NCBI RefSeq assembly: GCF_013409205.1
Contig: NZ_JACCAE010000001.1
Coordinates: 62,001-126,000, forward strand
Direction of reading: 5' to 3'
Source of the DNA: Janibacter cremeus
Lineage (GTDB): Bacteria > Actinomycetota > Actinomycetes > Actinomycetales > Dermatophilaceae
Length of the DNA: 64,000 bases
Shown here: piece after piece, positions 1 to 64,000 of the stretch
Layout of the letters: each line of letters starts with the position of its first letter
Numbering within the stretch: position 1 is the first letter of the stretch
The notes under the pieces: model-generated
Told to the model about the DNA's origin: nothing
Database searches by the model: none
Seen by the model: the letters and a program-made list of their open reading frames with translations, nothing else
Program-made: the position numbers and the translations under genes

Positions 1-293
1 GCGGCCAGCAGCAGCGGGTGGCCGTTGCCCGGGCCCTGGTCACCGGCCCCGACGTCCTCTTCGCCGACGAGCCGACCGGCGCCCTCGACTCGCGCTCGTC
101 CACCCAGATGCTGTCCTTCCTGCGCTCCAGCGTGCGCGAGTTCGGCCAGACCATCGTCATGGTCACCCACGACCCACGCGCCGCGTCCTACGCCGACCGG
201 GTCCTGCTCCTGGCCGACGGCCGCCTCGCGGGCGAGCTGCACGACCCGACCGAGGACTCCGTCCTCGCGGCCATGAAGGGCCTGGGTGAGTGA
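1..293 (+). CDS. ABC transporter ATP-binding protein, MacB/LolD type (C-terminal part, cut by window edge)
   Basis: Only the last ~96 residues are present; the frame is open from base 3 and the true start lies upstream of the window. The visible part opens in the ABC signature (GGQQQRVAVARAL), followed by Walker B with the MacB-typical sequence VLFADEPTGALD and the switch histidine in VTHDPR. It hydrolyses ATP in the cytoplasm to drive the FtsX-like permease encoded next. Its stop overlaps the permease start (GTGA), so the two are one translationally coupled operon. The substrate cannot be told from sequence; antibiotic, peptide or lipoprotein export are the usual roles of this family. Confidence 0.93.
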   Translation, partial: GQQQRVAVARALVTGPDVLFADEPTGALDSRSSTQMLSFLRSSVREFGQTIVMVTHDPRAASYADRVLLLADGRLAGELHDPTEDSVLAAMKGLGE

Positions 294-2770
294 CGATGCT
301 GAGCCTCTCCCTCGCCTCGCTGCGCCACCAGTCCCGCCAGTACCTCGCCCCGGGCCTGGCCGTCGTCCTCGGCGTCGCCTTCGTCGCCGCCACCCTCGCC
401 CTGACCGGCACGCTGTCCTCGTCCGTGCGCGCTGCGGTCGCCGGCCAGTACGCCCCCTACTCCGGCGTCGTCGTCCCCGGCCCCGACGGGCCCATCCCGG
501 AGGACCTGGCCGCCCAGGTGGCCGGCATCGACGGCGTCGAAGCCGTGGATCCCGTCCGCAGCGGGTCCGCCATGCTTCGCGGCGGCGGTGGCGAGTCCTT
601 CGCCATGGTCACCACCGAGTCCGAGATCTCCCCCCACCCGCTGGTGCAGGGACGCATGCCGGGCAGCGCGAGCGAGATCGCCCTGAGCGAGACCGTCGCC
701 GCGGGCAGTCAGCTGGACGTCGGAGAAAGCGTCCGGGTGGCCGCCCTGTCGGGTGGGGAAGACTCCACGACCCGGGCCACCGTCGCCGGGATCGTCGATG
801 TCGCCGGTGACCCCCGCTACGCCGGTGGCACCCCAGCGGTCTTCGCCACCGCATCGGGGGTCACCGAGCTCACCGGCGCGACCGGGTGGGAGGAGATCGA
901 CGTCGTCGGGTCCGGCGACGAAGAGGCGACGACCGCCGCCCTCCGCTCAGCACTCGAGGCGGAGGGGGCCGACGTCACCGTCCGTACCGCCACCGCCCAG
1001 GCTGATGAGCAGGTCAGGCAGTTCTCCGGAGGGACGAACTTCATCTCCATCTTCCTGCTCGCCTTCGCGGCCATCGCACTCTTCGTCTCCGCGATCGTGA
1101 TCGCCAACACCTTCTCCATCCTGCTCGCCCGACGCGCCCGGGAGACCGCGCTGCTGCGTGCGGTGGGCTCCACCCGCGGCCAGGTCATCCGCTCCGCGCT
1201 GGTCGAGTCGCTGGTGGTCGCCGTGCTCTTCGCCGTCACCGGAGTGCTCGTCGGCATCGCTGCCGCGTGGTGCCTGGCACGGATCGGGTGGGCGCTGGCC
1301 GGGGACACGCTCCCCGATCTCGTCTTCACCGTGGCGCCCCGCGCCGTGCTGGTCCCCGTCGTCGCAGGGGTGGTCGTGGTGCTCGTGGCTGCGCTGCGAC
1401 CGGTGGTCCGCTCCTCACGGGTGGCGCCGCTGGAGGCGCTGCGACCTGATGCAGCCCTGACCGCCGGCTCCCGCGCCGGACGGTGGCGGATCGTCGTTGG
1501 TGCTCTGCTCGTGCTCGGCGGCTCCGGCGCACTCGTGGCCGGCGCTGCCCTCCCCTCGGTGCTCGTCGGTGTGGCCGGTGGTCTGGTCTCCTTCACCGGC
1601 GTCATCCTCGTGGGCACCGTGCTGGTGCCCTGGGCCGTCCGGGGCGTGGGACTGGTGGCGGCGCGGCCCTTCGGTCCGGCCGGCCGCCTGGCCGTGGACA
1701 ACGCGGTGCGCAATCCCGCCCGGGCGGCCGCCACCGCCTCCGCCCTGCTCGTCGGCGTCACCCTGGTGACGATGACCGCCGTCGGGGCGGCGACGGCCCG
1801 CGCCGCGGTCACCGATTTCATCAACGGGCAGTACCCGGTGGATGTGCTCGTCGAGGGCATGGACGTCACCGACTCGTCCGCTGCCGCCATCGGCCGCGTC
1901 GACGGCGTGGTGGACACCGCCGCCCTGACCGGCACGACCGCAACCGCCCTCGTCGGCGACACGTCCACCGAGACGATGGTCGCCGGGTTGTCGCAGGACG
2001 TCGATGACGTCGTGCGCGCACCGGACGTGATGCCCACGGTCAGCGAAGGATCCGTCACGATCTCCGAAGGCGCAGCCGGTGTTGCGGACATCTCCTCCGG
2101 GGATCGCGTGGTCATCCAGGGACCGGACGGGCGGGTGGCCCTCACCGCGCGGGTCGAGGGCGGCTTCGAGACGGCGTGGCTGGTCAGCCCGGCGACGCTG
2201 GGCGAGATCGATCGGGGTCCTGCCGACCGGGCGCTCCTCGTCCGACTCGAGGACGGCGCCGACGTCCAGGCCACCGTCGACGAGGTAAAGGCGTTGGCGG
2301 CGGGTATCGAGCAGGGTCGGGTCAGCGGCGGTGCCCCCGTCCGGGCGGCCAACATGCAGGCCCTCGACACCGCACTCGTGGTGGTTCTCGCGCTGCTGGC
2401 GATCTCCGTGATCATCTCCGTCGTCGGCATCGCCAACACGCTGTCGCTGAGTGTCATCGAGCGCACCCGGGAGTCGGCACTCATGCGGGCCTTGGGCATG
2501 ACCAGGGGTCAGCTGCGCGGGATGCTCGGTATCGAGTCGGTCCTGCTGGCCCTCGTCGGTGTCGTCCTGGGGGGCGCTCTGGGGATCGGCTACGGCCTCG
2601 CGGGGGTGCAGGCTCTCTTCGGTGAGCAGATCGCGGTCAGTGCGACCCTGCCGTGGGGGCAGCTCGCCGCCATCGCTGCGGTTGCCGTCGTCGCGGGGCT
2701 CCTCGCCTCTGTGCTGCCGGCCCGGCGGGCGGCGCGCGTCTCCCCCGCGCAGGCGCTGGCGGTCGAGTAG
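290..2770 (+). CDS. ABC transporter permease with two FtsX domains
   Basis: An 826-residue membrane protein made of two similar halves. Each half has a large extracytoplasmic MacB-like region and an FtsX permease domain. The first FtsX domain starts near residue 250 and carries the ARETALLRAVGSTRGQV motif; the second starts near residue 690 and carries RESALMRALGMTRGQL. Further hydrophobic segments lie around residues 15-40, 310-370 and 400-450. This is the fused actinobacterial form, in which one chain replaces a permease dimer. The GTG at 290 overlaps the ATPase stop by 4 bp; an ATG two codons further in (296) is an alternative. Together with the preceding ATPase it probably forms a complete exporter or mechanotransmission pump of unknown substrate. 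Confidence 0.93.
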   Translation: MTMLSLSLASLRHQSRQYLAPGLAVVLGVAFVAATLALTGTLSSSVRAAVAGQYAPYSGVVVPGPDGPIPEDLAAQVAGIDGVEAVDPVRSGSAMLRGGGGESFAMVTTESEISPHPLVQGRMPGSASEIALSETVAAGSQLDVGESVRVAALSGGEDSTTRATVAGIVDVAGDPRYAGGTPAVFATASGVTELTGATGWEEIDVVGSGDEEATTAALRSALEAEGADVTVRTATAQADEQVRQFSGGTNFISIFLLAFAAIALFVSAIVIANTFSILLARRARETALLRAVGSTRGQVIRSALVESLVVAVLFAVTGVLVGIAAAWCLARIGWALAGDTLPDLVFTVAPRAVLVPVVAGVVVVLVAALRPVVRSSRVAPLEALRPDAALTAGSRAGRWRIVVGALLVLGGSGALVAGAALPSVLVGVAGGLVSFTGVILVGTVLVPWAVRGVGLVAARPFGPAGRLAVDNAVRNPARAAATASALLVGVTLVTMTAVGAATARAAVTDFINGQYPVDVLVEGMDVTDSSAAAIGRVDGVVDTAALTGTTATALVGDTSTETMVAGLSQDVDDVVRAPDVMPTVSEGSVTISEGAAGVADISSGDRVVIQGPDGRVALTARVEGGFETAWLVSPATLGEIDRGPADRALLVRLEDGADVQATVDEVKALAAGIEQGRVSGGAPVRAANMQALDTALVVVLALLAISVIISVVGIANTLSLSVIERTRESALMRALGMTRGQLRGMLGIESVLLALVGVVLGGALGIGYGLAGVQALFGEQIAVSATLPWGQLAAIAAVAVVAGLLASVLPARRAARVSPAQALAVE

Positions 2771-2869
2771 TCCGGCTGGTGGTGGGGCGGCGCAGGGGGC
2801 CGCTCCGCCACCGGCGCCGTCCGCGGGTCGACGGGAGTGTCGGACCGCAGCGTTGTCGGTGCCCCCTCA

Positions 2870-2875
2870 TAGCGT
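2870..2875 (+). promoter_or_regulatory. Candidate -10 element of sbcD (leaderless start)
   Basis: TAGCGT fits the actinobacterial TANNNT -10 pattern and lies 7 bases before the sbcD ATG, so transcription may begin at the start codon. No good -35 is visible. A GGGGA stretch just before the ATG is too close to be an ideal ribosome site. Inference from spacing only. Confidence 0.4.
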
Positions 2876-2882
2876 GGGGACC

Positions 2883-4058
2883 ATGAAGTTCCTCCACACC
2901 TCCGACTGGCACCTGGGCCGCTCCTTCCACGGGGTGGGGCTGCTCGGTGCGCAGTCCGAGTTCGTGGACCACCTCGTGTCGACGGTCCGCGAGCAGGGCG
3001 TGGACGCGGTCCTGGTGTCCGGGGACGTCTACGACCGGGCGCTTCCTCCGCCCGACGCCGTGCGGCTGCTCTCGGAGGCGGTGACGCGCCTGATCGACGC
3101 CGGGTCGCAGGTGATCATCTCCAGCGGCAACCACGACTCGGCGATCCGCCTCGGCTTCGCCTCCGACCTGCTCTCCCGGGCCGGTCTGCACATCCGCTCC
3201 AGCCTGGGTTCGATCGGGACACCGGTCATGGTGGGTGACGCAGCGGTCTACCCACTCCCCTACCTGGAGCCGGCCGCGTCGTCGGTGACCGAGGAGCTGG
3301 GCGTCGACAAGCGCACCCACACCGCGGTGCTCGGTGCCGCGATGGACCGGGTGCGGGCGGATGCAGCGACGCGCGGTCCGAGGACGATCGCCATGGCGCA
3401 CTGCTTCGTCGGTGGTGGTGCCACGAGCGATTCCGAGCGTGACATCAGCACCGGCGGGGTGGCGATGGTCCCGACGAGCACCTTCGACGGTGTCGCCTAT
3501 GCGGCACTCGGGCACCTGCACGGGTCCCAGCAGATCGACGACACGGTTCGCTACAGCGGCTCACCGCTGGCCATGTCCTTCAGCGAGACCCACCACACCA
3601 AGGGCACGTTGCTGCTCGACCTGGACGTCGACGGCCGGGTGCAGGTCGAGCAGGTCGAGGCCCCGGTCCACCGGCGCTTGGCGCAGGTTCGCGGCACCCT
3701 AGAGGAGGTCCTCGAGCACCCGCGTCATACCGGGGCGGAGAGCGCCTGGGTCCAAGTCACGCTGACCGACCCGATACGTCCCGTCGGGGCCCTGGAGCAG
3801 GTGACCCGGCGGTTCCCGCACGTGCTGCAACTGCGCTTCGACCCGCAGGGCGAAGCTCTGCCCGTCCGCAGCTACGCCGCCAAGGTCGCTCATCGGGAGC
3901 CGCTGGAGGTGTGCTGCGACTTCGTCGAGGACGTGCGACGCGGGGCCGGCGCCGACGAGGCCGAGACCCGACTGCTCCGGGACGCGCTCGAGGCCGGACG
4001 TGCGGCACGCGGCGACCGGGAGGACGAGGGCCGCGCGCGCGAGCGCGGTGCGGCATGA
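2883..4058 (+). CDS. sbcD: Exonuclease subunit SbcD
   Basis: A 391-residue Mre11-type metallophosphoesterase, the nuclease subunit of the SbcCD complex that cuts DNA hairpins and protein-blocked or palindromic ends in the cytoplasm. Phosphoesterase motifs are visible in order: HTSDWHLGR at the N-terminus, SGDVYDR, SSGNHDS and, later, LGHLHGS, which supply the two-metal ligands. I chose the ATG at 2883 because family members begin directly with MKFLHTSDWHLG; the open frame further upstream has no family similarity. The stop overlaps the sbcC start by 4 bp (ATGA), so the two subunits are translationally coupled. Length is normal for the family. Confidence 0.96.
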   Translation: MKFLHTSDWHLGRSFHGVGLLGAQSEFVDHLVSTVREQGVDAVLVSGDVYDRALPPPDAVRLLSEAVTRLIDAGSQVIISSGNHDSAIRLGFASDLLSRAGLHIRSSLGSIGTPVMVGDAAVYPLPYLEPAASSVTEELGVDKRTHTAVLGAAMDRVRADAATRGPRTIAMAHCFVGGGATSDSERDISTGGVAMVPTSTFDGVAYAALGHLHGSQQIDDTVRYSGSPLAMSFSETHHTKGTLLLDLDVDGRVQVEQVEAPVHRRLAQVRGTLEEVLEHPRHTGAESAWVQVTLTDPIRPVGALEQVTRRFPHVLQLRFDPQGEALPVRSYAAKVAHREPLEVCCDFVEDVRRGAGADEAETRLLRDALEAGRAARGDREDEGRARERGAA

Positions 4059-7000
4059 GGCTCCACCGTCTCACGGCGACCGCCTTCGGCCCCTTCGCCG
4101 GGACGGTGCACCTCGACCTCGAGGACCTCAGCGGCTCGGGCCTCTACCTCATCCACGGACCGACCGGCTCGGGCAAGACGAGCCTGCTGGACGCCATCTG
4201 CTTCGCGCTGTATGCCAACGTCCCCGGCGACCGACTCACGACGTCGCTGCGCAGCCAGCACGCGGCGGCGACCGAGCCGACCACAGTCGTCCTGGAGCTG
4301 ACGCTGGCCGGTCGGCGTCTGTGCGTCACGCGCAGCCCGGCCTACGAGCGGCCCAAGAAGCGCGGTACCGGCACGACCACCGAGCAGGCACACGTCCAGC
4401 TGGAGGAGTACGTCAGCGGCCGCTGGCAGACGCTCAGCTCGCGCATCGACGAGACCGCGCGGGTGCTCGACGACCTGCTGGGCATGGGCCTGGACCAGTT
4501 CCGACGTGTGGTCATGTTGCCTCAGGGCGACTTCGCCGCCTTCCTCCGCGCCACCGACGAGGAGCGCAGGGAAGTCCTCGAGCGGCTCTTCGACGTCACC
4601 GACTACGTGGCCGTGGAGCAGCACCTGACCGTCCAGCGGCAGGAGGCGCAGGCAACCCTGGCCGCTGCCCGGGCGGCACTGGCCGGGCACACCGGACGGC
4701 TGACCGAGCTGCTCGCCGGGACGGACGTCGACCTGTCGGAGCTCATCGAGCCCGACGAGCCCCTGGACCACCTCGCTCCCGCGGACCTGCTGTCGCTCGT
4801 GGACACCATCGACACGGCACTGGAAGCGCATGCGGGCGAGATCATGGCCCTCGTCGACGACGCCCGGAGCCGGGCGAAGAGCGAGCGCGTGTCGTTGGAG
4901 GTCGCTCGTCGACAGGAGGAGCGCCGGCGGCGGGGCCACCGGGCCCATTCCGTGCTCGACACGCTTGCCGAGGACGCGGACGAGCACCGTGCGCGTCGCC
5001 GCCGTCTGGCACGGGCGAGGGAGGCCGTGGCGGTCCTGCCGCACATCGGGGCCGCCGAGCGCGCCCGCACGTCCGTCACCACGGCAACAGCCACCCGCGA
5101 CGAGGCGATGGCGTCCCTGCCGGAGGCCGGTCAGGACCTCACGACGCTGCAGGAGGAGCTCACCGACCACGACGAGGTCCTCGCAACGGCCAGGCACGAG
5201 TCGCAGCGGCTCGAGCGTCTCGTCCGCGACCTGCCACGGTCGACGGCAGCCATCGACGACCGCGAGGAGACAGTGGCCGTGGCCGCCACGGCCCTGACCG
5301 CGGCCCGGACGCAGGCCGAGGAGACCGAGTCCACCCGAGGCCAGGTCCAGCGGGCCCAGGAGCGCCTGGACCAGCTGACGCCGCTGGTCACTTCCCTGAC
5401 CGAGCTGAGCACGGCCCGCTCGTCCGTGGCGGTGCTGCGGGACGAGGTCCGGAGTACGACTGACCTGCGCCAGAGCGCGCACGAGAGTGTCCTGGCGCGA
5501 CGCGAGCGTGTACAACAGCTGGTCCAGCAGCGCCTGGACACCATGGCCGGCGAGCTGGCCACGCAGCTCGTCGATGGTCAGGCCTGCGCCGTCTGCGGCT
5601 CACCCGACCACCCGGCACCCGCGCCCGCGGTGCACCAGGTCACGCCCGAGCAGATCGAGACGGCACGGGGAGAGGTCGAGACCGCCGAGGCCGTACTCGG
5701 GAGGGCCCGTGACCGGGACGAGTCCGCCGCCTCACGCCTCGGGCTCGCCGCGGCCAAGGTCGAGGACCTGGTGCTCACCGTCACCCGGATCGTCGCCGAG
5801 AACGACCTCCTCGACATCGATGCAGAGCAGGACCTGTCCGGGCCCCTCGTGGACCTCGAGGAGCAGCGAGCGCGCCTCGTCGATGTCGCCGCCCGCCGGG
5901 ACGCCGTCGATCAGGCCGTCGAGTCCTGCGCGAGTGCGGTCACCCGTGCGGTGACGGCCCACGACGAGGCGACGGCCGTTCTCGCGGAGGCCCGAGTGCG
6001 GCACGAGCAGGTACTTCAGGAACAGGCCGACTGCACGCGCCGTCTGGTGCAGGCCCTCGAGGCACACGACGACGGGTGCCCGTGCGGTTCGCTCGTACCC
6101 CCGGACGGGGAGCCACCGACACCGGGGGGGGCTGGAGCACCAGGCGCTGCCACCGAGCCGGACCTGCAGCGCACGCCCGAGGCTCTGGCCGCGGCCGTCA
6201 CCGCCGCAGTGCGTGGGCACCGTGCCGACCTCGCTGCCACCGATCGGGCGATCGCCGCGAGGACCGACCTCGATCACAGGACGACCACCCTCGACGAGGC
6301 GGAGGGCCTGCTTGCTGCCGCCCTGGCCGAGGCAGCCTTCGACGATGCCGACGCCGTCGCTGCTGCAGCCCTGCCCCGGACGGCACTCGCCGAGCTCGAG
6401 CAGGTGGTCGACGACCACGAGGCCCGGCGTGCAGCCGCCACGGCGGTCCTCGAGGAGGACGACGTCGTTGCGGCGATGCAGGAGGAGACGGTTGATCTCG
6501 ACGACCTCGGCGTCGCTGCCGAAGAGGCACGCGTCGCCGCCGAGGTCGTCTCCCGTCGTCAGGCGTCCGCGGAGACGGTACGGACGCAGTTCACCACCCT
6601 GCGGGACCATGTCCGCCGTGTGTGTGCGCAACTCGGCCCCACGGCCGAGCACGCCGCTGTGGTGACCCGCATGGCCAGCCTGGTCACCGGGACGAGCTCT
6701 GACAACGACAAGCGGATGCGACTGTCGACCTTCGTCCTGGCGGCCCGGCTCGAGCGCATCGTCGAGCTGGCCAACGAGCGTCTGGTCGACATGGCCGACG
6801 GACGCTACGAGCTGGGCCACGACGACTCAGGCGCCCGGGGCCAGCGCCGCGGGGGGCTCGGTCTCGTCGTGCGAGACCTGTGGACCTCCCGCGTGCGGCC
6901 GACCACCAGCCTGTCCGGTGGCGAGTCCTTCACGACGTCGCTGGCCCTGGCCCTGGGCCTCGCGGATGCCATTCGCGAGGAGTCCGGTGGTCAGGAGTTC

Positions 7001-7219
7001 GGCACCCTCTTCGTCGACGAGGGATTCGGCAGCCTCGACCAGGACAGCCTCGAGCAGGTCCTCGACGTCCTCGACCGCCTGCGCGACGGCGGCCGCACCA
7101 TCGGCGTGGTCAGCCACGTCACCGAGATGCGCACCCGCATCCCTACCCAGGTGCAGGTGCACAAGACCCAGCAGGGCTCCACCGTCTCCGTCGTCGGCAC
7201 CACCCCCGACGTCGCCTGA
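4055..7219 (+). CDS. sbcC: Exonuclease subunit SbcC (SMC-like ATPase)
   Basis: A 1054-residue Rad50-type ATPase that partners SbcD. Walker A is GPTGSGKT at residues 35-42; two long Glu/Ala/Arg-rich coiled-coil arms flank a zinc-hook CxxC (CAVC, residues 511-514) at mid-protein. The ABC signature LSGGE lies near residue 953 and Walker B with its catalytic acid (LFVDEGFGSLD) near 980. The ATG at 4055 overlaps the sbcD stop. A second close Cys pair, C675-P-C677, lies in a Pro/Gly-rich break of the second coiled-coil arm; it is not a usual SbcC feature that I know of. No downstream gene is co-directional. Confidence 0.96.
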   Translation: MRLHRLTATAFGPFAGTVHLDLEDLSGSGLYLIHGPTGSGKTSLLDAICFALYANVPGDRLTTSLRSQHAAATEPTTVVLELTLAGRRLCVTRSPAYERPKKRGTGTTTEQAHVQLEEYVSGRWQTLSSRIDETARVLDDLLGMGLDQFRRVVMLPQGDFAAFLRATDEERREVLERLFDVTDYVAVEQHLTVQRQEAQATLAAARAALAGHTGRLTELLAGTDVDLSELIEPDEPLDHLAPADLLSLVDTIDTALEAHAGEIMALVDDARSRAKSERVSLEVARRQEERRRRGHRAHSVLDTLAEDADEHRARRRRLARAREAVAVLPHIGAAERARTSVTTATATRDEAMASLPEAGQDLTTLQEELTDHDEVLATARHESQRLERLVRDLPRSTAAIDDREETVAVAATALTAARTQAEETESTRGQVQRAQERLDQLTPLVTSLTELSTARSSVAVLRDEVRSTTDLRQSAHESVLARRERVQQLVQQRLDTMAGELATQLVDGQACAVCGSPDHPAPAPAVHQVTPEQIETARGEVETAEAVLGRARDRDESAASRLGLAAAKVEDLVLTVTRIVAENDLLDIDAEQDLSGPLVDLEEQRARLVDVAARRDAVDQAVESCASAVTRAVTAHDEATAVLAEARVRHEQVLQEQADCTRRLVQALEAHDDGCPCGSLVPPDGEPPTPGGAGAPGAATEPDLQRTPEALAAAVTAAVRGHRADLAATDRAIAARTDLDHRTTTLDEAEGLLAAALAEAAFDDADAVAAAALPRTALAELEQVVDDHEARRAAATAVLEEDDVVAAMQEETVDLDDLGVAAEEARVAAEVVSRRQASAETVRTQFTTLRDHVRRVCAQLGPTAEHAAVVTRMASLVTGTSSDNDKRMRLSTFVLAARLERIVELANERLVDMADGRYELGHDDSGARGQRRGGLGLVVRDLWTSRVRPTTSLSGGESFTTSLALALGLADAIREESGGQEFGTLFVDEGFGSLDQDSLEQVLDVLDRLRDGGRTIGVVSHVTEMRTRIPTQVQVHKTQQGSTVSVVGTTPDVA

Positions 7220-7356
7220 CACCAAGACGGCCGCCCGACCCAGAGAGCGGATGGAGGGACAGGGGTGGTACGGCTCAGGCAGAAGTCCGGACCCGTGGTC
7301 ACGGTGAGGGCACCGGTGAAACGAGTGCGGACTTCGCGCCAAGGACCGCCGTTGTT

Positions 7357-7381
7357 CCTTTGTCCGCTACACGGACGAAGG
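7357..7381. terminator. Weak hairpin between convergent sbcC and gcvP
   Basis: A 10-bp stem (CCTTTGTCCG with CGGACGAAGG, one G-T wobble) and a 5-base loop lie directly after the gcvP stop. There is no T-run, as is common in high-GC actinobacteria. The rest of the 167-bp gap, 7220-7386, shows only a distant 8-bp inverted repeat (GAAGTCCG at 7282-7289 and CGGACTTC at 7328-7335). Confidence 0.4.
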
Positions 7382-7386
7382 CTGGG

Positions 7387-10293
7387 TCACCCGATCTCGG
7401 CGAGCTCCTCCGGCGAGGGGCAGGAGCACACGAGGTTGCGGTCTCCGTAGGCGCCGTCGATGCGGGCGACCGGCGGCCAGTACTTGTCCGCAGCATCCAC
7501 CCCGACGGGGAAGACCGCGGACTCGCGACTGTACGGACGTTCCCATTCGCCGGTCAGCGACGCAGCGGTGTGCGGTGCCCGGCGCAGCATCGAGGTGGCG
7601 ACGTCCTCTCCCTTCGCCACGGTCTCGATCTCCCCACGAATGGCGATCATCGCGTCGCAGAATCGGTCGATCTCGCCCTTGTCCTCCGACTCGGTCGGCT
7701 CGATCATGAACGTTCCCGCGACCGGAAAGCTCATCGTCGGGGCGTGGAAGCCGTAGTCGATCAGCCGCTTGGCGACGTCGTCGACGGTCACGCCCGTGTC
7801 CTTGGTCAGCTGCCGCAGGTCGACGATGCACTCGTGGGCGACGATCCCACCCGGGCCGGCGTAGAGCACCGGGTACTGCTCCCCCAACCGCGCTGCGACG
7901 TAGTTGGCGCTCAGGACTGCCAGCTGCGTGGCGCGGCTGAGCCCGCCTCCACCCATCAGGCGCACGTACGCCCACGAGATCGGCAGGATGCCTGCCGAGC
8001 CGTACGGCGCGGCGCTGATCGGACCGACACCGGTCGGCGGGCCCGCAGCCGGAGCGAGCGGGTGGTTGGGCAGATACGCCGCGAGGTGCTCACGCACCGC
8101 CACCGGACCGACGCCCGGACCACCACCACCGTGCGGGATGCAGAAGGTCTTGTGAAGGTTCAGGTGGCTCACGTCCGCACCGAACTTGCCCGGCTGGGCC
8201 AGACCGACGAGCGCGTTGAGGTTGGCCCCGTCGACGTAGACCTGACCACCGGCGTCGTGGACGAGGCCGCACAGGTCGGCAATGGTGTCCTCGAAGACAC
8301 CATGGGTACTCGGGTAGGTGACCATGATCGCGGCGAGGTCGTCGCGGTGCTGCTCGATCTTCGCCCGCAGGTCGTCCATGTCGATGGTGCCGCCCTCGGC
8401 GCTCTTGACCACGACGACCTTCATCCCGGCCATGACCGCGGAAGCGGCATTGGTGCCGTGCGCACTCGCGGGGATCAGGCAGATGCGGCGCTGCTGCTCA
8501 CCCTGGGCGGCGTGGTGGGCCCGGATGGCGAGCAGGCCGGCGAGCTCTCCCTGGGATCCGGCGTTGGGCTGCAGGGAGACCGAGTGGTATCCGGTCACCT
8601 CGCTGAGCCAGCCGCTGAGCTGAGTGACGAGCTCCCGGATGCCCACCGTCTGCTCGTCCGGGGCGAAGGGGTGCAGCCCGGCGAACTCGGGCCAGGTGAT
8701 GGCCGCCATCTCGGTGGTCGCATTGAGCTTCATGGTGCACGAGCCCAGCGGGATCATGCCGCGGTCGAGGGCGAAGTCCCGGTCGGACAGCCGACGCAGG
8801 TAGCGCAGCATCTGCGTCTCACTGCGGTGCTCGTGGAAGACGGGGTGGGTCATGTACTCACTCGTGCGCAGCAGCGCCGGGGACCACTGTGGGCAGACCT
8901 GCGCAGCGTGCGAGCCGTCGACCTCGTCCTCGTCGACACTGCTGGCGTTCACACCGAAGGCCCCGGCCACCGCGGCGACCTCGCTCGGGTCGCTCGTCTC
9001 GTCCACGGACAGCAGGACGGTGTCGGCGTCGTGGCGCCAGATGTTGACCCCGGCCTGCAGTGCGGCGGCGACGACCTCGTCGGCACGTCCGGGGACGCTG
9101 ACCCGTAGCGTGTCGAACCACGGTGCGTCGTTGACCTCGATGCCGCCCGCGCGGAGCGTGGCCGCCAGTGCGACCGCGGTGCCGTGGACCCGCTCCGCGA
9201 TTGCGCGCAGCCCGTCCGGCCCGTGGTAGACGGCGTACATCGAGGCCATGACGGCCAGAAGCACCTGGGCGGTGCAGATGTTGCTCGTCGCCTTGTCGCG
9301 TCGGATGTGCTGCTCGCGGGTCTGCAGGGCCAGCCGGTAGCTGGCTCGGCCCTCGGCATCGACGGACACTCCGACCAGTCGCCCCGGGAGAGTGCGCTCG
9401 AGCCCCGCACGAACGGCCATGTACCCCGCGTGCGGTCCGCCGAAGGCCATCGGGACGCCGAAGCGCTGGGTGGTGCCCACGGCGACGTCGGCGCCCCACT
9501 CCCCCGGTGCGGTGAGCAGGGTCAACGCCAGCAGGTCGGCTGCTGCTGCCACGAGCGCGCCGGCCTCGTGCGCCGCGGTCGCCAGCGCGCTCCAGTCGGT
9601 GATCGTCCCGTCCGCGGCGGGGTACTGGACGAGCACCCCGAAGACCTCGCGGTCCCCTGCCGCGGTGCGCAGCTCCTCGGTGGTCGTGACACCGGTCAGG
9701 TCAGCACTGACGACCTCGATGCCCAGAGGCACTGCTCGGGTGTCGATGACGGCACGCGTCTGCGGGAAGGCGTTGGTGTCGATGAGCATGACCGCGTCCT
9801 TGGCGACCTTGCTGGAGCGACGCATGACGGTCATGGCCTCGGCTGCGGCGGTGCCCTCGTCCAGCAGGGACGATCCGGACGTCTGCAGGCCGGTCAGGTC
9901 GGCGACCATCGTCTGGAAGTTCAGCAGCGCCTCGAGGCGCCCCTGGCTGATCTCCGGTTGGTAGGGCGTGTACGCCGTGTACCACGCAGGGTTCTCCAGG
10001 ACATTGCGCTGGACGACTGCCGGCGTGATCGTGCCGTAGTAGCCCAGTCCGATCATCGAGGTCATCACGGTGTTCTTGGCCGCGAGGGCCCGCAGCTCCT
10101 CGATGACGGCGAGCTCGCTGGCAGCCGCCTCGATGTCGACGGACTCCGTCTGTCGGATGGCAGCGGGGACGGCAGTGTCGCACAGGGCTTCCAGACTCGG
10201 CTGGCCGATGGCCTCGAGCATCTGCTGGACATCGCTCCCTCGGGGGCCGATGTGACGACCGACGAACTCGGACAGGGGGGTAGAGGCGCTCAT
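7387..10293 (-). CDS. gcvP: Glycine dehydrogenase (aminomethyl-transferring), P protein of the glycine cleavage system
   Basis: A 968-residue single-chain P protein that decarboxylates glycine using pyridoxal phosphate and passes the aminomethyl group to the lipoyl arm of GcvH. The PLP lysine is K715 in [16 protein letters not shown], followed by the glycine-rich loop typical of the family. The N-terminal half contains the paralogous non-catalytic repeat, as expected. The ATG at 10293 is preceded by GGGAG at good spacing; a longer in-frame extension upstream would run into the riboswitch leader and lacks family similarity. A glycine riboswitch sits in its leader. gcvH lies about 2.7 kb away on the same strand; gcvT is not in the window. 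Confidence 0.97.
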
Positions 10294-10349
10294 GAGGCTC
10301 CCTTGGACGCGTGGGGGTACAAAGCCAGCCTCCCCTTCTGTCACGCCGA

Positions 10350-10452
10350 GGCGCTCCAGAGGTGCCTGATCCGCGGGGTCCTGGCGCCTGAGAGGTTCCG
10401 GGGAGATTTGCCCCTTCGGCGCCTCGCGCGTTGCACGAGGACTCTCCCCCGT
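10350..10452 (-). promoter_or_regulatory. Glycine riboswitch (single aptamer) upstream of gcvP
   Basis: On the minus strand the leader contains the glycine aptamer landmarks in order: GGGGGAGAGTCC, then GCGCCGAAGGGGCAA, then CCTCTCAGGCGCCAGGAC, then ACCTCTGGAG. These match the conserved core of known gcvT leaders in order and spacing. Only one aptamer is present; no second copy is seen up- or downstream. About 56 bases separate the aptamer from the gcvP ATG, enough for an expression platform. The closing strand CCTCTGG could re-pair with CAGAAGGGG downstream, which would give a switch, but that pairing is a guess. Glycine probably turns gcvP on, as in other bacteria. Confidence 0.93.
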
Positions 10453-10503
10453 GGGGTGAGCAGCGCTGTCAGGCTACCAGCGTGACCGCGATGGCGGTCG
10501 GGC

Positions 10504-11073
10504 TCAGGCGAGCTTCGCGCGTCGGCGGGCGGAGAGCTCGTCTCCCGGCACCGCGGCAGGCTCGGTCTGGTCCATGCGCTCGCTCGGGATCTCCAGCAAA
10601 GAGCCCTCGACCTCGCGCCAGACGCGCCCGACGGCGATCCCGAAGACGCCCTGCCCACCCTGCACGAGGTCGATGACCTCGTCGGCGGAGGTGCACTCGT
10701 AGACACTCGCGCCATCGCTCATCAGGGTGATCTGGGCCAGGTCCTCGACGCCGCGCTCACGAAGGTGCTGGATCGCGACCCGGATCTGCTGGAGGGAGAC
10801 GCCGGTGTCCAGGAGTCGCTTGACCACCTTGAGCACGAGGATGTCGCGGAAGCCGTAGAGCCGCTGGCTGCCGGACCCGGCAGCGCCACGCACTGCTGGC
10901 TCGACAAGACCGGTGCGGGCCCAGTAGTCGAGCTGACGGTAGGTGATCCCGGCGGCGCTGCAGGCGGCAGGACCGCGATAGCCGATGTCCTCGGACAACT
11001 CGGGCAGGTCGTCGTCGAAGAGCACGCCCTGGGTCCGGACGTCGGTCCGGCCCTCCTCGTTCGTGGCGTCCAC
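10504..11073 (-). CDS. MerR-family regulator (Rv1830-like)
   Basis: A 189-residue MerR-type transcription factor. The N-terminal winged helix-turn-helix (residues ~30-100) contains GITYRQLDYWARTGLVEP and a LYGFRDILVLKVVKRLLD segment; a dimerisation helix and a short effector-like region follow. There is no cysteine cluster, so metal sensing is unlikely. Gene order (DUF151 before, gcvP after) matches the mycobacterial Rv1830 locus, whose product has been linked to cell-division control. GTG at 11073 is preceded by GGAGGG. It has its own promoter in the 202-bp gap upstream and may be co-transcribed with gcvP through the riboswitch leader. Target genes are not evident here. Confidence 0.88.
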   Translation of the reverse strand: MDATNEEGRTDVRTQGVLFDDDLPELSEDIGYRGPAACSAAGITYRQLDYWARTGLVEPAVRGAAGSGSQRLYGFRDILVLKVVKRLLDTGVSLQQIRVAIQHLRERGVEDLAQITLMSDGASVYECTSADEVIDLVQGGQGVFGIAVGRVWREVEGSLLEIPSERMDQTEPAAVPGDELSARRRAKLA

Positions 11074-11149
11074 TACGCCCTCCTGCCCTCACCGTGGTCC
11101 CGGATCGAGCCGGGTGGAATTGCACCGGTGTGGCCCGGTGCTGTCTTCG

Positions 11150-11178
11150 ACGCTACGGCGGCGCGGGGAGGGCGTCAA
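11150..11178 (-). promoter_or_regulatory. Promoter of the Rv1830-like merR gene, with leader hairpin
   Basis: TTGACG (11173-11178) and TAGCGT (11150-11155) on the minus strand are separated by exactly 17 bases, a near-ideal housekeeping-sigma promoter. Just downstream, near the predicted transcript start, GCACCGG (11122-11128) and CCGGTGC (11135-11141) form a 7-bp inverted repeat that could be an operator or leader hairpin. The promoter lies between DUF151 and merR, so merR can be expressed apart from the genes upstream. Confidence 0.65.
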
Positions 11179-11275
11179 ACACCCCCTGCGGCGAGCGGCT
11201 CGCGTGTCGGTAACGATCAGGTCGCGGTGGGATGGACGGACGTCAGGGCCCGTCCACGTCGAGGTTGCTGCGGAC

Positions 11276-11749
11276 CTACGTCCCGGGCTCGTCGAAGTCC
11301 TCCGGCGAGACCTCGTCCAAGAACTCCTTGAACTTGGCCACCTCGTCCTCGTCATCGTCCGATGACTCGATGCCCACCTCGTCCAGAACCTGGTCGGTGG
11401 CAACGATCTCGGCCCCGGTACGCAGCGCCAGGGCCACGCCGTCGGAGGTCCTCGCGGAGATCTCGGTCCCGTCGTCGAGGACGAGGGTGGCATGGAAGAC
11501 GCCTTCGAGGACCGCGTCGATACGCACCGTCGCCAGCTCACGACCCACGGCTGCGACGACGTCGACCAGCAGGTCGTGCGTCAGCGGACGCGGAGGTTCC
11601 ACCCCCTCCTGGGCGTAGGCGATGGCCGTGGCCTCGGCAGCCCCGATCCAGATGGGCACGCGTCGGCCGCCATCGCGCTCACGCAGGAGCACGATCGGCT
11701 GGGAGGTGGGCATCTCCACCCGGACCCCGAGGACGTCGAGCAACTTCAC
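11276..11749 (-). CDS. DUF151 / bifunctional nuclease family protein
   Basis: A 157-residue protein of the BFN/DUF151 family, described in plants as a nuclease; bacterial members are widespread and their role is unsettled. Family hallmarks are visible: LLRERDGGRRVPIWIGAAEATAIA near the N-terminus, LTHDLL, and SDGVALALR. The C-terminus is an acidic Asp/Glu tail (residues ~127-157). The start is a GTG, with TAGGCT six bases before it, which suggests an additional leaderless transcript. It sits between two MerR regulators, as in mycobacteria (Rv1829). Function in this organism is unknown. Confidence 0.9.
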   Translation of the reverse strand: MKLLDVLGVRVEMPTSQPIVLLRERDGGRRVPIWIGAAEATAIAYAQEGVEPPRPLTHDLLVDVVAAVGRELATVRIDAVLEGVFHATLVLDDGTEISARTSDGVALALRTGAEIVATDQVLDEVGIESSDDDEDEVAKFKEFLDEVSPEDFDEPGT

Positions 11750-11769
11750 ACCCCTAGCCTATCGCTCGC

Positions 11770-12477
11770 TCATGTACGCGTCTGCAGCCCCCGGCGCACC
11801 AGTGCCATGTGGAGGTCGAGGCAGTCCTCGACGACCCGCCTGGTCACGGTGTCGTCGTCGAGCCCCTCGTCGCCGGCGGCCCGACCATGCAGCGCCTGCT
11901 GCCCCAGGACGTGCTCGGCCAGACCGAGGTCGCGCTCGGCCGCGCTCTTGAAGGGACGCAGGTGACGCACGTCGATCCCGACCGCCACCAGAGCACCGGA
12001 GGCACGAGCCACCTCGAGATCGGCGTGGTCGTAGTACTCGCTGCTCTTGGGCAACAGGCCGTAGGAGATGAGCTCCCGGAAGGTCGCCGTGTCGATGTCT
12101 GCGGCCTCCTGCAGCTCCACCGCGGTGAGGCGAAGGGGGCGTGACCGCTCCGGGGGCGGGTCGAGACGGACGCCGGACTGCGCGGGCCCGGGCGGGGCAG
12201 CGACTGCGCCGTCGTCGTCGACGTTCAGGCCCCGGTCCATGGCGTCGAGTCGCTCGCGGATGACCTTCAACGGCCAGAACCGGTCCCGCTGGGCAGCAAG
12301 CACGAAGCGCAGACGCTCGACGTCCGCTCGGGAGAACTTCCGGTACCCGGAGGTCGTGCGCGAGGGGCTGATCAGCCCCTCGGCCTCCAGGTACCGGACC
12401 TTGGAAATGGTGACATCGGGGAAGTCACCCTCGAGCTGCGCGATGAGGGCGCCGATCCCGATGCGCTCGTCGGGCAC
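11770..12477 (-). CDS. ftsR: MerR-family cell-division regulator FtsR
   Basis: A 235-residue MerR-type regulator. The N-terminal winged helix contains FPDVTISKVRYLEAEGLI and GYRKFSRADVERLRFVL, close to corynebacterial FtsR and mycobacterial Rv1828, which are reported to activate ftsZ expression. A linker with Pro/Asp-rich sequence (~85-115) leads to a C-terminal effector-like domain carrying LTAVELQEAADIDTATFRELI. The GTG at 12477 lies 2 bp after the garA-like stop, so the genes are coupled. The gene name rests on family similarity plus the garA/DUF151 context; the division role is known only from relatives. Confidence 0.9.
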   Translation of the reverse strand: MPDERIGIGALIAQLEGDFPDVTISKVRYLEAEGLISPSRTTSGYRKFSRADVERLRFVLAAQRDRFWPLKVIRERLDAMDRGLNVDDDGAVAAPPGPAQSGVRLDPPPERSRPLRLTAVELQEAADIDTATFRELISYGLLPKSSEYYDHADLEVARASGALVAVGIDVRHLRPFKSAAERDLGLAEHVLGQQALHGRAAGDEGLDDDTVTRRVVEDCLDLHMALVRRGLQTRT

Positions 12478-12479
12478 CG

Positions 12480-12932
12480 TCAGCTGGTCGAGGCGCTGGC
12501 GTAGTAGACGAGGCGGAACTTGCCGATCTGCACCTCATCGCCAGTACGCAGCGCAACCTGGTCGATCCGCTCCTTGTTGACGTAGGTCCCGTTGAGGGAG
12601 CCCACGTCACGCACGCCGAATCCCCGCTCCTCGCGCGAGAAGACCGCGTGCTTGCGCGAGACGGTGACGTCATCGAGGAAGATGTCCCGGTCCGGTCCGC
12701 GTCCGGTCGTGACCTCGGCGTCGTCGAGCAGGAAGCGGGCGCCGGTGTTGGGGCCACGCAGGACGATGAGCAGAGCAGTCCCGGGGTGGAGCGCGTCCAC
12801 CGTCGCCTGCTCCTCGCGGCTGAGGTGGTAGTCGGACTCCGGCAGGTCGGCTGGCGCGCTGCTCCCCATCCCGGTGAACTGCTGAGTCGCCGGGTCCTGT
12901 CGTGCGGGCTGGTCGTTCTGGTTGCCGCTCAT
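12480..12932 (-). CDS. garA: FHA-domain protein, GarA/OdhI-like
   Basis: A 150-residue protein with a C-terminal forkhead-associated domain (residues ~55-145) containing TGRGPDRDIFLDDVTVSRKH and DVGSLNGTYVNKERID; these carry the conserved Gly-Arg, Ser-x-x-His and Asn-Gly phosphothreonine-binding positions. GarA/OdhI proteins inhibit 2-oxoglutarate dehydrogenase and tune glutamate metabolism, and are switched by phosphorylation of an N-terminal ETTS-type motif. That motif and the following VFRADFL segment are not present here; the N-terminus is instead Gln/Ser/Pro-rich. Start ATG at 12932 has GGAGGGAG upstream. It lies between gcvH and ftsR, as in mycobacteria (Rv1827). The fold is certain, the regulatory mode is not. 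Confidence 0.88.
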   Translation of the reverse strand: MSGNQNDQPARQDPATQQFTGMGSSAPADLPESDYHLSREEQATVDALHPGTALLIVLRGPNTGARFLLDDAEVTTGRGPDRDIFLDDVTVSRKHAVFSREERGFGVRDVGSLNGTYVNKERIDQVALRTGDEVQIGKFRLVYYASASTS

Positions 12933-13011
12933 CCAGCGCTCCCTCCTGTCGTGTCTTGGGTCAAGCCTACGTGACCGGCCCCGCATCGGGGCCGGCCGGG
13001 GACAGATGCCC

Positions 13012-13401
13012 TCAGTCGATCTGGGCGCGGTAGGCGGCAGCGTCGAGCAGACCCGAGGTGTCGGTCCCCTCGGCGAGCTCGAGCTCGTACATCCAGCCCT
13101 CGCCGTAGGGCGCGGTGTTGACCAGCTCGGGCGTCGCGTCCAGCGCCTCGTTGACGGCGGTGATCGTGCCGGCGAGGGGGGCGTACAGGTCGCTGACGGA
13201 CTTGGTGGACTCGACCTCTCCGCAGGAGTCCCCGACGGCGACCGTGTCACCGACCTCGGGGAGGCTGACGTACACCACGTCACCGAGCGCGTCCTGGGCG
13301 TAGTGGGTGATGCCCACACGCACCCGACCGGACTCGGTGGTGGCGACCCACTCGTGGTCGCTGCTGTACCGGAGGTCCTCGGGGTAGGTGGCGTCGCTCA
13401 T
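13012..13401 (-). CDS. gcvH: Glycine cleavage system H protein
   Basis: A 129-residue lipoyl carrier protein that shuttles the aminomethyl intermediate between the P, T and L proteins of glycine cleavage. The lipoyl-lysine is K67 in the motif GEVESTKSVSDLYAP; HEWV and GITHYAQDALGDVVYV are also family-typical. ATG at 13401 is preceded by GGAGAG. It lies between the DUF881 gene (22 bp away) and the garA-like gene (79 bp gap). The glycine riboswitch is only before gcvP, so H and P proteins are probably controlled differently. Confidence 0.97.
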   Translation of the reverse strand: MSDATYPEDLRYSSDHEWVATTESGRVRVGITHYAQDALGDVVYVSLPEVGDTVAVGDSCGEVESTKSVSDLYAPLAGTITAVNEALDATPELVNTAPYGEGWMYELELAEGTDTSGLLDAAAYRAQID

Positions 13402-13423
13402 CTCTCTCCTTCGTGTTCCCGGC

Positions 13424-14227
13424 TCACTTCAAGCCGTCCGTCGGCTCCGGGTGTGGCTGAGCGTAACGAGGCGATGAATTGGAGTGCAACGCCTCCACGT
13501 TGATCGAGGAGAAGTCGTGCACGGTCACCTCGCCTCCCTTGCTACGCACCGACTCGGAGACACCACCCGGGATCTCCATCGCGGAGCTCATCGTCTGCGG
13601 GTCACCGATGACGATGAAGGTGTACGGCGCCGTGAGCGTCTGGCCATCGACGACGATGCCCTCTTCGCTGTCCCGGAACCACGTACTGGCGATGATCCGG
13701 GTGTCGCCGACCTGCATGGCCTCGGCGCCGGCGTCGCGCAGCTCCTGCACGGCGTCGAGCAGCGTCGCGGCGTCGACCTCCCCACCCTGGTCCTCGATTT
13801 GCAGGGTGATCCCGGGGCCGGTCGCCGGCACCGTACCCGCAAGGATGCCGAGGGTGTCTGCACGCTCCTTCGCTGCAGCGATCGCCTCGGGCGAGTTGCC
13901 CTCGCTGTCGGCGAGCCGGTTCTTCGTCTCCTCGAGCTCGACGATCTCGTCGTCGAGACGATTGCTGTTCTGGGTGACGTCGTCGAGGATGCGCACGAGC
14001 TCGTCCTGCCGCAGGTCCTCCAGGCCCTGCGACTGGGTCTGGCGCACCTGGGTGGCCAGGGCGAAACCCAGCAGGGAGGCGAGCAGGAGGGCGAAGACGT
14101 TGGCCCGCGTCACGCGTGGCCGCGCCATCAGGTAGATCCGTCGCCAGGACGCCTTCGTGGACCTGCCGTCCCGGCCTCCCGTCGTCTTCGGGACAGGCCC
14201 GTCGCTGTCAGTCATGTCCTCGCTCAT
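13424..14227 (-). CDS. DUF881 membrane-anchored protein (second copy)
   Basis: A 267-residue protein with a cytoplasmic N-terminus, one membrane helix (around residues 45-62, VFALLLASLLGFALATQV), a short coiled coil (~70-115) and an extracytoplasmic DUF881 domain with PATGPGITLQIEDQGG and GAEAMQVGDTRIIASTWF. DUF881 proteins are conserved in Actinobacteria and Firmicutes and have no settled role; a cell-envelope or division role has been suggested from neighbours. The ATG at 14227 overlaps the small basic protein stop by 4 bp; a second ATG four codons in (14215) is possible. It is paralogous to the gene at 14553-15506. Confidence 0.88.
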   Translation of the reverse strand: MSEDMTDSDGPVPKTTGGRDGRSTKASWRRIYLMARPRVTRANVFALLLASLLGFALATQVRQTQSQGLEDLRQDELVRILDDVTQNSNRLDDEIVELEETKNRLADSEGNSPEAIAAAKERADTLGILAGTVPATGPGITLQIEDQGGEVDAATLLDAVQELRDAGAEAMQVGDTRIIASTWFRDSEEGIVVDGQTLTAPYTFIVIGDPQTMSSAMEIPGGVSESVRSKGGEVTVHDFSSINVEALHSNSSPRYAQPHPEPTDGLK

Positions 14228-14556
14228 GCCTTGAAGAGGTGCCGTCGGATGGACGCCACGTTGGAGAAGATGCGCACACCGAGGATGACGACGACGCCGG
14301 TGGACATCTGTGAGCCCACACCGAGCTGGTCGCCCAGGAAGACGATGAATGCGGCTACCAGCACGTTGGACAGGAAGCTGACGACGAAGACCTTGTCGTT
14401 GAAGATGCCGTCCAGCGTGGCCCGCACGGCGCCGAAGACGGCGTCGAGGGCAGCGATGACCGCGATCGGAAGGTAGGGCTGCATCCACACGGGGACGTCG
14501 GGCTGGAGGATGAGGCCGAGGACGATCCCGACCACCAGACCGAATGCGGGGATCAT
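14224..14556 (-). CDS. Small basic protein, DUF1290 family
   Basis: A 110-residue integral membrane protein with about three hydrophobic helices (residues ~1-20, 28-48, 58-100) and the family motif YLPIAVIAALDAVFGAVRA. Members are always encoded beside DUF881 genes, here directly between two of them with 4-bp ATGA overlaps on both sides, so the three products are probably made in fixed ratio and may form one membrane complex. The matching mycobacterial set is Rv1823-Rv1825. Biochemical function is unknown. Length is typical. Confidence 0.9.
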   Translation of the reverse strand: MIPAFGLVVGIVLGLILQPDVPVWMQPYLPIAVIAALDAVFGAVRATLDGIFNDKVFVVSFLSNVLVAAFIVFLGDQLGVGSQMSTGVVVILGVRIFSNVASIRRHLFKA

Positions 14557-15506
14557 GGGGTCTCCTTCTTCCGGGGGATCACCGCGGGGGGCGTGGCCCC
14601 TGCGGGGATGGCGCTCGCAGCGTGGGTGCGGATGTTGGTGGCACTGGGCAGGTCGAGATCGTCCTGCGTGGTCAGAGTGGTCAGGATGCCGTAGTTGTTG
14701 CGCAGCCCCGTCAAGTAGGAGCCGGCCGTACTCTCGGCGAAGTCGGTCTGCATCTGCTGGGGGTCGCCGATCGCCTCGATCGTGTACGGACGGGTCAACG
14801 GACGGAAGTTGACCAGGATCGCCTCTCCCGCGAACCGAATGGCGGTCCTGGATGTCAGGCGCTGCCCGTTGATGGCGATTGCCTCCGCTCCGGCACCCCA
14901 CAGTCCGTTGGTGATCAGCTGCAGGTCCTTGGAGCGAACCCGGCCTTCGTCGTTGGCTCCGGTGCGGGGATCGCCGTCGGCGCTGGTGCCCGTGCCGGGT
15001 GCGTCGTCGAGGGTGACGCGCAGGCCGGGTCCCGCGACGGGGACGAGTCCGCTGGCGACAGCGATGCCGGCGTGCCGGTCACCAGCGACGTCGGGATCGA
15101 GCAGGGCCGTGGCCGTGCTGATCTGCGCCCGCAGTTCCCGGATCCGCTCGTCGTGGCCATCGACCTCCTCCTGGCGGTCCTCGATCTGCTCGATGAGCTG
15201 TGCGCGGGCGTCCGCACGTGTGCCGTCGTCGCCTCGCAGATTGGCTGTGCTCACGCCGATCATCAGGCCGATGACGAGCACCCAGACGATCAGAGCGGGG
15301 CGCCGAGTGCCGCTGGAGCGAGGTAGTCCTGCCGCCTCCCGCCTCTCGGCAGCGGCGGCGTACCCGGGGTCCAGCGGGCGCTCGAGCATCGAGGTGAGCA
15401 GCGTCATCGAGGCATCCGCGCGACGCCTGGGCGTGGTCGTCCCCTTCGTCTCGACGTAGTCCACCTCGCTCTCGTCGACATCAGGGGTCGGCTCGTCAGG
15501 TCGCAC
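14553..15506 (-). CDS. DUF881 membrane-anchored protein (first copy)
   Basis: A 317-residue paralogue of the following DUF881 protein: an N-terminal cytoplasmic tail, the family segment MTLLTSMLERPLDPGYAAAA, a membrane helix near residues 68-85, a coiled coil with RQEEVDGHDERIRELRAQI, and an extracytoplasmic domain containing VPVAGPGLRVTLDDAPG. The start is uncertain: GTG at 15506 has AGAGG 8 bases ahead and is preferred; GTG at 15515 and ATG at 15407 are alternatives. It is the first gene of the minus-strand cluster running to ftsR and beyond, divergent from the aminotransferase gene. Confidence 0.83.
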   Translation of the reverse strand: MRPDEPTPDVDESEVDYVETKGTTTPRRRADASMTLLTSMLERPLDPGYAAAAERREAAGLPRSSGTRRPALIVWVLVIGLMIGVSTANLRGDDGTRADARAQLIEQIEDRQEEVDGHDERIRELRAQISTATALLDPDVAGDRHAGIAVASGLVPVAGPGLRVTLDDAPGTGTSADGDPRTGANDEGRVRSKDLQLITNGLWGAGAEAIAINGQRLTSRTAIRFAGEAILVNFRPLTRPYTIEAIGDPQQMQTDFAESTAGSYLTGLRNNYGILTTLTTQDDLDLPSATNIRTHAASAIPAGATPPAVIPRKKETP

Positions 15507-15612
15507 GAGGGGCACCTCTCCCCCATCGGGAGGCCCTCGCGGACCGCCCGGACCACTCGTACATGCGCACCTGCCCAGACTAGGTGGTGGTCGACGGTGG
15601 AAGAGTGAGGAC

Positions 15613-16758
15613 ATGCATCGTCATGTCCTCATCCACGACGCGTCCACCTGTCGACGGCGCACGAGCATCAAGTGGCAGCACTACGACCCGGACGTCCTGC
15701 CGCTGTGGGTCGCCGAGATGGACGTGAAGCCTGCCCCTGCCGTCGCCGATGAGATCCGGCGCGTCGTCGCGGACGGGGACCTCGGCTATCCCGTCGCGGG
15801 CACCTACCTCGAGGCGGTGGCCCGGTGGTATGCCCGGTGGTCCGCGGCGACAGATCCCTCCCGGATGGCTTTGGTCACCGATGCCATGAGTGGGGTCAAG
15901 GGAGCGATCATCGCCATGACCGATCCCGGCGACCCGGTCTACGTCACGGTGCCGGTCTACCCACCGTTCCACTCCGTGGTCGCGGCAAGCGGTCGGCAGA
16001 AGGTCCCGGTCGCACTGACGACCGACGGCCGTCTGGACGTCCCGGCGCTGGAGGCGGCGTTCACCTCCTCCCCCGGCCGTGGTGCCGTCCTGCTGTCCAA
16101 CCCGCACAACCCAACCGGCACCGTGCCCACCGCCGGTGAATTGACCGATCTGGCCCGGGCCGCCGAGCGGAACGGCGTGGCGATCATCAGCGACGAGGTC
16201 CATGCGCCGCTGGTCCTGCCCGGAGCGCAGTTCACCCCCATCGTGTCGGTCCCGGAGGCGCGCGGTGCGCTGAGCGTGATCTCTGCGGCGAAGGGGTGGA
16301 ACCTCGCTGGTCTGAAGGCGGCGGCGGTCGTGGGCGGGCCCGATGCGTCCGCCGCGATCGGTCGGGTGCCCGCGGACCTGGCCTACACCGCGAGCCACGT
16401 GGCCATACGGGCACACATCGCGGCCATGGACGAGGGCCAGGACTGGCTGGCCGACCTGGTCCACGACCTCGCCGCCAACCGGTCACTCCTCGGCCGGTTG
16501 CTCGAGCAGCACGTGCCGGACGTCCGCTGGCGCCCGGGTGAGGCGACCTACCTCGCGTGGCTGGACTGCCGTGCGCTCGGACTGGGGGACGACCCTGCCG
16601 ACCACTTCCTCCGCCACGGACGCGTCGCCCTGAACTCGGGCGTGCCCTTCGGAGGTGGACGTGGCCACGCGCGCCTGAACTTCGCCGCCTCCCCGGTGGT
16701 GCTCGACGAGGCAGTGCGCAGGATGGCGCACGGCCTCGACCAGCGAGTCGACTGGTGA
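15613..16758 (+). CDS. PLP-dependent C-S beta-lyase, MalY/PatB family aminotransferase fold
   Basis: A 381-residue fold-type I PLP enzyme. Typical MalY/PatB features: the N-terminal TSIKWQHYDPDVLPLWVAEMDV, substrate loop LSNPHNPTGT, SDEVHAPLV, and the PLP lysine K227 in SAAKGWNLAGLK. Such enzymes split cystathionine or other cysteine S-conjugates to a thiol, pyruvate and ammonia. The family also includes aminotransferase-like members, so the substrate is not certain. The C-terminal RLNFAASP carries the carboxylate-binding arginine. It is transcribed alone, divergent from the DUF881 gene 106 bp away. Confidence 0.88.
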   Translation: MHRHVLIHDASTCRRRTSIKWQHYDPDVLPLWVAEMDVKPAPAVADEIRRVVADGDLGYPVAGTYLEAVARWYARWSAATDPSRMALVTDAMSGVKGAIIAMTDPGDPVYVTVPVYPPFHSVVAASGRQKVPVALTTDGRLDVPALEAAFTSSPGRGAVLLSNPHNPTGTVPTAGELTDLARAAERNGVAIISDEVHAPLVLPGAQFTPIVSVPEARGALSVISAAKGWNLAGLKAAAVVGGPDASAAIGRVPADLAYTASHVAIRAHIAAMDEGQDWLADLVHDLAANRSLLGRLLEQHVPDVRWRPGEATYLAWLDCRALGLGDDPADHFLRHGRVALNSGVPFGGGRGHARLNFAASPVVLDEAVRRMAHGLDQRVDW

Positions 16759-16809
16759 ACGACGCATTCAGCAGGCTGCGTGGCCGGTCTCACGATTCAT
16801 CGAATTCCC

Positions 16810-16838
16810 TTGGCGTGCAGTGGGTTTCGCCATACTAG
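16810..16838 (+). promoter_or_regulatory. Candidate promoter P1 of ectABC, overlapped by an inverted repeat
   Basis: TTGGCG (16810-16815) and TACTAG (16833-16838) with a 17-base spacer. A TTCGC-N7-GCGAA inverted repeat (16826-16842) covers the -10 and could be a repressor site. The transcript would start near 16845, giving a ~40-base leader before ectA. Confidence 0.5.
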
Positions 16839-16850
16839 CGAAGCGCGGAC

Positions 16851-16878
16851 TTGATCTGTGCGCAGGTCACGTTAGGTT
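16851..16878 (+). promoter_or_regulatory. Candidate promoter P2 of ectABC (leaderless)
   Basis: TTGATC (16851-16856), 16-base spacer, TAGGTT (16873-16878), then 7 bases to the ectA GTG. The transcript would begin at or next to the start codon. This agrees with the lack of a ribosome-binding site before ectA. Confidence 0.5.
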
Positions 16879-16885
16879 GAAACAG

Positions 16886-17401
16886 GTGACCCCCGACGCA
16901 TCAGATGACCAAAAGCCCTCCGACGAGTCCCTCTTCGTCCTGCGCCAGCCGACCATTTCGGACGGTGGCGCCATGTGGCGTGTGGCCAAGGACTCCCGGA
17001 CACTCGACCTCAACACCTCCTACGCCTACCTGTTGTGGGCGCGGGACTTCGCCACGACGAGCGTCGTCGCCGTGCGTGCCGGTGGGGTCGTCGGCTTCGT
17101 GAGCGGCTACATCCGTCCCGACGCACCGCACACCCTGATGGTGTGGCAGGTTGCCGTCGACGCCGACCAGCGCGGTCATGGACTGGCCGGCCGTATGCTT
17201 GACCACCTGGCCGACACCGTGCCGGGCATGACCTCGCTCGAGACGACGATCACCGACGACAACGCCGCCTCCCGTGCGCTCTTCGGTGCCTTCGCCCGCA
17301 AGCGCGACGCGAACCACCAGGAGATCGACCTCTTCACGCGCGAGCACTTCCCCGACGAGGGACACGAGCCGGAGGTGCTGCACCGCATCGGACCGTTCTG
17401 A
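16886..17401 (+). CDS. ectA: L-2,4-diaminobutyrate N-acetyltransferase EctA
   Basis: A 171-residue GNAT-fold enzyme that acetylates L-2,4-diaminobutyrate, the second step from aspartate semialdehyde to the compatible solute ectoine. Typical EctA sequence is present: RVAKDSRTLDLNTSYAYLLWARDFATTS, the acetyl-CoA loop VAVDADQRGHGLAGRML, and TITDDNAASRALF. I chose the GTG at 16886; a longer frame to 16820 would run into the promoter. There is no Shine-Dalgarno before it, which fits leaderless translation. First gene of ectABC; 55 bp before ectB. Confidence 0.95.
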   Translation: MTPDASDDQKPSDESLFVLRQPTISDGGAMWRVAKDSRTLDLNTSYAYLLWARDFATTSVVAVRAGGVVGFVSGYIRPDAPHTLMVWQVAVDADQRGHGLAGRMLDHLADTVPGMTSLETTITDDNAASRALFGAFARKRDANHQEIDLFTREHFPDEGHEPEVLHRIGPF

Positions 17402-17456
17402 TCCCGACCCCGACGACTTCCCCACTCCCCGAGCCCCTGACGAGGAAGGACCTCCC

Positions 17457-18737
17457 ATGAGCAATCCCGCCACAGACATCTTCACCACACGCGAGTCCGA
17501 GGTGCGCAGCTACTGCCGCAACTGGCCCGTCGTCTTCAACACGGCGAAGGGCCCGTACCAGTACACCGAGGACGGTGAGCGCTACACCGACTTCTTCTCC
17601 GGTGCCGGCGCTCTCAACTACGGGCACAACAACGACGTCCTCAAGGAAGTGCTCCTGGAGTACATCGCGGGCGACGGCGTCACCCACTCCATGGACATGT
17701 ACACCAAGGCCAAGCGTGAGTTCCTCGAGACCTTCACCGATCTGGTCCTCACCCCGCGTGGCATGAACCACAAGATCCAGTTCCCCGGCCCGACCGGCAC
17801 CAACGCCGTCGAGACCGCGTTGAAGACGGCCCGCAAGGCGACCGGTCGTGAGGACATCGTCTCCTTCACCAATGCCTTCCACGGCATGACCTTGGGCGCC
17901 CTGGCCGTGACCGGGAACGCTTTCAAGCGCAGCGGAGCCGGCACGCCCCTTTACCACGCGACGGCGGCCCCCTACGACGACTACATCGACGGCGAGACGT
18001 CCGACTTCGCCTGGCTCAAGCGCATCTGGGCCGACAGCAGCTCCGGTCACAGTCGGCCCGCCGCCGTCATCGTCGAGACCGTGCAGGGTGAGGGTGGCCT
18101 CAACGCCGCACGTGGCCAGTGGCTCAAGGAGCTGCAGGAGCTCTGCCGCGAGCACGAGGTACTGCTCATCGTCGACGACGTCCAGGCCGGCTGTGGCCGC
18201 ACCGGCAAGTTCTTCTCCTTCGAGGACTTCGGCCTCGACCCGGACATCATCACCCTGAGCAAGTCGATCTCCGGCTACGGCCTCCCGATGGCGCTGACCC
18301 TGATCAAGCCGGAGATCGACGACTGGGAGCCCGGCGAGCACAACGGCACCTTCCGCGGTCACAACCCGGCCTTCGTCACCGGGACCAAGGCGTTGCGCAC
18401 GTACTGGGCCGATGACGAGCTCGAGAAGAACGTCGCCGCACGCACCGAGCAGCTGTACGCGCGTCTCGAGGTCATCGCCGGTTTGGCCGAGGGGAGCAAG
18501 GTCCGTGGACGCGGTCTACTCTCCGGCGTCGCCTTCGCCGACCTCGAGGCCGCGGACAACATCGCCAAGGCAGCCTTCCAGCGCAAGCTGCTCATCGAGA
18601 CCTCCGGCTCCTCCGACGAGGTCATCAAGATCATGCCGCCGCTGACCATCACCGAGGAGCAGCTCGCCGACGGCCTGGACATCCTCGAGGACGCTGCACG
18701 TGAGGTCCTGGGCGCTCCCGCCCGAGCGGGCGCCTGA
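17457..18737 (+). CDS. ectB: Diaminobutyrate--2-oxoglutarate transaminase EctB
   Basis: A 426-residue class-III aminotransferase that converts aspartate 4-semialdehyde to L-2,4-diaminobutyrate with glutamate as donor, the first dedicated ectoine step. Visible hallmarks: FFSGAGALNYGHNN, FPGPTGTNAVETALK, DDVQAGCGRTG, and the PLP lysine K269 in LSKSISGYGLPMAL. ATG at 17457 is preceded by GGAAGGA. Full family length, no lesions. It supplies EctA with substrate, and gene order A-B-C is standard. Confidence 0.97.
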   Translation: MSNPATDIFTTRESEVRSYCRNWPVVFNTAKGPYQYTEDGERYTDFFSGAGALNYGHNNDVLKEVLLEYIAGDGVTHSMDMYTKAKREFLETFTDLVLTPRGMNHKIQFPGPTGTNAVETALKTARKATGREDIVSFTNAFHGMTLGALAVTGNAFKRSGAGTPLYHATAAPYDDYIDGETSDFAWLKRIWADSSSGHSRPAAVIVETVQGEGGLNAARGQWLKELQELCREHEVLLIVDDVQAGCGRTGKFFSFEDFGLDPDIITLSKSISGYGLPMALTLIKPEIDDWEPGEHNGTFRGHNPAFVTGTKALRTYWADDELEKNVAARTEQLYARLEVIAGLAEGSKVRGRGLLSGVAFADLEAADNIAKAAFQRKLLIETSGSSDEVIKIMPPLTITEEQLADGLDILEDAAREVLGAPARAGA

Positions 18738-18773
18738 GTTTCCCCCGACACTACCAACGAAGGAAGATCCAAC

Positions 18774-19163
18774 ATGAAGGTTGTGAACGTCAACGACCTC
18801 GACGGCACCGAGTACGACGTCGTCCACGGCAACTGGCAGAGCCGCCGCATGGTCCTGGCCAAGGACAAGGTGGGCTTCAGCTTCCACATCACGATTCTCA
18901 AGGCCGGCACCTCGTCCGACTTCTGGTACGCCAACCACGTCGAGGCCGTGTACGTCTACCAGGGCAAGGGCACGCTGACCGACCGCGACACCGGAGAGAC
19001 GTACCCTCTCGAGCCGGGCGTGATGTACCTGCTCGACGACGCGGACAAGCACACCGTGACCGTCGAGGAGGACATCCACTGCGCGTGCGTCTTCAACCCG
19101 CCGGTGACGGGCCGCGAGGTCCACGACGAGAACGGCGTGTACCCGGTACTCACGGAGGACTGA
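18774..19163 (+). CDS. ectC: Ectoine synthase EctC
   Basis: A 129-residue cupin that closes N-gamma-acetyl-diaminobutyrate to ectoine. The family signature is clear: [25 protein letters not shown] start, [29 protein letters not shown] with metal-binding residues, and [24 protein letters not shown] at 18774 has AGGAAG upstream. It ends the operon; a 19-bp terminator stem starts 11 bases after the stop. No ectD hydroxylase follows, so the product here is ectoine, not hydroxyectoine, unless ectD lies elsewhere. Confidence 0.97.
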
Positions 19164-19173
19164 TCACGACGTG

Positions 19174-19215
19174 ATGAGGAAGGGGGTGAGCCGACCGGCT
19201 CACCCCCTTCCTCAT
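19174..19215. terminator. Strong bidirectional terminator, ectC / Rho_N gene
   Basis: A perfect 19-bp inverted repeat (19174-19192 and 19197-19215) with a 4-base GACC loop between convergent genes. There is no long T-run, but the stem ends in ATGAGG/CCTCAT, giving A/T at the base on both strands. It should stop ectABC mRNA and the minus-strand gene's antisense read-through. Confidence 0.85.
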
Positions 19216-19232
19216 TCGTGGCACGGCGTGAC

Positions 19233-19505
19233 TCAGTGGTCCCGCAGTGCCCTGATCAACTCGTCCTTGTCCATCCTCGACCGTCCCTCGATGTCGAGCT
19301 CCTGCGCGCGCTTCTTCAGGTCATCGACGGTCCAGTCGTCGTACGAGCCGGACTCGCCGCCCTTGCGGCCGACGTGCGACCTGGACGACGCAGCCGCCGC
19401 ATTGGCGATGCGGGCCGACTTCTCCTTGCTCTCTCCCTCGTCACGCAACTCTTCGTAGAGCTCGTCATCCTTGACGCTGGGTCCGGGGTTCTTCTTCTCG
19501 GGCAT
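19233..19505 (-). CDS. Small Rho_N/SAP-like domain protein (DUF7218 type)
   Basis: A 90-residue hydrophilic protein. The N-terminal part has KDDELYEELRDEGESKEKSARIANAAA, typical of a small actinobacterial family; the C-terminus (~58-88) resembles the Rho N-terminal/SAP helix-extension-helix fold: WTVDDLKKRAQELDIEGRSRMDKDELIRAL. A nucleic-acid-binding role is plausible but unproven. I prefer the ATG at 19505, where family members start; an in-frame ATG at 19517 abuts GGAAGG and is less likely. It is convergent with ectC and shares the terminator. Confidence 0.82.
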   Translation of the reverse strand: MPEKKNPGPSVKDDELYEELRDEGESKEKSARIANAAAASSRSHVGRKGGESGSYDDWTVDDLKKRAQELDIEGRSRMDKDELIRALRDH

Positions 19506-19626
19506 CGTGGGGACCATCCTTCCGGTGACTGCGGTGAGGTCATGGTCGCTCTCATCCGCGCGTGTGGCCAGCCCACGGGAATGCCACTGAGTAGCGTCGT
19601 TCCCGTCCTCGGCGAGGGGCACCCCC

Positions 19627-19632
19627 TACACT
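19627..19632 (+). promoter_or_regulatory. Candidate -10 element for nhaA transcript
   Basis: TACACT fits TANNNT and lies 6 bases before a GTG (19639) that opens a short reading frame running into nhaA. No convincing -35 is visible. If used, transcription would start at that GTG, about 50 bases before the nhaA ATG. Confidence 0.45.
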
Positions 19633-19638
19633 CGGCCT

Positions 19639-19692
19639 GTGACCGCCCCCACAACGCTCGCCCGCAATCCCTGGAGGTCGTGCTCCCGATGA
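19639..19692 (+). CDS. Candidate leaderless upstream ORF (17 aa) coupled to nhaA
   Basis: GTG at 19639 opens a 17-codon frame encoding VTAPTTLARNPWRSCSR, whose TGA (19690-19692) overlaps the nhaA ATG (19689) as ATGA. The GTG lies 6 bases after a TACACT -10, so it would be read leaderlessly. The frame also contains the GGAGG of nhaA. The design resembles translational coupling or a regulatory leader peptide. No homology supports the peptide itself. Confidence 0.4.
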   Translation: MTAPTTLARNPWRSCSR

Positions 19693-20981
19693 CCGATCCC
19701 GAGACCTCCTCGAGCAGTAGCCTTGCCCCGCACCAGCTGTGGAGAGGGGTCCGCGAAAGTGCCCGCAGCGACGCCTTCGGTGGTGGTCTCCTGCTTGCTG
19801 CCACGGTGTTCGCCCTCTTCTGCGCCAACACGCCCGCCGTCGACATGTACGAGTCCCTGCGGGACACCAAGATCGGTCCCTCTGCACTGCACCTGGACCT
19901 GTCCCTCGGGCAGTGGGCCGCCGATGGTCTGCTGGCGATCTTCTTCTTCGTCGTCGGCCTGGAGCTGAAGGAGGAGTTCGTCGCCGGAAAACTGCGGGAT
20001 CCCAAGACGGCAGCACTGCCGATCGCCGCAGCAGCCGGCGGGGTGGTCGTCCCCGCGGTCATCTACACCCTCATCACGACATCCAGCGGCGGCGAGGCGC
20101 TCCAGGGATGGGCGATCCCGACGGCCACCGACATCGCGTTCGCCGTCGCGGTCCTGGCCATTGTCGCGCGTGGGCTCCCGTCCGCCCTGCGGGTCTTCCT
20201 GTTGACGCTGGCGATCGTCGACGACCTCATCGCCATCACCATCATCGCCGTCTTCTACGCCGAGGGCCTGCAGTTGCAGTGGTTGCTACTCGCTCTCGTC
20301 CCCTTGGTCCTCTTCGCGATCCTCGTCCAGCGAGGGGTGCTCACCTGGTGGCTCCTGGGCCCCCTGGGACTCGCGACCTGGGCCCTGGTACACCTCTCCG
20401 GGATCCACGCCACCGTCGCCGGAGTCCTCCTCGGCTTCACCGTCCCGGTCGTGGCCACGGCACGGGCCCGGGTGCAAAGTTCCACCACACAGGACGGTGA
20501 GCCGATCTACAACGGGTTCACGGCCTACTTGGCCGACCAGTGGGGCATCTTCTCCACCCTGGTCGCCGTCCCGGTCTTTGCCTTCTTCTCCGCAGGCGTG
20601 ACCGTCGGTGGCGTCGAGGGGATGTCCAAGGCGCTCGCGGACCCGATCACCCTGGGCATCATCGTGGGACTCGTCGTCGGCAAGCCGATCGGCATCGTCG
20701 GGACCAGCTTCTTGCTCAGCCGGTTGCCGTCCTTCAAGCTGGATCCGTCCCTGAGGTGGCCGGACATGATCGGGATGGGTTTCGTCGCCGGTGTCGGTTT
20801 CACGGTCTCGCTGCTCGTGGGAGAGCTCGCGTTCGGCAGCTCCAGCGTCGCCGACGAGCACGTGAAGATCGGCGTCCTCCTGGGCTCCTTCGCTGCCGCC
20901 GTCTGCGGTGCCGTCATCCTCGGTATCCGTGGCCGCCAACTCGGATCAGCAGCCACAGGGACCGAGGCCGCCAGCTCCTGA
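19689..20981 (+). CDS. nhaA: Na+/H+ antiporter NhaA
   Basis: A 430-residue integral membrane antiporter that expels Na+ in exchange for protons, important in alkaline or salty conditions. About 11-12 hydrophobic helices are visible, with the family's ion-binding aspartate pair (D178-D179 in LAIVDDLIAI) and the conserved IFFFVVGLELKEEF and PTATDIAFAVAVLA motifs. ATG at 19689 has GGAGG 11 bases ahead, a little long, which may reflect coupling to the short upstream frame. Placement beside ectABC fits a salt-stress neighbourhood, but they are not one operon. Confidence 0.95.
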   Translation: MTDPETSSSSSLAPHQLWRGVRESARSDAFGGGLLLAATVFALFCANTPAVDMYESLRDTKIGPSALHLDLSLGQWAADGLLAIFFFVVGLELKEEFVAGKLRDPKTAALPIAAAAGGVVVPAVIYTLITTSSGGEALQGWAIPTATDIAFAVAVLAIVARGLPSALRVFLLTLAIVDDLIAITIIAVFYAEGLQLQWLLLALVPLVLFAILVQRGVLTWWLLGPLGLATWALVHLSGIHATVAGVLLGFTVPVVATARARVQSSTTQDGEPIYNGFTAYLADQWGIFSTLVAVPVFAFFSAGVTVGGVEGMSKALADPITLGIIVGLVVGKPIGIVGTSFLLSRLPSFKLDPSLRWPDMIGMGFVAGVGFTVSLLVGELAFGSSSVADEHVKIGVLLGSFAAAVCGAVILGIRGRQLGSAATGTEAASS

Positions 20982-21086
20982 GCACGCCACGACATCGGCC
21001 CCGCACCCGTCCACGACGCAGTTGGCGCACTGCGCATGTCTCGAGCGGGTCACAGGTGGAGCAGAACAGCCGATGTGCCCGTCGCC

Positions 21087-21108
21087 GGATGCTAGCGTTC
21101 CGGCATCC
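21087..21108 (+). promoter_or_regulatory. Inverted repeat over a candidate -10, upstream of the binding lipoprotein gene
   Basis: GGATGC (21087-21092) and GCATCC (21103-21108) flank a TAGCGT hexamer (21093-21098) that fits the -10 pattern. A regulator bound here would block transcription. The transcript start would be near 21105, leaving a ~75-base leader. The rest of the 198-bp gap 20982-21179 shows nothing else I can name. Confidence 0.35.
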
Positions 21109-21179
21109 ACATGGCCGGGGAAGGGTCACGCCGACAACGATGCCGGTCGGACCCTCGGCAGTCTGTCTAAGGAGAACGT

Positions 21180-22445
21180 ATGCGTGTGAGCATGCGCACG
21201 AAGACGCTCAGTGTCACAGCGGCTGCGCTGATGGTGCTTTCCGCCTGCGGTGGGGGCGGTGATGGAGGCGATGGCGATTCCGGCGGCGATGGCGGTTCGA
21301 GCGAACCCCTGAAGCTGGGCTACGTACTCCCTGAGACCGGACAGCTCGCCTTCCTCGGGCCGCCCCAGATCCAGGCGTCGAAGTACGCGATCAGCCAGAT
21401 CAACGATGCCGGCGGTGTCCTGGAGCAGGACATCCCGGCGCTCGTCAGCGGTGACGAGGCCGATACGGCAGCCATCGCCTCCCAGTCCGCCGAGCGCGTG
21501 CTCAACGCGGACGTGGACGCCATCATCGGAGCGGCTGCGTCGGGCATGTCCTTGGCGATCATCGACAAGATCACCGGGTCGCAGGTCGTGCAGTGCTCGG
21601 GCTCCAACACGGCCCCGACCTTCACCGGCTACAAGGACGACGGTTACTACTTCCGCACCGCACCGTCGGATGCGATGCAGGGGCCGGTCCTGGCCGAGAC
21701 GATCATCGGTGACGGGTACAGCAACGTCGCGCTCGTCGGCCGCGCCGACGACTACGGCAAGGGTCTGGTGGATGCCACCGCCAAGGCGCTGGAGAGCTCC
21801 GGCGCGACGATCGCCACCAAGGAGATGTACGACCCCAAGGCGACCAACTTCGACGCCGTCGTCCAGAAGGCCGTCACCGCGAAGCCGGATGCGGTCGTGC
21901 TGGTGGCCTTCGAGGAGGGCAAGCAGATCCTGTCCGGTCTGGTGGAGGCGGGTCTGACCACCGACAAGGTCGGCCTCTACGGGGCGGACGGCCTGCGCAG
22001 CGAGGAGCTGCCGGAGCTGGTGAACAAGAAGGACCCCAGCGTCCTGTCCGGTATGAAGGGCACGGCGCCGGCGTCCTCGGCCAACGAGGCCTTCCTGAAG
22101 GACCTGAAGGAGTTCGCTCCGGACCTGAAGGAGACGCAGTTCGCACCGCAGGTCTTCGACTGCGTCAACATCATCGCTCTGGCTGCCGAGCAGGCGGACA
22201 GCACTGACCCGACCGAGTTCAAGGACGAGGTCAACGGGGTGACCAAGGACGGCGAGGAGTGCTCCTCCTTCGAGGAATGCAAGGCACTCATCGACGACGG
22301 CACCGACATCAACTACCAGGGGGCCAGCGGTCCGCTGGACTTCACCGATGACGGGGAGCCGGGTGCGGCCTCGATCGAGGTCTACACCTTCAACGACAAG
22401 GGTGACCTCAAGACGGTCCGGGTCCAGGAAGTCTCACCGGAGTGA
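21180..22445 (+). CDS. Branched-chain amino-acid type ABC transporter substrate-binding lipoprotein
   Basis: A 421-residue periplasmic-binding-type protein of the LivK/Leu-Ile-Val family. The N-terminus is a lipoprotein signal: charged start, hydrophobic core, then LSAC with the lipidated cysteine near residue 23, followed by a Gly/Asp-rich spacer. The type-I binding fold follows, with LGYVLPETGQLAFLGPP, GAAASGMSLAIID, and VALVGRADDYGKGLVD. ATG at 21180 has AAGGAG 6 bases ahead. The matching permeases and ATPases (livFGMH) are convergent at 22537-26600, across a shared terminator. The real ligand may be any branched-chain or related amino acid. Confidence 0.9.
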   Translation: MRVSMRTKTLSVTAAALMVLSACGGGGDGGDGDSGGDGGSSEPLKLGYVLPETGQLAFLGPPQIQASKYAISQINDAGGVLEQDIPALVSGDEADTAAIASQSAERVLNADVDAIIGAAASGMSLAIIDKITGSQVVQCSGSNTAPTFTGYKDDGYYFRTAPSDAMQGPVLAETIIGDGYSNVALVGRADDYGKGLVDATAKALESSGATIATKEMYDPKATNFDAVVQKAVTAKPDAVVLVAFEEGKQILSGLVEAGLTTDKVGLYGADGLRSEELPELVNKKDPSVLSGMKGTAPASSANEAFLKDLKEFAPDLKETQFAPQVFDCVNIIALAAEQADSTDPTEFKDEVNGVTKDGEECSSFEECKALIDDGTDINYQGASGPLDFTDDGEPGAASIEVYTFNDKGDLKTVRVQEVSPE

Positions 22446-22470
22446 GTCGAAGCAGCCACGGCTGCACTTC

Positions 22471-22505
22471 GAAGGGCCCGACCGCACCATGCGGTCGGGC
22501 CCTTC
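22471..22505. terminator. Bidirectional terminator between binding protein gene and livF
   Basis: A perfect 15-bp GC-rich stem (GAAGGGCCCGACCGC with GCGGTCGGGCCCTTC) and a 5-base loop lie between the two convergent stops. No T-run. Confidence 0.8.
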
Positions 22506-22536
22506 GCCCGTGTGGGTGCAAGCGTGTCGGGGTTGC

Positions 22537-23280
22537 TCAGATGCGCGCGAGGGTCCCGAGGTAGAGCTCGATCACTTTCGGGTCGTGGAGCAACTCCTGT
22601 CCCGTCCCGGTGTAGGCGTTCTGGCCCTGGTCGAGGACGTAGGCGCGGTCGGAGATCTCCAGGCAATTGGTGGCGTTCTGCTCGACCATGAGGATGGAGA
22701 CGCCGGATCGGTTGATCGTCAGGACCGACTCGAAGACGGAGTCCTGCATCATCGGCGAGAGGCCTGCTGACGGTTCGTCAAGGAGGAGCACTGCCGGGTC
22801 GGTCATGAGGGCGCGCCCCATGGCGACCACCTGTCGTTCTCCACCGGAGAGCGAGCCGCACTTCTGGTTCCGTCGCTCGGACAGCAGCGGGAAGATCTCG
22901 CTCACCACCGCGAATCGCGTTGTGAACTCCTTGGGCCGCAGATACATCCCCATCTCGAGGTTCTCCTCGACGGTCAGGGACGGAAAGACGTTGTTGTTCT
23001 GCGGGACGTACCCGATCCCCTCGGAGACCATGGCGTGCGCCGGCAAGGACGTGATGTCCTTCTCGGCCAGCAGGACCTTGCCACCGGTCACCGGTACCAG
23101 GCCGAACATGGCCTTGATCAGGGTCGACTTCCCGGCGCCGTTGGGGCCGATGATCCCGACGAGTTCGCCCTGGTCGACGCGAGCGTTGCACCCCCGCAGG
23201 ATGTCGACTCCCGGGATGTATCCGGCCACGAGATCGACTGCGGTGAGCACGGTCTCCCGGGTGGTGTCGATGTCATCCAT
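22537..23280 (-). CDS. livF: Branched-chain amino-acid ABC transporter ATP-binding protein LivF
   Basis: A 247-residue ABC ATPase. Walker A is GPNGAGKSTLIK, the signature is LSGGERQVVAMGRAL, and Walker B is PAVLLLDEPSAGLSP; the YVPQNNNVFPSLTVEENL Q-loop is LivF-typical. It energises import together with LivG. ATG at 23280 overlaps the livG stop by 8 bp, so the two are translationally coupled. A longer open frame upstream sits inside livG and is not used. Confidence 0.94.
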   Translation of the reverse strand: MDDIDTTRETVLTAVDLVAGYIPGVDILRGCNARVDQGELVGIIGPNGAGKSTLIKAMFGLVPVTGGKVLLAEKDITSLPAHAMVSEGIGYVPQNNNVFPSLTVEENLEMGMYLRPKEFTTRFAVVSEIFPLLSERRNQKCGSLSGGERQVVAMGRALMTDPAVLLLDEPSAGLSPMMQDSVFESVLTINRSGVSILMVEQNATNCLEISDRAYVLDQGQNAYTGTGQELLHDPKVIELYLGTLARI

Positions 23281-24202
23281 CGTTGCTCTCCTCCTCGTCC
23301 TGGTCCCGGGGCAGGCTCCGGTGCGCTCCGAGGTAGGCGTCGATGACCGCCTTGTCCCGTCGGATGTCATCGGGGCGCCCCTCGGCGATGAGCCTGCCCT
23401 GGGCGAATGTGGTCACCCAGTCACTGATCCCCATCACGACGTCCATGTCGTGCTCGACGAGGACGATGGTCATCCCCTCGTCCCGCAGGGCCTGGATGTG
23501 GCCGAGCAGGGACTGGGTCAGGGCCGGGTTCACGCCGGCCATGGGCTCATCGAGCATGATCATCGTCGGCTCGACCATCAGGGCCCGGGCCATCTCCAGC
23601 AGCTTGCGCTGCCCACCCGACATGGTGCCGGCGAACTCGTCCCGCATGTGGGCGAGGTTGAAGCGCTCGAGGAGCTCGTCGGCACGTGCGCCGATCACTG
23701 CCTCCTGCGACCGCCACGGGAACCTCAGCAGTGCTGGGATGAACCGCTCCCCCACCTGCTGCGTCGCTCCGAGCATGAGGTTCTCGCGTGCCGTGAGCCT
23801 GGTCAGGGCCTTCGTCAGTTGGAAGGTTCGGACCATTCCCCGTCGGGCCACCCGGTGGGCGGACAGCTTCGATACGTCCGATCCCTGGAAGCTCCAGGTC
23901 CCGTCGTCCGGGGTGTCGAATCCGGAGACCACGTTGAAGAAGGTCGACTTGCCGGCGCCGTTGGGGCCGATGAGAGAGGTGATCGTGCCCCGCTGGATCT
24001 CGAGGTGGTCGACATCGACCGCCTTGAGCCCGCCGAAGCTGCGCACGACGTCGTCGGCGACGAAGATCGCGTCAGGCTTCGCGACCCCCGGCTCCGGACG
24101 CACGCCCATGAGCTGGGCGGCTCCCACGGTTGGTGCATCACTACTCATCGTCGGATCCCCCTTGGGTCCGTCCGCGATGCCGTGTTCCCGGTCATCGGAC
24201 AT
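23273..24202 (-). CDS. livG: Branched-chain amino-acid ABC transporter ATP-binding protein LivG
   Basis: A 309-residue ABC ATPase with Walker A GPNGAGKSTFFNVVSGF, signature MSGGQRKLLEMARAL, Walker B MIMLDEPMAGVNP and the LivG-typical C-terminal IAEGRPDDIRRDKAVIDAYLG. About 45 residues precede the usual start of the ABC domain. ATG at 24202 has AAGGAG 10 bases ahead; an ATG 18 codons in (MSSDAP) is an alternative. It overlaps livM by 11 bp. Confidence 0.94.
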   Translation of the reverse strand: MSDDREHGIADGPKGDPTMSSDAPTVGAAQLMGVRPEPGVAKPDAIFVADDVVRSFGGLKAVDVDHLEIQRGTITSLIGPNGAGKSTFFNVVSGFDTPDDGTWSFQGSDVSKLSAHRVARRGMVRTFQLTKALTRLTARENLMLGATQQVGERFIPALLRFPWRSQEAVIGARADELLERFNLAHMRDEFAGTMSGGQRKLLEMARALMVEPTMIMLDEPMAGVNPALTQSLLGHIQALRDEGMTIVLVEHDMDVVMGISDWVTTFAQGRLIAEGRPDDIRRDKAVIDAYLGAHRSLPRDQDEEESNDG

Positions 24203-25184
24203 CGAGCCTCAGCTCCTTCTGGTCACCGAGGATCCCCGCCGGCCGGTAGACCATCAGCAGGACCAGACCGAGGCCGACGAGGAGGAAGCGAGCTGCTCCG
24301 ACGTCGCCGCTGTCGAGGATGCTCGAGGGAATGAGCCCGGAGGCCGTCGCGCTGCGCAGGAACGCATCGAAGAAGGTGACGATGAACCAGAACAGGATCG
24401 ACCCCAGGACGGGGCCCATCACCCGACTCGCTCCGCCGAGGATGACGATCGTGTAGAGGTAGAAGGTCACCTTCGGGTCGTAGCTGTCCGGCTGGACGGA
24501 CTGTGCGCTGATCGCCATGAGGACTCCGGCGAGGCCACCAATGGCACCGCCGAGCACGAGGCTCTGCAGCTTGAAGCTGTAGGCGCTCTTGCCCAGACTG
24601 CGGGCCGCGAGCTCGTCCTCGCGCACGGAGCGCAGCACGCGCCCCCAGGGACTGCTGATGAGCAGCTTGACCATGATGCAGCCCAGTGCCACCAGCCCCC
24701 ACGTGACCGTCATCACCCACATCGAGCGGTGATCGAAGGTGACCCGGCCGAAACCGTACGTTCCGTCGGCCCAGGGGTTGATCGCGAAGAACTCGTCGGC
24801 GAACTGCCGCAGGCCGTAGACACCACCGGTGAGCGGCTCGAGGGTGCTCGACCGGTAGAAGTACCGAAGCACCTCGGCCGCAGCGATGGTGGCGATCGCC
24901 AGGTAGTCGCCCCGTAGTCGCAGGGTCGGCAGCCCCAGGATCAGGGCGAGGACGACGGCGCAGGCGATTCCCACGAGCACCCCGACCCACATCGACCACC
25001 CGAAGGTGGCCACGGAGACGGCGACGCCGTAGGCGCCGACGAGCATGAAGCCCACCTGACCGAAGTTGAGCAGGCCGGTGTACCCGAAGTGGATGTTGAG
25101 ACCGATCGCGGACAGGGCGAAGATCGCCGCCTCGGGTCCGAACATTCCGCGAACGGCGTTACCGATGATGCTGGGCCAGTCCAT
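24192..25184 (-). CDS. livM: Branched-chain amino-acid ABC transporter permease LivM
   Basis: A 330-residue inner-membrane permease with 8-10 hydrophobic helices and the LivM hallmarks GLNIHFGYTGLLNFGQVGFMLVGAYG, LGLPTLRLRGDYLAIATIAAAEV, and the coupling loop with GRVLRSVREDELAARSLG that contacts the ATPases. ATG at 25184 is preceded by AAGGAGA. It pairs with LivH to form the channel. The gene is 21 bp from livH. Confidence 0.94.
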   Translation of the reverse strand: MDWPSIIGNAVRGMFGPEAAIFALSAIGLNIHFGYTGLLNFGQVGFMLVGAYGVAVSVATFGWSMWVGVLVGIACAVVLALILGLPTLRLRGDYLAIATIAAAEVLRYFYRSSTLEPLTGGVYGLRQFADEFFAINPWADGTYGFGRVTFDHRSMWVMTVTWGLVALGCIMVKLLISSPWGRVLRSVREDELAARSLGKSAYSFKLQSLVLGGAIGGLAGVLMAISAQSVQPDSYDPKVTFYLYTIVILGGASRVMGPVLGSILFWFIVTFFDAFLRSATASGLIPSSILDSGDVGAARFLLVGLGLVLLMVYRPAGILGDQKELRLDVR

Positions 25185-25205
25185 TTCTCTCCTTGACTCG
25201 TCGGT

Positions 25206-26600
25206 CTAACCGACGCGCTCGGCCCGACCAAGAATTCCTTGGGGGCGCACGAGCAGGACGATGATGAGAGCCAGTAGTGCCCAGGCGTTCTGGAGCTCGG
25301 TGGGGAACCAGAGCGTCGACAGCTGGGCCACGAGACCGACGACCAGACTTCCGACCACGGCGCCGAAGGCGCTTCCGAGGCCACCGAGAATCACGCCGGC
25401 GAACATCAGCAACAGCAGGTTGAACCCCATGTCCCAGTAGACGGCTGTGGTCAGTCCGTAGAAGACGCCACCGAGGGCGGCCAGTCCGCCACCGAGGATC
25501 CACACGAAGAGGATCACTCGGTTGACGTCGATACCTGATGACTCGGCCAGGTCACGGTTGTCGGAGACCGCGCGCATGGCCTTCCCGATCCGCGTGCGCT
25601 GAAGCATCAATCCGACGCCGATGATGACGAGGATGGCGATGACCGTCACCGTGAGGTCCCGGGGCGTGATCGAGACCGGGCCGAAGTCGATCTCCTTCTG
25701 CAGCGCGTACTGGTCGTACTGCTGGCGCCTGCCGCCGTAGAGGACGAGGAGTAGGTGACGCAGGAACAGGGAGACACCGATCGAGATGATGAACATCTGG
25801 ATCAGCCCGGTGCCTCTCAGCCGCAGTGGCCGCCACAACCCGCGCTCGAGAACGGCACCCGCGGCCCCGCCGATGAGGATGGCGAGGACCGCAGCCAGCG
25901 CGAGGGGGAGGTTGAAGGCCCCGGCGGAGAAGAAGAAGGCGGCGATGGCGCCGAGGGTGACCAGCTCCCCGTGGGCGAAGTTGATCAGTCCGGTGGTCCC
26001 GAAGACGAGGGAGAGTCCCACCGAGGTGATGGCGATGATCGTGCCGTACTTCACCCCTTCGACGACGAGTTGGAGGAAACGGCCGGTGAACCCACTGCCG
26101 CTGGTGCCGGCGGATCCGGAGTCGGCCTGCGGGTCCGAGGCGCCCTCATCACCGGATGACGTCGCGGATGTCGTGGGTGTCGCGGCCTCCTGCTGCTCGT
26201 CGTTGGCGATGAGCGCGAAGATCACGGTGGAGTCCCGTCCGGACCTGACCTCCACCTCGGGTAGTTCCTCGCCACCCTTGTCCCGCGTCTTCATACCCTT
26301 GGGCAGGGTGTCGACATCCAGGGCGACCGAGTATGTGCCGGGCTCGGGGACCTCGATGCGCCACTCCCCCTCGGCGTCCGTGGTCGCGGTGCCGACCTCA
26401 CTCCCGTCAGCGGAGGCGGTCAGGGTGGCGCCCTTCACCGGTTCGCGGTCCGGCCCCCGCAAGGTGCCGGTGATTCCCACGCCGGTCGGCTCCTCGGCAG
26501 AGGTCGATGCTGTGGTCAGGGTGGTGCTCGCCCACGCAGCGGGCGCCACCAAGAGGGTGAAGAGCAGCGCCGCAAAGGCCACCGCGAAGCGCGTTCGCAC
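25206..26600 (-). CDS. livH: LivH-type permease fused to an N-terminal exported beta-sandwich-like domain
   Basis: A 464-residue protein, about 170 residues longer than ordinary LivH (~290). Residues 1-25 are a signal peptide ending APAAWAS. Residues ~38-130 look like a carboxypeptidase-regulatory or SpaA-like beta-sandwich: GVGITGTLRGPDREPVKGATL, then TTDAEGEWRIEVPEPGTYSV. A Ser/Thr/Gly/Ala linker (~135-170) leads to the permease (171-464) with VVEGVKYGTIIAITSVGLSLV, GLINFAHGELVTLGA and the coupling loop RTRIGKAMRAVSDNRDLAESSG. GTG at 26600 has GGAGGA 6 bases upstream, and the signal peptide begins exactly there, so the fusion is real. The extra domain should face the outside, where the binding protein docks. 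Confidence 0.92.
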   Translation of the reverse strand: MRTRFAVAFAALLFTLLVAPAAWASTTLTTASTSAEEPTGVGITGTLRGPDREPVKGATLTASADGSEVGTATTDAEGEWRIEVPEPGTYSVALDVDTLPKGMKTRDKGGEELPEVEVRSGRDSTVIFALIANDEQQEAATPTTSATSSGDEGASDPQADSGSAGTSGSGFTGRFLQLVVEGVKYGTIIAITSVGLSLVFGTTGLINFAHGELVTLGAIAAFFFSAGAFNLPLALAAVLAILIGGAAGAVLERGLWRPLRLRGTGLIQMFIISIGVSLFLRHLLLVLYGGRRQQYDQYALQKEIDFGPVSITPRDLTVTVIAILVIIGVGLMLQRTRIGKAMRAVSDNRDLAESSGIDVNRVILFVWILGGGLAALGGVFYGLTTAVYWDMGFNLLLLMFAGVILGGLGSAFGAVVGSLVVGLVAQLSTLWFPTELQNAWALLALIIVLLVRPQGILGRAERVG

Positions 26601-26640
26601 GTGCTGTCCTCCGGAAACGTCGTTGTTCGTAACGGTGTGG

Positions 26641-26697
26641 AGCGTAGCGTCACAACAGGGGATCTGGTGACCGGATGCTGGACAGTCACCTGACTGT
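26641..26697 (-). promoter_or_regulatory. Upstream region of the liv operon: candidate -10 and palindrome
   Basis: On the minus strand TACGCT (26641-26646) fits TANNNT and would give a ~35-base leader before livH. Upstream lies a perfect 16-bp palindrome, ACAGTCA-CC-TGACTGT (26682-26697), a likely regulator site. No strong -35 is seen. Confidence 0.4.
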
Positions 26698-26736
26698 GAC
26701 CTTACTCGGTGGGATCACTCGATTCCGGACATGAAA

Positions 26737-26770
26737 CCGCCCTCGATCTGCAACTGCGGATCGAGGGCGG
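26737..26770 (-). terminator. Terminator of tRNA-Pro
   Basis: A 12-bp stem (CCGCCCTCGATC with GATCGAGGGCGG) and a 10-base loop lie directly downstream of the tRNA. On the minus strand it is followed by TTTC. Good intrinsic terminator. Confidence 0.8.
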
Positions 26771-26775
26771 GTCGG

Positions 26776-26849
26776 TCGGGCTGACAGGATTTGAACCTGC
26801 GACCCCGTGACCCCCAGTCACGTGCGCTACCAAACTGCGCCACAGCCCG
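26776..26849 (-). tRNA. tRNA-Pro, anticodon GGG
   Basis: A 74-base cloverleaf: acceptor CGGGCTG/CAGCCCG, D-arm GCGC/GCGC, anticodon arm CGTGA-CTGGGGG-TCACG with anticodon GGG, and T-arm GCAGG-TTCAAAT-CCTGT. Discriminator base is A; CCA is not fully encoded (ACCG). All stems pair. It reads CCC/CCT proline codons. It is followed by its own terminator and lies alone between livH and der. Confidence 0.96.
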
Positions 26850-26948
26850 TGGCTGCTCCCTCAGGAGCCACGTCACCTTATCCCACGCGGGCCGCGCCAT
26901 CACAATCGACCCACTGTGTGTCCGGGACGCTTACTGCCCCAGCGCCGC

Positions 26949-28427
26949 TCAGCGCCGCCGGCGCCTCTCTCGCACCCTCACCGAGATCTCGATCGGGGTG
27001 CCGTCGAAGCCGAACTCCTCCCGCAGGCGCCGCTCCAGGAAGCGTCGGTAGCCGGCCTCGAGGAAGCCAGAGGTGAAGATCACGAAGCGGGGGGGACGGG
27101 TGGATGCCTGGGTCGCGAAGAGGATCCGCGGCTGCTTGCCTCCCCGCACGGGGTGGGGGTGACCGGCCACGATCTCCCCGAGGACGCCGTTGAGCCGGGA
27201 GGTGGGGATGCGGCGGTCCCACGACGCAAGAGCCGTGTCCAGGGCGGGCGTCAGCTTGTCCACGTGGCGACCGGTGAGCGCGGAGACGTTCACGCGCGGC
27301 GCCCAGGTGACCCGGACGAGCTCACGGTCGATCTCCTTCTCGAGGTAGTAGCGCCGCTCCTCGTCGAGCAGATCCCACTTGTTGTAGGCGATGACCAGGG
27401 CCCGACCGGTCTCGACGACCTGGCTGATGATGCGCAGGTCCTGCTCGGTGATCGACTCGTGGGTGTCGATGAGGACGACTGCGACCTCAGCCTTCTCCAG
27501 CGCTGCCTGCGTACGCAGGGAGGCGTAGAAGTCGGCTCCCCGGGTCTGGTTGACCCGTCGTCGGATCCCGGCGGTGTCGACGAAGTTCCACGGGCGGCCG
27601 CCGAGCTCGATGATCTCGTCGACGGGGTCGCGGGTGGTCCCGGCGACGTCGTCGACGACGACCCGCTCCTCCCCCGCGAGGCGGTTGAGCAGACTCGACT
27701 TGCCCACGTTGGGGCGGCCCACCAGGGCCACTCGACGGGGCCCTCCCTGCAGCGGGGCCTTGCCGGCGGCCGAGACCTGCGGCAGCACGTCGAGGACGGC
27801 GTCCAGGACGTCACCACTTCCCCGGCCGTGCAGCGCCGACAGGGGCATCGGTTCACCGAGTCCGAGGTTCCACAGGGCGGCTGCATCGGCCTCGAAGCGC
27901 TGGTCGTCGACCTTGTTGGCGACCAGCACGACCGGCTTGCCGGAGCGGCGCAGCAGCTTGACGACCGACTCGTCGTCGTCTGTGGCGCCGACGATGGCGT
28001 CAACGACGAAGATGACCACATCGGCCATCTCGATCGCGACCTCGGCCTGCTCGGCCACCCGTAGGTTGATCCCCTCGACACCGATCTCCCAGCCACCAGT
28101 GTCCAGCAGCGTGAAGTCGCGGCCGGCCCACTCCGCGTCGTAGGCGACGCGATCGCGGGTGACCCCCGGCGTGTCCTCCACCACGGCCTCGCGGCGCCGC
28201 AGGATGCGGTTGACCAGGGTCGACTTGCCGACATTGGGTCGCCCGATGATCGCGACGACGGGAAGGGGGCCGGTGGGCGTGTCGTCGACCGTCTCCTGAA
28301 AACCGTCGATGAGCGCCCGGTCCTCCGGCGTCAGCTCGAAGTCATCCAGACCCGCGCGCAGGACGCGCTCGATGCCATCGGCATGCTGCTCGTGCCCAGC
28401 GTCGGTCGGCTCGGGAGTGGTGTCCAC
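26949..28427 (-). CDS. der: Ribosome-biogenesis GTPase Der (EngA)
   Basis: A 492-residue protein with two tandem GTPase domains and a KH-like C-terminal domain; it acts in 50S ribosome maturation. First G1 motif is [13 protein letters not shown] with DTPGVTRDR, second is [13 protein letters not shown] with [17 protein letters not shown] and NKWD motifs follow. About 55 extra acidic residues precede the first domain, as in many actinobacteria. GTG at 28427 has AGGAG 5 bases ahead. Last gene of the xerD-to-der operon. Confidence 0.96.
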
Positions 28428-28500
28428 GGTGCTCCTGGTGAAATCGGTTGGGAGTGACCCATTGTCGCAGTCATCGCCACGATGACCGCACGTGTGGGCG

Positions 28501-29199
28501 TCAGCTGGCCCACGCGGCGCGGACCACGGTCAGCACTGCCTCGACCGAGCCGTCGAAGTCCAGGTCCGAGGTGTCGACGGCGACGACACCGTCGGCGGCG
28601 ACGGTGAACTGCGAGACGGTGGAGTCGTCTTGGTCCCGCCGCACGACCTGGTCGCGGGTGGCGGCGATCGCGGCCTCGTCGCTGGCTCCGTGCACCTCGA
28701 GGGAACGGCGACGCAGCCGGGCCTCCTGGCTCGCGGTGAGCAGGATGCGCACGGGAGCATCGGGGGCGACCACGGTGGTGATGTCACGCCCCTCGGCGAC
28801 GCATGTGCCCCGACGCGCCGCGATGTCCTCGATGAGGGCCCGCTGGCGTCGCTGCATCTCGGTGCGCACCGCCGGCACGGTGGCCACCCGCGAGACCCGC
28901 GACGAGATCCCACTGCTGCGGATCGCCTCGGCAACATCGGTCCCCCCGACGTGCACGCTGGGTGCCGACGGATCGTCACCCATCTCCAGCGGTAGTGACA
29001 GTGCCGCCGCGCTGATGGCCTCGGGGTCCTGCAGGTCGACCTCGTCGTGCAGGCACCGCCACGTCAGGGCGCGGTACATCGCTCCGGTGTCCAGGTAGCC
29101 GCCGCCGACGCTGCTGGCGACGGCCCTCGAGACACTCGACTTGCCGGATCCGGAGGGTCCGTCGATGGCGATGACGAAGGGTGTGGGCTGGCTGGTCAC
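28501..29199 (-). CDS. cmk: Cytidylate kinase
   Basis: A 232-residue P-loop kinase that phosphorylates CMP and dCMP. The nucleotide loop is [57 protein letters not shown] and [14 protein letters not shown] follow family order. GTG at 29199 is the only good start and lacks a clear ribosome site; the gene is 22 bp after tyrA, so it is probably coupled. It lies between tyrA and der, as in most Actinobacteria. Confidence 0.95.
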
Positions 29200-29221
29200 G
29201 AGGGGTCAGCCTAGTCGCTCC

Positions 29222-30346
29222 TCAGCCGTGGATCTGCCAACCCCGTGACTGCAGCGCCTCGGTAAGGGGTCCGGCGACCTGCGGCAGCACGTGGACCTCG
29301 GCCAACCCGAAGGGCAGGCCGAGGCCGTGGTCGAGCCGCAGGTCCTCGAGGTTGACGCCCTCCTCACCGATCTCGACGAGCAGTCGGGCCAGCTCACCGG
29401 GACTGTCGTCGACGACGACGCTGACGACCGCATACGTCGCCGTGCCGGCACCGTGCTTGCCCGGGATCCGCGAGTGCCCGGCGTTGCCGTCGGCGATGCT
29501 GCGCGCCAGGACGGCACGGGCTCCGGGCGCATCGGCGACGTTCGCCTCCTCCCCCAGCGCCTCCAGCGCGGTGACCACCCGGGTGACATCCGTGGACAGG
29601 TCGCGCAGGATCGCGGCCACGGCCGGAGCGTTGCCGGAGAGGATCTGGGTCCACAGCCCGGGGTCGCTGGCCGCGATCCGGGTGACGTCCCGCACTCCTT
29701 GGCCGGCAAGCCCGATGGCCTGCTCGCTCAGGTGCTCCAGACGCGCGGCGACGAGGGAGGCAGCCACCTGCGGCACGTGCGAGACGGCGGCCACGGCGGC
29801 ATCGTGGTCGAGCGGGCTGAGTGTGCTCACCGCAGCGCCGGTCGCCCGGGCGAGGCGGCCCACGAGCTCGGTGGCCCGGCCGTCGGTGGTCTCGTGCGGG
29901 CAGAGCACCCATGCCCGGCCCTCGAAGAGGTCGGCCCGGCCGCTGATCGCGCCTGAGCGTTCGCGACCGGCCATCGGGTGGGAGCCCAGGTATCGGTCCA
30001 GCGCCACCCCGGCCCGCACGACATCGGCGAGGATGACCTGCTTGACGGACGTGACGTCGGTGACGACTGCCTCCGGCCACCGGCGCAGCGACTCCAGCAC
30101 CAGGCCGGGGGCGACGTCGGGGGGCGTGGCGACGACCACAAGTCCCGGGGCCACTTCGCCGGTGATCCGCCCGGCCCCCAGGTCACGGGCCAGGGCCACG
30201 GATGTCTCGGACTGGTCCTCGAGGGAGACGTCGACGCCGACCGCCCGCAGCGCCAGTCCGACGCTCGTACCGATCAGTCCGGTACCGATGACGTGTACCG
30301 GCGGGAGTCCGGAGGCGGCACCCTTCGCCTCCGCCGAGGTCGTCAC
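29222..30346 (-). CDS. tyrA: Prephenate dehydrogenase
   Basis: A 374-residue enzyme that oxidatively decarboxylates prephenate to 4-hydroxyphenylpyruvate for tyrosine synthesis. Rossmann loop VIGTGLIGTSVGLAL is near the N-terminus; GSHPMAGRERSG is the family's active-site stretch. The C-terminal ~75 residues form an ACT-like domain (VVSVVVDDSPGELARLLVEIGEEGVNLEDLR), which suggests feedback control by an aromatic amino acid. GTG at 30346 overlaps the pseudouridine-synthase stop by 4 bp (GTGA). Confidence 0.93.
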   Translation of the reverse strand: MTTSAEAKGAASGLPPVHVIGTGLIGTSVGLALRAVGVDVSLEDQSETSVALARDLGAGRITGEVAPGLVVVATPPDVAPGLVLESLRRWPEAVVTDVTSVKQVILADVVRAGVALDRYLGSHPMAGRERSGAISGRADLFEGRAWVLCPHETTDGRATELVGRLARATGAAVSTLSPLDHDAAVAAVSHVPQVAASLVAARLEHLSEQAIGLAGQGVRDVTRIAASDPGLWTQILSGNAPAVAAILRDLSTDVTRVVTALEALGEEANVADAPGARAVLARSIADGNAGHSRIPGKHGAGTATYAVVSVVVDDSPGELARLLVEIGEEGVNLEDLRLDHGLGLPFGLAEVHVLPQVAGPLTEALQSRGWQIHG

Positions 30347-31269
30347 AGCCCCGCGGCCTTGTAGAGCTTGCCGATCTCGTTGCGGTTGAGCGGTCGCCAC
30401 CGACCGGACTTCGTCGTGCCGAGCGCGATCGGACCGACCTGCGTGCGCACGAGCGAGAGCACCGGGTGGCCGACCTGCTCGAGCATCCGGCGCACGATGT
30501 GCTTGCGGCCCTCGTGCAGGATCACCTCGACGATCGCCTTCCCCGGGCGGGAGTCGATGATCCGGAAGGAGTCGACCGCGACCGGCCCGTCGTCGAGCTC
30601 GATGCCCTCGCGCAGGCGCTTGCCGAGGTCCTTGGCCACCGGCCCGGGGACCTCGGCGACGTAGGTCTTCAACACGCCGTGGGCGGGGTGCTGCAGGCGG
30701 TGTGCCAGGTCCCCGTCGTTGGTGAGGATCAGCAGTCCCTCGGTGTCGGCGTCCAGCCGGCCGACGTGGAAGAGCCGCTCGGGGCGCCCTGCGACGTAGT
30801 CACCGATGTTGAGCCGCCCGAGCTCGTCGGACATCGTCGTGACGACCCCCACCGGCTTGTTGAAGGCGAGGTAGACCCGCGACTCGTCCAGCTGCACGCG
30901 CTCACCGTCGACGTGCACCGTCTGGTTGAGGGGGTCGACCCGCACCCCGAGCTCGGTGACCACGTGGCCGTCGACCATCACGCGGCCGTCGGTGATCAGC
31001 TCCTCGCACGCGCGGCGGGAGCCGATTCCCGCAGCGGCGAGCACCTTCTGCAGTCGAGTGCCCTTGGGGTCGTGGACATCGATCCGGGGTCCCTTGGGCT
31101 CCGGCGGGGCGAGGTCGGGCTGACCGGGCCGAGTACGTCCGGTCGTGCCCCGGTCGGGCTGTTGGCGGCCCTGTCCGGACCGTCGGCGCTGGCCCGGGCC
31201 GCGGTTGGGGCCGCGGCCGCTGGGTGCTCCGGAGCCACCGGAGGGGCGTCGGTTGCGGGGCGGGGTCAT
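30343..31269 (-). CDS. rRNA pseudouridine synthase, RluB/RsuA family
   Basis: A 308-residue enzyme that isomerises a uridine in rRNA, most likely 23S position 2605 as in RluB. The first ~65 residues are a Gly/Arg/Pro-rich basic tail. An S4 RNA-binding domain follows (RLQKVLAAAGIGSRRACEELI), then the catalytic core with the active-site aspartate in VGRLDADTEGLLILTNDG and the C-terminal GRKHIVRRMLEQVGHPVLSL. ATG at 31269 overlaps the scpB stop by 4 bp. The exact target base is not deducible. Confidence 0.92.
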   Translation of the reverse strand: MTPPRNRRPSGGSGAPSGRGPNRGPGQRRRSGQGRQQPDRGTTGRTRPGQPDLAPPEPKGPRIDVHDPKGTRLQKVLAAAGIGSRRACEELITDGRVMVDGHVVTELGVRVDPLNQTVHVDGERVQLDESRVYLAFNKPVGVVTTMSDELGRLNIGDYVAGRPERLFHVGRLDADTEGLLILTNDGDLAHRLQHPAHGVLKTYVAEVPGPVAKDLGKRLREGIELDDGPVAVDSFRIIDSRPGKAIVEVILHEGRKHIVRRMLEQVGHPVLSLVRTQVGPIALGTTKSGRWRPLNRNEIGKLYKAAGL

Positions 31270-31919
31270 GGGCGGGCCTCACTCACGAGATCGTCGAGCA
31301 CTGCTGCATCGGGGAGGTAGGGGGCGAGCGGGGGCAGGTCGTCCAGGGAGTTCAGTCCCATCCGCTCGAGGAAGTAGGGGGTCGTGCCGTAGAGGGTCGC
31401 GCCGGACTCCTCGTCCTTGGTGACCTCGGTGATCAGTCCGCGGGTGAGCAGGGTGCGCACCACGCCGTCGACGTTGACGCCGCGCACGGCGCCGATGCGG
31501 GCCCGCGAGACCGGCTGGCGGTAGGCGATGACCGCGAGGGTCTCCAGCGAGGCCCTCGTCAGCTTGGCCTGCTGCCCGTCCAGGATGAATCGCTCGACGA
31601 CCGGCGCGTAGGCGGCATGGCTGTAGAAGCGCCACCCGCCGCCGACGTTGCGCACGGTGAAGCCGTGGTCGCCGCCGGCGTACTCGAGCTCGATGGTCGT
31701 CAGGAGGGTGCGCACCTCCTCGACGGGGAGTTCCAGCACGGACGCGAGGGCGAAGTCGCTCACGGGCTCCTCGACGACCATCAGGACGGCCTCGATCGCC
31801 CCCTTCGCTCCCCCGGGCAGCTCGCCGACGTCGAAGGCGACCTGGACGTCCTCACCCTCCGGCCCGGAGGCGACGTCCGCCTCCTCGGGGAGGTCGGCGC
31901 GGTCGGTGGGCTCACTCAT
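31266..31919 (-). CDS. scpB: Segregation and condensation protein B
   Basis: A 217-residue protein with two winged-helix domains, which dimerises and binds ScpA in the SMC condensin complex. Family sequence is clear: AIEAVLMVVEEPVSDFALASVL, FTVRNVGGGWRFYSH, LTRASLETLAVIAYRQPVSRARIGAVRGV, and LYGTTPYFLERMGL. ATG at 31919 overlaps scpA by 8 bp. A longer frame upstream lies inside scpA and was rejected. The acidic N-terminal 35 residues are lineage-typical. Confidence 0.95.
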   Translation of the reverse strand: MSEPTDRADLPEEADVASGPEGEDVQVAFDVGELPGGAKGAIEAVLMVVEEPVSDFALASVLELPVEEVRTLLTTIELEYAGGDHGFTVRNVGGGWRFYSHAAYAPVVERFILDGQQAKLTRASLETLAVIAYRQPVSRARIGAVRGVNVDGVVRTLLTRGLITEVTKDEESGATLYGTTPYFLERMGLNSLDDLPPLAPYLPDAAVLDDLVSEARP

Positions 31920-32796
31920 CGTTGTTCTCTCCATCATCGGGCGAAGGGGGCGGCGCATCCGCTTCGTCGAACTCGGCGCCAACCTCCACGGTGCCATCGT
32001 CGCTGCCGGTCCACCGCACCTCCAGCTCGCCGAGTGCCTCCTGCTGGTCGAAGACGACCTGCTGGTCGCGGAATAGCTCGAGAAGTGCCAGGAAGCGTGC
32101 GACCACCATCTGGGTGGAGTCCGCGTCCGCCACCAGGGTGGCGAAGGAGAGGGTGCCCTCGGCGCGCAGCCGGTCGACGACCAGGACGGCCTGCTCACGC
32201 ACGCTCACGGCGGAGGCGTGCAGGTGGGTCAGCCCGACGGTCTCCGGCTCTTTGGGGGTCAACGTCCGCGCGGCCACCATCGCCAGCTGCTCCGGGGTGA
32301 CGGTCATGACCAGCTCCGGCAGCAGCGTGGCCAGACGCGGCTCCAGGCCGGCCTGCCGCGGGGTCATCCGGCCGGTCGTGGCCATCGTCGCCTCGACATG
32401 ATCGGCCACGTCCTTGAAGGCGCGGTACTGCAGCAACCGGGCGAAGAGCAGGTCCCGCGCCTCGATCAGCTCCAGGTCCTCCTCGTCGGTCTCCCTGGTG
32501 TTGGGCAGCAGCCGGGCGGCCTTGAGGTCCAGCAGTGTCGCGGCGACGAGAAGGAACTCGCTGGTCTGGCCGAGGTCCCATGCGGGCTCGCTGGCCTGCA
32601 GCGCCCGCAGGTGTGCCATGAACTCGTCGGTGACCCTGGCAAGGGAGATCTCGGTGATGTCCAGCTGGTGCTTGGAGATCAGGCCGAGCAGCAGGTCGAA
32701 GGGGCCCTCGAAGTTGTCCAGGTGGACGGTGAAGGCCTTCTCGGACCCGCGTGTGGTGATGACCCCGCCGGGAACCGCGGTGTCAGCGCCGTTCAC
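31912..32796 (-). CDS. scpA: Segregation and condensation protein A (kleisin)
   Basis: A 294-residue kleisin that bridges the SMC heads and ScpB. The N-terminal helix region FTVHLDNFEGPFDLLLGLISKHQLDITEISL is diagnostic, followed by FLLVAATLLDLKAARLLP and a C-terminal winged helix with STQMVVARFLALLELFRDQQV; the tail is acidic. GTG at 32796 is 5 bp after the parA-like stop. Function: chromosome compaction and segregation. Confidence 0.95.
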   Translation of the reverse strand: MNGADTAVPGGVITTRGSEKAFTVHLDNFEGPFDLLLGLISKHQLDITEISLARVTDEFMAHLRALQASEPAWDLGQTSEFLLVAATLLDLKAARLLPNTRETDEEDLELIEARDLLFARLLQYRAFKDVADHVEATMATTGRMTPRQAGLEPRLATLLPELVMTVTPEQLAMVAARTLTPKEPETVGLTHLHASAVSVREQAVLVVDRLRAEGTLSFATLVADADSTQMVVARFLALLELFRDQQVVFDQQEALGELEVRWTGSDDGTVEVGAEFDEADAPPPSPDDGENNDE

Positions 32797-32801
32797 GGCC
32801 G

Positions 32802-33749
32802 TCAGGGCGACCCGCCGCGCGAGATGAGCTCGCGGGCCAGCTGTCGGTAGGCGTTCGCGCCGGAGTGGCCCGTGGCGTAGGTGGTGATCGGCTCGGCGGC
32901 GAGCGTGGCGTCGGGGAACTTCACCGTGCGGGAGATGACGGTGTGGAAGACCTTGTCACCGAAGTGCTCGACGACCGACTCCACGACCTCACGGCTGTGC
33001 AGGGTGCGCCCGTCGTACATCGTCCCGAGGATCCCGTCGATGTTCAGTGCGGGGTTGAGCCGGTCGGTGATCTTGTCGATCGTCTCGACGAGCAGGGCGA
33101 CGCCACGCATGGCGAAGTACTCGGTCTCGAGCGGGATGATCACGCCGTGGGCGGCGGTCAGCGCGTTGACGGTGAGCAACCCGAGTGAGGGCTGGCAGTC
33201 GATGAGGATGACGTCGTAGTCGTCGACGACCGGGCGCAGCACACGCGAGAGGATCTGCTCGCGGGCGACCTCGCCGACGAGCTGGACCTCCGCGGCGGAC
33301 AGGTCGATGTTGGCCGGGGCCACGTCCAGACCCTCGACCGAGGTGCGCTGGATGATCTCGCCGATGTCGTGGCCACGCGAGACCAGCAGGTCGTAGATCG
33401 TCGTGTCGAGCGAGTGCGTGGGCACGCCCAGACCGACGGACAGTGCACCCTGGGGGTCGAAGTCGACGAGCAGCACACGACGTCCGGCCTCGACCAGTGC
33501 GGCGCCGAGGTTGATCGTCGTGGTCGTCTTGCCGACCCCGCCCTTCTGGTTGCACATCGCGATGATGCGCGCCGGGCCGTGGGAGGCCAACGGCTGGGGC
33601 TCCGGGAACGTGGGCAGGGGTCGACCGGTCGGCCCGTTCTGGGTCCACTCGTGCTCGATGTCGAGCGGCGGCGTCACCTCGGATGCCACAGTCGGATCAC
33701 TCCATCGCGTCTCGCGTACGTTCAGCATCTCGCTGATCAGCGATGACAC
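32802..33749 (-). CDS. ParA-family chromosome-partitioning ATPase
   Basis: A 315-residue deviant-Walker ATPase: CNQKGGVGKTTTTINLGAAL, later LLVDFDPQGALSVGLG and IDCQPSLGLLTVNALTAA. About 60 residues precede the ATPase core. Start is unsettled: GTG at 33749 (2 bp after xerD) or ATG at 33728; neither has a strong ribosome site, as expected if translation is coupled to xerD. No parB is adjacent; this is the second ParA type found in actinobacterial xerD-scpAB loci (Rv1708 in mycobacteria), not a plasmid partition cassette. Role in segregation is inferred. Confidence 0.9.
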   Translation of the reverse strand: MSSLISEMLNVRETRWSDPTVASEVTPPLDIEHEWTQNGPTGRPLPTFPEPQPLASHGPARIIAMCNQKGGVGKTTTTINLGAALVEAGRRVLLVDFDPQGALSVGLGVPTHSLDTTIYDLLVSRGHDIGEIIQRTSVEGLDVAPANIDLSAAEVQLVGEVAREQILSRVLRPVVDDYDVILIDCQPSLGLLTVNALTAAHGVIIPLETEYFAMRGVALLVETIDKITDRLNPALNIDGILGTMYDGRTLHSREVVESVVEHFGDKVFHTVISRTVKFPDATLAAEPITTYATGHSGANAYRQLARELISRGGSP

Positions 33750-33751
33750 TA

Positions 33752-34678
33752 TCAGCGGGCACGGGGGTGACTCTGCGCATAGACCTCACGCAGTTGCTGG
33801 ACGGTCACCATCGTGTAGATCTGCGTGGTCGTCACGGACGCGTGCCCCAGCAGCTCCTGGACCACCCGCACGTCGGCGCCGCCCTCCAGCAGGTGGGTCG
33901 CGAAGGTGTGGCGGAGCGTGTGCGGTGAGACGTGACCGGTCAGGCCGGCGCGCTCCGCAGCGGCGGTGATGACCGTCCACGCGCTCTGCCGGGAGAGGCG
34001 GGCCCCTCGCTGGTTGAGGAAGAGCGCGGGACCCGCCTTCCCCTTGGCGCCCAGACCGGGCCGTCCACGCACCAACCAGACCTCGACGGCCTCGCAGGCG
34101 TAGGAACCGAGCGGCACGATCCGCTCCTTGCCACCCTTGCCGAAGAGTCGCGCCGCTCCCGCCTCGAGGTCGAGGTCGTCCACGTCCAGGCCGACGGCCT
34201 CGGAGATGCGCGCCCCGGTCCCGTACAGCACCTCGAGCAGGGCCCGGTCGCGCAGCGGCAGCGCCCCGTCGCCGACGCCGGCCGCGTCGAGCAGCCGCGT
34301 CACCTCCCCCACGCTGATGGCCTTCGGCAGGCGCGAAGGGGGCGCCGGCGGGGCGACGTCCCCGGCAGGGTCGTGCGGGGTCTCCCCCTCGAGGACAAGG
34401 AACTTGTGCAGTCCGCGCACGGCGGTCAGCGAACGGGCGGCCGAGCTGGCGGCCAACGGCGGATGGTTCTCGTCACCGGAGCGCAGGGAGGCGAGGAATC
34501 CGGCGACGTGGGCCTCGGTGACCTGGTTCGGTGCGGTGACACCTTGGCTGACCAGGTGGTCGAGGTATCGCCGTGAGTCGCGCGTGTAGGCCGTCAGCGT
34601 GTGGGCGGAGACTCCTCGCTCGACGTCCAGCTGCGTCAGCCAGGTCCGCACGGCCCGCTCCATCGGGGTCGTGCTCAC
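33752..34678 (-). CDS. xerD: Tyrosine recombinase XerD
   Basis: A 308-residue tyrosine recombinase that, with XerC, resolves chromosome dimers at dif. N-terminal SAM-like DNA-binding region (residues ~5-95) with [18 protein letters not shown], then the catalytic domain with Arg in [12 protein letters not shown], Lys in [40 protein letters not shown] (His and the nucleophilic Tyr). GTG at 34678 gives the usual family length; ATG at 34663 is an alternative. It heads the operon and is housekeeping, not a prophage integrase. Confidence 0.93.
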
Positions 34679-34785
34679 GGACAGCGTTTCCCTTCCGCAG
34701 ACGTGGGTGACTTCGTCGGGCCGTGGACACGCCATTGTGCCCACGGGTGGCGAAGCCACGTCGGGAGTTTAGGCGGCGTGTGTGA

Positions 34786-34806
34786 CGGACACCATGCCTG
34801 TGTCCG
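34786..34806. repeat. Inverted repeat CGGACAC-N7-GTGTCCG upstream of xerD
   Basis: Perfect 7-bp arms with a 7-base spacer, covering the region where the xerD -35 would lie. It may be a regulator site. Confidence 0.45.
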
Positions 34807-34875
34807 ATTCGCAATGATCGTCTGATTGGACCGGCATCTCGCGACGACGAGCGGTGCATTCGTGCTGGTGATTCG

Positions 34876-34936
34876 CGCCTACGCTCCTGCTCCACGACGC
34901 GGTCAGTGCTCGCGAGATGGAGCAGGAGCGTAGGCG
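34876..34936. repeat. Perfect 19-bp inverted repeat with 23-base spacer
   Basis: Arms are 34876-34894 (starting CGCCTACGCTCC) and 34918-34936 (ending GGAGCGTAGGCG); they are exact reverse complements. It lies between divergent genes, so it does not serve as a shared terminator. It could be an extruding hairpin, a repetitive intergenic element, or mark an untranslated RNA. No gene or target duplication flanks it. Confidence 0.75.
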
Positions 34937-35098
34937 GTTGAACCCACGTTTCGCCCGCTGTGGAACCTGTCAGCACCTTCGGCTACCGCGCGGGCGACCC
35001 GCGCGTTCTCGTCCACAAGCAGCCGGCACGCACTGGTACGGCCCACGACCCTTCGCCCCCCGGTAGCGAGCTATCCGGGTCGGGGATGAAGTGGGGAC

Positions 35099-35704
35099 AT
35101 GGACTCAGCCCAGGACGACGATGATGCGGGCTTTTCGTGCCCAACGCCCTGTACGTGGTGTGCGGGTCAGGGGGACGGAGCCTGCGAGGACTGTCTGCCC
35201 TGCCTCTACTGGCCACACACTGTGCCGATCGAGAAGGTCGCCCCGCCGCCACTCCCCGGCAGGACCTCGCCCGTGCTTTCGGACATCCTCGCATCAGAGC
35301 GCGCGCGGATCACCCTCGGGCAACGGATCGGACTCGTCCTGAGGCGCCATCGACGGGAGTGCCGTCACAGCCAACGCGACACCGCACAGGAGCTCGGGTG
35401 GAGCCGCTCCGCCCTCGCCAGGGCCGAGGTTGATGCATCGGCTCTGGCGCTGCACAAGATCGAGGTGCTGCTCTCGCTGACCGGCCATCGGCTCGCCATC
35501 GTCCCCGACACCGGGGCAACCGCTAGTTCCCTCGGCGAGGACGATGACCTGGCCTGGGGCGTTCCCGATCTCATTGCCCGTGATGCGGGCGGGCGACGAC
35601 TCCCGGCCGCCAGCACCGTGCGCTTCCGGCCCTCGACAGAGCGCTTGGTCGACGGGCGGAGCATCGGCCACGAGAGCCCCTGGGTGTGGACGCACCCGGA
35701 GTGA
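35099..35704 (+). CDS. HTH (XRE-like) protein with N-terminal cysteine cluster
   Basis: A 201-residue protein not assigned to a named family. The first 40 residues hold six cysteines (14, 18, 21, 29, 32, 35) in CPTPCTWCAGQGDGACEDCLPC, a spacing that suits a zinc or Fe-S site. A helix-turn-helix (residues ~76-125) follows with LVLRRHRRECRHSQRDTAQELGWSRSALARAE and LHKIEVLLSLTGHRL, as in XRE-type antitoxins or regulators. The C-terminal ~60 residues (WGVPDLIARDAGGRRLPA, ending PWVWTHPE) are unfamiliar. ATG at 35099 is preceded by GGGGA. No toxin gene is adjacent. A redox- or metal-sensing regulator is possible; this is inference. Confidence 0.8.
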   Translation: MDSAQDDDDAGFSCPTPCTWCAGQGDGACEDCLPCLYWPHTVPIEKVAPPPLPGRTSPVLSDILASERARITLGQRIGLVLRRHRRECRHSQRDTAQELGWSRSALARAEVDASALALHKIEVLLSLTGHRLAIVPDTGATASSLGEDDDLAWGVPDLIARDAGGRRLPAASTVRFRPSTERLVDGRSIGHESPWVWTHPE

Positions 35705-35741
35705 CTCGCATGGTCGTGGGTCGTCGGGACGGGGTCACTCC
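35698..35741. terminator. Possible stem over both stop codons, HTH gene / hisS
   Basis: GGAGTGAC (35698-35705) and GTCACTCC (35734-35741) pair across a 28-base loop. The arms contain the two convergent stop codons. The long loop makes it weak. Confidence 0.3.
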
Positions 35742-37108
35742 CCCAGACGCACGACCTGCGGACGCAGGTCCTCCTGCGGGCACTGCCATGAGGACGCATC
35801 CGCGTCGATCTGCTCGCCGGAGCGGATGTCCTTGACCTGGTCATCCGCCTCCCCTGCACCCGGGAACCACACGTAGGGAATACCCCGACGCTCCGCGAAG
35901 CGGATCTGTTTGCCGAACTTCGCTGCGGCAGGCGCCACCTCGCACGGGATCCCGCGGGACCGCAACCGAGTGGCGACTGCGACGGAGGCCGGCCGGCTCC
36001 CTTCGTCCGTGACGGCCACGAGGACCGCGCTCGGGGACCTGCGGCTGGCGCCGACCAGACCCTTGCCGAGCAGCAGGCCGAGCAGACGGGAGAGGCCGAT
36101 GGAGATGCCGACGCCCGGGTAGGTGTTCTTGCCGTCGCTGGCCAGCTCGTCGTAGCGCCCGCCCGAGCAGAACGAGCCCCACGACTCGTACCCGACGAGC
36201 TGGGTCTCGTAGACCGTGCCGGTGTAGTAGTCGAGTCCCCGCGCGATGCGCAGGTCGGCGACCATCGCGCCGGGTGCGGCTGCGGCGCCGGTCTCGATGA
36301 CGGCGGACAGCGCCGCGAGGCCCTCGTCGAGGACCGGGTGCTCCACGCCGAGGTCGCGGACGCGCTCGACGAAGGTGGTGTCCTGCGTCCGGATCGCCGC
36401 CAGGTCCAGAACGGCCCGTGCCTGCTCGGGCGTGCGGCCGGCGTCGACGAGCAGGGCCGCGACCTTCTCCGAGCCGACCTTGTCCAGCTTGTCGACGATG
36501 CGCAGGGTGTCCTGGATCTCGGTCACGTCGTCCGCACCGATACCCAGACCGCGGTAGAAGCCCTCGGGGATCTTGCGGTTGTTGACCTGGATGACCATCT
36601 CGGGGATGGGCAGCCCGGCGAAGACCTCGGCCATGACCAGCGGCATCTCGGCCTCGAAGTGCGGCGCGAGCTCCCCCACGTCGACGACGTCGATGTCGCA
36701 CTGGGTGAACTCGCGGTAGCGCCCCTCCTGGGGGCGCTCGCCGCGCCAGACCTTCTGGATCTGGTGGCGGCGGAAGGGGAAGTTGAGTCGACCGGCGTTC
36801 TCGACCACGTAGCGGGCGAAGGGGACGGTCAGGTCGAAGTGCAGCCCGAGCTCGGCCTCTCCGCGCCCTCCGGCCCCACCCTCGTCAGCGAGTCGGTGGA
36901 TGCCGTAGATCTCCTTGTCGGCGTCACCGCCCTTGCCGAGCAGTCGTTCCACGGGCTCGACCGAGCGGGTCTCGATCGAGGGGAATCCGTGCAGCTCGAA
37001 GGTGGCACGGATGACGTCGAGGAAGTGCTGCTCGATGATCCGCTGCTCGGGCAGGTACTCCGGGAAGCCGGAGAGGGGCTTGACCTTGGTCGGTCGGGTA
37101 TCGCTCAT
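35735..37108 (-). CDS. hisS: Histidine--tRNA ligase
   Basis: A 457-residue class-II aminoacyl-tRNA synthetase. Motif 1 region lies in the first 100 residues (RATFELHGFPSIETRSVEPVERLL), motif 2 is FRRHQIQKVWRGERPQEGRYREFTQCDIDV, the histidine-binding loop is RGLDYYTGTVYE and motif 3 is GVGISIGLSRLL; a C-terminal anticodon-binding domain follows. The ATG at 37108 shares one base with the MBL-gene stop (TGATG), so the two are coupled. Confidence 0.96.
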   Translation of the reverse strand: MSDTRPTKVKPLSGFPEYLPEQRIIEQHFLDVIRATFELHGFPSIETRSVEPVERLLGKGGDADKEIYGIHRLADEGGAGGRGEAELGLHFDLTVPFARYVVENAGRLNFPFRRHQIQKVWRGERPQEGRYREFTQCDIDVVDVGELAPHFEAEMPLVMAEVFAGLPIPEMVIQVNNRKIPEGFYRGLGIGADDVTEIQDTLRIVDKLDKVGSEKVAALLVDAGRTPEQARAVLDLAAIRTQDTTFVERVRDLGVEHPVLDEGLAALSAVIETGAAAAPGAMVADLRIARGLDYYTGTVYETQLVGYESWGSFCSGGRYDELASDGKNTYPGVGISIGLSRLLGLLLGKGLVGASRRSPSAVLVAVTDEGSRPASVAVATRLRSRGIPCEVAPAAAKFGKQIRFAERRGIPYVWFPGAGEADDQVKDIRSGEQIDADASSWQCPQEDLRPQVVRLGE

Positions 37109-37809
37109 CACAGTCCTTGCAGGTACGGATTGGTCGCCTTCTCGCGGGCCAGCGTCGTCGCCGGGCCGTGGCCGGGCAGGACGAGGCTGGAGTCGGGCCG
37201 CGGATGGACGACCTCGCGAAGGGAGCGCTGCATCGCCTCTGCCGAGCCGCCGGGCAGGTCCGTCCGGCCGATGGAGCCGGCGAAGAGCACGTCACCGGTG
37301 ATCAGGGTTCGGTCGACCTCGGCCTCGTCCGGGATCCCGTCGGGCAACCCGGGGAGGGAGAACATCACCGATCCCTCGGTGTGGCCGGGCGCATGGACCA
37401 CATCCAGGTCGATCCCGGCCACCGAGACTGTCTGGCTGTCGGTGATCTCGACGACGTGCTCGGGCTCGCGCCAGCTCGCCTTCCTGCCGAACTGCTGCTC
37501 GAGCATCCCGGTCAGCTGATCCCCGAGCGAGGAGCTGCCCAGCGGGTCCTCGAGGCGGTAGCGGTCGTCGGAGTGGATGTAGGCCGCGAGTTCACCGCCG
37601 CACACCGGGGTCACCGAGTAGACGTGGTCGATGTGGCCGTGGGTCAGCAGCACCGCCGCCGGCTTGAGCCGGTGCGTCGTGAGCACCTCACGGAGGCTCT
37701 CCTCGATCCCGATACCGGGGTCGACGACGAGGCACTCCTCGCCGGGTCCGTCCGCGAGGACATAGCAGTTCGTCCCGAAGGCCTGCGCCGGGAAGGAGAT
37801 GGTCAGCAC
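37108..37809 (-). CDS. MBL-fold metallo-hydrolase, glyoxalase II-like
   Basis: A 233-residue metallo-beta-lactamase fold hydrolase. The binuclear metal motif THGHIDHVYSVTP and the later ligands in VVHAPGHTEGSV, TGDVLFAGSIGRTDLPGG and PGHGPATTL are intact. Similar proteins beside hisS are often annotated as glyoxalase II-like; the substrate (a thioester such as S-lactoyl-thiol) is inferred. The GTG at 37809 has TAGGGT 7 bases ahead and no ribosome site, which suggests a leaderless start. Confidence 0.88.
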   Translation of the reverse strand: MLTISFPAQAFGTNCYVLADGPGEECLVVDPGIGIEESLREVLTTHRLKPAAVLLTHGHIDHVYSVTPVCGGELAAYIHSDDRYRLEDPLGSSSLGDQLTGMLEQQFGRKASWREPEHVVEITDSQTVSVAGIDLDVVHAPGHTEGSVMFSLPGLPDGIPDEAEVDRTLITGDVLFAGSIGRTDLPGGSAEAMQRSLREVVHPRPDSSLVLPGHGPATTLAREKATNPYLQGL

Positions 37810-37816
37810 GGACCAA

Positions 37817-37859
37817 ACCCTACGTGGGGCCACTCATCCGGCGCGCGAATGGGTAGCCT
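37817..37859. promoter_or_regulatory. Divergent leaderless promoters, MBL gene (-) and DUF349 gene (+)
   Basis: Minus strand TAGGGT (37817-37822) sits 7 bases before the GTG at 37809. Plus strand TAGCCT (37854-37859) sits 7 bases before the GTG at 37867. The two starts are 57 bp apart. No good -35 is visible for either. Confidence 0.45.
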
Positions 37860-37866
37860 CGGGAGT

Positions 37867-39243
37867 GTGAGCGACGAGACAGATGCCCCGCGCCCTACGG
37901 CGCCATCGCCAGCAGCCTTGGCCAAGCTGGCTCCCACCCGACCGGCTGTGACCCCGGCCCCCGAGGTCCACGGGGTCACGGACGACCACAGCGCGTCCGC
38001 TGCCTTCGGCCGGGCCGACGAGGAAGGACGTGTCTTCGTCCGTGACGGGCAGGAGGAACGTGAGGTCGGTTCCTACCCGGGCGTCTCGCCGGAGGAGGCC
38101 CTGCAGTACTTCGCCCGCAAGTACGACGAGCTCTTCGCCTCCGCCGGGCTGCTGCGTCAGCGCCTCGACTCCCCCGAGGTCACCGCCAAGGAGGTCGCGG
38201 ACGGCCTGAAGTCCCTGCACGAGCACGCGGCCGAGCCCAACGTCGTCGGTGACCTGCCGGCTCTGGCCGCCCTCATCGCCGAGGTGGACGCGGGCCTGGC
38301 CGAGAAGCGCCGGCACGAGGCCACCGAGCGGGCCGCGGCGAAGAAGGTGGCGGCGGCCGAGCGCGAGGTCATCGTCGCGGAGGCGGAGAAGATCGCCGCG
38401 CAACCGGTGGAGAAGGTGCAGTGGAAGCAGTCCACGGCCCGGATGCGTGCGCTGCTCGATGAGTGGAAGGCGCACCAGCGCGGCAAGGTCCGACTGGACA
38501 AGGATGTCGAGGCCCCGCTGTGGCAGCGCTTCTCCAAGGCACGCAACGGCTTCGACAAGGCACGTCGGGCCCACTTCGCCAAGCTCGAGCAGTCCCGTGG
38601 CGAGATCAAGGCACAGAAGGAGGACCTCGTCGCCGAGGCCGAGCGCATGTCCTCCTCGACCGACTGGAATGCCACCGCCGGCGCCTACAAGCGGTTGATG
38701 GACCAGTGGCGACGGGCCGGCCGCGCGGGACGTGCCGACGACGACCGGCTCTGGGAGCGCTTCCGTACCGCCCAGGACGCCTTCTTCAATGCCAAGGACG
38801 CCGAGGCGGCCAAGGAGGACGAGTCCTTCCGCGGCAACCTCGAGGTGAAGGAGGGCATCCTCGCCGAGGCTGAGGCGCTCCTACCGGTCAAGGACCTGGC
38901 GAAGGCGAAGGGCGCACTGCGCGACATCCAGGAGCGCTGGGAGGCTGCGGGCAAGGTCCCGCGGGGCGACATCGACCGCATGGAGAAGGGAATGCGCCGG
39001 GTCGAGCAGACCGTGCGCGACGCCGAGGACAAGAAGTGGGCCTCGGTCAATCCGGAGAAGTCCGCCCGGGCCGCCTCCATGGTCACCCAGCTCGAGTCGA
39101 AGGTCACCGATCTCGAGGCCGACCTGGCGAAGGCCGAGGCCAAGGGCGACACATCACGTGCCGCCAAGGTCCGCGAGCAGATCGACGCCCAGCAGATGTG
39201 GCTGGACCAGGCCCGCAAGGGCCTCGACGAGTTCGGCGGCTGA
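37867..39243 (+). CDS. DUF349 coiled-coil protein
   Basis: A 458-residue, highly charged helical protein. After a Pro/Ala-rich start and a short folded segment (VFVRDGQEEREVGSYPGVSPEEALQYFARKYDEL), DUF349 repeats of about 70 residues run to the C-terminus with the recurring W-x-x-A/F pattern (e.g. LDEWKAHQRGKVRLDKDVEAPLWQRFSKAR, LMDQWRRAGRAGRADDDRLWERF). Such proteins are widespread in Actinobacteria with no fixed function. GTG at 37867 is preferred over ATG at 37849 because the -10 element lies between. Convergent with rel across a terminator. Confidence 0.85.
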   Translation: MSDETDAPRPTAPSPAALAKLAPTRPAVTPAPEVHGVTDDHSASAAFGRADEEGRVFVRDGQEEREVGSYPGVSPEEALQYFARKYDELFASAGLLRQRLDSPEVTAKEVADGLKSLHEHAAEPNVVGDLPALAALIAEVDAGLAEKRRHEATERAAAKKVAAAEREVIVAEAEKIAAQPVEKVQWKQSTARMRALLDEWKAHQRGKVRLDKDVEAPLWQRFSKARNGFDKARRAHFAKLEQSRGEIKAQKEDLVAEAERMSSSTDWNATAGAYKRLMDQWRRAGRAGRADDDRLWERFRTAQDAFFNAKDAEAAKEDESFRGNLEVKEGILAEAEALLPVKDLAKAKGALRDIQERWEAAGKVPRGDIDRMEKGMRRVEQTVRDAEDKKWASVNPEKSARAASMVTQLESKVTDLEADLAKAEAKGDTSRAAKVREQIDAQQMWLDQARKGLDEFGG

Positions 39244-39264
39244 ACGCCACACCGAGCGTCCCAA

Positions 39265-39303
39265 GCAGTCCCGAGACCACGACACGGTCGGTCTCGGGGC
39301 TGC
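39265..39303. terminator. Terminator between DUF349 gene and rel
   Basis: A 14-bp stem with one G-T pair (GCAGTCCCGAGACC with GGTCTCGGGGCTGC) and an 11-base loop between convergent genes. It should work in both directions. Confidence 0.65.
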
Positions 39304-39336
39304 CGCCATGACTGGCGACGTGGTGCCCCGCGCGGG

Positions 39337-41631
39337 TCAGTCCTTGCTGGGCAGCTGACCGCCGGTGATGCGGAAGGCATCGAAGACCGACTCGGTGCGC
39401 TTCACCTGCTGGATGACGTGGCTGAGGTGCCCGGTGTCGCCCATCTCGAAGGTGAATCGCAGGATCGCCACGCGGTTGCGGGAGGTGTGCACGGTGGCGG
39501 AGAGGATGTTCACCCCCGACTCCGACAACACCCGGGTGACGTCGGAGAGCAGCGCGGAACGGTCGAGGGCCTCGACCTGGACCTGCACGAGGAAGAGGCT
39601 GGAGCTGCTGGGAGCCCACTCGACCTCGATGAACCGCTCCGACTCCTTCTGCAGCGACTTGGCATTCGTGCAGTCCGTGCGGTGCACGGAGACGCCGTTG
39701 CCGCGGGTGATGAAGCCCATGATCGCGTCGCCGGGCACCGGGGTGCAGCACTTGGCGAGCTTGACCCACATGTCGTCGACGCCCTTGACGACGACGCCCG
39801 GGTCCGCGTCGCTGCGCCGATGACGGGGCGGTCCGGGCAGCGTGGCCTCGGCCAGGTCCTCGGTGGCCCCGTCCTCACCGCCGGCGGCCGCGATCAGCCG
39901 CGAGACCACGTGCTGGGCGGAGACGTGCCCCTCCCCGACCGCTGCGTACAGGCCGTCGACGTCCTGGCGGCGCAGCTCGCTCGCGACGGAGGTCAGGCTC
40001 TCCACGGACAGGATCCGTTGCAGCGGCAGATTCTGCTTGCGCACGACCTTGGCGATGGCCTCCTTGCCGGAGTCGACCATCTCCTCCCGGCGCTCCTTGG
40101 TGAACCACTGCTTGATCTTGTTGCGTGCCCGCGCCGAGCGGACGAAGTTCAGCCAGTCGCGCGAGGGACCAGCGCCCTCGGCCTTGGAGGTGAGCACCTC
40201 GACGGCGTCGCCGTTGTCCAACGCGGAGTCCAACGGCACCAGTCGGCCGTTGACCCGCGCACCGATGCACCGGTGGCCGACCTCGGTGTGCACCGCATAG
40301 GCGAAGTCCACGGCAGTGGAGCCGGCCGGCAGGGCGATGACCTGCCCCTTGGGCGTGAAGGCGTAGACCTCGTTCGTGCTGATCTCGTAGCGCAGGGAGT
40401 CCAGGAACTCGCTGGGGTCCGCCGTCTCACGCTGCCAGTCCAGCAGCTGACGCAACCAGGCCATATCCCCGACCTGTCCGTCATCGACGACCTGGCCGCT
40501 GTCGGGACTCGCCCGGTCCTTGTACTTCCAGTGCGCAGCGACGCCGTACTCGGCCCGACGGTGCATCTGGTGGGTCCGGATCTGGATCTCGACCGGCTTG
40601 CCCTGCGGACCGATGACGGTCGTGTGCAGGGACTGGTACATGTTGAACTTCGGTAGTGAGATGTAGTCCTTGAACCTCCCGGGAAGGGGGTTCCACCGGG
40701 CGTGCAGCGCGCCGAGCGCCGCGTAGCAGTCCCGGACCGTGTCGACGAGGACGCGCACCGCCACGAGGTCGTAGATCTCGCCGAACTCCCGACCCCCGAC
40801 GATCATCTTCTGGTAGACGGAGTAGTAGTGCTTCGGCCGGCCCGTGACCGTCGCCTTGATCTTGGCCTCGCGCAGATCCAGGACGACCTGGGACCGGACG
40901 GTGGCGAGGTACTCCTCACGGGCGGGTGCCCGCTCGGCGACCAGGCGCACGATCTCCTCGTAGACCTTGGGGTACAGGGTCGCGAAGGACAGGTCCTCCA
41001 GCTCCCACTTGATCGTGTTCATCCCCAGGCGGTGCGCCAGCGGTGCGTAGATCTCGAGCGTCTCCTGGGCCTTGCGCTGGGCAGACTGCACGGACACGTA
41101 CCGCCAGGTGCGGGCATTGTGCAGTCGGTCGGCGAGCTTGATCACCAGCACCCGGATGTCCCTGGCCATGGCGACGATCATCTTGCGCACGGTCTCGGCC
41201 TGCGCGCTCTCGCCGTAGGTGACGTTGTCCAGCTTGGTCACGCCGTCGACGAGCTTGGCCACCTCTGCCCCGAACTCCTCCTCGAGGTCGTCGAGGCTGT
41301 AGTCGGTGTCCTCGACCGTGTCGTGGAGCAGCGCGGCGGCCAGCGTCAGCGGGGTCATCCCCAGCTCGGCCAGGATGGTCGTCACGGCGAGTGGGTGCGT
41401 GATGTAGGGGTCGCCGCTCTTGCGCCGCTGCCCGCGGTGCTTCTGCTCGGCGACGTCGTACGCCCGCTCGATGATCGATACGTCGGCCTTGGGGTGGCTC
41501 TGACGCACGATCGTCAGCAGCGGGTCGAGTACCCCAGGAGTGGCTGCTCGTCCGCCGCCGATCCGCGCCAAGGAGGCGCGCGCCAAGGACCGCGGGGAGA
41601 ACCCCCCGGTACTCGTGTTGCGCTCACTCAT
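39337..41631 (-). CDS. rel: Bifunctional (p)ppGpp synthetase/hydrolase Rel
   Basis: A 764-residue long RSH protein that makes and degrades the alarmone (p)ppGpp. An N-terminal HD hydrolase domain has HDTVEDTDY and [12 protein letters not shown] synthetase domain follows with [13 protein letters not shown] and the RFKD motif ([12 protein letters not shown]), which is the bifunctional (RXKD) form rather than the RelA (EXDD) form. TGS ([28 protein letters not shown]), a zinc-finger/helical region with [14 protein letters not shown], and a C-terminal ACT domain follow. ATG at 41631 is 9 bp after apt. Last gene of the ruvC-to-rel cluster. Confidence 0.96.
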
Positions 41632-41640
41632 GCAGAGAGC

Positions 41641-42168
41641 CTAGACCGTCGCCAGGCTCCGCACGGCGTACCCCTCCAGAAGTGTTCGCCCGTCGAGCGC
41701 CGCGATCTCCGTCAGGACCTCCACAGCGACAACGCTTCCCCCGCACAGCTCGATGAGCCGACAGCCCGCGGCCGCCGTCCCCCCGGTCGCGAGGACGTCG
41801 TCGACGACGAGGACCCGAGCGCCGTCGGGCAGGTCCTGCGCATGCACCTCGACTCGCGCGCTGCCGTACTCGAGGGCGTAGTCCACGCCGACCGTCGGGC
41901 CGGGCAGCTTGCCCGCCTTGCGCACCGGCAGGAAGCCGACACCCAGCTCCATGGCCACTGCCGCGCCGAAGATGAACCCTCGGGCCTCGAGCCCCGCGAC
42001 GAGGTCCACCCGGCCCCGGTACGGGTCGGCGTGCGCCTGCACCGCCTCGGCGAGGAGCTCGCCGTCGGCCAGGACGGGGGTGATGTCCTTGAAGGTCACC
42101 CCCGGTTGCGGGAAGTCCTCGACATCGCGCACGGTCGCGAGGATCCGCTCGGCCAGGGACCCGCGCAT
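41641..42168 (-). CDS. apt: Adenine phosphoribosyltransferase
   Basis: A 175-residue purine-salvage enzyme that makes AMP from adenine and PRPP. Motifs: FPQPGVTFKDITPVLAD, GLEARGFIFGAAVAMELGVGFLPVRKAGKLPG and the PRPP loop VLVVDDVLATGGTA. The ATG at 42168 shares its last base with the secF TGA (TGATG), so the pair is coupled; a longer open frame runs inside secF and is not used. secDF-apt-rel is a conserved actinobacterial order. Confidence 0.95.
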   Translation of the reverse strand: MRGSLAERILATVRDVEDFPQPGVTFKDITPVLADGELLAEAVQAHADPYRGRVDLVAGLEARGFIFGAAVAMELGVGFLPVRKAGKLPGPTVGVDYALEYGSARVEVHAQDLPDGARVLVVDDVLATGGTAAAGCRLIELCGGSVVAVEVLTEIAALDGRTLLEGYAVRSLATV

Positions 42169-43394
42169 CAGCCTCGCCGCCGCTTGCGGGGTGTCTTCTT
42201 CGGCTGGTTGCGCGGTCCCGGCGACTGGGCGTACTTGTGCACCTTGCGGCCGGTGACCGTCTGGGCATCGCCCTCGACGGGTGCGGAGCCACCGTCGACG
42301 GTGGAGCTCGGTGAGGAGGCCGACTCCCCCTTCGCCGCCGTGGCCGCGCCCGGCGCACCGGAGACCGGGGCGAGCTCCGGCCCAGTCGTCGTCCGCTCCA
42401 GCTCCCGCTGTCGGCGAGCCTGGAACTTCTCCGCATCGTCGGCGAGCTGGACCACCTCGGGGTCCCTGCGCCGCAGGTCCACCAGCAGCGGCGTGGCGAT
42501 GAAGATCGAGGAGACGGCACCGACCGACATGCCGATGAACAACGCGAGCGAGAGGTCCAGCAGCGTCCCGGGGCCGAGATAGGCGAATCCGATGACGAGC
42601 ACGGCGATGATCGGCAGCACGGCGATGACCGTGGTGTTGATCGAGCGCACGAGCGTCTGGTTCACGGCGAGGTTGGCTGCCTCGGCGAAGCTCTTGCGCC
42701 GGTTGGCGAAGGCTGCGCGGGTGTTCTCCTTGACGTGGTCGAAGACCACGACCGTGTCGTAGAGGGAGTACCCCAAGACGGTCAGGAAGCCGATCAACGA
42801 GGCCGGGGAGACCTCGAATCCGACCCACGTGTAGATGCCGACCGTGATGAACATGTCGTGGGCGAGGGCCACCATCGAGGAGACGGCCATCTTCCAGTTG
42901 CGGTAGTACAACGTCATCATCAACGTCGTCAGCAGCAGGAAGACCACGAGGGCCCGCAGCGCCTGCTTGCTCACCGACTCACCCCACGAGGGGCCGATGA
43001 GGTTCGAGCTGATCTGGTTCGACTTCACGTCGAAGGCCGTGGCGAGCTCGTCGTTGACGTCGCGGATCTCGTCGGCCGGCAGCTCCTCGGTCTGGACACG
43101 CACGATGTCACCACCGACGGTGGAGACATTCGCCGAGGCCGAGGAGCCGACGACCTCGCGCACGGCTTGGGTCGCCCGGGACTCGTAGTCCGCGGGCGCC
43201 TGCTGGGTGGCCACCCGGAACTCCGAACCACCGGTGAACTCCAGGGAGAAGTTCAACGGTCGCACGATGAAGCCCAGGGCAGCGATCACCAACAGCACGG
43301 CCGAGACCTTGTACCAGGTCTTGGACCGACCGACGAAGTTGAACGATCGTCGGCCGGTGTAGAGGTCATTTCCCCAGTCCGCGACGCGACTCAT
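42168..43394 (-). CDS. secF: Protein-export membrane protein SecF
   Basis: A 408-residue membrane protein that works with SecD to pull preproteins across the membrane using the proton gradient. Six hydrophobic helices and a large extracytoplasmic loop (FSLEFTGGSEFRVATQQAP...) are visible; SLYDTVVVFDHVKENTRA is the SecDF family motif. The C-terminal ~110 residues are a charged Ser/Pro/Arg tail. ATG at 43394 shares its last base with the secD stop. Confidence 0.95.
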   Translation of the reverse strand: MSRVADWGNDLYTGRRSFNFVGRSKTWYKVSAVLLVIAALGFIVRPLNFSLEFTGGSEFRVATQQAPADYESRATQAVREVVGSSASANVSTVGGDIVRVQTEELPADEIRDVNDELATAFDVKSNQISSNLIGPSWGESVSKQALRALVVFLLLTTLMMTLYYRNWKMAVSSMVALAHDMFITVGIYTWVGFEVSPASLIGFLTVLGYSLYDTVVVFDHVKENTRAAFANRRKSFAEAANLAVNQTLVRSINTTVIAVLPIIAVLVIGFAYLGPGTLLDLSLALFIGMSVGAVSSIFIATPLLVDLRRRDPEVVQLADDAEKFQARRQRELERTTTGPELAPVSGAPGAATAAKGESASSPSSTVDGGSAPVEGDAQTVTGRKVHKYAQSPGPRNQPKKTPRKRRRG

Positions 43395-45277
43395 CAGGCG
43401 TTCCCTCCTGCCGGGCGGACGGCTGGGTCGATGTCGACCTGGCCACGTCCTCGATAGCGCAACTTCGCCTCCCGCAGCGTGTTCACGTCAAAGCCGGACC
43501 ACGGGTGGCCGGAGGCGAAGAACTTGTTGCGCGCGAGGATCGTGAGCATCGGGTGGGTGAAGAGCCAGAAGATCGCCAGGTCGATCAGCGTCGTCAGGCC
43601 CAGGGTGAAGGCGAAGCCACGCACCCCGGAACTGGCCAGGACGTACAGGACGACCGCGGCGATGAAGTTGACGCCGTCGGCGACGAGGATCGTGCCCTTG
43701 GCCCGGGCCCAGCCGGCCTCGACCGCGGCGCGCAGGTTGCGTCCCTCACGCAACTCGTCCCTGACTCTCTCGAAGTAGACGATGAAGCTGTCCGCGGTGA
43801 CACCGATGGCGATGATCAGACCTGTCACGCCCGCCATGTCGAGGCGATAGTTGTACCCCCAGGACAACAGGGCGATGGCCAGGTAGGTGATCCCGAACGC
43901 GACGACCATCGAGCCGACCACGACGACCGACAGGGCGCGGTACTGCACCAGGGCGTAGAGCAGCACGATGAACAGACCGATGATGCCGGCGATGATGCCG
44001 AAGCGCAGCTGCTCGGAGCCCAGCGTGGGGCTGATGTCCTGGCGGGTCTGCAGGTCGAAGGACATCGGCAGCGCACCGAACTTCAGTGACTGGGCCAGGC
44101 TGCGGGCTTCGTCGATGTCGAAGCCGGTGATGCTCGCCCGTCCGCTCGGGATGGCCTCGTTGAAGCCGGGTGCGATGAGCACCTGGGAGTCGAGCACGGC
44201 CGCCAGTGCGTTGTAGGACCCCGGGGGGTTGACCGGCGAGGTGGTGTTGAGCGGCTGCATGCCGACCATCTTCTGGGAGATCTCCTTGTACTTCTCGCGG
44301 CCGTCGCTCGTGAGCGTCAGCGAGATCTCCGGGTTGTTGGTCTGGGCGCCCTGCGGGCTGACCTGGTAACCGGCCTCGGCATCGTCGATGTCCTTGCCGG
44401 GGACGACGACGGGTCCGAGCACGTATTTCAGCGCCCCGTCCTGGGAGCAGGCCACGATCGGGTCCTTCGTCGCCACGGGCGCCTGCTCCGGTGGCTCCGA
44501 GCAGTCCAGCTCCTGGAACGTGTTCCACAGCTTCGTGGACACGTGGTTGGGGTCCATCGGACCCGTCGGCTTGCCGGAGGGGGTCCAGTCGATCCCGGCA
44601 GCCGGGTCCTGGGCCGGCTGACCCTCGCCATTCGAGGGCGTCTCGTCCTGCGCCGGCGTCGTCTCGTCGGAGGTGGACGACTTCGTGGGATCGTCCGAGG
44701 GTGCGGTCGGCTCGGCAGACGTCTCCACCGACTGGGCGCCACCGTCGGAGGACTCCTTGTCGGAGGTATTCCCGTCGGAAACCTTCTCGTCGGCGGACTT
44801 CTCTCCGTCGCCCGTGCCGGACGTCGGTGACTCGGTACCCGACGGGGTCGGCTCAGCGGCCTTCGTACTGCCGACGGCGGTGGCCAGGACCGGGCGGAAC
44901 TGCATCTGCGAGGAGGCCGAGATGGCCTCCTCCTGCTCCTCGGTCGGCGTACCCGGCATGGCGACCACGATGTTGCTGTCACCCTGCGTGGTCACCTCGG
45001 CGCCGGTCGTGCCCTGGGAGTCGATGCGCTGGACGATGATGTCGCGTGCCTGGGCCAGCTGATCGGACGAGACGGCCGACCCCTCCACCCTCGGTTCGAG
45101 GACGATCTGCGTACCACCGGCCAGGTCCAGGCCCAGTCGCGGGGCCCACGTCGCGCTCTGCTTGGCGACGCCGTAGCTGAGCGCTCCGACGAGCACGAGA
45201 ATGCCCACGAAGAGCCAGATCAGTGTGCGGGTGGCGTTGTCCCTGCGGGCAGCGTCCTTGCTGCGGCGAGCCTCCAC
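43394..45277 (-). CDS. secD: Protein-export membrane protein SecD, with a long low-complexity insert
   Basis: A 627-residue SecD. First helix at ~19-38, LGLDLAGGTQIVLEPRV at 48-63 and the P1 domain follow. Residues ~137-229 are a Ser/Thr/Asp/Glu/Pro-rich linker within the extracytoplasmic region that ordinary SecD lacks. The membrane domain has FIVYFERVRDELREG and the other helices. The linker is in frame with no stop, so it is real, and probably extracytoplasmic and flexible. GTG at 45277 lies 1 bp after yajC. Confidence 0.94.
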   Translation of the reverse strand: MEARRSKDAARRDNATRTLIWLFVGILVLVGALSYGVAKQSATWAPRLGLDLAGGTQIVLEPRVEGSAVSSDQLAQARDIIVQRIDSQGTTGAEVTTQGDSNIVVAMPGTPTEEQEEAISASSQMQFRPVLATAVGSTKAAEPTPSGTESPTSGTGDGEKSADEKVSDGNTSDKESSDGGAQSVETSAEPTAPSDDPTKSSTSDETTPAQDETPSNGEGQPAQDPAAGIDWTPSGKPTGPMDPNHVSTKLWNTFQELDCSEPPEQAPVATKDPIVACSQDGALKYVLGPVVVPGKDIDDAEAGYQVSPQGAQTNNPEISLTLTSDGREKYKEISQKMVGMQPLNTTSPVNPPGSYNALAAVLDSQVLIAPGFNEAIPSGRASITGFDIDEARSLAQSLKFGALPMSFDLQTRQDISPTLGSEQLRFGIIAGIIGLFIVLLYALVQYRALSVVVVGSMVVAFGITYLAIALLSWGYNYRLDMAGVTGLIIAIGVTADSFIVYFERVRDELREGRNLRAAVEAGWARAKGTILVADGVNFIAAVVLYVLASSGVRGFAFTLGLTTLIDLAIFWLFTHPMLTILARNKFFASGHPWSGFDVNTLREAKLRYRGRGQVDIDPAVRPAGGNA

Positions 45278-45278
45278 G

Positions 45279-45578
45279 TCAGTCCTGCCCGTTGTCGGTC
45301 GACGTCTGGGTGCCGGTCTCGGCCTTCATCCCGATCGCCCGACGGTCGAGGGTGAGGATCGTTCCCGGGGCGACTTCGAGGCGAACCCGGTCCTCATCGA
45401 GGTCGGTGATCCGGCCGAGGATCCCCGAGGTCGTGAAGACCTCGTCCCCCACCTGCAGGGATGCGGAGAACTGCGCCATGGTGCGCTGCCGCTTCCTGGC
45501 GGAGTAGAGCATGAAGCCGATGAGCAGCAGCGGGAGGATGAGCAGGAGCAGGCTGGCGGTCTGCGAGCCTTGGTTCAT
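45279..45578 (-). CDS. yajC: Preprotein translocase subunit YajC
   Basis: A 99-residue single-pass membrane protein. N-terminal helix (residues ~8-25, LLLLILPLLLIGFMLYSARK) is followed by the family segment VGDEVFTTSGILGRITDLDEDRVRLEVAPG. It belongs to the SecDF-YajC complex. ATG at 45578 starts the yajC-secD-secF-apt-rel run; a 137-bp gap separates it from ruvB. Confidence 0.93.
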   Translation of the reverse strand: MNQGSQTASLLLLILPLLLIGFMLYSARKRQRTMAQFSASLQVGDEVFTTSGILGRITDLDEDRVRLEVAPGTILTLDRRAIGMKAETGTQTSTDNGQD

Positions 45579-45626
45579 GAGTGGGACTTCCTGGGTCGGG
45601 ACCGATCGGTCAGGTCGACGTCACAG

Positions 45627-45648
45627 TGGCTCGGGAGGCCCCGAGCCA
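45627..45648 (-). terminator. Hairpin between ruvB and yajC
   Basis: A 9-bp GC-rich stem (TGGCTCGGG with CCCGAGCCA) and a 4-base loop. It could end ruvCAB or attenuate read-through into yajC. There is no T-run. Confidence 0.45.
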
Positions 45649-45715
45649 ATGGCCGAGTCTAATCAGGCCACCGCCGTGACCAACGGGTAGGCCGGTGACG
45701 GGGTTCCGCGCGGCG

Positions 45716-46840
45716 TCATCCGAGGCGTCCGGCCTCAGGGTCGTCAGGCAGGGGAAGGGGGGTCTGTGCCCCTGCCGGAGGGCTCAGGTCGAGGTGCTGC
45801 CAGGCCGCGGGCGTCGCCAGGCGCCCCCGGGGGCTGCGCACGATGTAGCCCTGTCGCACCAGGTAGGGCTCGGCCACCGTCTCCACGGTGTCCGTCTCCT
45901 CCCCGACGGAGACCGCGAGGGTGGACAGGCCGACCGGCCCCCCACCGAAGCGACGGCACAGGGCGTCCAGGACGGCCCGATCAAGGCGGTCCAGACCGAT
46001 CTCGTCGACGTCGAAGAGGGCCAGTGCCCGGTGGGCCGCATCGAGCCCGACCCGGCCGGTGCCGTGCACCTGGGCCCAGTCCCGCACCCGTCGCAGCAGC
46101 CGGTTGGCCACGCGCGGGGTCCCGCGGGAGCGCCGGGCGATCTCGGCCAGGGCATCCCCGTCCGACTCGACCTCGAGCAGGCCTGCGCTGCGGGCGAGGA
46201 TCTTCTCCAGGTCGGCATCGTCGTAGAAGTCGAGGTGACCGGTGAAGCCGAAGCGGTCTCGCAGCGGCGCCGGCAGCAGTCCTGCCCGGGTGGTCGCGCC
46301 CACGACGGTGAAGGGGGGCAGCTCCAGCGGGATGGCGGTGGCACCCGGGCCCTTGCCGACGATGACGTCCACCCGGAAGTCCTCCATCGCGAGGTAGAGC
46401 ATCTCCTCGGCGGGACGTGACATGCGGTGGATCTCGTCGAAGAAGAGCACCTCCCCCTCGGTCAGCGAGGACAGGACGGAGGCCAGGTCACCGGCGTGCT
46501 GGATCGCGGGGCCGGAGGTGACCCGGATCGGCTGCTCGAGCTCGGCCGCGACGATCATCGCCAACGTGGTCTTGCCCAGACCGGGAGGGCCGGAGAGCAG
46601 GACGTGATCCGGGGGCGAGCCGCGTCGGCGGGCGGCCTCGAGGACGAGCCCGAGCTGGTCGCGCACCTTCGGCTGGCCGGGGAAGTCGGCGAGCCTACGC
46701 GGTCGCAGCGCGGCCTCGACGACCCCGTCGTCGTCCGTGCTCCCGGCATCGACGATCCGGGCGGTCGCGTCGTAGGACCCGTCGCCTTCCCGGGGGTCGT
46801 CCTCGGCCACACGGATCTCGGAGCTGAAGCCATCGCTCAT
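45716..46840 (-). CDS. ruvB: Holliday junction DNA helicase RuvB
   Basis: A 374-residue AAA+ motor that, with RuvA, drives branch migration of Holliday junctions. Walker A is [16 protein letters not shown], Walker B FFDEIHRM, sensor region [19 protein letters not shown], and the C-terminal winged helix carries [21 protein letters not shown]. About 35 acidic residues precede the core. ATG at 46840 overlaps the ruvA stop by 4 bp. Confidence 0.97.
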
Positions 46841-47439
46841 CGCGCGAGCACCTGCAGGGCCGCCTTGAGTGCTGTGGACACGTCAGCAGGTCCGTCATCG
46901 TCGCCGCCCTCGCGGGAGACCTTGTCCACCGCGTCCGTGGACTGCCTGCTCGAGTAGCCGAGCCCGACCAGGGCCTCGGTGACCTGGTCGTGCCATCCCC
47001 CGGCACCAGCGGGTGCCTTCGTCGCCCTCGCCCCGGGGACCTCGGGCAGCTTGCCGCGCAGCTCGAGGGCAATGCGCTCCGCGCCCTTCTTGCCGATGCC
47101 CGGCACCTTCGTCAGCGTCGCGATGTCGTCGGCGGCCACGGCCGCCGACAGCTCCTCGGGGCTGAGCACCGACAGCAGCGCCATGGCCACGCGGGGCCCG
47201 ACCCCGGTGACCGTCTGTGCCAGCTCGAAGGTGTCGCGCTCCCCCGCTGCGGAGAAACCGTAGAGGGTCATCGAGTCCTCGCGCACGACCATGCTCGTCG
47301 CCAGCTCCACCTCTGCCCCGTGGCGGCAGCCGGCGGCCACGGCGGGTGGCGTGTGCACCAGCAGACCGACGCCGTGGACGTCGACCACGATGCGATCCAG
47401 TCCGACGTGGCCGGCGACCCCGCGTACCGAGGCGATCAT
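46837..47439 (-). CDS. ruvA: Holliday junction DNA helicase subunit RuvA
   Basis: A 200-residue tetrameric junction-binding protein. The start [13 protein letters not shown] and the two helix-hairpin-helix motifs ([22 protein letters not shown] and [20 protein letters not shown]) are intact; domain III, residues ~150-200, binds RuvB. ATG at 47439 overlaps the ruvC stop by 4 bp. A longer open frame upstream is inside ruvC and was not used. Confidence 0.96.
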
Positions 47440-47972
47440 CGGGCCGCCACCGCCCGCTGGCGGGCTCTCTCGCCGGCAGCTGCGAGCTCGCGTCGAGCCT
47501 GACCGGCGCCCCGCCACTGGTGGCAGATGGCCAGGGCGAGGGCGTCGGCCGCGTCCGCCGGCCGGGGAGCCTCGTCGAGGGTGAGGATGCGCGTGACCAT
47601 GGTGGCCACCTGCGCCTTGTCGGCGCGCCCGGACCCGGTGACCGCGGCCTTGACCTCGGTCGGCGTGTGGAGCACGACCGGGAGTCCGCGGCGTGCCCCG
47701 GCAAGCAGGACGAGGCCGCTCACCTGGGCGGTGGTCATGACGGTGGGCACGTGGTCGGCAGCGTAGACCCGCTCCAGGGCGATCGCGTCGGGCTCGAATC
47801 GGTCCACCCACGAGTCGAGCTGGTCCTGGATGTAGACGAGCCGGTCCCCCGGGGAGCGCTGCGCGCTGGTGCGCACGACGCCGACGGCAACCATGCGCAG
47901 GTCACGGGCCCGGCCGTCGACGACTCCGAGGCCGCACCGGGTCAGTCCCGGGTCCACGCCGAGCACGCGCAC
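47436..47972 (-). CDS. ruvC: Crossover junction endodeoxyribonuclease RuvC
   Basis: A 178-residue Holliday junction resolvase. The catalytic aspartate lies in [16 protein letters not shown] and further acids in [16 protein letters not shown] and [13 protein letters not shown] chose GTG at 47972, which has GGAGG 6 bases ahead; the GTG at 47978 abuts the GGAGG and is less likely. It heads ruvCAB, and an SOS-type box lies about 50 bases upstream. Confidence 0.94.
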
Positions 47973-48020
47973 GTGCACCCTCCTCGATCCGACGGCAGCG
48001 CGTCTCCTGACCACGCCGCT

Positions 48021-48036
48021 TAGAACACCTGTTCTA
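48021..48036 (-). promoter_or_regulatory. LexA-type SOS box upstream of ruvC
   Basis: TAGAAC-ACCT-GTTCTA is a perfect 6-bp inverted repeat matching the Gram-positive/actinobacterial LexA consensus core GAAC-N4-GTTC. It lies about 50 bases before the ruvC start, as in other actinobacteria where ruvCAB is in the SOS regulon. It probably makes ruvCAB damage-inducible. Confidence 0.85.
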
Positions 48037-48047
48037 GTCGAAGACTA

Positions 48048-48080
48048 CGTGTCGGCGGCCGCGTGACGACCGCCGACACG
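48048..48080 (-). terminator. Terminator of yebC
   Basis: An 11-bp perfect stem (CGTGTCGGCGG with CCGCCGACACG) and an 11-base loop lie a few bases after the yebC stop on the minus strand, before the SOS box. Confidence 0.7.
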
Positions 48081-48084
48081 CCGG

Positions 48085-48843
48085 TCACTCCTCGGCGTCA
48101 AGCTGCTCCAGGACCTCGTCGGAGACGTCCCCATTGGTGTAGACGTTCTGCACGTCGTCGCTGTCCTCGAGTGCCTCGACGACCCGGATCATCTTCTTCG
48201 CCCCGTCGAGGTCGAGCGGGACCTCCAGGCTGGGGAGGAAGACTGCCTCGGCGGAGTCGTAGTCGACGTCCGCCTCCTGCAGCGCGGTGCGCACGTCGAC
48301 GAAGTTCGTCGCCTCGGAGACGATCTGCCAGGACTCGCCGTAGTCGTTGATCTCCTCGGCGCCGGCCTCCAGGACGATCTCGAGCAGCTCCTCGTCGCTC
48401 TTCTCGGCCTTGGGGACCATCACGACACCGCGACGGTTGAAGAGATATGCCACGGAGTTCGGGTCGGCGAGGTTGCCACCGTTGCGGCTGAGCGCGGTCC
48501 GGACCTCGGTGGCCGCCCGGTTCTTGTTGTCGGTGAGGCACTCGATGAGCACGGCGACCCCGCCCGGGGCATATCCCTCGTAGGTGATGGCCTCCCAGTT
48601 GGAGCCACCGGCCTCGGCCCCCGAGCCGCGCTTGACCGCGCGGTCGATGTTGTCGTTGGGGACGGAGTTCTTCTTCGCCTTCTGGATGGCGTCGTAGAGC
48701 GTCGGGTTGCCGGCCGGGTCACCGCCACCCGTACGGGCAGCCACCTCGATGTACTTGATCAGCTTGGCGAAGAGCTTGCCGCGCTTGGCGTCGATCGCCG
48801 CCTTCTTGTGCTTCGTGGTTGCCCACTTGGAGTGGCCGGACAC
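48085..48843 (-). CDS. YebC/PmpR-family protein (translation or transcription factor)
   Basis: A 252-residue protein of the YebC family. The N-terminus [28 protein letters not shown] is diagnostic; [28 protein letters not shown] and [17 protein letters not shown] segments follow. YebC proteins have been described as DNA-binding regulators and more recently as ribosome-associated factors, so the exact role is open. GTG at 48843 has GGAGA 6-7 bases ahead. TAGGAT (48884-48889) is a candidate -10. It lies between pdxT and ruvC as in mycobacteria. Confidence 0.93.
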
Positions 48844-48942
48844 GTAGGTCTCCTCGGGTGGCTGGTGGATGGTCCGATCGTCGATCCTACGCGCCGTGGT
48901 CGCCGCGGCCCCGGTCCTGCCCCGCCCGCTCGGCGATGGGTG

Positions 48943-49575
48943 TCAGGCGGGCCCGGCCATTGCGACGAAGAGCCGGTGCACCCGGTGGTCACCGGTGACC
49001 TCGGGGTGGAAGCTGGTCGCCAGCAGAGGGCCCTGGCGCACGACGACCGGGCGGGTCTCCCCCTTCGCCCCGACTGCCGCGAGCACCTCCACACCATCTC
49101 CCCACTCCTCGACCCATGGGGCGCGGATGAAGACCGCCCGCACCGGACCACCCTCCACGCCACGAACCTCGAGGTCGCACTCGTGGGAGTCGACCTGCCG
49201 GCCGAAGGCATTGCGCCGGACGGTGATGTCCAGCCCCCCGAGAGTCTGCTGGTCGCGGTGGCCGTCGAGGATCCGGTCGGCCAGCAGGATCATCCCGGCG
49301 CAGCTGCCGTACACCGGCATCCCGTCGGCGATCCGGGAGCGAAGGGGGTCACGCAGCCCGAAGGTCCGGGTCAGTTTGTCGATCGTCGTCGACTCACCGC
49401 CGGGGATCACCAGGGCGTCCACCTCGGCGAGCTCCTCGGGGCGGCGCACAGGGGTGGCGGTCGCTCCCGACGACTCGAGGGCGGCCCGGTGCTCTCGCAC
49501 GTCTCCCTGGACGGCAAGAACGCCGATTCGCGGGCGAGCGCCGGGCACCGACGACCCGAGCGGAGCGGATGTCAT
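48943..49575 (-). CDS. pdxT: Pyridoxal 5'-phosphate synthase glutaminase subunit PdxT
   Basis: A 210-residue class-I glutaminase that supplies ammonia to PdxS. Start region [13 protein letters not shown], the PGGESTT oxyanion stretch, the nucleophile Cys in [12 protein letters not shown] and the His-Glu pair in [10 protein letters not shown] are all intact. ATG at 49575 is preferred; a longer upstream frame is not family-like. In many actinobacteria pdxT follows pdxS directly; here a small gene of opposite strand sits between them. Confidence 0.96.
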
Positions 49576-49709
49576 GCGGCACCAACGACAGGACGCACGT
49601 GGCGGGGCCCTACCTCGTACCCGTTTCCGGACCGACCGAACCGGGTAGGTCCTGACCAGCGGCCACGAGAGGCGTGGCATGCCGTGACGAACGGACTGTG
49701 GAGGTCCCC

Positions 49710-49991
49710 ATGCGCAAGATGTCGCTGTTGGTTGGTGCAGGGATCGGCTACGTGCTCGGAACCCGGGCCGGACGTGAGAAGTACGACCGCATGGCCGCCC
49801 AGGTGCAGCGGCTGCGGCGCGACCCACGCGTGAAGGACAAGGCCCAGCAGGCCCGCCGGGCTGCTGACGACCTCGGCCACAAGGCCGGGGAGAAGGTCAC
49901 GGAGGCAGTCGAGCGCACCGGCTCGTCGTCGGATGGCTCCGGCGACGACCCCTTCCCGACTTCGGCCCCGCCCGGCGGCACCGGGGCCTGA
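49710..49991 (+). CDS. Small YtxH-like protein
   Basis: A 93-residue protein with a short hydrophobic N-terminus ([21 protein letters not shown]) and a basic/Ala-rich helical remainder ([31 protein letters not shown]), ending in Ser/Pro/Gly. It resembles YtxH-type general-stress proteins; the role is unknown. ATG at 49710 has GGAGG 5-6 bases ahead; a longer frame starts at 49674 and is less likely. It is convergent with pdxS and the stop lies inside the shared terminator stem. Confidence 0.85.
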
Positions 49992-50003
49992 TCCGGCCCC
50001 GGT
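49980..50003. terminator. Terminator over both stop codons, YtxH-like gene / pdxS
   Basis: A 9-bp stem (ACCGGGGCC with GGCCCCGGT) and a 6-base loop. The YtxH-like stop (49989-49991) is in the loop and the pdxS stop begins at 50003. Compact bidirectional terminator. Confidence 0.65.
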
Positions 50004-50899
50004 CACCAGCCGCGCTCGGCGAGCCGGTGCGGCTGCGGGATCTCGTCGACGGTGATGCCGACCATGGCCTCGCCCAGGCCGCGGGAGACCTTGGCGAGGG
50101 TGTCCGGGTCGTCGTGGAAGGTCGTCGCCTTGACGATCGCCTCGGCACGCTCGGCAGGGTTGCCGGCCTTGAAGATGCCCGACCCGACGAAGACGCCCTC
50201 GGCCCCGAGCTGCATCATCATCGCGGCGTCGGCCGGGGTGGCGATGCCACCTGCGGTGAAGAGCACGACCGGCAGCTTGCCGTGGGTCGCGACCTCCTTG
50301 ACCAGGTCGAAGGGGGCCTGCAGCTCCTTGGCCGCGACGAAGAGCTCGTCCTCGGGCAGGGAGGCGATCCGATTGATCTCGGAGCGGATCGAGCGCATGT
50401 GCGTCGTCGCGTTGGAGACGTCACCGGTGCCGGCCTCCCCCTTCGAGCGGATCATCGCCGCGCCCTCGGTGATGCGGCGCAGGGCCTCGCCGAGATTCGT
50501 GGCACCGCAGACGAAGGGGACGGTGAAATTCCACTTGTCGATGTGGTTGGTGTAGTCGGCCGGGGTGAGCACCTCGGACTCGTCGACGTAGTCGACACCG
50601 AGCGACTGCAGCACCTGCGCCTCCACGAAGTGGCCGATGCGCGCCTTGGCCATCACGGGGATGGAGACGGTGTTGACGATTCCCTCGATCATGTCCGGGT
50701 CGCTCATCCGGGACACGCCGCCCTGGGCACGGATGTCGGCGGGCACGCGCTCGAGCGCCATGACGGCGACCGCGCCGGCGTCCTCGGCGATCTTCGCCTG
50801 CTCGGGGGTGACCACGTCCATGATCACCCCGCCCTTGAGCATCTCGGCCATGCCGCGCTTGACGCGCGCCGTCCCGGTCCCGGTGGTGGCACTGCTCAT
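50003..50899 (-). CDS. pdxS: Pyridoxal 5'-phosphate synthase subunit PdxS
   Basis: A 298-residue TIM-barrel that builds PLP from ribose 5-phosphate, glyceraldehyde 3-phosphate and ammonia from Pdx[36 protein letters not shown] is diagnostic; active-site lysines lie in [10 protein letters not shown] and nearby, and the phosphate-binding [10 protein letters not shown] follows. ATG at 50899 has AGGAG upstream. It is divergent from pdxR, its likely regulator. Confidence 0.97.
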
Positions 50900-50932
50900 G
50901 ACTCACTCCTCGTCCCGGTCGCGTGCGCACGA

Positions 50933-51019
50933 CCTAGTTGTTTGATCTAGGCCATAAATTACCACGGCACAGGTCAAACTCTCGTCGGTGCCCGCGAACA
51001 GCGGGAAGCCACCTAGACT
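50933..51019. promoter_or_regulatory. pdxS / pdxR intergenic control region
   Basis: Contains a CCTAG-N9-CTAGG inverted repeat (50933-50951), TTGACC on the minus strand (50972-50977) as a candidate pdxS -35, and TAGACT on the plus strand (51014-51019) as the pdxR -10, 7 bases before its GTG. MocR-type PdxR proteins bind such spacers and control both genes. Exact operators are not proven. Confidence 0.45.
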
Positions 51020-51026
51020 CGCTCGC

Positions 51027-52364
51027 GTGGGTACCAAGGCAGCAACGCTGATCATCGGCGGCACGGCGGCGCAGATCGCCGACAGCGTGCGTGGTCTCGT
51101 CGAGCGTGGCCACCTCTCTCCCGGCGAGACGCTGCCGCCTGTGCGGGCCCTCGCCGAGCAGCTCGGCGTCAACCGCAACACAGCCGTCGCCGCCTATCGC
51201 ACGTTGGCCCGCTCCGGGGTCGTCGTGTCGCAGGGCCGGGCCGGCACCCGGGTCGCGCAGCGATCACGCGTGCCGCAGGAGGGTTTCGCCGCTGCCGGGC
51301 CCCTGCGCGACGTGGGCAACGGCAACCCCGATCCGCGCTGGATCCCCGACCTGGGGCCGGCGCTGGCGACGGCCGCGGGGCGGCGACCGGTGCTCTACGG
51401 CGAGCCCGTGATCGACCCCGGTCTCAAGGCATGGGCACAGCAGTGGATCGCGCCCGATGTCCCCACGCAGACGCAGGACCTGCACCTGACCCTCACCAGT
51501 GGGGCGGTCGACGCCGTCGAGCGGCTCCTGGCCCAGGCCTTGCTGCGTGACGACACGGTCGCCCTCGAGGACCCGTGCTTCCTGGCCAGCATCCACCTCG
51601 CCCAGCTCGGCGGATATCGCGCCGTGCCGGTCCCCGTCGACGCCGAGGGCATGACGGTCGAGGGACTGCGCGATGCCCTCGACCAGGGTGTCCGGGCCGT
51701 CGTGAGCACCCCCCGGGCGCAGAACCCCACCGGCGCGTCGCTGAGCGCCCGTCGCGCCGCGGACCTGAGGGAGGTCCTCGCCGAGCACCCGTACGTCCTC
51801 GTGGTCCAGGACGACTACTTCTCCTACCTCTCCCGCCAGCCCTTCCACTCGATCATCGGCCCCGACCACCAGCGTTGGGCCCTGGTGCGCTCGGTCTCGA
51901 AGTTCGCCGGTCCGGACATGTGCCTGGCGGTGATGGCCTCCGATGCGGATACCGCCGCGCGTCTGGAGATGCGCCTGCGACCGGGCACCACCTGGGTCAG
52001 CCACCTGCTGCAACGGATCACCCACTCGGTCATGAGCGACCCGGCCGCCCTGGCGCTGATCGAGCAGGCGGGTGCGCACTACGCCGAGCGGAACGGGTCA
52101 TTCGCCGACCTGCTCACGGCCCGGGGCCTGCCGACCGAGGCGGGCGACGGGATGAGCCTGTGGGTCACGCTGCCCGTCGCGGCACGGGAGGTCGCTGATC
52201 GACTCACGCGGCGGGGTTGGTTGGTTCGCACCGGCGACGAGTTCCGGCTCGAGCAGACCGACGAGCGCTCCCGCCACCTGCGGCTGACCGTGCACGACCT
52301 GGGCGAGGAGGACGCGGCCGCCCTCGCCAACGACCTCGCCGATGCCGTGCACGCGGCGGGCTGA
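51027..52364 (+). CDS. pdxR: MocR/PdxR-family transcriptional regulator with aminotransferase domain
   Basis: A 445-residue MocR protein: GntR-type winged helix (residues ~5-75, RGLVERGHLSPGETLPPVRALAEQLGVNRNTAVAAYRTLARSGVV) fused to a fold-I aminotransferase-like domain that binds PLP (SVSKFAGPDMCLAVM includes the PLP-lysine region). Divergent placement from pdxS marks it as the vitamin B6 regulator. GTG at 51027 follows TAGACT by 7 bases and has no ribosome site, suggesting a leaderless start. Confidence 0.92.
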   Translation: MGTKAATLIIGGTAAQIADSVRGLVERGHLSPGETLPPVRALAEQLGVNRNTAVAAYRTLARSGVVVSQGRAGTRVAQRSRVPQEGFAAAGPLRDVGNGNPDPRWIPDLGPALATAAGRRPVLYGEPVIDPGLKAWAQQWIAPDVPTQTQDLHLTLTSGAVDAVERLLAQALLRDDTVALEDPCFLASIHLAQLGGYRAVPVPVDAEGMTVEGLRDALDQGVRAVVSTPRAQNPTGASLSARRAADLREVLAEHPYVLVVQDDYFSYLSRQPFHSIIGPDHQRWALVRSVSKFAGPDMCLAVMASDADTAARLEMRLRPGTTWVSHLLQRITHSVMSDPAALALIEQAGAHYAERNGSFADLLTARGLPTEAGDGMSLWVTLPVAAREVADRLTRRGWLVRTGDEFRLEQTDERSRHLRLTVHDLGEEDAAALANDLADAVHAAG

Positions 52365-52385
52365 GCTGACCCGTACCCCTCAGCC
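52359..52385. terminator. Terminator over both stop codons, pdxR / LemA-like gene
   Basis: A 7-bp stem (GGCTGAG with CTCAGCC) and a 13-base loop; each arm includes a stop codon of the convergent genes. Confidence 0.45.
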
Positions 52386-52958
52386 GTGGATCAGGGCGTC
52401 GTCGAACTCCACGGTCTGCGGCAGCACCGCGTGGCCGGCGAGACGGAAGAGGCGCACGACCGGCTTGGCGCGGACCCGCTGCACCTCCTTGACCGCGTCG
52501 TTGTGGAACCGACGGGCCAGCTGCACGCGCAGACCGGCCGCACGCAGTCGACCCAGGGCAGCAGCGCCGGGTCCGCTGGACGCCTCGATGTCCACGGCGA
52601 CCTCGGGGGGCAACGCCGCGTGGATCACCTCGGTCAGCTCGCTCTCGACCCCTTCGCGCCCGGCGAAGTGCTGCCCCTCGAGCGGATCGCCGGCGAAGGT
52701 GTGCTCGTTGACGCGCTCGAGCGATCCGCTCGCCGCCCCGACGAGCAGCAGAGCGGTCGCAGGGTCGAGGGCACCGCTGTTGGCGAGCTCGAGGGTGGCT
52801 TCCGCCCGGCGCACGACCTGGGCGTCGAGAGCGGACAGGGCTCCCTCGACCTTCGCGTGCAGTCGATCCAGACGGGCGGCACTGTAGGAGAGGTACCACG
52901 CGAGGAGCAGCAGCACGCCGACGGCGGCGGCGACGGCGACCCAGGCGAGGGTGCTCAT
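52380..52958 (-). CDS. Membrane-anchored LemA-like protein
   Basis: A 192-residue protein with one N-terminal membrane helix (residues ~5-25, WVAVAAAVGVLLLLAWYLSY) and a mostly helical remainder. The stretch RLDRLHAKVEGALSALDAQVVRRAEATLELAN recalls LemA proteins, but similarity is weak. The later part, with LARRFHNDAVKEVQRVRAKPVVRLFRLAGHAVLPQTVEFDD, is common in actinobacterial proteins of this locus. ATG at 52958 overlaps the pimA stop by 4 bp, so it is coupled to mannolipid synthesis genes. Function unknown. Confidence 0.82.
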   Translation of the reverse strand: MSTLAWVAVAAAVGVLLLLAWYLSYSAARLDRLHAKVEGALSALDAQVVRRAEATLELANSGALDPATALLLVGAASGSLERVNEHTFAGDPLEGQHFAGREGVESELTEVIHAALPPEVAVDIEASSGPGAAALGRLRAAGLRVQLARRFHNDAVKEVQRVRAKPVVRLFRLAGHAVLPQTVEFDDALIHG

Positions 52959-54136
52959 CCGCCTCCTCCTGCGTGACCGCGGCCCGGCCGCAGGCGGGTG
53001 ACCTCCTGGCGTGGTGGCCCGGCGTCGACGACGGTCTCGTACACGGCGTGGATCTCCTCGGCCACGACGTCCCAGTCGAAGGCCGCGGCCCGCTCGCGCC
53101 CGAGATCGCCGAGGGCGCGTCGGCGGTCCGGGTCGGCCAGCAGATCCACCGCCTGGTCGGCCAGGTCGTCGGGACGGCCGGTCGCGAAGGTCGCTCCCGC
53201 CATCCCGGTTCGCCCACCGTCGAGGACGCGCTGGAAGGCGGCGAGGTCGCTCGCGAGCACCGGGGCGCCGGCGGCCATGGCCTCGACGAGCACGATCCCG
53301 AAGCTCTCCCCGCCGGTGTGCGGAGCGATGTAGAGGTCGGCCGAGGCGAGGGCGCTCGCCTTGTCCACCTCGGACAGCGCCCCGAGGAACTCGGTGGCCT
53401 CGGCCACCCGCTCCGGAAGTCGCGCCCGCGCGGCCTGCGCTCCCCCCGGCCCGATGACGAGCAGGCGTGCTCCCGGGATCTCGTCCAGGATCCGGGGCAT
53501 CGCCTCGGCCAGGACGAGCAGGCCCTTGCGCGGCTCGTCGATACGCCCGAGGAAGACGAGGGTCGGCCGCCCCGGCCCTCCGCTCCACTGCGGCCGTCGG
53601 TCGGCGCCGGCAAAGGCCGACGTGTTGACGCCGTTGGGGATGACGACGGCGTCCCCGCCGAGGTGCGTCGTCACGGTGCGACGCGCGTCCTCGGAGACGG
53701 CGATCCGAGCGTGGATCTTCTCCAGCGAGGGGCGCAGCAGGGGGGAGGCCGCCTGCATGACGCGGGAGCGCACGTTCGAGGTGTGGAAGGTCGCGACGAC
53801 CGGCACCTCCGCGGCCCAGAGGGCGAGCATCGACAGGCTGGGCGCGAGCGGTTCATGGATGTGCAGGACGTCGAAGTCGCCGTCCTCGAGCCACCGGCCC
53901 ACCTTCGCCGCCGCCACCGGACCGAAGAGCAGTCGCGCGGTCGATCCGTTGTAACGGATCGGCACCGCCCGACCGGCCGGCACGACGTAGTCGGGCAGCT
54001 CGGTGCCCTCGTCCGCTGGCGCCAGCACGCTGGCATGGTGCCCGGCCGCTCGCAGGTACTCGGCCAGGTCGCGGATGTGGAACTGCACTCCCCCGGGCAC
54101 GTCGAAGGAGTAGGGGCTGACGAGGCCGACCCTCAT
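52955..54136 (-). CDS. pimA: Phosphatidyl-myo-inositol mannosyltransferase PimA
   Basis: A 393-residue GT-B glycosyltransferase (GT4) that adds the first mannose to phosphatidylinositol at the inner membrane. N-terminal VSPYSFDVPGGVQFHIRDLAEYL, HIHEPLAPSLSMLAL and the donor-site LVFLGRIDEPRKGLLVL and GGESFGIVLVEAMAAGAPVLAS are typical. ATG at 54136 overlaps the acyltransferase stop by 4 bp. The gene set thrS-HIT-pgsA-acyltransferase-pimA matches mycobacteria, so the assignment is good. Confidence 0.93.
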   Translation of the reverse strand: MRVGLVSPYSFDVPGGVQFHIRDLAEYLRAAGHHASVLAPADEGTELPDYVVPAGRAVPIRYNGSTARLLFGPVAAAKVGRWLEDGDFDVLHIHEPLAPSLSMLALWAAEVPVVATFHTSNVRSRVMQAASPLLRPSLEKIHARIAVSEDARRTVTTHLGGDAVVIPNGVNTSAFAGADRRPQWSGGPGRPTLVFLGRIDEPRKGLLVLAEAMPRILDEIPGARLLVIGPGGAQAARARLPERVAEATEFLGALSEVDKASALASADLYIAPHTGGESFGIVLVEAMAAGAPVLASDLAAFQRVLDGGRTGMAGATFATGRPDDLADQAVDLLADPDRRRALGDLGRERAAAFDWDVVAEEIHAVYETVVDAGPPRQEVTRLRPGRGHAGGGG

Positions 54137-55065
54137 GCCGCAGTCCGTCGGTCATCGGTGCCGGCGGCCAGGTCGTCGACGAAGACCCGCTGCATCATGT
54201 GCCAGTCCTGGGGGTGCTCCGAGATGGCTGCCCCGAAGGCGTCGGCGCACGACTGCGTCACCTGCGTGACCGCCTCCGGCGTTCCCGCGGGCGGGACCTC
54301 GACGGCGTCGTGGATCGTGATGACCATCCCCCAGTCCCGACCGACGCGCTCGTGGCGCAAGGTGACGGGATGGAGCCGGTAGCCACTCTCGACGGCGAGG
54401 GCGGCGGGTCCCGCGGCCATCCGGGCGGCGTGACCGCACAGCTGCACCTCGACGCCGGTGGTCGACAGGTCCCGGTCCGCGAGCAGCGGCATGACGACCG
54501 GCTCACCGGTGTCGAGCTGGGCACGCAGGACGTCGAAGGTGCCCTTCTGCGCCGGCAGGATCCGCATGCCCAGACCTTCCCGGTAGTCGAGGAAGGCGCG
54601 GAACATCTCCTCGGGCTCGAGCCGCTCGGCGACCGTGACCACGGGCCCGAGGTGTCGGGCGCACCAGACTCCGGCGAGATCCCAGTTGCCGGTGTGCCCG
54701 AGGAAGCAGAGCACCGGCCGTCCGGCGAGCAGCTCGGCCTTCAGCTGGGGCATCGCGCCCTCCCAGCGCACGAGGCGGTCGACGTCATCGCCATGGACCG
54801 ACGGGAGGCGGAAGGCCTCCACGTAGTAGCGAAGGGCGGCGCGGACCCCCTTCGCCGTGGTGTCCTGCAGCTCCTGCTCGGTCAGGTCGGGACGGACCCG
54901 GGCGTAGTTGTCCCGCAGCCTGCGCACGGAGGTCCCGTCCGCTGCCGTGGTGCGGTCTGCCGCGACGTCGAAGAGACGGTAGGCCAGTCGTGCCGGGATC
55001 AGGCGGAGCAGCCGCCACGCCAGGAGGAAGGCCAGGACGGTGAGCCGTTCCCGCAACCGGGTCAC
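54133..55065 (-). CDS. PIM acyltransferase (PatA-like, HtrB/LpxL fold)
   Basis: A 310-residue membrane-associated acyltransferase of the LpxL/HtrB fold. The catalytic H-x4-D/E signature is HTGNWDLAG; RLLADRDLSTTGVEVQLCG-like segments follow. In mycobacteria the same-position gene (Rv2611c, PatA) palmitoylates the mannose of PIM1 or PIM2. GTG at 55065 overlaps the pgsA stop by 4 bp (GTGA). The acyl acceptor here is inferred from context. Confidence 0.9.
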   Translation of the reverse strand: MTRLRERLTVLAFLLAWRLLRLIPARLAYRLFDVAADRTTAADGTSVRRLRDNYARVRPDLTEQELQDTTAKGVRAALRYYVEAFRLPSVHGDDVDRLVRWEGAMPQLKAELLAGRPVLCFLGHTGNWDLAGVWCARHLGPVVTVAERLEPEEMFRAFLDYREGLGMRILPAQKGTFDVLRAQLDTGEPVVMPLLADRDLSTTGVEVQLCGHAARMAAGPAALAVESGYRLHPVTLRHERVGRDWGMVITIHDAVEVPPAGTPEAVTQVTQSCADAFGAAISEHPQDWHMMQRVFVDDLAAGTDDRRTAA

Positions 55066-55688
55066 GAGGTCGCGGGCGAGGACGATGCACGGGCTTGCTG
55101 GCGCACGTACAGGACCCGCTGGACGACAGTGACGAAGCTGGCCAGGGCCAGCAGCCCGAGGACGACCTTGAGCACGACCTCGGGCAGGCCCAGGCCGACC
55201 AGCCCCGCCGTCACCAGCGCGGCCACCAGACGGTCGGCCCGCTCGGCGATGCCGACGTCGGCGCGCATGCCCAGACCCTCGGCCCGGGCCCGGGCATAGG
55301 AGACGAGGCTGCCCAGCACGAGGCAGGCCAGGGCGAGCCAGGCCATGACCCGGTCGTCACCGCCCTGGAAGAACCAGATCGCCAGACCCGCGAAGACCGC
55401 TGCGTCGCCCATCCGGTCGAGCGTCGAGTCGAGGAAGGCGCCCCAGTTGCCCGAGCGCTCCAGCTGGCGGGCCATGATCCCGTCGACGGTGTCGGAGAAG
55501 ACGAACGCCGTGATGACCAGGACCCCGATGAACAGCTCACCCCGGGGGAAGAAGATCAGGGCACCGAGCGAGACGCCCAGTGTGCCGATGACGGTGACGA
55601 CATCGGGGCTGATGCCCAGACGCAGCAACACCTTCGCCACGGGAGTGAGGATCCGGGTGAAGGTCGCGCGCGCGTATCGATTCAGCAT
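55062..55688 (-). CDS. pgsA: Phosphatidylinositol phosphate synthase (CDP-alcohol phosphatidyltransferase)
   Basis: A 208-residue membrane enzyme with about six helices and the CDP-alcohol phosphotransferase motif D-x2-DG-x2-AR-x8-G-x3-D-x3-D, seen as SDTVDGIMARQLERSG then GAFLDSTLDRMGD. In this operon it makes phosphatidylinositol phosphate from CDP-diacylglycerol and inositol phosphate, the entry to PIMs. ATG at 55688 is family-typical (MLNRYAR); a longer upstream frame was rejected. 62 bp after the HIT gene. Confidence 0.92.
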   Translation of the reverse strand: MLNRYARATFTRILTPVAKVLLRLGISPDVVTVIGTLGVSLGALIFFPRGELFIGVLVITAFVFSDTVDGIMARQLERSGNWGAFLDSTLDRMGDAAVFAGLAIWFFQGGDDRVMAWLALACLVLGSLVSYARARAEGLGMRADVGIAERADRLVAALVTAGLVGLGLPEVVLKVVLGLLALASFVTVVQRVLYVRQQARASSSPATS

Positions 55689-55750
55689 CTCGGGACAACA
55701 GGGTATATGCGCCGTACGGGTGACCGACGCCGCCCGGTGGGCACGTCGCG

Positions 55751-56308
55751 TCAGTCGGTCGGCCAGGCTCGCACCAGCGCCGTGCGCGCGTCCTCCAGGA
55801 GGATCGGCAGCGCCTTGGTCTGGGCGATGATCGGCAGGAAGTTCATGTCTCCACCCCAGCGCGGGATCACGTGCTGGTGCAGGTGTGCGGCGACGCCCGC
55901 CCCTGCGACCGCGCCCTGGTTCATCCCGATGTTGAAGCCGTGCGGCGACGAGGCCTCCTGCATGGCGCGGATCGCAGCCTTGGTCAGCGCCGTGAACTCG
56001 GCCGTCTCCTCGTCGGTGAGGTCGATGTAGAGGGAGACGTGCCGGTAGGGGCAGACGAGGACGTGACCGGCGTTGTACGGGAAGAGGTTCATCACGACGA
56101 AGCAGCTCCGGCCGCGGTGGACGACCAGGCCTTCCGCGTCCTCCTTGTCCGGCGCGACGCAGAAGGGACACCCGTCCCCCGCGTCCTCGCTCGGGCGCTC
56201 TCCGGTGACGTAGGCCATCCGGTGCGGCGTCCACAGGCGGTCGAAACCGTCCGGGACGCCGACGAAGGAGCGCTCGTCCTCCATGGGGCTCTCGCGGGGA
56301 TCGGTCAT
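55751..56308 (-). CDS. HIT-family hydrolase/phosphorylase (AP4A-type)
   Basis: A 185-residue HIT protein. The catalytic triad HLHQHVIPRW (H-x-H-x-H) lies at residues ~143-149, and GCPFC near residue 50 suits a structural zinc site. Mycobacterial Rv2613c, in the same position, is a diadenosine tetraphosphate phosphorylase. ATG at 56308 is 2 bp after thrS; ATG at 56284 is possible. Confidence 0.92.
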   Translation of the reverse strand: MTDPRESPMEDERSFVGVPDGFDRLWTPHRMAYVTGERPSEDAGDGCPFCVAPDKEDAEGLVVHRGRSCFVVMNLFPYNAGHVLVCPYRHVSLYIDLTDEETAEFTALTKAAIRAMQEASSPHGFNIGMNQGAVAGAGVAAHLHQHVIPRWGGDMNFLPIIAQTKALPILLEDARTALVRAWPTD

Positions 56309-56310
56309 GC

Positions 56311-58332
56311 TCAGTCGCTCGCCGGCGCGGAGGTGACCTGACCCTTGCCCTCGATGGCGGCGAGCACCTTGGCGATCGCCGCCCCGATCGGCACACCGTT
56401 CTCCTGCGACCCGTCGCGGTAGCGGAAGGAGACGGCGTTGTTGCCTCGGTCCTCCTCACCCGCGATGAGGGTGAAGGGTACCTTGGCCTTGCTCGCGTTG
56501 CGGATCTTCTTGGGGAAGCGGTCGTCGCTCTCGTCGAGCTCGACTCGGATACCCTTGGCCCGCATCTGCGACAGCACGTCCCAGAGGTAGTCGTTGTACT
56601 CCTCGGCGACGGGGACCCCGAGCACCTGGACGGGGCTCAGCCACACGGGGAAGGCCCCGGCGTAGTGCTCGACGAGGACACCGATGAAGCGCTCGATCGA
56701 GCCGAACTTCGCCGAGTGGATCATCACCGGCTGCTGGCGGGAGCCGTCCGCCGCCTGGTACTCGAGGGCGAACCGGTCCGGGGAGGGCTGGTTGAAGTCG
56801 TACTGGATCGTGCTCATCTGCCAGGTGCGGCCGATGGCGTCCCGCGCCTGCACGGACACCTTGGGACCGTAGTAGGCGGCGCCGCCCGGGTCGGGCACGA
56901 GCTCCAGACCGGTCTCGGAGCAGACCTGCTCGAGCACCGCGGTCGCCTCGGCCCAGTCCTCGTCGGAACCGATGAACTTGGTGCTCGACTCCCCTTCGTC
57001 GTCCCGTGTGGACAGCTCGAGGTAGAAGTCGTCGAGACCGAAGTCCCGCAGCAGGCCGAGGACGAAGTCGAGCAGGTGACGGATCTCGTCGGGCGCCTGC
57101 TCCTTGGTGACGTAGGAGTGGCTGTCGTCCTGGGCGAAGCCGCGCACACGCGTCAGGCCGTGGATGACACCGGACTTCTCGTGCCGGTAGACGTGCCCGA
57201 ACTCGAAGAGACGCAGCGGCAACTCACGATAGGAACGCTGCTTGGAGCGGTAGATGAGGTTGTGCATCGGGCAGTTCATCGCCTTGAGGCGGTAGTCCAT
57301 GCCGTCGACGTCGAGGGGGGCGAACATCCCTTCGCCGTAGTAGGGCAGGTGCCCGGAGGTGTGGAACAGCCCCTCCTTGGCGATGTGCGGGGTGCCTACG
57401 TACTCGAAGCCCTCCTCGATGTGACGACGGCGGACGTAGTCCTCCATCTCCCGCTTGATGACGCCGCCCTTGGGGTGGAAGACGGGAAGACCGGAGCCGA
57501 TCTCGTCCGGGAAGGAGTAGAGGTCGAGCTCACGACCGAGCTTGCGGTGGTCGCGCTTCTCCGCCTCGGCCAGGCGGTCGAGGTACTCCTTCAGCTCGGC
57601 CTTCGTCGGCCAGGCGGTGCCGTAGATGCGCTGCAGCTGCGGGTTCTTCTCCGATCCGCGCCAGTAGGCGGCAGCCGAACGCATCACCTTGAAGGCATTG
57701 CCGAGTAGCTTGGTGCTCGGGATGTGGGGTCCGCGGCACAGGTCCCCCCACGCCACGGAGCCGTCGCGGCGCAGGTTGTCGTAGATCGTCAGCTGGGCGC
57801 CGCCGACCTCGACGCTGGCGCCCTCACCATAGGACTCCGGATCCTCCTCCCCTGCACCCTTCAGCCCGATCAGCTCGCACTTGTACGGCTCGTCGGACAA
57901 CTCCGCCAGGGCGGCCTCGTCGCTGATCTCGCGACGGTGGAAGGTCTGTCCCTCGTTGATGATCTTCTGCATCGCCTTCTCGAGGGCCTTCAGGTCCTCG
58001 GGGGTGAACGGCTCCTCGACGTCGAAGTCGTAGTAGAAGCCGTCCCGGATGGGCGGACCGATGCCGAGCTTGGCCTTCGGGTGGATCTGCTGGACGGCCT
58101 GCGCGAGCACGTGGGCGCACGAGTGACGCAGGACGTCGAGACCGTCCTGGTCCGCAGCCGTGATCCCTTCGACGACGTCGCCGTCGGACAGGACGTGGGC
58201 CAGGTCGCGCAACTCGCCGCCGACACGGGCGACGAGGACTGCCCGCTCGTCCTGGAAGATCTCCGCCGCCGTCGTGCCCTGGGCCACCGATCGCTCGTCT
58301 CCGGCGACGGTGATGGTGATCTGGGCAGGCAC
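56311..58332 (-). CDS. thrS: Threonine--tRNA ligase
   Basis: A 673-residue class-II synthetase: TGS domain at the N-terminus, editing domain ([26 protein letters not shown]), catalytic core with [34 protein letters not shown] (zinc-binding Cys/His and motif 2), and a C-terminal anticodon domain. GTG at 58332 has AGGAG 7 bases ahead. No T-box leader is seen. It starts the PIM operon. Confidence 0.97.
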
Positions 58333-58383
58333 GATGATTCTCCTGGGTCGGTAACGGTTGGGGTCCCGAGTGGGTACCCACGA

Positions 58384-58393
58384 ACTCTATCGT
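58384..58393. promoter_or_regulatory. Overlapping divergent -10 elements, thrS (-) and MOSC gene (+)
   Basis: Minus strand TAGAGT (58384-58389) and plus strand TATCGT (58388-58393) overlap by two bases. Polymerase at one would exclude the other. Confidence 0.4.
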
Positions 58394-58412
58394 CGCTGGT
58401 TGACTGGGCCGC

Positions 58413-59144
58413 ATGCGTGTCTCCCGGATCGGTCTCGCCGTGCTCAAGGGTGCGCGGCACGCCGCGCAGACCTCCGTGCGACTCGAGCAGGGTGGCCCGG
58501 TCGGCGACCGGCTCTTCTGCCTCGTCGACCCGACCGAGGGCCGGGTGCTGCGCACCGTGGAGCACCCGCGCCTGGTACTCGTGGAGGCCGGCTGGGACGG
58601 CACCGCGCTCACGACCACCACGCCCGAAGGGGGCGTGGTCGCCGCTGCTCCACGGCCCACCGGGGAGCAGCTGGCCTTCGAGTACTGGGGCCGGGAGGCC
58701 CGGGTCGAGCTGCAGGACTCCCCCCACGCCGAGCAGCTCGGGGACCACCTCGGTCGATCGGTGCGGCTGGCCCGGGTGACCCGGCCCGGGGAGGTCGTCT
58801 ACGCCGGGTCGGTGAGCCTGGTCAGCACCGGCGAGATCGCCGAGCTCGGTGAGACCGATCCGGCTCGGTTCCGGGCGACCTTCACGCTCGACTCCGCGCG
58901 GCTCCCGGAGCCCGGGACGCAACTCGCCGTCGGGGAGGCGCTCATCCGGGTGCGCTCCATGCTCCCCCGGTGCCGCGTCATCGACATCAACACGGGCACG
59001 GGGACGATGGACACCCGCCACCTCGCAACCCTGGCGGGCCGGCCCCGCCCGGTGGGCGAGCTCCCCTTCGGCCTGGATGCCGAGGTGCTGGTACCGGGCA
59101 CGGTGCACACCGGCGACCCGGTGTCAGCCACCACCGGACCGTGA
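58413..59144 (+). CDS. MOSC-domain protein
   Basis: A 243-residue protein with an N-terminal beta-barrel segment (MRVSRIGLAVLKGARHAAQTSVRL, VGDRLFCLVDPTEGRVLRTVEHPRLV) and a MOSC domain. The conserved cysteine that would bind molybdopterin-type cofactor is C187 in LPRCRVIDINTGTGTMDTRHL. Related mARC-type and YiiM-type proteins reduce N-hydroxylated compounds. No partner reductase is adjacent. ATG at 58413 has no clear ribosome site. Substrate unknown. Confidence 0.88.
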   Translation: MRVSRIGLAVLKGARHAAQTSVRLEQGGPVGDRLFCLVDPTEGRVLRTVEHPRLVLVEAGWDGTALTTTTPEGGVVAAAPRPTGEQLAFEYWGREARVELQDSPHAEQLGDHLGRSVRLARVTRPGEVVYAGSVSLVSTGEIAELGETDPARFRATFTLDSARLPEPGTQLAVGEALIRVRSMLPRCRVIDINTGTGTMDTRHLATLAGRPRPVGELPFGLDAEVLVPGTVHTGDPVSATTGP

Positions 59145-59184
59145 GGCCGCACGCCACACGTCCGGCGCGGGGCGCTCGTCAGGT

Positions 59185-59541
59185 CTATGTCGTGCCCTCG
59201 TACAGCCCGATGTGGTTGCCGTCCGGGTCGGCGAGCACGGCGAACCAGCTCGTCTGAGAGATCTGTGACTTCTCCATCACGACCGAACCACCGGAGACGG
59301 TGGCCTGCGTCAGGACATCGTCGATGGAGTCGACCTCCACGTAGGAGCGCGGGTGGGTGAACCCGTCCTCGCGCGGGGCCAGGCCACCACCGCTGATCTT
59401 GTTCGGCGCCTGCCACATGGGGTACCCCTCGAAACCGGGGATCTCGGCGATCTGCCAGCCGAAGAGGCCGCTGTAGAAGGCGCTGGCCGCGTCCATGTCC
59501 GCGACCGGGATGTCGATGTGGGTGATGTCTCCGTGTGCCAT
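59185..59541 (-). CDS. VOC-family protein (glyoxalase/bleomycin-resistance fold)
   Basis: A 118-residue vicinal-oxygen-chelate protein with one beta-alpha-beta-beta-beta repeat pair: GDITHIDIPVADMDAASAFYSGLFGWQI and WFAVLADPDGNHIGLYE, which carry the likely metal ligands His and Glu. ATG at 59541 starts at the family N-terminus. Function is not predictable; lyase, isomerase or binding roles occur. Convergent with the MOSC gene. Confidence 0.85.
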   Translation of the reverse strand: MAHGDITHIDIPVADMDAASAFYSGLFGWQIAEIPGFEGYPMWQAPNKISGGGLAPREDGFTHPRSYVEVDSIDDVLTQATVSGGSVVMEKSQISQTSWFAVLADPDGNHIGLYEGTT

Positions 59542-59608
59542 GACTCGAGCATCCCACGTTGCTGTGACGTACATCACTCCCGAGCGCCGAGCGGTCACCC
59601 GGGTGGCA

Positions 59609-59649
59609 GTCGAGGGCCCGTGCCCCTGCGTGGGGACACGGGCCTCGAC
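59609..59649 (-). terminator. Terminator of the fadA-fabG4-htdX operon
   Basis: A long stem, about 13 bp with one bulge (GTCGAGGGCCCGTG with CACGGGCCTCGAC), capped by an inner CCCC/GGGG hairpin, starts about 7 bases after the htdX stop on the minus strand. Confidence 0.7.
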
Positions 59650-59655
59650 GTGTCG

Positions 59656-60522
59656 TCAGGACAGGGTGAGCACGAGGTGCTCTGTTGCCGGCTTGCGGGA
59701 GTTGCGCAGGCCCGCGACGACGGAGCCGCCCTGGTCGTCCTTGTCGATGACGAAGTCGACCTTGCCCGGCAGCAGGACCGGCTTGAAGAACCACACATGG
59801 CTCGTGCCCGGACCGCTGGTGACCGAGCCGACGGCGGCGAGCGTGCGCGCGTAGGTCCACATGCCGTGGGCGATGGCCTGCGGGAAGCCCATCACCTTGG
59901 CCGTGGGCGCGCTCATGTGGATCGGGTTGATGTCGCCCGAGGCGAACCCGTAGGTGCGTCCGAGGTCGGCCGGCAGGCTCCACTTCGCGGCAGCGGCACC
60001 CGTCGGGATCGAAGGGGGCTGCTCCCCTCGGGTGGCCTCGGCGTCACCGCGCCCTCGGGACAGGTACGTCGAGCGCCCTTCCCAGACCCGCTCCCCCGCG
60101 ACGTCCACCTCGGTGACGAGGTCGACGACCGTTCCCTTGGGGTGGTCGCGCAGGTGCTGCGCGGTCACGGTGATGTCGAGCTCCTCCTCGAAGCGGACCT
60201 CACGGTGGACCGTGATGACGTTCTCGAGGTGGACCAGCCCCATGAGTGGCAGGGGGAAGTCCTTTCGGGACATCAGCTCCATCTGCAGGGGGAACCCGAC
60301 GACGTGCGGATAGGTGTGTGGCAGCACGTCGGAGTTGTTGAAGCCACAGATCCGCTCGTACTCCAGCAGATCGTGCCGGTCGACCTGGTGCCCGGTCAGG
60401 CGCAGCGAGCGCTCCGGCAGCTCTCCCGTGGTCTTCGGCCCCATACCCGGCACGGAGGGTAGGGCCGCCTTCGCATAGATCGCGCCCAGCGCGGGGACGG
60501 ACGTGAGGGTCTCGAGTGCCAT
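59656..60522 (-). CDS. MaoC-type (3R)-hydroxyacyl dehydratase, HtdX-like
   Basis: A 288-residue protein with two hot-dog halves. The C-terminal half has the hydratase-2 motif region YGFASGDINPIHMSAPTAKVMGFPQAIAHGMWT (Asp/His catalytic pair). Gene order with fabG4 and fadA matches mycobacterial Rv0241c-Rv0243 (htdX, fabG4, fadA2). It dehydrates 3-hydroxyacyl thioesters in fatty-acid chain building. ATG at 60522 shares one base with the fabG stop (TGATG), so they are coupled. Confidence 0.9.
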   Translation of the reverse strand: MALETLTSVPALGAIYAKAALPSVPGMGPKTTGELPERSLRLTGHQVDRHDLLEYERICGFNNSDVLPHTYPHVVGFPLQMELMSRKDFPLPLMGLVHLENVITVHREVRFEEELDITVTAQHLRDHPKGTVVDLVTEVDVAGERVWEGRSTYLSRGRGDAEATRGEQPPSIPTGAAAAKWSLPADLGRTYGFASGDINPIHMSAPTAKVMGFPQAIAHGMWTYARTLAAVGSVTSGPGTSHVWFFKPVLLPGKVDFVIDKDDQGGSVVAGLRNSRKPATEHLVLTLS

Positions 60523-61859
60523 CAGGCCCCCAGGATCATCTGGCCGCAGACGCGCACGACGTTGCCGGTCACGGCGCGGTTGGCGTCCCAGGAGAACCAA
60601 CCGATGGTCTCGGCGACGTCCACCGGCAGGCCACCCTGCGACAGGGAGTTGGTCAGGCGACCGACCTCGCGCGTGGCGAGGGGCACCTTCGCGGTCATCT
60701 CGGTCTCGATGAAGCCCGGGGCGACGGCGTTGACGGTGATGCCCTTGGCGACGACCTGCGGGTCCTCGGCCAGACTCTTCGTCATCCCGATGACGCCGGC
60801 CTTGCTCGCGCCGTAGTTCACCTGGCCCCGGTTGCCGGCGATGCCGGCGATCGAGGAGATGTTGACGATGTGGCCGCCCTCGTTGATGGCCGGGATGAGC
60901 GTCTCGTTCATCCGCAGGATGGACTGCAGGTTGACGTTGAGGACCGAGCCCCAGCGGTCGGCGTCGGTGTTGACCAGGAGCTTGTCACGGGTGATGCCCG
61001 CGTTGTGCACGACGATGTCGAATCCGCCGTGCAGGCTCTGTGCGTGGTCGACGATCTTGGCGCCGGCGTCCTCTGCCGTGACGTCGAGCTGGAGGGCCGA
61101 GCCACCGATGCTGTTGGCGACGTCGGCGAGCGGGCCTCCGGCGGCGGGGATGTCCACGCACACGACGGTGGCACCGTCGCGGGCGAGGGTCTGCGCGATG
61201 GCTGCGCCGATGCCGCGGGCGGCGCCGGTGACGACGGCGACCTTGTCGGCCAGCGGGACGTCCCAGCTGGCCGGCGCGACGACGTCACCGACCCGCTCGC
61301 CCACGTCGATGACCTGGGCGGAGACGTAGGCCGAGCGACCGGAGAGGAGGAAGCGGATGGTCGCCTCGGCGTCGGCCTCCGCGCCCTCGGCGACGTGGAC
61401 CATGTTGGCCGTGCCACCAGCACGCATCTCCTTGCCGACCGATCGCACGATTCCCTCCAGGGCACGCCGGGCCGCTGTCTGGGCGACGTCCTCGGCGTCC
61501 TCGACCGGACGGCCGATGACGATGACGCGGCCGGTCGGGGCCAGCGTCTTCAGCGCCGGCGACAGGATGCCGCGCAGCGTCTCGAGGTCGGCCGGGGTCT
61601 CCACCTGCGTCATGTCGACGATGACCCCCGCGACGGAGGTCGAGGGTGAGGTGGCGATCTGGATGCCGTCCGCGGACAGCACCTGGGTCAGCGCCGTGGC
61701 GACGGGGGCGTCACCGTGACCGTCGAGGAGCACCGCGCCGTTGATGAGCGGGGCGCCTGCCGTGTGGCGACGCAGGGTGGTCGGCCGGGGCAGGCCGAGG
61801 GTGTTGGCGATCTGCTTGCCCAGACCGGAGCTGACGAACTTGCCGTACTCGAATCCCAT
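60522..61859 (-). CDS. fabG4: FabG4-type 3-oxoacyl reductase (high-molecular-weight)
   Basis: A 445-residue SDR enzyme with an extra N-terminal flavodoxin-like domain (residues ~1-200), as in mycobacterial FabG4. The C-terminal SDR has the NAD-binding GAARGIGAAIA and the catalytic Ser-Tyr-Lys in NISSIAGIAGNRGQVNYGASKAG. It reduces 3-oxoacyl thioesters, probably with NADH. ATG at 61859 has AGGAG 6 bases ahead. It follows fadA by 31 bp. Confidence 0.92.
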   Translation of the reverse strand: MGFEYGKFVSSGLGKQIANTLGLPRPTTLRRHTAGAPLINGAVLLDGHGDAPVATALTQVLSADGIQIATSPSTSVAGVIVDMTQVETPADLETLRGILSPALKTLAPTGRVIVIGRPVEDAEDVAQTAARRALEGIVRSVGKEMRAGGTANMVHVAEGAEADAEATIRFLLSGRSAYVSAQVIDVGERVGDVVAPASWDVPLADKVAVVTGAARGIGAAIAQTLARDGATVVCVDIPAAGGPLADVANSIGGSALQLDVTAEDAGAKIVDHAQSLHGGFDIVVHNAGITRDKLLVNTDADRWGSVLNVNLQSILRMNETLIPAINEGGHIVNISSIAGIAGNRGQVNYGASKAGVIGMTKSLAEDPQVVAKGITVNAVAPGFIETEMTAKVPLATREVGRLTNSLSQGGLPVDVAETIGWFSWDANRAVTGNVVRVCGQMILGA

Positions 61860-61890
61860 GGGGTTCTCCTTGATTCGCTTCGGGGAGGGC

Positions 61891-63180
61891 TCAGGCGCCC
61901 TCGAGGATGGCCACGACGCCCTGTCCGCCTGCGGCGCAGATGGAGATCAGACCGCGGCTGCCCGGGCCCTTGGCGTGGAGCAGCTTCGCCATGGCGGCAG
62001 TGATGCGACCACCGGTGGCGGCGAAGGGGTGGCCCGCGGCGAGCGAGGAGCCGTTGACGTTGAGCTTGTCGCGGTCGATCGAGCCCAGGGCGGAGTCGCG
62101 CCCGAGCTTCTCGCGGCACCAGGACTCGTCCTCCCAGGCCTTCAGCGTGGAGAGCACGGTCGACGCGAAGGCCTCGTGGATCTCGTAGTAGTCGAAGTCC
62201 TGCAGGGCCAGACCGTTGCGCTCGAGCATGCGCGGGATGGCGTAGGCCGGCGCCATGAGCAGGCCTTCGGCACCGTGGACGTAGTCCACCGCAGCGGACT
62301 GGCCGTCGACGAACCAGGCGAGCGGGGTCAGGCCCTGCTCGGCGGCCCACTCCTCGGATCCGAGGAGGACGGTCGAGGCGCCGTCGGACAGCGGCGTGGA
62401 GTTGCCGGCGGTCATGGTCGCGTCATCGCCCTTGCCGAAGACCGGCTTGAGCTTCGCGAGCTTCTCCATCGACGAGTCGGGACGCAGGTTCTGGTCACGC
62501 GACTGCCCCATGAAGCTGGTCATGAGGTCGTCGTTGAAGCCCTCGTCATAGGCGCGGGCCATGTTCTGGTGGCTCTTGGCGGTCAGCTCGTCCTGCGCCT
62601 CGCGGGTGATGCCCCACTTCTTGGCCGTGATGGCCATGTGGTCACCCATGGACAGGCCGGTCCGCGGCTCCGAGTTGCCGGGGAAGGCGATGCCCAGGTC
62701 GGTCGGACGGATCGCGGCGATGGCCTTGAGCTGGTTGGCGGTCCCCTTCGCCCGGTTCGCCTTGAGCAGCTTGGTGCGCAGCTTCTCGCTGACGGTGATG
62801 GGCGCGTCGGACGCGGTGTCGACACCACCGGCGATGCCGGACTCGATCTGACCGAGCTTGATCTTGTTGCTCACCAGGAGCGCGGCCTCCAGGCCCGTGC
62901 CGCACGCCTGCTGGAGGTCGTAGGCCGACGTCGTCGGTGCGAGCGCTGAGCCCAGGACCGACTCACGGATGAGGTTGAAGTCGCGGGAGTGCTTGATGAC
63001 GGCACCGCCGGCGACCTCGTCGATGTGCTTGCCGCCGAGGTTGTACCGGGCGACGAGCCCGTCCAGGGCGGCGGTGAACATGTCCTGGTTGGACGCCTCG
63101 GCGTAGGGGCCGAACTGGCGCATGAAGGGGATGCGGTTGCCACCGAGGACAGCGGCACGGCGGGGCTGGTTGTTGGCCAC
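61891..63180 (-). CDS. Acetyl-CoA C-acyltransferase (thiolase), FadA2/FadI-like
   Basis: A 429-residue thiolase. Nucleophile Cys lies in LQQACGTGLEAALL; the catalytic His is in NVNGSSLAAGHPFAATGGR and the second Cys in ICAAGGQGVVAIL. It condenses or cleaves 3-ketoacyl-CoA. GTG at 63180 has GGAG 7 bases ahead; a longer frame overlaps the promoter and operator and was rejected. First gene of the operon. Confidence 0.93.
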   Translation of the reverse strand: MANNQPRRAAVLGGNRIPFMRQFGPYAEASNQDMFTAALDGLVARYNLGGKHIDEVAGGAVIKHSRDFNLIRESVLGSALAPTTSAYDLQQACGTGLEAALLVSNKIKLGQIESGIAGGVDTASDAPITVSEKLRTKLLKANRAKGTANQLKAIAAIRPTDLGIAFPGNSEPRTGLSMGDHMAITAKKWGITREAQDELTAKSHQNMARAYDEGFNDDLMTSFMGQSRDQNLRPDSSMEKLAKLKPVFGKGDDATMTAGNSTPLSDGASTVLLGSEEWAAEQGLTPLAWFVDGQSAAVDYVHGAEGLLMAPAYAIPRMLERNGLALQDFDYYEIHEAFASTVLSTLKAWEDESWCREKLGRDSALGSIDRDKLNVNGSSLAAGHPFAATGGRITAAMAKLLHAKGPGSRGLISICAAGGQGVVAILEGA

Positions 63181-63246
63181 TCCGGGTCTCCTGGTCGTGA
63201 GTTGGGTGTGTGTGCGATCCGCTCGTCGCCGAGGAATCCCACACGA

Positions 63247-63252
63247 ATTATA
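63247..63252 (-). promoter_or_regulatory. -10 element of the fadA operon
   Basis: A perfect TATAAT on the minus strand, in otherwise GC-rich DNA, about 66 bases before the fadA GTG. The large inverted repeat covers the -35 and spacer region just upstream. Confidence 0.75.
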
Positions 63253-63258
63253 CGATAC

Positions 63259-63295
63259 GGACGGTAGCAGGTACTCGCAGTACCTGCTACCGTCC
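63259..63295. promoter_or_regulatory. Perfect 17-bp inverted repeat, likely TetR operator
   Basis: Arms GGACGGTAGCAGGTACT (63259-63275) and AGTACCTGCTACCGTCC (63279-63295) are exact reverse complements around a 3-base centre. The site overlaps the fadA -35/spacer and the candidate -10 of the tetR gene (TACCGT, 63288-63293), so one protein could repress both. Palindrome geometry suits TetR dimers. Confidence 0.85.
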
Positions 63296-63301
63296 TCCAG
63301 T

Positions 63302-63988
63302 GTGAGTACCACCACCGACGGACGCAGCGCCCGCTGGGAGGTCCACCGGCAACAGCGCCGCAAGGAGCTGGTCGAGTCGGCGATCCGGACCATCCGCAGC
63401 CGGGGCGCCACTGTCGGCATGGACGAGCTGGCCGCAGGTGCCGCGACCTCCAAGACGGTCTTCTACCGGCACTTCAGCGATCGTCACGGCCTGTACCAGG
63501 CCGTGGCCGATCGTGTGGACGAGCTGATCCTGCGCGACATCGGCACGGCGCTCGGCCAGGGCGTGGCGAAGGGGGTGAAGGGAGGCAGTCTCGACGCCTT
63601 CGAGGTGGACCCCCGCGCGGTGATCCGGGCTGCGATCGACGCCTACCTGATGTTGGTCGAGCGCGATCCTGAGCTCTACCGCTTCATCGTCTCCGCCCCG
63701 ATCGTCGGCAGCGGGAAGTCCGGCAACGCTGCCGAGGCCGTTGCAACGGCCACCGGCAAGATGGCGGGGCAGATCAGTGAGCTGATCTCGGCGGCCCTCG
63801 TCGACCGGGGCAATGACCCGGCTCCGGCCCGGCTGTGGGGACAGTCCCTCGTGGGGCTCGTCCGCGCCGGCGCCGACGCCTGGCTGGCCGGGTCGGCCGG
63901 CGACTTCACCCGCGAGCAGCTGACCGAGCAGCTGACCAACCTCGCGTGGTCGGGCATCAAGATCGCCTGGACGCGTCCGGCCACCTGA
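63302..63988 (+). CDS. TetR/AcrR-family regulator of the fadA operon
   Basis: A 228-residue TetR-type protein. The N-terminal HTH (residues ~20-65) has RRKELVESAIRTIRSRGATVGMDELAAGAATSKTVFYRHFSDRHGLY, typical of TetR regulators; the rest is helical ligand-binding and dimerisation sequence. GTG at 63302 lies 8 bases after TACCGT, so it may be leaderless. It is divergent from the fatty-acid operon with a shared palindrome, so an acyl-CoA is a reasonable but unproven ligand. Confidence 0.9.
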   Translation: MSTTTDGRSARWEVHRQQRRKELVESAIRTIRSRGATVGMDELAAGAATSKTVFYRHFSDRHGLYQAVADRVDELILRDIGTALGQGVAKGVKGGSLDAFEVDPRAVIRAAIDAYLMLVERDPELYRFIVSAPIVGSGKSGNAAEAVATATGKMAGQISELISAALVDRGNDPAPARLWGQSLVGLVRAGADAWLAGSAGDFTREQLTEQLTNLAWSGIKIAWTRPAT

Positions 63989-64000
63989 CCGCTTCCCACC

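What the first reader, a model, noticed from the sequence alone, without database searches (positions are those of the whole stretch)
25206..26600. LivH permease fused to a secreted beta-sandwich-like domain
A normal LivH (~290 aa) is preceded here by a signal peptide, a ~95-residue domain resembling carboxypeptidase-regulatory/SpaA folds, and a Ser/Thr linker. The reading frame, ribosome site and signal peptide all agree, so it is not a misassembly. The extra domain would sit outside the cell next to the binding protein, where it might guide docking or anchor to the wall. I do not know of this arrangement being described.
Basis: partly seen in the sequence, partly recalled or inferred. Interest (0 to 1): 0.7.

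Follow-up and report, generated by a model that had tools for sequence, protein, structure and literature searches.

The report
Amino-acid permease with secreted outer domain
A bacterial amino-acid importer subunit carries a small extra domain, probably outside the cell, attached to its front end; the feature is real and shared by many relatives, and the lengths of the flexible arms on it and on its partner binding protein hint that the two touch.

Summary
ORF 26600-25206 (-) encodes a signal-peptide-like start, a PF13620 (CarboxypepD_reg; SdrD-B-like) domain, a linker and a complete PF02653 LivH-type permease. It is not peculiar to this genome: the domain is in 54 of 60 regions fetched from the hits, 79 of 80 loci and 72 of 72 complete loci. 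The permease tree needs one gain and one loss (Streptomyces type, signal-peptide-like start kept); the loss rests on unstarred forks. The domain is under purifying selection (median dN/dS 0.21). livHMGF faces a convergent binding-protein gene in 116 of 125 loci. Public names already mention the domain; the paper searches that bear on the fusion listed no description by title or abstract. New here: LivH linker and binding-protein tether lengths vary inversely (contrasts r -0.35; -0.45 in further loci; -0.42 combined). That mildly supports contact between domain and binding protein, but it was found post hoc and the linker class changes only 7 times. A wall anchor is not supported.

The parts
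26607..26612 (-). Shine-Dalgarno-like GGAGGA, 6 nt before the GTG start
   Evidence: sequence
26529..26600 (-). signal-peptide-like segment, residues 1-24 (A-W-A before S25)
   Evidence: sequence by eye. Relatives: A-x-A within residues 13-65 in 153 of 162 domain-bearing ORFs against 31 of 162 in residues 66-118 of the same ORFs; K/R before the hydrophobic core in 128 of 162. Starts were chosen upstream of a hydrophobic stretch.
26475..26528 (-). pre-domain spacer, residues 25-42
   Evidence: sequence
26202..26474 (-). CarboxypepD_reg/SdrD-B-like domain, residues 43-133, probably extracytoplasmic
   Evidence: PF13620 40.8 bits at 43-130; ortholog profile matches SdrD of known structure, E 3.4e-12
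26076..26201 (-). linker, residues 134-175 (45 residues from domain-model end to residue 176)
25209..26075 (-). LivH-type permease part, residues 176-464
   Evidence: PF02653 158.5 bits, residues 181-449
24192..25184 (-). livM permease
   Evidence: PF02653 155.9 bits
23273..24202 (-). livG ATPase (ORF as listed; true start may be internal)
   Evidence: PF00005, PF12399
22537..23370 (-). livF ATPase (ORF as listed; true start may be internal)
   Evidence: PF00005
21180..22445 (+). convergent gene for a lipoprotein-type substrate-binding protein (about 24 residues from the lipobox-like Cys to the core motif, counted by eye)
   Evidence: PF13458 138.4 bits; same arrangement in 116 of 125 domain-bearing loci

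Best explanation
What it is (about 0.95): the LivH subunit of an Actinomycetota-type ABC importer of the branched-chain amino-acid family, which gained one CarboxypepD_reg/SdrD-B-type domain behind a signal-peptide-like start at the base of its clade. The domain is probably exported and stays tethered outside the membrane just before TM1. How it works (about 0.45): most likely as an outer docking or holding platform for the lipid-anchored binding protein encoded at the same locus, keeping it near LivHM, as MalF-P2 does with maltose-binding protein. Shown: sequence, orthology, purifying selection, conserved locus, inverse linker/tether lengths. Inferred: export, fold, contact with the binding protein, effect on transport, substrate.
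For: Domain and signal-peptide-like start in most sampled orthologs; two changes on a 139-row tree; median dN/dS domain 0.21, linker 0.35, permease 0.13. Binding-protein gene convergent to livHMGF in 116 of 125 domain-bearing loci. LivH linker and binding-protein tether vary inversely: Spearman -0.66 (n=96); contrasts r -0.345, p 0.007 (85 contrasts); 60 further loci r -0.454, two-sided p 0.006, still -0.467, p 0.006, in the 43 of them less than 85% identical to the first set; combined r -0.42, p 0.0001 (150 contrasts), -0.156, p 0.0008, after dropping the top 10 contrasts. Contrasts of two controls, pre-domain spacer (r 0.165, p 0.14) and binding-protein core length (r -0.043, p 0.75), do not show it. 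MalF-P2 is a precedent (passages of PMC3150292).
Against: The tether relation was noticed post hoc among several statistics. The linker class changes only 7 times; of 6 independent pairs on starred branches about 3 to 0 go the predicted way at thresholds 24, 32 and 36 and 2.1 to 0.7 at 28, none significant. In the first set it fades when the top 3 or 5 contrasts are dropped (p 0.06, 0.23). The further loci share deep clades with the first. Without tree correction the spacer control also correlates with the tether, positively (0.35, p 0.0008). Tethers and linkers were measured by regular expressions and profile ends. The distance-matrix partial correlation of domain and binding protein is -0.003, but the 89 fastest LivH columns also give 0.006, so that test is uninformative. 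Streptomyces-type loci lost the domain with no visible compensating insertion in a binding protein that is 62-63% identical to the window's. The charge pattern fits an outside N-terminus only if 215-248 holds two spans.
Confidence: 0.47

Rival explanations
1. The domain packs on the outer face of LivH/LivM and stabilises or gates the permease; it does not meet the binding protein.
For: Partial distance correlation of the domain is with livH (0.186) and livM (0.199), not with livG (0.066), livF (-0.017) or the binding protein (-0.003); linkers of 11-29 residues in 147 of 204 entries.
Against: The link with livM falls to 0.052 in a thinned set of 35, and the fastest LivH columns show the same pattern (0.319 with livM, 0.006 with the binding protein), so it is not specific to the domain. 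Linkers of 50-59 residues in 32 entries would let the domain roam. It does not predict the inverse linker/tether lengths.
Confidence: 0.25
2. A passenger: an easily exported beta domain gained once and kept for insertion or folding of LivH rather than for transport.
For: Faster evolution than the permease (median dN/dS 0.21 against 0.13, some pairs near 0.9); absent in the Streptomyces type while the signal-peptide-like start stayed.
Against: Kept in all other sampled members of the clade; other LivH clades lack the domain, and the paralog read out in L093 starts at TM1.
Confidence: 0.15
3. A wall or surface adhesion module, as the SdrD-B resemblance would suggest.
For: Best matches of known structure are in SdrD, a staphylococcal surface protein.
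Against: Short linkers to TM1 in 147 of 204 entries; such domains also match NOMO and other proteins. Wall motifs were not searched for.
Confidence: 0.08
4. An annotation or assembly artefact: translation starts at the permease part.
For: None found; a secondary internal start cannot be excluded.
Against: Ribosome site, signal-peptide-like start, conserved frame and purifying selection in many genomes.
Confidence: 0.02

Closest known systems
LivH of the LIV ABC importers (PF02653)
   Same: complete permease domain, livHMGF operon, Peripla_BP_6 binding protein
   Different: the LivH paralog read out in L093 begins at TM1; here a signal-peptide-like start and a domain precede it; LivH equivalog PRK10740 scores 124.2 against cut-off 379
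UrtB urea permease with N-terminal extension (Hydrogenophilus thermoluteolus plasmid pTH1, 533 aa)
   Same: LivH-superfamily permease behind a signal-peptide-like start and an N-terminal domain
   Different: its domain is HEAT_2 (31.1 bits, cut-off 27.7) and our profile finds nothing in it; the other plasmid UrtB examined, A. fabrum, is annotated at 297 aa, without such an extension; our protein scores 150.5 against the TIGR03409 cut-off 250.3
MalF-P2 periplasmic region of the maltose importer
   Same: a separate outer region on one permease subunit, described as directly contacting the binding protein (passages of PMC3150292; title of Daus et al. 2009 in a reference list)
   Different: an insertion inside the subunit, in a different permease superfamily (recalled); no contact is shown here
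CarboxypepD_reg / SdrD-B-type domains
   Same: PF13620 above cut-off; SdrD of known structure E 3.4e-12 with the ortholog profile
   Different: there in surface proteins, NOMO and enzymes; here fused before an importer permease
NikL-type accessory subunit of Ni/Co ECF transporters
   Same: weak match NF058648, E 0.0025, residues 40-95
   Different: 17.8 bits against cut-off 100; separate subunit for metal transport (recalled, no call)

Membership tests
LivH-type permease (PF02653) | full-length match above curated cut-off | tested here: met
   158.5 bits against 26.8, positions 4-269 of 269
LivH-type permease (PF02653) | next to livM, livG, livF and a binding protein | tested here: met
E. coli-type LivH equivalog PRK10740 | score above cut-off 379 | tested here: not met
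   124.2 bits
UrtB (TIGR03409) | score above cut-off 250.3 | tested here: not met
   150.5 bits
CarboxypepD_reg (PF13620) | score above curated cut-off | tested here: met
   40.8 against 32.3 in the window; some orthologs fall below it, e.g. L115 19.5 and L070 17.2 bits
CarboxypepD_reg (PF13620) | transthyretin/prealbumin-like beta-sandwich fold | not testable with these tools
   structure prediction switched off; only sequence-profile matches to solved chains
MalF-P2-like docking domain (works like) | outside the membrane beside the permease | tested here: inconclusive
   signal-peptide-like start for; charge pattern fits only if 215-248 holds two spans, and loop 201-215 has few charges
MalF-P2-like docking domain (works like) | contact with the binding protein | tested here: inconclusive
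   inverse linker/tether lengths for; distance correlation null but without power

The most novel reading that the evidence does not exclude
A length-matched capture device across the Actinomycetota: the exported domain on LivH binds the lipid-anchored binding protein for most of the cycle, so the two flexible arms (LivH linker and lipoprotein tether) trade length against each other in evolution. The importer would thus carry a captive binding protein without fusing it to the permease.
Probability: 0.3. Interest if true: 0.7.

Novelty: new variant of a known kind. Interest (0 to 1): 0.45.

Why it matters
Gram-positive bacteria anchor their binding proteins by lipid tethers (recalled), and how such a protein is kept working with its importer is a question that this family makes testable: a conserved domain before the permease and a length trade-off against the binding-protein tether give direct predictions for deletion and arm-length experiments. 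The ortholog profile matched no permease of this family among solved structures at E up to 0.01, so the outer face of this importer is open ground.

Tried and rejected
Distance-matrix co-evolution seemed to tie the domain to LivM rather than to the binding protein; the control showed no power and no specificity, and the test also gave livF-binding protein 0.222, which are not expected to touch, so I use it neither for nor against docking. Median tether lengths by class (domain 33, n=96; none 24, n=9; Streptomyces type 18, n=5) looked like a stand-off effect, but long-linker relatives of Streptomyces that keep the domain also have short tethers, so the class difference alone is not used. A first version mis-set the tether of L173; corrected. 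A regulatory RNA near the gene: only the tRNA was found in 20000-28500. Plasmids: one place covers at least 80% of the query in 2 of 112 records with a match. Misses in the surveys (231 of 394; 239 of 296) may partly reflect that only 4 and 6 candidates per genome were scored, so tallies are lower bounds.

Rows dropped or repeated: tree input 206 rows after leaving out five repeated or unsuitable loci and identical rows, thinned to 139; three loci had no hit. Contrasts used only loci with the five genes, a detected domain, a detected lipobox and a linker under 100 (86, 60 and 151 loci). Six rows with missing distances were dropped. The survey sets overlap: 3 permease parts are shared by the sets of 60 and 80, and 5 by the sets of 60 and 29. 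One search holds 123 distinct permease parts among its 125 domain-bearing loci.

Full report
OBSERVATION. The ORF at 26600-25206 (minus strand, 464 aa) is as described: GGAGGA 6 nt before a GTG start, a signal-peptide-like segment ending A-W-A/S25 (by eye), a domain at 43-130 matching PF13620 (40.8 bits, cut-off 32.3), a linker, and a complete PF02653 permease at 181-449 (158.5 bits). The genome is one 3.3 Mb contig with 13 PF02653 stretches; the nearest named protein in the search is from Janibacter alittae, 93% identical. Downstream lie livM, livG and livF on the same strand, and a lipoprotein-type binding-protein gene convergent to them at 21180-22445.

DISTRIBUTION. The protein found a relative in 163 of 394 Actinomycetes genomes at E up to 1e-40; only 4 candidates per genome were scored, so this is a lower bound. 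I fetched 60 regions from 59 of those genomes: 54 of 60 carry the domain by a profile made from 32 orthologs (53 above 40 bits, L070 at 15 bits); four of the six others are of the Streptomyces type and two are other LivH paralogs. In a phylum-wide search 57 of 296 genomes matched at E up to 1e-60; the 29 loci returned besides the window carry the domain (5 are shared with the 60), and of 20 further places fetched, 7 carry it and 13, mostly weaker matches, do not. A further 80 regions, 78 and 2, were fetched: 76 were over 6 kb, 72 of these had all five genes, and 72 of 72 had the domain. In the window's own family 8 of 59 genomes have a match, 7 with the domain, so the system is patchy.

HISTORY. 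On a tree of the permease part alone (139 rows: 121 with domain, 17 without, 1 of Streptomyces type) the domain-bearing rows plus the Streptomyces type form one side of a starred branch (support 99), and two changes suffice, read as one gain and one loss; the place of the Streptomyces type inside the clade rests on unstarred forks (82 and 85), so the loss is likely, not proven. In the genus group that I take for Streptomyces (inferred from the named L173) 5 of 81 genomes matched at E up to 1e-80, with frames of 336-347 aa and no domain. L088, L090 and L173 begin with a signal-peptide-like segment joined to TM1. L080 has two tandem copies of the domain. Median dN/dS over close pairs is 0.21 for the domain (31 usable of 32; single pairs 0.05 to 0.90), 0.35 for the linker (29 usable) and 0.13 for the permease (30 usable), so the domain is maintained, though less strictly than the permease.

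TOPOLOGY AND GEOMETRY. A-x-A occurs in residues 13-65 of 153 of 162 domain-bearing ORFs against 31 of 162 in residues 66-118. Averaged over 189 rows, K/R-rich loops at 248-269, 332-363 and 452-464 mark the inside; this leaves the N-terminus outside if the hydrophobic stretch 215-248 holds two spans, which the profile only hints at (a break at 224-226), and loop 201-215, which should then be inside, has few charges. So export rests mainly on the signal-peptide-like start. From domain-model end to the start of TM1 the distance is bimodal: 11-29 residues in 147 of 204 entries (redundant set), 30-39 in 5, 40-59 in 49, over 100 in 3; the window has 45. The domain profile matches SdrD of known structure (E 3.4e-12) and NOMO2 (1.1e-8). 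With the full profile the four chains at E up to 0.01 match the domain only; no permease of this family appears.

LOCUS. In 116 of 125 domain-bearing loci of at least 8.5 kb, and in 5 of 5 of the Streptomyces type, the order is livH-livM-livG-livF facing a convergent binding-protein gene; seven show no binding protein in the stretch and two are otherwise arranged. Of 15 loci without domain 3 share the order.

MECHANISM TESTS. (1) Partial distance correlations recover some expected partners (binding protein with livH 0.32 and livM 0.30; livG with livF 0.35), but also livF with the binding protein (0.22), and give -0.003 for domain and binding protein. The 89 fastest LivH columns also give 0.006 with the binding protein, so this test cannot speak against docking. 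(2) The LivH linker and the binding protein's tether (lipobox Cys to core motif) vary inversely (Spearman -0.66, n=96). I noticed this after the first test; it is post hoc. With phylogenetic contrasts it holds (r -0.345, p 0.007), while contrasts of the pre-domain spacer (r 0.165, p 0.14) and of the binding-protein core length (r -0.043, p 0.75) do not show it; uncorrected, the spacer correlates positively (0.35). In loci fetched afterwards for this purpose r is -0.454 (60 loci, p 0.006), and -0.467 (43 loci, p 0.006) after removing those at least 85% identical to a first-set permease. Combined it is -0.42 (151 loci, p 0.0001), and -0.156 (p 0.0008) without the top 10 contrasts. Limits: the two sets share deep clades; the linker class changes 7 times; independent pairs lean the predicted way but are too few to reach significance; dropping 3 or 5 contrasts weakens the first set to p 0.06 and 0.23. 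Examples: Ornithinimicrobium L102/L103 linker 23/20, tether 60/57; Thermobifida L105/L106 linker 49/50, tether 21/20; same-family L327 17 and 51, same-genus L328 48 and 20.

READING. The simplest account is that domain and binding protein meet outside the membrane and that their total reach is conserved (sum 61.7, sd 14.5, against 22.4 if independent). Docking is my leading mechanism, at about even odds, ahead of a permease-face stabiliser. A wall anchor is unlikely.

KNOWN OR NEW. Databases already name some relatives by the domain (carboxypeptidase regulatory-like domain-containing protein, Janibacter cremeus). UrtB of Hydrogenophilus shows the same plan with HEAT repeats; of two plasmid UrtB genes examined one has the extension and one has not. 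Ten searches of open-access PMC papers were answered; five bear on the fusion (0, 4, 13, 1 and 0 papers), the others on UrtB (10, 53), LivFGHM cryo-EM (29), MalF-P2 (45) and NikL (64). I saw listings only, plus passages of PMC3328499 and PMC3150292, and no description of this fusion. Subscription papers were not searched. I call it a new variant of a known kind.

Noticed in passing
window 16820-18737 and about 19700-20981 (+): Genes that look like ectoine synthesis (an acetyltransferase and an EctB-like aminotransferase) followed by an NhaA-like Na+/H+ antiporter stand beside the binding-protein gene; identities are recalled from the sequences, not from a family search.
   Followed up: no
L073 5983-7431: This long-linker relative has an insertion between TM2 and TM3 of the permease; the lengths of L058 and L096 suggest the same.
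   Followed up: partly
L080 5320-6870: A LivH with two tandem copies of the outer domain.
   Followed up: partly
L088, L090, L173: The Streptomyces-type ortholog lacks the domain but keeps a signal-peptide-like segment joined straight to TM1.
   Followed up: yes
L247 1730-3331: UrtB of Hydrogenophilus has a signal-peptide-like start plus HEAT_2 repeats before the permease: a different N-terminal domain on the same permease superfamily.
   Followed up: partly
protein P0002: Its UniRef name, cut off in the listing, begins with Carboxypeptidase; probably the name of the regulatory-like domain, given to a permease.
   Followed up: no
window 26774-26849 (-): tRNA-Pro (ggg) directly upstream of the gene.
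   Followed up: no
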